Shown here one piece after another: positions 1 through 24,397 of a stretch of DNA of 24,397 nucleotides; within the stretch, counting starts at the first letter, position 1; every line of letters begins with the position of its first letter. A program made the translations under genes and the position numbers. The stretch is from Physocladia obscura. Taxonomy: Eukaryota > Chytridiomycota > Chytridiomycetes > Chytridiales > Chytriomycetaceae. Under the pieces are notes generated by a model, which was not told the DNA's origin, did not search any database, and saw nothing but the letters and a program-made list of their open reading frames with translations. The stretch lies in assembly GCA_027596945.1 (NCBI GenBank), contig JADGJH010000229.1, forward strand, positions 1 through 24,397, written 5' to 3'.

Positions 1-543
1 GGTTCAATCAGAGACTTTTTTGCTTCCTTGAAAGTAGTAGAATTAGTCATATTCAGAGAATAGCAGTAGATGGTCATCAAAAGGCTTCTTTGAGAGATGG
101 CAGATAAAACCTTCTTTGAGTTGATTCCAGAAAGTTTAAGCAATTGATTGCCTGGTTCTTCTTTGAAAGCAACAAATTGGTCAATGTTGTTGACATCTGG
201 CACAACTTTCAGGGACCATTGATATGTCATGTATCTGGCATCAGAACAAATAATAGTAATGGCTTGTTTGCAGTAAAGGCACACAATATCCCAGAGTTTT
301 GCACCAATATTGTTGCCTGAGCATGACAATTCCAGACTTGAGCTGATTACTCTTTCTTCATCCTTTGAAATTGCACATGTATACTAATTTGATATGTAGG
401 TGATACTTGATATCATTGGCAGTGCTGGAATTCAAAGTTAGTTGCTGCAGCTCTGATTGACTGCTTGAGCTCAATTGTAATTGATGATCAATGGTAAGGT
501 CAATTACAGTGCCAGGATTGCTGCTGGCTGATGGTTCAGTCAT
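1..543 (-). CDS. Unrecognised protein, partial (runs off window start)
   Basis: An ATG at 543 opens a Ser/Gln/Thr-rich stretch beginning MTEPSASSNPGTVIDLTID. It runs 61 codons to a stop, while a second frame stays open from about 390 to the window edge (over 110 codons). A 55-nt GT..AG intron (donor at 406, acceptor ending at 352) joins them in frame, giving exons 543-407 and 351-1. The acceptor has a poor pyrimidine tract, so the junction is uncertain. The second exon contains LWDIVCLYCKQAI, with a C-x2-C pair, then a mixed polar/hydrophobic region with DQFVAFKEEPG. I do not recognise the family. The CxxC could be half of a zinc site such as those near the N-terminus of transposon-derived proteins, but no second pair is visible. 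Confidence 0.35.
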
Positions 544-948
544 TGCAAGTATGTTTTTGGAACTGTTTTATTGTCATTTCACTTGAAAATGTCTTTTTCC
601 GAATAAACTTCAATTTTTCCGAGTTTTTGATGGAATTTTTAGTTACGATTAGAACATGCAACTGTTCTTTTATTACTTTCAATTGAATTTAGTAGAGAGT
701 GTCACACAAATCTGTGGGTTCCAGTTTAGTTTTCTGGGCAAAATTATTTATCCAGTAATTCTTTATGTGATGAATTACAGTTTTTTCGCAATCAAAAAAA
801 GTTAAGAATATAAAATAAAATGAAATAAAAAAATTCGCTAGGACACGTATGAATTAAACACACAAATGGGCAAAAAAGAGCATATATTTTCACTGGTTGA
901 TATTTTCAATGTAAATTTTCGATTTTGTCTATTTTGTATCATCTGTGT
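544..948. other. Intergenic spacer, AT-rich
   Basis: This 405-bp spacer lies between two minus-strand genes: it is upstream of the partial gene and downstream of the CHIP-like gene. It is AT-rich with poly-A and poly-T runs. I see no ORF, RNA gene or repeat worth naming. Confidence 0.6.
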
Positions 949-2364
949 TCAATAATCAAAAGCCCAACCATTCTTTGCCAAGAAGTCTTCAATTACTTCC
1001 TTCAAGGCAAGATTGGGAACGAGTTCAGATTCATGAAGTGGCTGTCTGGTCAAGGGGTCCCATTTCCCGATTTTTTGGAGATGCGACACGATTTCGGCGC
1101 GGTCATATGTTATTCCGCTCAGCGGGGATATCACGGGGTCTGTCATTATTTCAAATGATATTTTTCCAATGAATGCGTCGGGAATAGAGCGCTTCTGTTG
1201 TGATTATTTTTGTAGTTGATTTGTGAGTTGTGGTCATTGAATTTTTTTGTTCTTGCTTGTTCCACACGCGATATTTTGCACTCGCTGTGTTTCACTCGCT
1301 TCATTTGTTGTTTTTCGCATTACTCGCTACTCTTTATCTTTTGTTTTGCTCAACTTTTGTTCTGTTCACTAATTTTTTTTCTCACACCATTCAACAATTT
1401 GTTTTTTCTTGTTTCGCTGGAGGTAGCTATTTACCTTCGAATTTTCATCAGCTTGAACAAAAAGTGCCTCAATCTCGCTAACGCGTCTCTCCATAGCCCT
1501 CTCAATCTCGGCACGATCGTCATCAGCGGCCTGATCCTCTTCCTCAGACGCTTGTTGAAGCTGGGCAATCTGGCGATCGCGGTCACGCTTGACAAGACTC
1601 ACGAGATAGCGATGCAGTTCACCCTCGGCCAGACGGCGCTGGGAATCTGCGCGTTCGAAACGAAGTGCTTTTGCGGCGCGATATTTAGTTGCGATTTCTT
1701 CGGTGTACAAGGACTTTTGGGAGATGCAGAGATCGAAGGCGCGTTTGAAGCAGTTGATTGCGTCGCTGAGGCGGTGGTCGTTGTTGTGCGTTGGATTGTT
1801 TGCGTCGAGGAGGAGGAATGCCTGGGCTTTGTAGTAGAAGAGTTTGAAGAGGACGGGGTGATCACGAGACTCAGACCGTGAGTCACACAACTCGATGCCC
1901 TTGGTGCAGTCTTGGATGCAGGCGTCGGCGTCCGGAGTGTCGCGGCGAAGGTGGCACAGCGCCCTGTTGGAGTAATAAACGGGGTTGGCTGGGTTGCGGA
2001 TGATTGCCACGGAGTACGCTGTGATTGCGCGCTCATAGTCATGCTGTGCGAAGTAGGAGTTACCCTCCAACTTGGCCTGCTCGGCGAGCGACAACGATCC
2101 TGCGTTGCCAGTACCGTTAGTTGTTGCCGCAGAACTATTACTCGTACGCGGTATTGACGATTGTTGCTGAGAGTGTGGCTGTTGATTCGATTGCCGGCCC
2201 CGTGTCTGCGATTGCGATCGTTGATACTGCGGCGATGCCTGCGATGATGCGTGCGGTGGCGCTGACGACGACGCTGATCCCTGAGTTGTTTGCGTACCAC
2301 CCGATGCTTCTCCAAACGCCGGAAAGTTTGCCGTCAGATTCTGTAGGTTTGCGAGGAACTCCAT
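949..2364 (-). CDS. STUB1: CHIP/STUB1-like TPR + U-box E3 ubiquitin ligase
   Basis: Two exons, 2364-1435 and 1194-949, with a 240-nt GTAA..ACAG phase-0 intron, encode 391 aa. Residues about 93-215 form a three-TPR block starting LAEQAKLEGNSYFAQHDYER, the fold that binds Hsp70/Hsp90 tails. A charged helical linker with a Glu/Asp/Arg-rich stretch follows. Residues about 314-391 are a U-box, with DPVISPLSGITYDRAEI, WDPLTRQPL and the terminal WAFDY matching the CHIP C-terminus. The splice recreates KKRSIPDAFIGKISFEIM, as expected for the CHIP U-box entry. In this family the protein ubiquitinates chaperone-bound clients in the cytosol. It has a Ser/Gln-rich N-terminal extension of about 90 residues, making it longer than animal CHIP (about 300 aa). 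The open frame extends upstream to a TTG, but the first ATG is at 2364. Confidence 0.92.
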
Positions 2365-3046
2365 CTTGAGTTTTGAAATCTTTTGTTGATTTTTTATATT
2401 TGACAAATCAAATCAACTGTTTGCTTACGTAAATTGCCTTCACTAACGAAAAAAAAACCCGACTGAAGCATCCAACTGGTACGACTATTATATTTTTTAA
2501 AAAGCCTGGTTCAACTGTAATTGATATGGAGTCTCACGACGTTCTACTAAGACGCTCCTCAAGACACTTCATTTTTTCTCTTGATTTCGAATTTCTTTTC
2601 CAGAAACGTCTCCTTCAAAATCTCTTTATAAAAGTATCTGTGTTTTCTTTCTTTTGTGTTTATGTTAAACGCAGTCTTTGTAACTTTATTAAGTTTAACT
2701 TCTATAAACTCTTCGCTCCAATAGTAGTTTCATATACTCTTCTTGGTAAAAAACTATTGAGCAATTACATCGTCTTGGACTCTACTGGTGGGAGAAATTC
2801 CAATTGTAGAATTTTTGTGGTTACAGACTGTCAAGTTTAAATAAAAATTTACAAAGAGTAGCTAAAAACATAGAAAACGAATTAAATTAAATTAAAAAAA
2901 GGGAACAAATAATTTAAAAAGGAAAATAGATAAATGTAATTTTTCAAATATTCTATAAAAAAACAAAACCTTCTTTTCCATCTCCTTCTCATTTTTCAGG
3001 ATGGGCCGATCTTTTTACTTTTTTTTGAGAAATTGACTCTGAAAGG
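2365..3046. promoter_or_regulatory. Divergent intergenic region between CHIP-like and HMGR genes
   Basis: This 682-bp AT-rich spacer separates two divergently transcribed genes, so both 5' ends and promoters should lie here. A pyrimidine-rich tract followed by CAG at 2997-2999 looks like a splice acceptor and suggests a 5'UTR intron in the HMGR transcript. It is followed by a 12-codon mini-ORF (ATG at 3001, stop TGA 3034-3036) just before the HMGR start. The ORF at 2526-2840 has the composition of random AT-rich DNA and is not called. Confidence 0.5.
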
Positions 3047-6000
3047 ATGTTGACGTCAAAAGACACGGTAGGGCAACAGCAACAGGCACGACAAAACGGA
3101 GTAATACCAACATCAATCTGGTCCGGATTCCACAAAAAGGCGCTTCGAGAACGGCAGAACCAGTTGCGACTTGTGTATCCAGCACTGTTTAATTCTTCGT
3201 TAGGCATAATCAATAAGAATGGAACTACTCATGTATCCGCGAAACAACCAAAGTCACCAACTTCGCTGAGCTCTTTGACGCCCAACGATAGCACTGCCTC
3301 GCTGGCTGGTCTTGCTATTGAGTCTATTGAGGAATCACCCGTGTTTCCTGTTACAGGATTGGACGAAAAAGTCGCGGACAATATGATTGAGTAAAGTTTT
3401 CAACCAACAACCTTCCATATAAATATGTTCGTGCTTTTGATACCACATCTTGCTTATCTACGTAAAAAAACATCTTAAAAAACAGAAATTGCATTGGCAC
3501 AATGGGCCTCCCGGTTGGCCTCGCCCTAAACTTCATCATCAACGGTGCCCCAACCGTAATACCAATGGTTGTCGAAGAACCATCTGTTGTAGCCGCAGTC
3601 TCGGGTGCCGCCAAAACAATATCCTCTTCTGCTGGAGGATTCTTGGCATCAACATCGACCCGCAATATTATTTTCGCTCAGGTGCTTTTACTCGACGTTG
3701 CCGACATCCCAAGCAGTGTCGCGACTATTGAATCACGCAAAGCCGTGCTGATCGATGTCGCCAATTCGTTTGTACCGAATATGGTTGCGAGAGGTGGTGG
3801 GGTTGTTGATATTTCTGTGCGAGTTCCAACAAGGAAGGTGGAGCGCCCTCGGAAGGTTAATGAAGTTCGTATTTCGGCTTCTCCTTTTGATGGCGCGTCG
3901 TCATCGTCGTGGCTTGTTGTTCATTTGCATCTCGATGTTTGCGACGCTATGGGTGCGAATGCGGCATCGACAGTTGCGGAAGGTGTTGCACCGGTTCTTG
4001 CGGAATGGGTGAGGGGACGCGTCGGACTTCGGATTGTTAGTAATTTGTGTGTTGAACGACTTGCTAAAGTAATTATTTTCCTTTTTCTTTGTTTTTTTTT
4101 AATCGAAAAGAGCAATTATTAACATTATTAATTGCAAAAATTTGGAAGTCATCCTTCAAAATCCCCATCGCCAAACTCGCATACAAATCCTTCACTGGAC
4201 GTCAAGTCGCGGCTCGCATAATCGAAGCCGCAGAATGGGCCCAGGATGACCCATTTCGTGCAGCAACACACAACAAAGGAATTATGAACGGAATCGATGC
4301 TGTAGCAGTTGCTACAGGTCAAGACTGGCGCGCTATTGAAGCTTCTGCCCATGCATGGGCAGCGGGATGTGCACAATCAGCAGATACGCCACAATACCGT
4401 CCACTCACTCACTATTGGGTCGAATCCAACGATGGTGTACTGGATGAAACAAGCGACGATGGGCTCTACTTTTGCGGAGAGATGGAGATGCCAATATCCG
4501 TGGGGACGAAAGGTGGCGTTTTAAAAACAAATCCAGTTTATAAGTACACGTTGGGTATGATGGGAAACCCGGATTCTAAAACTCTGGCGATGGCGATGAT
4601 TTCTGTGGGGCTTGCCCAAAACTTTGCGGCTTTGAGAGCTCTGACAACAGAGGGTATTCAAAAGGGTCACATGTCGTTACACGCTAGAAATATTGCCATT
4701 GCTGGTAAACTTTTTGGTTTTCTGATTCTATGAAAATTGACAAAAAACAATAAAACAGCCGGTGCTCCTGCGCATGCCATCAATGAATGTGTAGCCTACA
4801 TGGTCGAATCGAATCGTGTCAACCAATCTGTTGCCAGAGAATATCTCGTCGCCCACGAAATTCATTCCACACTTATCAACCAAGAAACTCTTAACACCGA
4901 CCCGACAAAACACCCACCCCGTGCCCCATCGACGTTTTACATTGAAATTGCAAACCAACCATCACAACAACAGCAACAGCAAATAACCGAGCCAATAACA
5001 CTAAACGTTGCCTTTGAAACTCTTGGCCACAAACCAGTCCACCTCTCTCTTTCAGCATTATCGCCACCCTCGGATTTGTACACGCAGCTTTTTCAAGCCC
5101 GATTTGACTACACGTGGATATCATCCACGTTTTCGGTCCTCGACAAGATTGAACTGAGCACTGTTCCAGAGTTTCCAGCCCGCAGTAATCGTGGACTAGT
5201 CAAGAAATTGAAGGTACTGAGTGTTTTGATCAACATGCTTGGTCGGAGTATGAATGCACAGTGGCCCGGAGAGACTCGGCGGCTTGTGGATAAAATTGTG
5301 AAACGGGCAACTGTGCGAGGACGTGTTGATGCTGGATTTGAAAAAAGAGTTGGAATTACGAATGTGCTGCCTCCGCTTCCTCTTGTTGGTGACGCACGAG
5401 GAAAGACAGTGTCTTCGACAGCAGCTGCTACAACAACACGCGGATTTGATGCGCTACAGGTGGGTCGGCCACTGCTGCTTGCATTATGGCAAGTATTTGA
5501 ACTGCGTGTGTTGCAGTGGGTAGGCCACGAACTTTTAGCCCAAACTTTACTTGAAACACAACTCGAAGTTCTCAAAGCCCTTACTGAAGTTGATACACTT
5601 TATCGTTCTGGACACCGATCCAGTCCTCTCGCCAACCAGGTAACAGCTGCGGCCGCCAGCACGGCAAACATCCAAAGCGATGACACCACACTGTCGAGCA
5701 GCGAAGACGACACCGACGATGAGCCTCTCACAATCGGCAAAAAAGATGCAGTCGCCACAGCAGTACAACCCCCTGAAGACGCGGACGAAGTTATCAAAGA
5801 CCTGCACATAATAATCCACAAGCAGTCACGGCGATTCCAAACTGCACTGTTTTTGTTATGTGACGCGAGCAGCCACGACCCGAACCTACTCACGCCGCCG
5901 CGACTCCGGCTGCTTAAATCCCTCGGCGATCTAATGGCGTGGGAACAGATGTGTGCGCACGATATCAGCAAAAGTCGGCTTGCACGAGACATAGCCGCGT

Positions 6001-6461
6001 TAGTGTATTCTTCTTCCTCTTCAGTGGCGAGTGATGATAACGGAACTTTACTGGAGCTGGAGTATGCGATTAAAGACGGCAACGCGTTTTTGTACTGGCT
6101 TACAAGAACGATTGGTCAAGAGAGTATTAACAAGATCCTAGCGGCTGCGCTTGCATCTTTGGGAAGCACCGATGCAACGACGATCCGTGTAGCAGCATGG
6201 CTCCATAATAATGATGGAGAATACTCTGAAACGAGCGAAATTAGCAGAAACAATGTGTTGGCGGCGGTATTGCAGCTTGATCTTCATACAGTTTTCAAGA
6301 CTGAGATTGCAGGATTCTTGAGTGTGTCTAGTAAAGAGGGTGCGCTGGTGAAGACCATTCAAGAGGAAGCAGCCTTAGAGATTTTTAATAAGGATACGTT
6401 GTTGGGTATAACGAGACTGTATCGGGGGTATTATGGAGTAGACGAGTTTTTTTTAAAGTGA
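3047..6461 (+). CDS. HMGR: Class II (bacterial-type) HMG-CoA reductase with long C-terminal extension
   Basis: Four exons, 3047-3390, 3486-4068, 4149-4704 and 4759-6461 (introns of 95, 80 and 54 nt), encode 1061 aa. HMG-CoA reductase interconverts HMG-CoA and mevalonate. This is the class II type (Pseudomonas mevalonii MvaA-like), not the membrane-anchored class I enzyme usual in fungi. Visible signatures are GFHKKALRERQNQL near residue 27, ENCIGTMGLPVGLALNF (115-131), EEPSVVAA (Glu about 146), DAMGAN, HNKGIMNGID (Lys about 352), ATGQDW (Asp about 368) and GHMSLHARNIA (His about 487). All four catalytic residues are present. Splicing restores NIAIAAGAPAHA exactly. No membrane segment is seen. 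An N-terminal addition of about 50 residues is Ser-rich. Residues about 550-1061 form an extension containing APSTFYIEIA, a six-Gln run, and an acidic Ser/Asp linker (SSSEDDTDDE) between two helix-rich parts. I do not recognise a domain there. An in-frame TGA at 3026 supports the start at 3047. Confidence 0.9.
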
Positions 6462-7215
6462 GATTAGGGTTATGATTTATTTCTTTGTTCGGAGTGGGAT
6501 GGTCGTTCATTTTTGTTGTCGCCGTTTTTGTTTTGTTTTTTTTAATTAGATTTTTGATGTGAGCAGGGCATATAGTCATGATGGGATTTCTTATATTGTG
6601 AACCGTTATTATATCACGATTCAACAAGCCTGAATTTAAAAAACACATATGCATCGTACAAGCCTACGACTCTATAAATGCTTTAACAACTCTAAAGCGA
6701 TATAATTCGTCTCATTTGCCAGTACCGCCTCTATTTTTGTCGTCTCAATGAGAAGTTGCTAATCTAAACTTTCGTCCGAGTTACGCTATTTTGTGAAGAA
6801 TTTGCCTGCGAGTACCCAGATCAACTACGAACTTCAAATAATGCTGCTTGTGGTTGCTTTTTTTGTGTCTTTCGGATGCAATACATATAAAGTAATTTTT
6901 TGAATTTTAATGAAAAAATACCGCTATTAAATTCTTTACCTTCCCATTCTGTACAATAAAACACAAAGTGTCCGAATCATAGATAATAACAGTTGGAATT
7001 CACAAAAGCATGCGGTACGAAGCGGGAGTCACAACACCTCTATTTTTTTATTTGACTTTTTTTTTTCCAATCAGGAATTTGAATGAAGTTTTGGTTACAA
7101 ATCATAAAATCTTAGCATCGATTTCGAATCAGGGTTATTAATATATTTCGAATCTATTAAAAAAATAATTTAAAACTGAGAAAAATTTTTCAATAGAAAA
7201 TCATTGAAAGTAAAA
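6462..7215. other. Intergenic spacer
   Basis: This 754-bp AT-rich spacer lies between two plus-strand genes. It has many short poly-T/poly-A runs, an AATAAA at about 6954-6959 and no convincing ORF. A single TTAGGG near 6465 is not a telomeric array. Confidence 0.6.
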
Positions 7216-8145
7216 ATGTCAACTGCAATTCCAACAACCTACACTTACCACACTGACGACTCCCGTCCAGTCCAACTCGACTTTCATCCACCAACAGAAT
7301 ACAAACCTGAAACTGAAAAATACAAGACTCTCATTTTCTTCCACGGTGGCGGACTAGTCTTTGGAAACCGTAAAACTTATCCACCTTTTGACATTATGAG
7401 TCGCATTGCTCCGAAGGGATGGATATTCATTTCTGCAGACTACCATCTCCTGCCAGAATCCTCACTCGACTATATTCGCCAAGACATTGCCGCACTCCAA
7501 GAATGGACTCTCAAGCACAGTAACGAGCTTGGAATTGATACTGAAAGAGTCAGCGTAGCGAGTGCAAGTGCCGGATCTTTCGTGGCAATGCTGCTTCTCG
7601 ATCAATGGAAAACCATCAAGCTCCGTTCTTTTGTGAACTTGTTTGGAATGGTTGACACTGCCGCAAAACCATACACGGAACCGCGAGCCACTGCGAAAAC
7701 AGTTGGAATTAATCTCGTATCTGACTTGCAATTAAATGTTGAGACTTACAAACGTTATTTGACACCACCATTCGGTCCCCGCGTTTGGGATGACCAGTCT
7801 GCACTGAATGATTTGAATAATCGAACGGGATTGATGGGATGGCTATTTTTGGAAGGAAAGGCTGCGAATTTGATTAGTGGCTATGATATGGATGTGATTC
7901 TGGATTCTAATACTGCTTTCACACCTTTGAAACTTGTTTCGAGTGCATTTCCTCCAGCTATTACTGTTCATGGAGATCAAGACACTTCAGTTCCAATTGA
8001 TGGTGCTTATGCTTTGGCTAAAGCGTATGAGCACGTGGGAATTGTTCATCAAATGGAAATTGTAGCTGGTGCTGAACATGGACTTATTAACGCAGACTGT
8101 TCACAAGTGTGGGAGAGAGTTGTTTTGTTTTTGGAAGCACACTGA
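7216..8145 (+). CDS. Alpha/beta hydrolase (HSL/BD-FAE-like esterase family)
   Basis: A single-exon gene of 309 aa; the ATG at 7216 is chosen because the upstream in-frame codon at 7204 is TTG. The fold is shown by FFHGGGLVFG (HGGG oxyanion-hole motif, residues 43-46), the nucleophile elbow SVASASAGS (Ser118), the acid loop VHGDQDTSVP (Asp256) and AGAEHGL (His288). Substrates in this family are small esters or acyl-peptides, and the sequence does not reveal which one. No signal peptide is visible, so it is probably cytosolic. The elbow reads S-A-S-A-G, with Ser where the first Gly of G-x-S-x-G is usual. It is one of the few genes here without introns. Confidence 0.85.
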   Translation: MSTAIPTTYTYHTDDSRPVQLDFHPPTEYKPETEKYKTLIFFHGGGLVFGNRKTYPPFDIMSRIAPKGWIFISADYHLLPESSLDYIRQDIAALQEWTLKHSNELGIDTERVSVASASAGSFVAMLLLDQWKTIKLRSFVNLFGMVDTAAKPYTEPRATAKTVGINLVSDLQLNVETYKRYLTPPFGPRVWDDQSALNDLNNRTGLMGWLFLEGKAANLISGYDMDVILDSNTAFTPLKLVSSAFPPAITVHGDQDTSVPIDGAYALAKAYEHVGIVHQMEIVAGAEHGLINADCSQVWERVVLFLEAH

Positions 8146-8155
8146 GTGGTCTTAA

Positions 8156-8161
8156 AATAAA
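8156..8161 (+). terminator. Probable polyadenylation signal AATAAA
   Basis: A canonical AATAAA begins 11 nt after the hydrolase stop codon and is followed by T-rich sequence. The position is close to the stop but plausible for a compact genome. Confidence 0.4.
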
Positions 8162-8841
8162 AGATTTTTCAAAAATTGTTCTTCCATTCTGAAAGGTTGA
8201 AGAATAGTTAGACTGCTAAATGTAAGGCACAAAGTTATATTTCTTTCGCAACTTATTTCATATTAAATTTCGATTAGTATTTTGCATTTTATTATTTGCT
8301 TTGTTTGAATTAACTTTAAATATCTCTTAAATCCACTTTTTCCTTTTTGGAAAGGTCCGGTCTCCTAAAATACAAGTCTGCCAAAATTTTGAAAGTACCT
8401 ATATTCGAATTGATACTCAAATTTTTTGTAGAAAAAGAATCATGCAGTTCCCCTACGTATAGAGTCGTTGTGGTAATATATAAATTGCGTCAGGATGTGC
8501 GATACCAGTTTCTGAGACAGGAACTTCTGCGGGATGTGACTGCCAGCAGTTGCAATAACCAATTTTCTGAAAAGCGGAATCTCTACCTCTCTGGCTGGAA
8601 AGTTGCGCTTTTTCAAATTATCACATGGACAAAATCTGTTTCAACGGTGGTATAATGCTAGGGAAACTTGAGTTATCGTGGCTTAAATTGATGTTAAACG
8701 TACGAAAGGAAGTGTGTGATCAAAGCTTTGGATCGTTGGGCCGTTATTTTCGGCAGCACATGGAAAAAAGCAGATAATGCCTCTTTTTTTTTAAAGTTTG
8801 AGTAAATGAGACTTAAAATGGAAACGATTTAGAAATACTAA

Positions 8842-9241
8842 CTTTGCGCCTTTGGTGTACACATTATTGTTGATTTGTTCGCATCGTGTGAAGAATTTTT
8901 AGCTATTGGCTCTGTGAATGCGTTAGTCGAAATATTGCCATCAATTTATACCGGGAAAAGATGGTTATTGTATAAGAAAATTTAGAGGCTTTATTGACCT
9001 GCGACCAAAAAAATAAAAAATCAATTAAAACTTCATAGTACAGATTGGCAATCCTTGCCGTATTCATGGGAATATGTAGCTGCTTACTTGGGCACAGAAA
9101 AGTATTTTAATTGCAGTTAATAAAATTGTGCACAAAGACCTTCTGTGCGTAACGTCGGACATCAATAGTACGCTAGGTCTGCAGGACATGAGTGTGGAAG
9201 TTGATATGATCTTGCTTTGGCTAAGACCACGAAAATTTTAG
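8842..9241 (+). pseudogene. Possible decayed gene or missed exons, unrecognised
   Basis: Two stop-free stretches have protein-like composition. 8842-8985 reads FGVHIIVDLFASCEEFLAI and onward to a TAG. 9026-9241, interrupted by one TAG at 9077-9079, contains VNKIVHKDLLCVTSDINST and ends LLWLRPRKF. They lie in different frames and neither begins with a convincing start. They could be the wreck of one gene, or exons of an unmodelled one. I cannot assign a family. Confidence 0.25.
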
Positions 9242-9343
9242 TATAAATATTAAAAGAAATGTTTTTTTGTTTTTTGCAAATGAACCAAAAACAAAGCTAA
9301 AAAAAAAGAAAAAAAAGGGAAACAACAACCTCAAAAATAACCC

Positions 9344-10019
9344 TCACTCCAACCGCACACTCTTCTCCTTCATTCCCAAATTCACACCCCTCATTCCCTC
9401 CACAACAGCCCTGCCCGTCCTCTTTCCAACCCCCACACCATGATCCACAACTACAGTCTTGACCAGAAACTGCTGCATCCGCACATCCCGCACCCCACCC
9501 ACTATTCCTGCCACATATCCGTCCAGCCGCTCGTTTGTCACTATGCTGAATCCGCTACGCACGCTCATGTCCCCTGGCTTTGGCGCATACGCGAATCCAG
9601 CGTATGATTGCGGTTTATATACCGGGTGCGAGGGCGTGCTTTCAAGTGCGGCTGTTGCTGCTGTTGATAAGTGTGACGCGCGCGAGCTTGCTTGGGACAT
9701 GTGCCGGTGTTTAGGAGATGTTGGTGACTGCGGGGTGGATGTGGAGTCATATCCGCCACCTGTGTTGCTGCGATCTGAATCGATACCAGTGCTCGTGCTG
9801 ATGGGTGGTCCGCGATATGCGACAGCGACGAGAATATCAAATAGACAGACAAAAATGTTTATTAGGGTCGGTCCACCGTTTTTTAGGAGGTTATAGGCTT
9901 TTGCGTATTTTTTGATGTCGGAGGTATAGGTTTCGGTTATTTGGTCAATGCTGTCGGCTGTTAGAATGCTGTTTGTGGTTGCACGGTTGCGGTTGCGGTT
10001 GCGGTGGCGATGGTTTGCG

Positions 10020-10058
<39 letters not shown>

Positions 10059-12923
10059 GATGTTTTTCTTTCGTTGTCGGAAACATCTGAATCGCTGTCG
10101 TCGTCACTATCAAACAACCCTACACCATCAATCAAATCTAAAATAAAAAAAGAATCAATTGAAAAATATTGAAAAATTGGATGAGAGGAAGGATCAAAAG
10201 CTCAAAAAAAAAAACAAAAACGGGAACAATAAATATATAACCTTTCCGCGTCTGCCAACTAAACTTCATATCCTCACCACCCCCTTTCTCAATCCACTCA
10301 TCTAACGTCCCCGCTCCCGCCAAACCTGACAGCTCTGCCAACGCAAACTCAAGACATTTTTCGAGCCTCGCCTGCGCCGCAACCCTTGCTTTCACGCTAT
10401 GATAAAACCGGCTGCTCCCACTGCTTCCTTCAAACCCGCTCCCGCCTCCGAAGCCACTGGTGTCACCGCTGTTGCTGATGCTTCCCCATTTGTTTCGCGG
10501 TCGCAAACGGTTCGGGGACATCGGTGGTGGCGGGGTCGTTACTTGCTGGCGACCGGATATGCTTCCGCTGGTGCTTGGCGCGCCACCACCAACACTGCTG
10601 CTATCGCCGCCGTACACTGATGATGTGGCAGTTGTTTTGATTTTCGTTTTCAGCGCGAATCCGAGGTGTGTTGTTGACGTGGAGAGCGAAGACGGATTCG
10701 ATCGGAATGCTGAGCCGAGAATTGGTGCTGGTGGGTGTGCTGCTGTTGGTGCTGGTTCGAAAGTAGCAGACGGCGGGAGAGGTACCGGAGGAATTGGAGG
10801 AGGCGATGTACTCAACGACGATTGCATTGGCATGTCTTTTGTGGGCGTTACAGACATCGAGGATGTTGATGAGTTTTCGTCGTAAGGCTTCAGTTCAAAA
10901 GTCTCTTCGGCCGGCGATCGGAACGATACGGACCCACCGCCGCCACTATTGCTTTCTTTAGTAGTTGTCAGAGTCAACAGTTCGAGTGGATCTTGAGCAA
11001 GTGGTTTGAACGACACGATTCCACTTCCGCTGTTATTGGCAGTGGCAGCTGTATTGGCTGATTCGTTCGTCAAAATAGAGGCATGAGGCGTGTACGCGCG
11101 GACAGGATGTGGCGCAAAAATTCCCGCCAAGGGCGCTGGCGAAATAGTTTCATTAATTGTCACAATCGATCGCCGCTGTTGGTGAGGAGTCTGCGGGGTA
11201 TGTGCAGCAGCAGCAGTATTATCTTTTAGGGATTCTTCTGCTGTTATTGTTGCTGTGGTATTGTTGTTGTAGCCGCTACCGCCGTCTAACGCAACACTAT
11301 CGGAATCGTCCAGATCGCTAGTGGTAGAACTGTCGGCAGGAACAAGCCGTTCAGAGTCTGTGACTGCAAGGCTGCTGTCCTGATCATTAAAGTCGCTTTC
11401 TTTTTCTTCTTCTTCATTAAAATCGTCGGTATTGAATTCGTCGTAATCAGATTCATCCGAGTCAGAGGCATCGAATTCGCGGTCATTAAAAATCCTCGAC
11501 ACGATTGAGTCTTCGTGGTCATTTTCTTTTTCATTTCCACCGTCAACAACATTGCAAAACAATTCATGGCCCGTGCTAATCCACGAATCAAGAATGATAA
11601 TTTTTTGCAGTGGCAATGCGTGGTGAAATAGTTTGAAAAGCCGGACGGATTGGAGAATGTAATTGTGCTGGAGAAGTGCGACTTGGCGTTCGCGTTTTGA
11701 GCGGCGGCGAGCCAGTATATGTCTTAGTTTGGTTAATTGTATGTTTCGCTCTTTGCGGCGGCGTAAACGATTGCGGTTTAATGAATCGGTTGGACTGTTT
11801 ACACGACGAGGCGGTGGATTTGGGCGATCAGCAAAACCGGCTGCTCCAACTATTCCAACTACTCCAGCTCCTCCTGCGCCTGGTTCATCTTCCCAATCAT
11901 CTGATTCGTCCGAGTCGTCGCTATTGTTGCTGCTGCTGCCATCGGAAAAATTTTCGTCTTCAAACTCTTCTAGCCTTTCCTTATCTTCCACGCCTTCATC
12001 TATAAGTTTGCTTCGGTGTTTTTCAATATCCATAAGAAACGTTTCGAAACCATGAATAAGAGCGAGGCCGTTCGACGCATGGAAACGGAGCCGTTCGTTT
12101 TCTTGAATTTCAGTCGCGACGAATTGAAGAAATTTCGCGCCAGTCTGCAGCGGGTATTAATTTCAATAAAAAAAGGAGGTATTAAAAAACCTTTAAGCTG
12201 GACTTTGCAATCAAAAGACCGAGGTCCTGGACAGTCATTGAGTTTGTGGGAGATCTGAGGAGTTTAGGGTTGTTGAGGACTGGGTTGGGAGAGGTCATTG
12301 CAGAGGATAGGGCGCCGGTGGATTCGCTGAAGAAGGGCGAGAGTGGATATTTGTCTCTGAGGGAGCGGAGTGTTTTGGAGTCGTTGAGGCGAATGCATTC
12401 TCTGACGAGAACTGGTAGTGTGATTTGATAAGTTGTTTTGTTTATCACATGACGTGGAGAAGACCAATTGACGGGTAACTCACAGTTGCAGCACCACGCG
12501 ATGGGCGAGTCGGCGGCCAGGAAGTGGAAGGCTGCGAGGAGATCCGCGGCCGTTTGCGTGTCTCTAACGTCCTTGTCGAACGAGTCGGTGTAGAGAAGCC
12601 GGAGCGCAGCCTGCATGACTGAAGTTGGCACATCCACGTCAAGCACTACCCTATCATGAGCACTACCTTCGTGAGCAGTAACACTTTCCGCAATAGTACC
12701 TATATTTCTCGTAAGTATCGGAAATATCGTAAGTCGAGGTACCTTGGCTGCTGCTCCATTGGGGGGACAGACGCGTGGCAAAGAAGGCCGACTTCTGGGC
12801 CAGGACCAGCGAGTGCAGCCGCAGCGTCGCCTCCTCGCCCTTTCCGCGCACCACAACCACCACGTCCGCCATCCGCGCCCCGTGCTCCCACAGCAACGCT
12901 CCAGTACTCCCAATGGTGTCCAT
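9344..12923 (-). CDS. BTB/POZ-domain protein with long disordered C-terminal region
   Basis: Five exons, 12923-12743, 12699-12484, 12411-12191, 12144-10242 and 10137-9344 (introns 43, 72, 46 and 104 nt), encode 1104 aa. Residues about 8-135 are a BTB domain: MADVVVVVRG, LRLHSLVLAQKSAFFATRL and VPTSVMQAALRLLYTD are the usual strand/helix signatures. BTB domains dimerise and often recruit Cullin-3, but no Kelch, MATH or ankyrin partner is visible. A helical stretch follows (VQDLGLLIAKSSLK, GAKFLQFVATEIQENERLRF), then long acidic Ser/Asp and Pro/Ser/Thr-rich disorder. The final exon has a 13-Asn run and an ordered hydrophobic segment (LLKNGGPTLINIFVCLFDIL). The exon 4 frame runs straight through the internal ATG at 12033, so the downstream ORF is part of this gene. 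The first ATG is at 12923; the frame above it reaches only a TTG. Cellular role unknown. Confidence 0.75.
10019..10057. repeat. GTT trinucleotide microsatellite (13 units)
   Basis: Thirteen perfect GTT units on the plus strand encode a 13-residue poly-Asn run in the BTB protein on the minus strand. Imperfect GGTTGC hexamers lie just before it (about 9985-10003) and give alternating Arg-Asn. Confidence 0.95.
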
Positions 12924-13038
12924 CTGTGTTTTCGATATCAAATCAACCAATCACAATTCAATCAATACTGTCCAATTAAATCATCCATCGCTTTTCCTTT
13001 TTCTTTTCTTTTTTTTTCATCACAGAGAAAGAACACAA
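12924..13038. promoter_or_regulatory. Shared divergent promoter, BTB gene and fibrillarin
   Basis: Only 115 bp separate the two divergent start codons. The gap holds a CCAATCA box at 12947-12953, a second CCAAT near 12971, and a long C/T tract at about 12990-13018 leading to the fibrillarin ATG. CCAAT boxes and pyrimidine tracts are common fungal promoter elements; shared control is inferred. Confidence 0.5.
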
Positions 13039-14571
13039 ATGGGATTTGGTTAGCCATTCAATGAGGAAGCCTTCATTGCCCTTTGTTTTGCATCAAATCT
13101 GATCCGTCGTGAGCGCGTCGGAAGTGACGATAATGTACAGAGGGCTTGTTTGCTTTGTCTGTTGCGTATCTCCCAAAAAAATCCAGTCCAGGTTTATCAA
13201 AGAACCGGCTGGTCTCATGGAGATCCAACAACTCTGTCGTCTACCAGTCAAACCAACTTCCATTTTTTCTTTGGATTACTACTTTCCCCTATTCTTACAA
13301 GTGTGTGTTTGTTTGTGTGTACAGGAGACAGAGGAGGCAGAGGCGGTAGCGGCGGTCGCGGGGGCAGCAGCTTTGGTGCTCGAGGTGGCGGTGTTCAAAG
13401 AGGCGGTCGTGGTGGTGTGTACATGCCTTTATTTTGTATTGAATACCAAACACTTTTTTTCTTTTCTCTTTTACTTTGATAGGTGGCCGTGGAGGATTCG
13501 GTAGTGACCGTGGTAGTGATCGTGGCAGTCGAGGAGGTAAGATGACACTTTAAGAAGCGCAGTTTGAGACAAAAATTAGCAAAACGAGTATAGCTTACCT
13601 CTGACAATAAGCGACGCGAATGTAATTCAAAGCATAGCATAATAAAACAAACCAAAAGCCATATAGCTAAAAAAAAATTTATTTAGGTAGTCGTGGTGCA
13701 CCGAGAGGTGGCGGTCGCGGGGCACCAAGAGGCGGTGCACGAGGCGGACGCGGCGGTGGTGCACGTGGTGGCGGTCGTGGCGGAGCTAGAGGCGGCGCAA
13801 AAGTAGTCATTGAACCACACAGACATGAAGGCGTCTTTATTGCGCGTGGAAAAGAAGATTTGCTCGTCACAAAAAACTTAGTTCCTGGTGAATCCGTTTA
13901 TGGTGAAAAGAGAATTAGTGTCGATGTAAGTCTCCCCTCCCAACTCCGTTTTCATCAAGAATAACAAAATAATAATAAAATAGAATACTGACGGCACAAA
14001 AACCGAATACCGCGTGTGGAACCCGTTTCGATCCAAACTTGCTGCCGGAATCCTCGGCGGCCTCGACCATATTCACATCAAACCCGGCGCCAAAGTTCTT
14101 TACCTGGGCGCCGCCAACGGAACTTCCTGCTCGCATGTAGCAGATATCGTCGGCCCAACGGGCCTCGTCTATGCGGTCGAATTCTCGCACCGGTCGGGCC
14201 GCGATCTGATCAATATGGCCAAGAAGCGCACGAACGTGATTCCCATTATTGAAGACGCGCGGCACCCACACAAGTACCGCATGCTTGTCGGAATGGTCGA
14301 CGTTGTGTTTGCGGACGTGGCGCAGCCAGATCAGGCTCGAATCATCACAATGAATTCGCACCTGTTTTTGAAGCAGGGCGGGCATATTGTGATATCCATT
14401 AAAGCGAATTGCATTGATTCGACTGCGGTTGCGAGTGCGGTGTTTGCGGACGAAGTAAAGAAATTGCAGGAGGGGAAGGTAAAGCCACAGGAGCAACTTA
14501 CGCTTGAGCCCTATGAAAGAGATCATGCAATTGTTGTTGGTGAATATCGTGCTGCTAAGAAGGCAAAGTGA
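13039..14571 (+). CDS. FBL: Fibrillarin, snoRNA-guided rRNA 2'-O-methyltransferase
   Basis: Five exons, 13039-13048, 13325-13414, 13483-13536, 13687-13925 and 13984-14571, encode 326 aa, close to the usual fibrillarin length. The first 80-odd residues are an RGG/GAR domain ([17 protein letters not shown] at the start). The methyltransferase domain follows: [48 protein letters not shown], the AdoMet site [53 protein letters not shown] and [14 protein letters not shown]. It acts in nucleolar box C/D snoRNPs with Nop56/58 and Snu13. The 10-nt first exon (M-G-F-G) is inferred from its phase-1 fit and from fibrillarins that begin MGF; its donor, GTTAGC, is weak. Introns are 276, 68, 150 and 58 nt. 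Confidence 0.93.
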
Positions 14572-15146
14572 AAAAAAAAAAATCACATTCCAAACTACCC
14601 TTTTTTATAAGTTTCTTTCGTCTGTTTTTTTTTTCTTTCAAAATTTAAAAAGAAAGTTACATTCGATTTTACTATCATTTTATGGGCAACTGTGTTTTTT
14701 GAATTTATTGGTTGAACAGTTCACAAAAAAGGAACTGGATAAATGCAGCAGTTATTAACGAGGACTTTTAACTTCACCAAAATCAATCAATGCTCAATTT
14801 TTTTCCAAGACAATAGTTGCCAAATTATACCCTGTAATTTTAGTGTATCTTGACAAAAAATATCACTGCTGTTTTGATTTCATGTTGGATTTGCCTGTCA
14901 ACAAGGAATTTACGGTTCAAAAGGAATATGAGAAAAAACCTGTATTCATTACTTATTCCTTGCTCCTCACAAATAATATATTTATGCTATGGCGCATGTA
15001 GCATCAGATTGATTATAAATACCTGCAAATGAAAAATAAAGTGAAAAAATAGCTGTCACAGTTCAGTTGGCAAACTCTGTATTAAAATGCACTATAGTCA
15101 CATAAACAAGAAATTGTGCATCAAAACATCAAAATCAATATAACAT
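14572..15146. other. Intergenic spacer between convergent genes
   Basis: This 575-bp spacer separates the 3' ends of fibrillarin (+) and the PARG-like gene (-). It is AT-rich, starts with an A-run right after the fibrillarin stop, and shows no supported ORF or RNA gene. Confidence 0.6.
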
Positions 15147-15884
15147 TTATAAAAAAACTTCTGAAAAGACTTTGAATTGGATCTTCCCCTTAATTGCAAA
15201 CACTACGTAATCCAGACAGTGTTCGTAGCATTTCAGGATCGTTTTAAAGCATGCTGCTACCTCATCGGCGTCCGTTCCAAATGCACCGCAACCCCAAGCG
15301 CCCAGTATCAAAACGCGGTGTCCATATGCGATTAAAACGCGAAATACTCCATCAATCTTCTGCTGCAAGTACTCTTTTGATGCACCGCCTCCTCCTCGCA
15401 ACGCAGCAGCTACGACAGAACACCAAAAGGGCGATGCCACGTCAAAGACAAACACTTGAGGAATGTAGATTGCACCAAACATATTGACTGGATAGGCAGA
15501 GTCCTGAACCGATTCCAATTGAAGACCGAGAGATGACGTGCGACACAAATGCTCCTCTTGCGTTCCCTGTTGCCCGCCCAGCCATCCGCCACCAGCATTT
15601 GTATCACTAGCAAAGTCGAGAACGAGGACACGATCAACGGCGCATTGCGTTTGAAGTAACGCCACGCATTGCCACGTGTCGCATTGCAAAACGTTAATTT
15701 GGCATTGTGGTTGTTGGGTGGGGGAGTGATATGCTGGTGGTGCTGGCAGAATACGTGTGTCTGGAATGGAAACGATCGATTTGGAGTCGAGCGCCTTTTG
15801 GAGACGTTTTTTTTCGCTTGCGGGCACAACTTTGCGCATGGCGTCCTCGACGCGGCGTCGAACGTCGAAACGTTTGCCGCTCAT
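15147..15884 (-). CDS. Bacterial-type poly(ADP-ribose) glycohydrolase / macrodomain-like protein (TIGR02452-like)
   Basis: A single exon encodes 245 aa. The diagnostic block is VLVLDFASDTNAGGGWLGG then QGTQEEHLCRTSSL: a GGG at residues 98-100 followed eight residues later by QEE (109-111), the PARG catalytic signature. YPVNMFGAIYIPQVFVF and VLILGAWGCGAFGTD, the ADP-ribose-binding macrodomain loop, come after it. This family removes ADP-ribose polymers or related ADP-ribose adducts. The start is the ATG at 15884, immediately preceded by a textbook acceptor (TTTAAATTTGCAG). Either a 5'UTR intron ends there or an upstream coding exon was missed. It is divergent from the 99-aa ORF, 225 bp away. 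The likely localisation is cytosol or nucleus, as no signal is visible. Confidence 0.8.
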   Translation of the reverse strand: MSGKRFDVRRRVEDAMRKVVPASEKKRLQKALDSKSIVSIPDTRILPAPPAYHSPTQQPQCQINVLQCDTWQCVALLQTQCAVDRVLVLDFASDTNAGGGWLGGQQGTQEEHLCRTSSLGLQLESVQDSAYPVNMFGAIYIPQVFVFDVASPFWCSVVAAALRGGGGASKEYLQQKIDGVFRVLIAYGHRVLILGAWGCGAFGTDADEVAACFKTILKCYEHCLDYVVFAIKGKIQFKVFSEVFL

Positions 15885-16109
15885 CTGCAAATTTAAATGA
15901 GATTGCTCGCTGCCGCAGACGTGGAGCAGTCGAATCACAAAGAGTGGGCAAGTTTTTGTAAATGCCCCCGCAACGCACAGATATTTTGATATAAGGTTTT
16001 AAAATCCTGAAATTAAGCTTGAAAACGCCGTGGCACAGTCAGTACACTCTCTGCCACACACTTTTTTTTTTGAAGGACAAAAAAACGTTCGTCCAAACCT
16101 CACCAAAAA

Positions 16110-16409
16110 ATGCCAAAAAGTCGCAAGAACCTCAGCGTTGAAGATCGTTTCCTTTACCAACAAGAGCACGTGCTTCTTCGTGCGCAAGAACGATACGGTG
16201 TCACAATAACGCCGCTTGACTATGCCGAATTGAACACTGCCATTCGGGCGCAAGATTCAAGAGTGACATATCGAGTGAAGGATAAGCAAGGATTTCCTGT
16301 ATACGAAGTTCTGCATCTGGACACTGTTTGGCTGTGTGTTTGGAACGGAACCTGTGTGGCGACATTGCTGCGGCCGGAGCAGCGGTTTAATCTCAAAGAT
16401 GGGAAATAA
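16110..16409 (+). CDS. Unrecognised 99-aa protein overlapping the next gene
   Basis: The ATG at 16110 starts MPKSRKNLSVEDRFLYQQEH and the frame ends in TAA at 16407-16409. Composition is protein-like: an N-terminal charged helix (LLRAQERYGVTITPLDYAEL) followed by what look like beta strands (VTYRVKDKQGFPVYEVLHL, CVWNGTCVATLLRPEQRF). That helix-then-sheet order resembles small bacterial nuclease-like domains, but I cannot name a family. Its last 11 nt overlap the ATG of the downstream gene in another frame. It may be the first cistron of a two-ORF transcript, or part of an unmodelled splice form. Confidence 0.5.
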   Translation: MPKSRKNLSVEDRFLYQQEHVLLRAQERYGVTITPLDYAELNTAIRAQDSRVTYRVKDKQGFPVYEVLHLDTVWLCVWNGTCVATLLRPEQRFNLKDGK

Positions 16410-17257
16410 AAGAATGACAGAATTGCTGCGATCGGCCGTCAAAGACAAACACGCAACGAAGCTTGAGCCGCGCGCATTCTTTGTGGCGTGGCGCGGCGTG
16501 CTGACGCTTGCGTTTGCGGGGTTTCCGGCGTCGCTGGCGGCGCTCAAAGTTGACCTGGACGCGCTGGGCTTTCTCGCGCCCGAAAACAGCGGCTCGAAAT
16601 GGCCAAAGGTTTGGTTCGATCATCATCCCATCCCGCATCCGTTCTTCATCGCACAATGCCAATGCCGTATCAATCCAGATGTCTCTCGCTTGCCTGAAGG
16701 ACGATGCAAAACCGCTGACTGCCGATCAACTCGCAAATCTATCCCAGCTCTGCTCGCAAATGTCCACAAACCTTGCTTTGCTTGCCAATGACTTCCAAGT
16801 CTCTAGCATTTCGTACACTCACTTTGCATGCCGGTCGCTGGAGAAGCTTGTCTTCCGTGCCGATATTGCTTTATCAAAGACATCGAATACTGATAATGAG
16901 ACAGACGAATTGGCCTCCGCCGACAACTACAAGATTTCTGAAGATCAAATCCATGCTGTGGATAATGTTTTATCTGAGTATGAGACTGACAAGGATGGAT
17001 ATCTTTTGCAAGTGCAGAAAGCCGGAAATCGCGAATCGTTAGTCTATTTTTTGTTAAATATTATTCGCTTGTCCTCAATTATTCCCAGGCACTATCGAAG
17101 CATGCATGTAGAATCCACACTCGTGGTATTTTTCGGAAATAACCCCGAAGTTACCATGATTTTGGAAGAATTCAAACGAGCAGTTGATTTCTTATTGCCA
17201 GATTACTATGCTTGGTTTCACAAAGACGCGCTTCATTGCACCATTCGCGCATTATAA
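16399..17257 (+). CDS. 2H-phosphoesterase / RNA-ligase-like family protein (plant/protist type)
   Basis: Three exons, 16399-16608, 16679-17037 and 17089-17257 (introns 70 and 51 nt), encode 245 aa from the ATG at 16399, or 240 from the ATG at 16414. The N-terminal block LEPRAFFVAWRGVLTLAFAG and the junction-restored GSKWPKMSLACLKDDAKPLT match my memory of plant proteins annotated as RNA ligase/cyclic nucleotide phosphodiesterase family. The C-terminus, YYAWFHKDALHCTIRAL, supplies one H-x-T-x motif of the 2H superfamily. A second H-x-T/S motif is not evident. Removing the 51-nt intron gives RESHYRSMHVESTLVVFF. Enzymatic role is unproven, and the family name rests on recall without a search. 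Confidence 0.65.
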
Positions 17258-17274
17258 ACAACAAAAAGTCACAA

Positions 17275-17280
17275 AATAAA
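17275..17280 (+). terminator. Probable polyadenylation signal AATAAA
   Basis: A canonical AATAAA lies 18 nt after the stop of the phosphoesterase-like gene and before the convergent small ORF. Confidence 0.4.
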
Positions 17281-17301
17281 CTTAAATTATTCCGTCAAAA
17301 A

Positions 17302-17493
17302 TCAAACAGCTTTTTTCGGAGATTGATTCATGGAAGTCGAATCGTATCTCTTGTTTTTTTCCAGGTGATTATTGTAGCAATATTCACCATGTGAAAAGTA
17401 CACTAGAAGAAGTACAGTCAACACAAGTACTTCGATACACATCGAAAATGCCACGAGCGAGATATTTTTTTTCAAAAATTTCCAACGAATCAT
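17302..17493 (-). CDS. Possible small single-pass membrane protein, 63 aa
   Basis: An ATG at 17493 opens MIRWKFLKKNISLVAFSMCI, with a basic N-terminus. A hydrophobic helix of about 22 residues (to LLLVYF) and a polar, Lys-rich tail ending PKKAV follow. The charge pattern suits a signal anchor or a small mitochondrial inner-membrane subunit. It is convergent with the preceding gene, 44 bp apart. AT-rich DNA can produce such ORFs by chance, and I recognise no family. Confidence 0.25.
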   Translation of the reverse strand: MIRWKFLKKNISLVAFSMCIEVLVLTVLLLVYFSHGEYCYNNHLEKNKRYDSTSMNQSPKKAV

Positions 17494-17733
17494 TTAGAAC
17501 GATGTTTTGCAAATCCACACAGAATCATGCTTTTGACAACTATGAACTATTTATGTGTTAAAGAAGAAAGAAGATTTGGAGATTGTATCTTATCAATCAT
17601 ATTGTGTTTATACGGTAACAAGCGCAGTGCCGAAAGCGTACATTGAGAGGGGTAGAAACAGATGCAAAGAATGTGAAAGAACACAAGAATTATGATTGCG
17701 TGTGCGTTAAGCAGAAAAAAACTGCAAAAGGAG

Positions 17734-17758
17734 CTGGTGGAATGCTAATCTCCACCAG
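17734..17758. repeat. Perfect 8-bp inverted repeat (hairpin)
   Basis: CTGGTGGA and TCCACCAG are separated by a 9-nt loop. The hairpin is isolated in intergenic DNA with no recognised RNA gene around it. Confidence 0.6.
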
Positions 17759-17965
17759 ATCAATTTTCCTTAAATTAGATCTCCAATCTCTCAGTTTAAC
17801 AGAACAGCTTGTACTGCCTTGATCTGGTTTTTGATTGGCCGATACTTTGTCTTTCGAAGAATTTCTAGATAAAACTTTTCATGGCTTTGATCAGAGACCC
17901 TGGGCTTCGGTGGTCACTCTTTACAGTTTTGGGATACAGGTTTGAGTTCAACACGGTTCATTACT

Positions 17966-18006
17966 CACACACACACACACACATACACACATATATATAT
18001 ATATAT
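17966..18006. repeat. Compound (CA)n/(TA)n microsatellite
   Basis: A run of CA dinucleotides passes through one interruption into a run of TA dinucleotides. It is a simple-sequence repeat with no coding role. Confidence 0.95.
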
Positions 18007-18435
18007 GCAAACATATTTGTTTAATTTAAGGGCAAACTATGGTTTTCTTTGCAATTTGCAGGGTCACGTTTATTCCTCACATGATTGTATTTAGTGATCT
18101 GGATTTATTTGACATATATTCCGCTTTCTTGTCGATTGATAAAAATAATATTATCCCCACTAGAATTCCGTGTGCAATTGCAGCTTCAAAAAAGGGACTT
18201 GAAAAACGGTATCATGAAATCTTTTGCCGTTTTCCTAAAATCTAAAAAGTAATTCTACTAGGATGGGGGTGGTGATGTTTTTCCACGCTAAAAACAGGAC
18301 CATCAGTCCATGATGCGGATGAACATATGGAGGAATTTCACTTGTTTCAGAATTTGTTCCAAAAAAGTCCAAAAGTCCAAAGATTTGTGGCTTGATTACC
18401 CTGTTTTTGTTTCAGCGAATCAGTGGATTAAATTG

Positions 18436-19440
18436 ATGTCGACGGTTCCTGCTGTCGAGCGGCCATCCACAGATGAATACTTCTGGGCAACGTATCTGCT
18501 CTTCTTTCCGACAGCATTAGTGGGCATGCTACTTTCAGGACCGATGGTGTATTCTGTGCTGCGTGAATATCGCAAACTAATCAAATCGCGTTTGGACAAA
18601 GTCGTTTTGATACTGCTGATAATATCATTTGTGTTTTCTACATCAACTTGTGTGCGCTATGTAGTTATTCTCTTCTACGCTTCCAATTGGATGAACCAAT
18701 TTGAGGCTGCAATTTCCATCTGTTCGTTGGTGTGGTTCTTGGGTTCAAATGTCCTCTTGGCTCTTACTCGCTATTTTATTGTCAAAGAGAGGCCGCCACC
18801 ATCTACACGAAAGTTTGTGGCCCTCGTTTTACTTATCGAATCGGCTTTCTCCTGTGTTCTGATTTGGGTTTTTTCCACTGCGGTCTGTGCTCTTGCCAAG
18901 AAAATTCGTCTTACTAATGCAACAAATTTTCAGACTTCTCAAAACCGAACGAATCCAGACCCGTATCCGCAATTTATGAAACAACGCATCGCTTTCTACA
19001 TCATTTGTGCACTGACGGCAGTTCCTGGTCTTGTTGCAATTATTACAATCTACTCATCGACGTATAATATTCTCTCCCGGAGACTCCAAGCGACAATGTC
19101 TGCACCACTAGAAAATCATGTTCGTTTACTTCTCCAAAAACGTGTTTTAAAAACCACAATTGCGATGTCGTCTGGCACAGTTATTTGCTATTCACCAATG
19201 GCGTTAGCGATAATTGTGTTTGGTGTGATTTTAAAAACGCCTCTGCCGGATTGGGGGCGCGCCATAGTTACAGCATTTGCGCTGTTTGATACTATTGTCA
19301 CACCGTGCCTTTTGTTATATTTAATGCCAAAGATTCGGCATGCTGTTGCCGCTCGGTGGTGGTGCTATTCAAGGCTCAAGGCTGGCTCATTTACTTTTGA
19401 TTCTGAAGATTATGAAGAGGAAGAATCTTATTCTTTATGA
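18436..19440 (+). CDS. Rhodopsin-like 7TM receptor (GPCR), copy 1
   Basis: Exons 18436-18882 and 18934-19440, with a 51-nt intron containing a TACTAAT branch-like site, encode 317 aa. Seven hydrophobic segments fall at about 18-42, 55-82, 90-115, 126-148, 168-196, 220-248 and 258-282. Class A-like marks are LTRYF at the end of TM3 (110-114, in place of D/E-R-Y), C-Y-S-P in TM6 (234-237, cf. C-W-x-P), and DTIVTPCLLLY in TM7 (cf. NPxxY). A helix-8-like RHAVAARWWCYSRLKAG and an acidic Ser/Tyr tail follow. The intron position is identical in copy 2. The intron is stop-free and a multiple of three, so unspliced RNA stays in frame. The start is set by alignment with copy 2. Ligand unknown; it should be a plasma- or endomembrane receptor. 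Confidence 0.75.
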   Translation: MSTVPAVERPSTDEYFWATYLLFFPTALVGMLLSGPMVYSVLREYRKLIKSRLDKVVLILLIISFVFSTSTCVRYVVILFYASNWMNQFEAAISICSLVWFLGSNVLLALTRYFIVKERPPPSTRKFVALVLLIESAFSCVLIWVFSTAVCALAKKIRLTNATNFQTSQNRTNPDPYPQFMKQRIAFYIICALTAVPGLVAIITIYSSTYNILSRRLQATMSAPLENHVRLLLQKRVLKTTIAMSSGTVICYSPMALAIIVFGVILKTPLPDWGRAIVTAFALFDTIVTPCLLLYLMPKIRHAVAARWWCYSRLKAGSFTFDSEDYEEEESYSL

Positions 19441-19654
19441 AGTATAAATATGAAATTAGAGTTTGATTTTGTTGATTTTTGATTCTCATTTTTTGATTTT
19501 TAAATATTTTTCCTGCTTATTTATTTGACTTAAAAAGTCTCTTCTTTCTTTGATACGCTTGCAAGATTTGTAGATGATTTTTATTGCAATTACGCAGTAA
19601 AGAAATGAAAGCTACAGCTGATAACAGCACATCAAAAATTTCGGGTGATTTCGT

Positions 19655-20026
19655 GAATTGGCTCAAGAAAATCTCGAAAAAGAAAAAAAAAACCAAGCAA
19701 CTCAACTGCTGAATAATCAGCAGGACATAAATATTGAAAAATCGGTTGCTATTTTTGGCTACAAAAAGAAATAATGGCAAAACTCTGAGAGACAGACTCT
19801 GGAAACAGACGAGTTTTGAAAAATACTTGAAACGGGAGCAGGTGGAGACAAATAACATTCTTTGGTGGTAAAAAACTCACAAAAAGAATGTCCACGGCTA
19901 TGTGAAATGAAAGTGGACTATTTAACAATTGCAGACTCATCAACTCCCTCTGAGCGTTTATTTTCAGATGCGGAAGACATTCTGCAAAAAGAAATCGACT
20001 TTCTCATGAAAACTCCAAAGCATTAA
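19655..20026 (+). mobile_element. Decayed hAT-family transposase C-terminus
   Basis: The last 51 codons (19874-20026) read VDYLTIADSSTPSERLFSDA and then EDILQKE. This is the hAT C-terminal dimerisation signature (S-x-P-S-E-R-x-F-S) followed by a stop. Just upstream, in another frame, the piece ending NNILWW (stop at 19869) matches the W-W motif that precedes it in hAT transposases. A third frame from 19655 holds a Gln/Asn/Lys-rich piece. The frame is therefore broken at least twice. The rest of the transposase, its terminal inverted repeats and target duplications are not visible. It is a dead fragment lying between two receptor copies. Confidence 0.75.
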
Positions 20027-20450
20027 TTTGCACAAATAATTGATTTGATTCTGATCTTTTGACATCTAATTAATTTTAAGACATTTGGTTCTATGGTATT
20101 GTTAATTTTCATTCCTGCCACACAATTCCTGACTGTTTTCCTGCAGGCTCGGATCCTGACAAAAAAATAAATTTAGTGCACTTCAGGGCACAAGATTGCA
20201 TGACGTCATCCCTATAGTCGGATATATTCATCAACGTACAGTCAGCTTTCCTGACAACTGAAGGAAACAATAACTAAACTAGTAAATATACATACTTCAA
20301 AGAAAGGTGCCTAATTCAAAAATAATATTTGGTGCTGTGATTTGCTTCTTTTCCATCATTACCGAGTGATTGACATTGAAATTCGAAAACGTGGAGCATT
20401 GTAAACTGAGGCTAGAGTTTTTGGGACGGAATTTATGCTGCTGGATTGTT

Positions 20451-20829
20451 ACTCCGACGTTTTTATTTCCTTCTGCACCTTCTTGTGCCCAGTGCTTTTT
20501 GTTTCAGTTCTCCAATCTCCAATCTCCAATCTCCAATTTTAAATTTCCATTCTCAATCTTCTTTTTATTTTTTATTTTTGTGCTATTCTTTCAGTTTTTC
20601 TAATAATTTTTTGTTTTATTTCTTGAGTTCAATTTTATATCCAAACTTTGTTACCAAGTTTCAGCACGATAGTGGGTGGTACTTTTCGAGCCTTTAGACT
20701 GAAACTTTTGTGTTTGATATTTATTTTTGGCATGGATATTCTAAACTAGTTTTAGTTTATTTACATTGAAAAAGAAATTCTTCATAAAATTTTTTTAATT
20801 ATTGTGTCGGAGTTTATACTCCGACGTTT
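20451..20829. repeat. Segment bounded by ACTCCGACGTTT direct repeats
   Basis: The 12-mer ACTCCGACGTTT occurs at 20451-20462 and again at 20818-20829. The second copy forms the right arm of a perfect 8-bp palindrome with a 4-nt loop (GTCGGAGT/ACTCCGAC, 20806-20825). Related CGGAG/CCGAG words recur near 20902 and 20922. This could be the edges of a small non-autonomous element. No target-site duplication was seen. Confidence 0.4.
20511..20538. repeat. Heptanucleotide tandem repeat TCCAATC x4
   Basis: Three perfect TCCAATC units are followed by a fourth with one change (TCCAATT), in a pyrimidine-rich spacer upstream of receptor copy 2. The CCAAT word recurs in each unit. Confidence 0.9.
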
Positions 20830-20966
20830 GCAACTCCCACCACATAAATCTAATTTGCCCCTTTCTGGGAGCAATAGATTTAATAGTTGGCTTTTTTTTT
20901 TCCGAGTATTTTAATTTTTTGGCGGAGTATTATCTAAGGAAGTTGCCAAGCAATCGAATCTAAAGT

Positions 20967-21952
20967 ATGTCAGAGATCGAACAACCAGCGGCAGACAGCA
21001 TCTTCTGGGATATATACCTGCTATATTTACCAACAGCCGTAGTTGGGCTATCACTATCTGGACCAATGTTGTATTCTGTGCTGGCCAACTTCAATTCGAT
21101 GGTCAAGTCCCGTCTTGAAAAAGTTGTCTTGATTCTTCTTTCAATCTCTTTCTTTTGGTCCACTGCAACAGTATTTCGTCTTGTAATTCTGCTATTCTAT
21201 GCTTCAAATACGTTGAGCCAGTTTGACGCTGCCTTAACAATAATTGCACTCGTGTGGTTCCTGAACTCGAATGCACTACTTGCTTTGACTCGCTATTTTG
21301 TCTTTAAAGAGTGGCCAGAGGGTTCTACCAGAAAGTATCTGGCGTTTAGTTTGTTGATTCAGGTGTTCTCTACTTGCGTTTTGATTTGGTGTTTTTCTAC
21401 CACAGTAAGTTTTTATTTCATTTCAGGATAATGATTAAAATGAGTTGGTTCCAGACAACCAAAAACAGATTCAATCCGGATCCCCAGTTCAAAGCTCAAT
21501 TAATGATTTTCTGGATCGTGTGCTTGTTAAATTCTGCACCATGCATTGTAACAATTATTTCGGTATATGCAACAACATATTTTCTCCTCACTCGCCGACT
21601 TAAAAGCACAATGCCATCGCCGCTGGAAATTCAAGTTCGTTTGATGCTTCAGAAACGGATCTTGAAGGCAACAATTATGATGTCGGCCGGCACTATTCTC
21701 TGTTACTTACCAATGGTTATCACAGTTTTTGTTGGGGGGATATTAAAAAGACCATTGCCGGATTGGGCAAAAATCTTTGTGACGGAGTTTTGTCTGTTGG
21801 ATACTGTTATCACTCCCATTATTTTGCTGTACTTCATGCCAAAAATTCGCCATGCAGTTGCTTCTCGATGGTGGTGTTTTTCGAGGCTTAAAGCTGGATC
21901 GCTTGTCATTGACTTCGAATCTGATCTTTCAGATGGATCTTATTCTTTTTGA
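20967..21952 (+). CDS. Rhodopsin-like 7TM receptor (GPCR), copy 2
   Basis: Exons 20967-21404 and 21455-21952 flank a 50-nt intron (GTAAGT..TTCCAG) at the same codon as in copy 1. They encode 311 aa, collinear with copy 1 throughout. Shared blocks include SGPMLYSVL (TM1 end), KVVLILL (TM2), ALVWFLNSN and LLALTRYF (TM3), VLIWCFSTT (TM4), PLEIQVRLMLQKRILKATI leading into TM6, PLPDWAKIFVTEF, DTVITPIILLYFMPKIRHAV (TM7/helix 8) and RWWCFSRLKAGS. The tail diverges but ends SYSF against SYSL. TM6 has C-Y-L-P. The ATG at 20967 aligns with the copy 1 start. It is a tandem duplicate in the same orientation, and its ligand is unknown. Confidence 0.78.
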
Positions 21953-22358
21953 GTCTCATAATTGCATGTTATTTTACGTTGCTCATACTTGAATGATATA
22001 AACATATTTCTATTTTTCAATTCTTGACAGTGATACGATGTCTGCCTCAGACCAATTTCTTTGCAACATTAATTATGAAAGAAAAGTCGCTATGGGGATT
22101 TCTAGATGTATAATTAACGCAGACCTGAACAGTGGGTCTGATATGGTTCCGGACGGAGTTGGGAAAGTTAAAATTTATTTTGTGTAAAAAAAAAAGTCAA
22201 ACACATCAATGATAGACTGAAAACTCACTGTCATATTAAAGCGTCATTAAAATTGATCTTAAAACAGCGCCAGTTGCGAATCAATTTTTTGGGAGTTTTC
22301 GACTTCAATTTTTGACTTTTTAAAAAAGTTTATTACAAACTTTTTCTTATTACAATCG
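21953..22358. other. Intergenic spacer between receptor copy 2 and pseudogene
   Basis: About 400 bp of AT-rich sequence. It should hold the 3' end of copy 2 and the relic promoter of the third copy. No ORF or structured repeat is seen. Confidence 0.55.
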
Positions 22359-23075
22359 ATGAAAACACTTGAATATCCTCAGTCGGATGTGAATTTTTGG
22401 GTCATTTAATTTCTGTTTGCCCCAACTGCTGTGTTATGCGTCTTTCTTTCCGCCTTGGAACTGTGGGTAGGGATAAATAATAGGAAAACAGTGGTGACAT
22501 CTCGGATCGACTACATCGCCATCATGTTATTGGTGACTTCGTTTTTCTGGACTGCAACCTTCTTCTGCCGTGATATTTTTATGTTATTTTTCTCCGATGC
22601 AGCCTACGATAAAGTTGGTACCGCGTTACAATATATTTCATTCATCCGATTTTAAACTGCAAATGTCTTTCTCGCTTTAGTTCGATTTTTTATTTGTAAT
22701 GAGCGCTCTGAAAATGAATCCCAGAAGTTTTTTGTCTTTGGGAGCTTCGTTTCTTTTCTTTCAACGATCGGCATTATTTGGGTGTTTTCAACTACAGTAT
22801 AAAGACAAAACAAAATTTATAATCATTGTAATCAACAAAACAGGCTTGTATAAATAAATTAAGTTGATTTTATTGCTATATGTTGTTTCATCATATTTTT
22901 CGGATTCAGGTCAGTCATTGCAATCTATACAATTACATCTATTGTTTTATGGCGTTGCCTTGCCCAAGAAACAACTTTTCTTCTGAATATCCACCTTTGC
23001 CTGATTTTACAAAAACAATACCTGAAAGTAATGGTACTAATATCTTCTGGGACTGTACAATCTATTGCAACGTGA
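22359..23075 (+). pseudogene. Rhodopsin-like 7TM receptor, copy 3, pseudogene
   Basis: The frame starts at an ATG in the paralogous position (MKTLEYPQSDVNFWVI) but meets TAA at codon 17 (22407-22409) and again at 22653-22655. Between and after these stops the receptor pattern persists: FLFAPTAVLCVFL (TM1), IDYIAIMLLVTSFFW (TM2), TANVFLALVRFFI (TM3) and IIWVFSTT (TM4), followed by a GT at the conserved intron position. The second-exon remnant from about 22869 keeps SVIAIYTITSIVLW (TM5) and LILQKQYLKVMVLISSGT (start of TM6). It then hits TGA TAA at 23073-23078. TM7 is not recognisable. Confidence 0.75.
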
Positions 23076-23347
23076 TAAAAGACCGTTTTCAACGCTTCAG
23101 TTCTCAATTGCAAACATTTAGCTAAACAAAACAGAGCAACTCAGAGTTTCAATTGATGTCTTTGGGTGGGCGAGTGCAATTACAATAGAAATGATGCATA
23201 TTAGGGAGAATAAAATTTATAGGTTGGTAGAAAATTGGCCTTTTGAAAATAAATAAATTTGGTGCAAGAAAAATTGCACACTGGTAAGCACACAACATTC
23301 AATAACATTTAAGTCGTGTGTATTGATACAATTTTGAAGTACCTTTG

Positions 23348-23557
23348 TTTCAACTTGTTTTAATTGAATTTCTGTTTAATCTAGTCAATACAGGTGTAAA
23401 GTTATCGGTACCCTTCTTGCTGGTAATTGTCATGATTTTTACGAGTTCACATGCTTTATTTTCCAGAAAGAGACATCAGGGCCTGAAGGTATATTCACAA
23501 TTCTTATTGTTGCAAAATATTTACAAACTAACAATTTGTTTATTTTCAACAATGTGA
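23348..23557 (+). pseudogene. Probable fourth receptor relic (TM5-TM6 only)
   Basis: A stop-free stretch reads FLFNLVNTGVKLSVPFLLV, then FTSSHALFSRKRHQGLKV, then FLLLQNIYKLTICLFST. It lines up with the TM5, R-R-L loop and LLQKRxLKxTI region of copies 1 and 2. There is no N-terminal half next to it and the frame stops at 23555-23557. The match is by eye and modest, and hydrophobic AT-rich ORFs can mislead. Confidence 0.35.
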
Positions 23558-24239
23558 AATATAGTCATTATTTTATATGATTTTAATCATGTATATTAAT
23601 ACTGCATGAATTATGTACATAAAATGTCATGACTATAATATTTTGCATTGTTGAATAAGCAGGTTGTTTGGAAATATTTTTGTATTATTAAGAATTGATC
23701 AACTCTGAAAAAGGCATCTCATAAAGGTACAAATTTGTAAACTGAGAACTATTTTAATTGTATTTTAAATTGTTGAAATAAACAAGTTGCAAGTTTGAAA
23801 ATATTTTGTATCAATACAAACCATGCAGATTAGTGTTCTCAAAAGATTATAATCCAACTTAAAGTCATTGTATGCAACAATAAATATTGCATGCAACAAT
23901 AACAGGGGCAAATTCATCTTATACAAGTTGCCTGATGCTATTTGGACTTGCTCTTGGTATTGCTATCATTGCTGTGATTACAACCTGTTGTTCTTCATTT
24001 CCTTCCTCAGAGACACCCAAAAATTGATAATAATGCCAGTACAGTCAATACCAAGTTTGCAGTGCACAATCAAGTCTTGGATAGCAAAACTTTTGACTTT
24101 CTACATTTCTTTCTATTGAATACCAAATAAACCTTCTAATTTACTTTCTACTCATTTTCATATTTTTATATAGGTGTCTTTCTCGAAATTTTTTCTCCAA
24201 ATAGTCCCTCAGCCTGCTGCATTTTGTACATCTTTTAGC
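23558..24239. other. AT-rich spacer at window end
   Basis: This stretch is very AT-rich, with several near-repeats of TTGAATAAGCAGGTTG/TTGAAATAAACAAGTTG type (about 23649 and 23774). A short ATG frame at 23935 (MLFGLALGIAIIAVITTCC) looks like a signal peptide or membrane helix but stops after 30 codons. I cannot tie it to a gene. Confidence 0.4.
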
Positions 24240-24397
24240 TCTGTCTCTTCCATAATTCCAATCAATTCAAGTTTCTCTTTTACAGCACCTATTTCTACAC
24301 CAATTCTGTTGCTGCGCCAATACCTGTCATTTACGTTGCACCAACTTCATTCACGGGTGTTGTTGCTCCACTCAGTCAAAGTGTTGCTGTTGCATTA
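24240..24397 (+). CDS. Possible exon of an unrecognised gene, cut by window end
   Basis: One frame is open from the TAG at 24237 to the window end. Its last part reads TYFYTNSVAAPIPVIYVAPT followed by a Val/Ala/Ser-rich stretch. A good acceptor (TTTCTCTTTTACAG) ends at 24285, so the exon may start at 24286. The composition is unlike the surrounding AT-rich spacer. Too short to identify. Confidence 0.25.

What the first reader, a model, noticed from the sequence alone, without database searches (positions are those of the whole stretch)
3047..4800. Intron-bearing class II (bacterial-type) HMG-CoA reductase in a fungal-looking genome
Seen: EEPSVVAA, HNKGIMNGID, ATGQDW and GHMSLHARN with all four catalytic residues, split by three GT..AG introns whose removal restores family sequence exactly. 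Known: fungi normally use the membrane-anchored class I enzyme, while class II is mainly bacterial with scattered archaeal and protist cases. Inference: old horizontal acquisition followed by intron gain, either replacing class I or serving another role such as mevalonate breakdown.
Basis: partly seen in the sequence, partly recalled or inferred. Interest (0 to 1): 0.75.

Follow-up and report, generated by a model that had tools for sequence, protein, structure and literature searches.

The report
Chytrid HMG-CoA reductase with terpene-synthase-fold tail
A chytrid fungus appears to make its sterol precursor with a bacterial-style enzyme that carries an unannotated second half folded like a terpene synthase without the usual metal-binding motifs, and similar fused proteins occur in amoebae, oomycetes and relatives of animals, so it looks ancient rather than recently borrowed.

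Summary
Observation confirmed and enlarged. The gene runs 3047-6461, not to 4800: four exons, three GT-AG introns, 1061 aa, identical to NCBI's model from Physocladia obscura (Chytridiomycota). Residues ~83-530 are a class II HMG-CoA reductase, the only HMGR found in this 21.8 Mb assembly. Upstream and downstream mevalonate-pathway genes are present. The NADH-marking Asp is missing, so biosynthesis is likelier than mevalonate breakdown. PMC4784904 had already noted class II HMGR in sponges, Capsaspora and some fungi.

The parts
3047..3390 (+). exon 1: N-terminal arm, including SIWSGFHKKALRERQ
   Evidence: identical to NCBI protein HK100_004726
3391..3485 (+). intron 1 (95 bp, GT..AG)
   Evidence: removal restores MIENCIGT
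3486..4068 (+). exon 2: class II HMGR, catalytic Glu (EEPS, 3574-3579) and Asp (CDAMGAN, 3943-3945)
4069..4148 (+). intron 2 (80 bp, GT..AG)
4149..4704 (+). exon 3: class II HMGR, catalytic Lys (HNKG, 4275-4277) and GHMSLH histidines (4668-4670 and 4680-4682)
4705..4758 (+). intron 3 (54 bp, GT..AG)
4759..6461 (+). exon 4: rest of the flap, then the C-terminal extension, to the stop
4926..6458 (+). C-terminal domain with class I terpene synthase fold (aa 551-1061, with disordered inserts), no Pfam match
5832..5834 (+). Arg853, Arg in 119 of 121 homologues, median 42 residues before the HD motif; candidate diphosphate-sensor arginine
5958..5990 (+). HD(x)R..RD motif (His895-Asp905, here with two extra residues) at the place of the terpene synthase NSE motif; Asp896 in 121 of 121

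Best explanation
This is the main, probably only, biosynthetic HMG-CoA reductase of the chytrid Physocladia obscura: a soluble class II enzyme reducing HMG-CoA to mevalonate for sterols and other isoprenoids (family shown; sole copy shown for this assembly; role inferred). Its C-terminal half has a class I terpene synthase fold (two predicted structures and a weak profile alignment) and lacks the canonical Mg-binding motifs, so it is probably not a terpene cyclase (inferred). It sits directly behind the three-helix flap that must close for catalysis in class II enzymes. Its most likely job is to bind an end-product prenyl diphosphate and bias flap closure, a soluble counterpart of the membrane sterol-sensing region of class I HMGR (hypothesis). 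The fused protein was already present in a common ancestor of opisthokonts, amoebozoans and oomycetes, or was passed between them very early. The domain appears to have been lost in Mortierellomycota and probably Jimgerdemannia.
Confidence: 0.5

Rival explanations
1. Bifunctional enzyme: the C-terminal domain is still an active, non-canonical isoprenoid-diphosphate enzyme (cyclase or transferase) using different metal ligands, channelling flux from the HMGR.
Against: Canonical NSE in 0 of 121 and no conserved DDxxD; the Ser position of NSE is Arg or Lys in 112 of 121, which would be expected to repel Mg (recalled chemistry).
Confidence: 0.15
2. The extension is only a structural or targeting domain (oligomer, membrane or partner docking) without ligand binding.
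For: Mortierellomycota and a Jimgerdemannia relative lack it while keeping the HMGR domain, so catalysis does not need it; large disordered inserts.
Against: Highly conserved residues fall at positions that line the diphosphate end of terpene synthases (position; their role recalled), unlike a plain scaffold; conserved from amoebae to fungi.
Confidence: 0.25
3. Degradative HMGR used to break down mevalonate.
For: NCBI model TIGR00532 is named 'degradative'; bacterial catabolic enzymes are class II.
Against: NADH-type Asp in 0 of 182 eukaryotic proteins; no other HMGR found for the pathway that is present; P. sojae has one HMGR gene and lovastatin slows its growth (PMC9635365 passages).
Confidence: 0.05
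4. Recent horizontal transfer into chytrids, or contamination of the assembly.
For: Bacterial-type enzyme; closest solved structures are bacterial.
Against: Introns; neighbours are eukaryotic (fibrillarin, CHIP-type TPR and U-box); relatives with the same architecture in many zoosporic fungi; fungi form a supported group on the C-terminal tree (99).
Confidence: 0.02

Closest known systems
Class II HMG-CoA reductase (TIGR00532; Pseudomonas mevalonii, Delftia, Streptococcus pneumoniae structures)
   Different: About 510-residue C-terminal domain; cofactor position is Val here and Cys in most eukaryotic relatives, where the prokaryotic set has mainly His, Asp or Tyr; intron-bearing eukaryotic gene
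Class I HMG-CoA reductase of animals, plants and Dikarya
   Same: Reaction; presumed place in sterol and isoprenoid synthesis; a further region attached to the catalytic domain
   Different: No sterol-sensing region found; the extension is C-terminal and of another fold; class I score far below cut-off
Class I terpene synthases (isoprene synthase 3n0f, Sat1646 7e4n, sesquisabinene synthase 7e9r, delta-cadinene synthase 3g4d)
   Same: Predicted fold over 255-269 residues; motif place by profile alignment; an Arg about 42-46 residues before it and a Tyr near the C-terminus
   Different: No conserved DDxxD, NSE changed to HDxxRxxRD, no Pfam score, fused to HMGR
Class II HMGR of sponges, Capsaspora and 'some fungi' (PMC4784904, passages read)
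   Same: Same eukaryotic class II group (Capsaspora is in our tree); the paper reports both classes in Capsaspora
   Different: The passages read do not mention a C-terminal domain and place the transfer in the opisthokont ancestor; Arcella and oomycetes push it deeper
Bacterial HMGR-kinase fusions (18 of the 80 prokaryotic loci)
   Same: Class II HMGR with a C-terminal partner from isoprenoid metabolism
   Different: Partner is a GHMP kinase (Pfam run on two of the 18); profile comparison with the eukaryotic domain gives only a background-level score (17.7)

Membership tests
Class II HMG-CoA reductase | Scores above the class II model and below the class I model | tested here: met
   TIGR00532 287.2 against cut-off 259.95; TIGR00533 33.7 against 441.8
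Class II HMG-CoA reductase | Catalytic Glu, Lys, Asp and His | tested here: met
   E146, D268, K352, H483 and H487 present; across 262 aligned proteins E 258, K 262, D 173 with E 85, H 261 and 257
Class II HMG-CoA reductase | C-terminal three-helix flap | tested here: met
   helices 479-494, 502-511, 517-538 in the model; flap definition from PMC10070635 passages
Class I HMG-CoA reductase | Class I catalytic domain score | tested here: not met
Class I HMG-CoA reductase | Sterol-sensing membrane region | tested here: not met
   no Pfam hit but PF00368 in the protein; PF12349 gives 0 matches in the whole assembly
NADH-dependent (degradative) class II HMGR | Asp at the 2'-OH contact | tested here: not met
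   Val in this protein; Asp in 0 of 182 eukaryotic proteins; position taken from PMC12292504 passages, mapped here by spacing from the catalytic Glu and by alignment
NADH-dependent (degradative) class II HMGR | Oxidises mevalonate with NAD+ | not testable with these tools
   needs an enzyme assay
Class I terpene synthase (C-terminal domain) | All-alpha terpene synthase fold | tested here: met
Class I terpene synthase (C-terminal domain) | Aspartate-rich DDxxD/E motif | tested here: not met
   no such pattern near the expected helix in this protein (its only copy, DDTDD, lies in a low-confidence insert); in 5 of 121 homologues the pattern falls in that stretch, two before the helix and three just behind it; the helix itself carries Asn in 119 of 121. 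The expected place is inferred from spacing
Class I terpene synthase (C-terminal domain) | NSE/DTE motif NDxx(S/T)xxxE | tested here: not met
   HDxxRxxRD type; canonical pattern in 0 of 121; register supported
Class I terpene synthase (C-terminal domain) | Diphosphate-sensor Arg about 46 residues before NSE (recalled) | tested here: inconclusive
   Arg in 119 of 121 at median 42; 17 of 18 bacterial terpene synthases have an Arg at 44-46; not shown structurally
Trans-prenyltransferase or squalene/phytoene synthase | Better fold match to these than to terpene synthases | tested here: inconclusive
   the structure lists are filled by HMGR and cut at 50 rows

The most novel reading that the evidence does not exclude
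Early eukaryotes had a second, soluble HMG-CoA reductase whose own C-terminal terpene-synthase pseudoenzyme senses prenyl diphosphates and gates the catalytic flap: built-in end-product control without membranes or sterols. It is still the sole HMGR in chytrids and probably oomycetes, and was dropped where class I took over.
Probability: 0.3. Interest if true: 0.88.

Novelty: new variant of a known kind. Interest (0 to 1): 0.72.

Why it matters
HMGR is the classic control point of sterol synthesis and the statin target, and its control in eukaryotes is described through the membrane sterol-sensing region (recalled). Here is a large eukaryotic HMGR lineage with no such region found but with an unannotated terpene-synthase-fold partner attached to the moving flap. 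If the partner senses prenyl diphosphates, it is a separate solution to feedback control. It would explain how chytrids and oomycetes could regulate the pathway. It also changes the history of eukaryotic HMGR: the class II enzyme is shared by opisthokonts, an amoebozoan and oomycetes, so class I and class II may have coexisted very early. The binding prediction can be tested directly with purified protein.

Tried and rejected
Contamination or recent bacterial transfer: rejected. Degradative role: disfavoured. Extension as a GHMP kinase, as in bacterial fusions: rejected; no hits of the domain profile in the 80 prokaryotic loci and a background-level profile score of 17.7. Pfam for the extension: nothing consistent among 47 homologues at E up to 10. 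PDB sequence search with the 47-row profile: no terpene synthase listed; one weak unrelated match to the extension, a cyclodipeptide synthase at E 1.3. Viral structure library: no match at E 0.001 or better; a trans-prenyltransferase appears at E 0.53. Region search of the extension of P0057 returned only three proteins (itself and two relatives) because of the candidate cap. A first profile comparison failed because a wrong frame was taken for L105; corrected, where 18 of 32 terpene synthase loci passed my motif filter and 14 were dropped; most of the 18 are one two-domain type and several loci show the same gene. PF19086 in the own genome gave nothing, but no control rang, so absence of other terpene synthases is not shown. 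Squalene epoxidase PF08491: no match, unexplained. Prenyltransferases do not appear in the PDB rows, but the lists are truncated, so this shows nothing.

Literature: ten searches; in those listings I saw no title or abstract start on an HMGR fused to a terpene synthase fold. Passages only were read in PMC4784904, PMC13412983, PMC10629195, PMC9500038, PMC9635365, PMC12292504 and PMC10070635. Only open-licence PMC papers are searchable.

Full report
WHAT IS THERE. The window is a whole contig (C229, 24,397 bases) of a 21.76 Mb, 1222-contig genome. Its HMGR protein is identical over 1061 residues to NCBI HK100_004726 of Physocladia obscura, a chytrid of the order Chytridiales. The gene has exons 3047-3390, 3486-4068, 4149-4704 and 4759-6461 and three GT-AG introns of 95, 80 and 54 bp. 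The NCBI model agrees; I have no RNA evidence.

SOLE HMGR AND PATHWAY. A six-frame PF00368 search of the genome finds only this gene; the class I model finds one weak hit, to this gene; the sterol-sensing domain model finds nothing. A search with 919 residues of the protein finds this gene plus one short match on contig C49 (E 1.4e-6, three stops). A closer look shows a decayed piece of about 36-48 codons of the C-terminal domain around the HD motif and no HMGR domain beside it, so it is a gene relic and not a second HMGR. The method does see intron-split genes: HMG-CoA synthase was found in pieces of about 40 residues at two loci. Mevalonate-PP decarboxylase is over its cut-off. A cyclase of the TIGR01787 type appears as several pieces of one gene, each below the family cut-off. 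A mevalonate-kinase match is below its cut-off and near a contig end. Squalene epoxidase was not found. Completeness of the assembly is unknown. In Phytophthora sojae, authors found only one HMGR gene, and lovastatin cut mycelial growth by 31.9% at 80 ug/ml (PMC9635365, passages). P0133 of P. infestans belongs to the present family, so that single gene is probably of this type (inference).

COFACTOR. Work on Ruegeria HMGR shows that Asp154 (63 residues after catalytic Glu91) goes with NADH use, and that four NADP(H)-type class II enzymes have Tyr or His there (PMC12292504, passages). At the position I map to it, 0 of 182 eukaryotic proteins have Asp (160 Cys, 15 Val, 3 Ile, 2 Ser, 2 gaps), against 26 of 80 prokaryotic ones. 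The 18 bacterial kinase fusions all have His. This argues against a degradative enzyme; NADPH use is inferred.

STATE OF THE ACTIVE SITE. A canonical NSE occurs in 0 of 121 domains. At that site the letters are H 115, D 121, R or K 112, R 110, D or E 95, of 121. DDxxD is not conserved: the pattern D[DE]xx[DE] occurs somewhere in 30 of 121 domains; in the stretch where it is expected it occurs in 5, two before the helix and three just behind it (P0039, P0103, P0127), and the helix has Asn in 119 of 121. In the window protein the only copy is in a low-confidence insert. Where DDxxD should lie is inferred from spacing. An Arg lies a median of 42 residues before the HD motif in 119 of 121; in 17 of 18 bacterial terpene synthases an Arg lies 44-46 before NSE. 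A Tyr ends the domain in 108 of 116. That these terpene synthase positions bind metal or diphosphate is recalled knowledge. The pattern, metal ligands lost and basic residues kept or added, suggests a binding pseudoenzyme.

HOW IT MAY WORK. [quoted passage not shown] In this protein the flap helices are residues 479-538 and the new domain follows at once. A ligand-bound terpene-synthase-like domain could help or hinder flap closure. I propose a prenyl diphosphate as ligand; this step is hypothesis.

HISTORY. In a tree of 52 of the 182 eukaryotic proteins and all 80 fetched prokaryotic loci, eukaryotes form one side of a branch (SH-aLRT 100, stem 0.73); the neighbouring Myxococcota position is weak (49). 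The eukaryotic set includes fungi, Capsaspora, Corallochytrium, oomycetes and Arcella (Amoebozoa). The C-terminal domain alone gives fungi as one group (99), fungi plus the two holozoans plus one unnamed protein (97) and the Arcella group (98; only Arcella is named as an amoebozoan in it) (44 rows used of 51 planned, 7 not in the set of complete domains; several long branches are flagged). The two trees are broadly alike, so HMGR and the domain appear to have travelled together. Mortierella-type and Jimgerdemannia rows group together in the HMGR tree (90), consistent with one loss. PMC4784904 (passages) had proposed transfer of class II HMGR into the opisthokont ancestor; the present sampling moves it earlier, or requires transfers between eukaryotes.

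VERDICT. The class II observation is right but partly known. The larger finding is a conserved HMGR plus terpene-synthase-fold architecture for which I saw no published description in the listings of my literature searches.

Noticed in passing
L133 1501-1641 (own genome, contig C49 13720-13860): A decayed piece of this gene's C-terminal domain (about 36-48 codons around the HD motif, 57-67% identical, three stops) with no HMGR domain beside it: a dispersed gene relic.
   Followed up: partly
L023, L024, L027, L028, L030, L032, L037, L040, L057, L058, L063, L071, L073, L078, L082, L083, L086, L094: Bacterial class II HMGRs of about 750 aa with a C-terminal extension; in the two checked by Pfam (L023, L082) it is a GHMP (probably mevalonate) kinase. 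Found in Pseudomonadota, Nakamurella, Planctomycetota and Calditrichota; the 18 form one clade (SH-aLRT 100).
   Followed up: partly
window 18310-19440, 20967-21952, 22347-23057: Three tandem copies of what looks like a multi-pass membrane protein, the first without a Pfam match; the second is about 59% identical to the first, the third 30% and seemingly decayed.
   Followed up: partly
window 952-2406 (- strand): TPR/CHIP_TPR_N exon followed by a separate U-box exon: a CHIP/STUB1-like ubiquitin ligase.
   Followed up: partly
window 13300-14571: Fibrillarin gene with a Gly/Arg-rich N-terminal part apparently split by introns (for the 14014-14571 part).
   Followed up: no
window 15147-15938 (- strand): Microbial-type poly(ADP-ribose) glycohydrolase domain protein (PF10021).
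   Followed up: no
P0118 (426 kb record labelled Schistocerca gregaria): A 'locust' protein that groups with Arcella and unnamed proteins; probably a protist (perhaps amoebozoan) contaminant of the locust assembly.
   Followed up: partly
own genome G000: Squalene epoxidase (PF08491) gives no match although a cyclase of the TIGR01787 type is present; an alternative epoxidase, a gap in the assembly or a cyclase acting on squalene are open options.
   Followed up: no
P0133, P0160, P0128, P0118 and others: The catalytic Asp of HMGR (DAMGAN) is Glu in 77 of 182 eukaryotic and 8 of 80 prokaryotic proteins, including oomycete and Arcella-group rows; Streptococcus pneumoniae also has Glu.
   Followed up: partly
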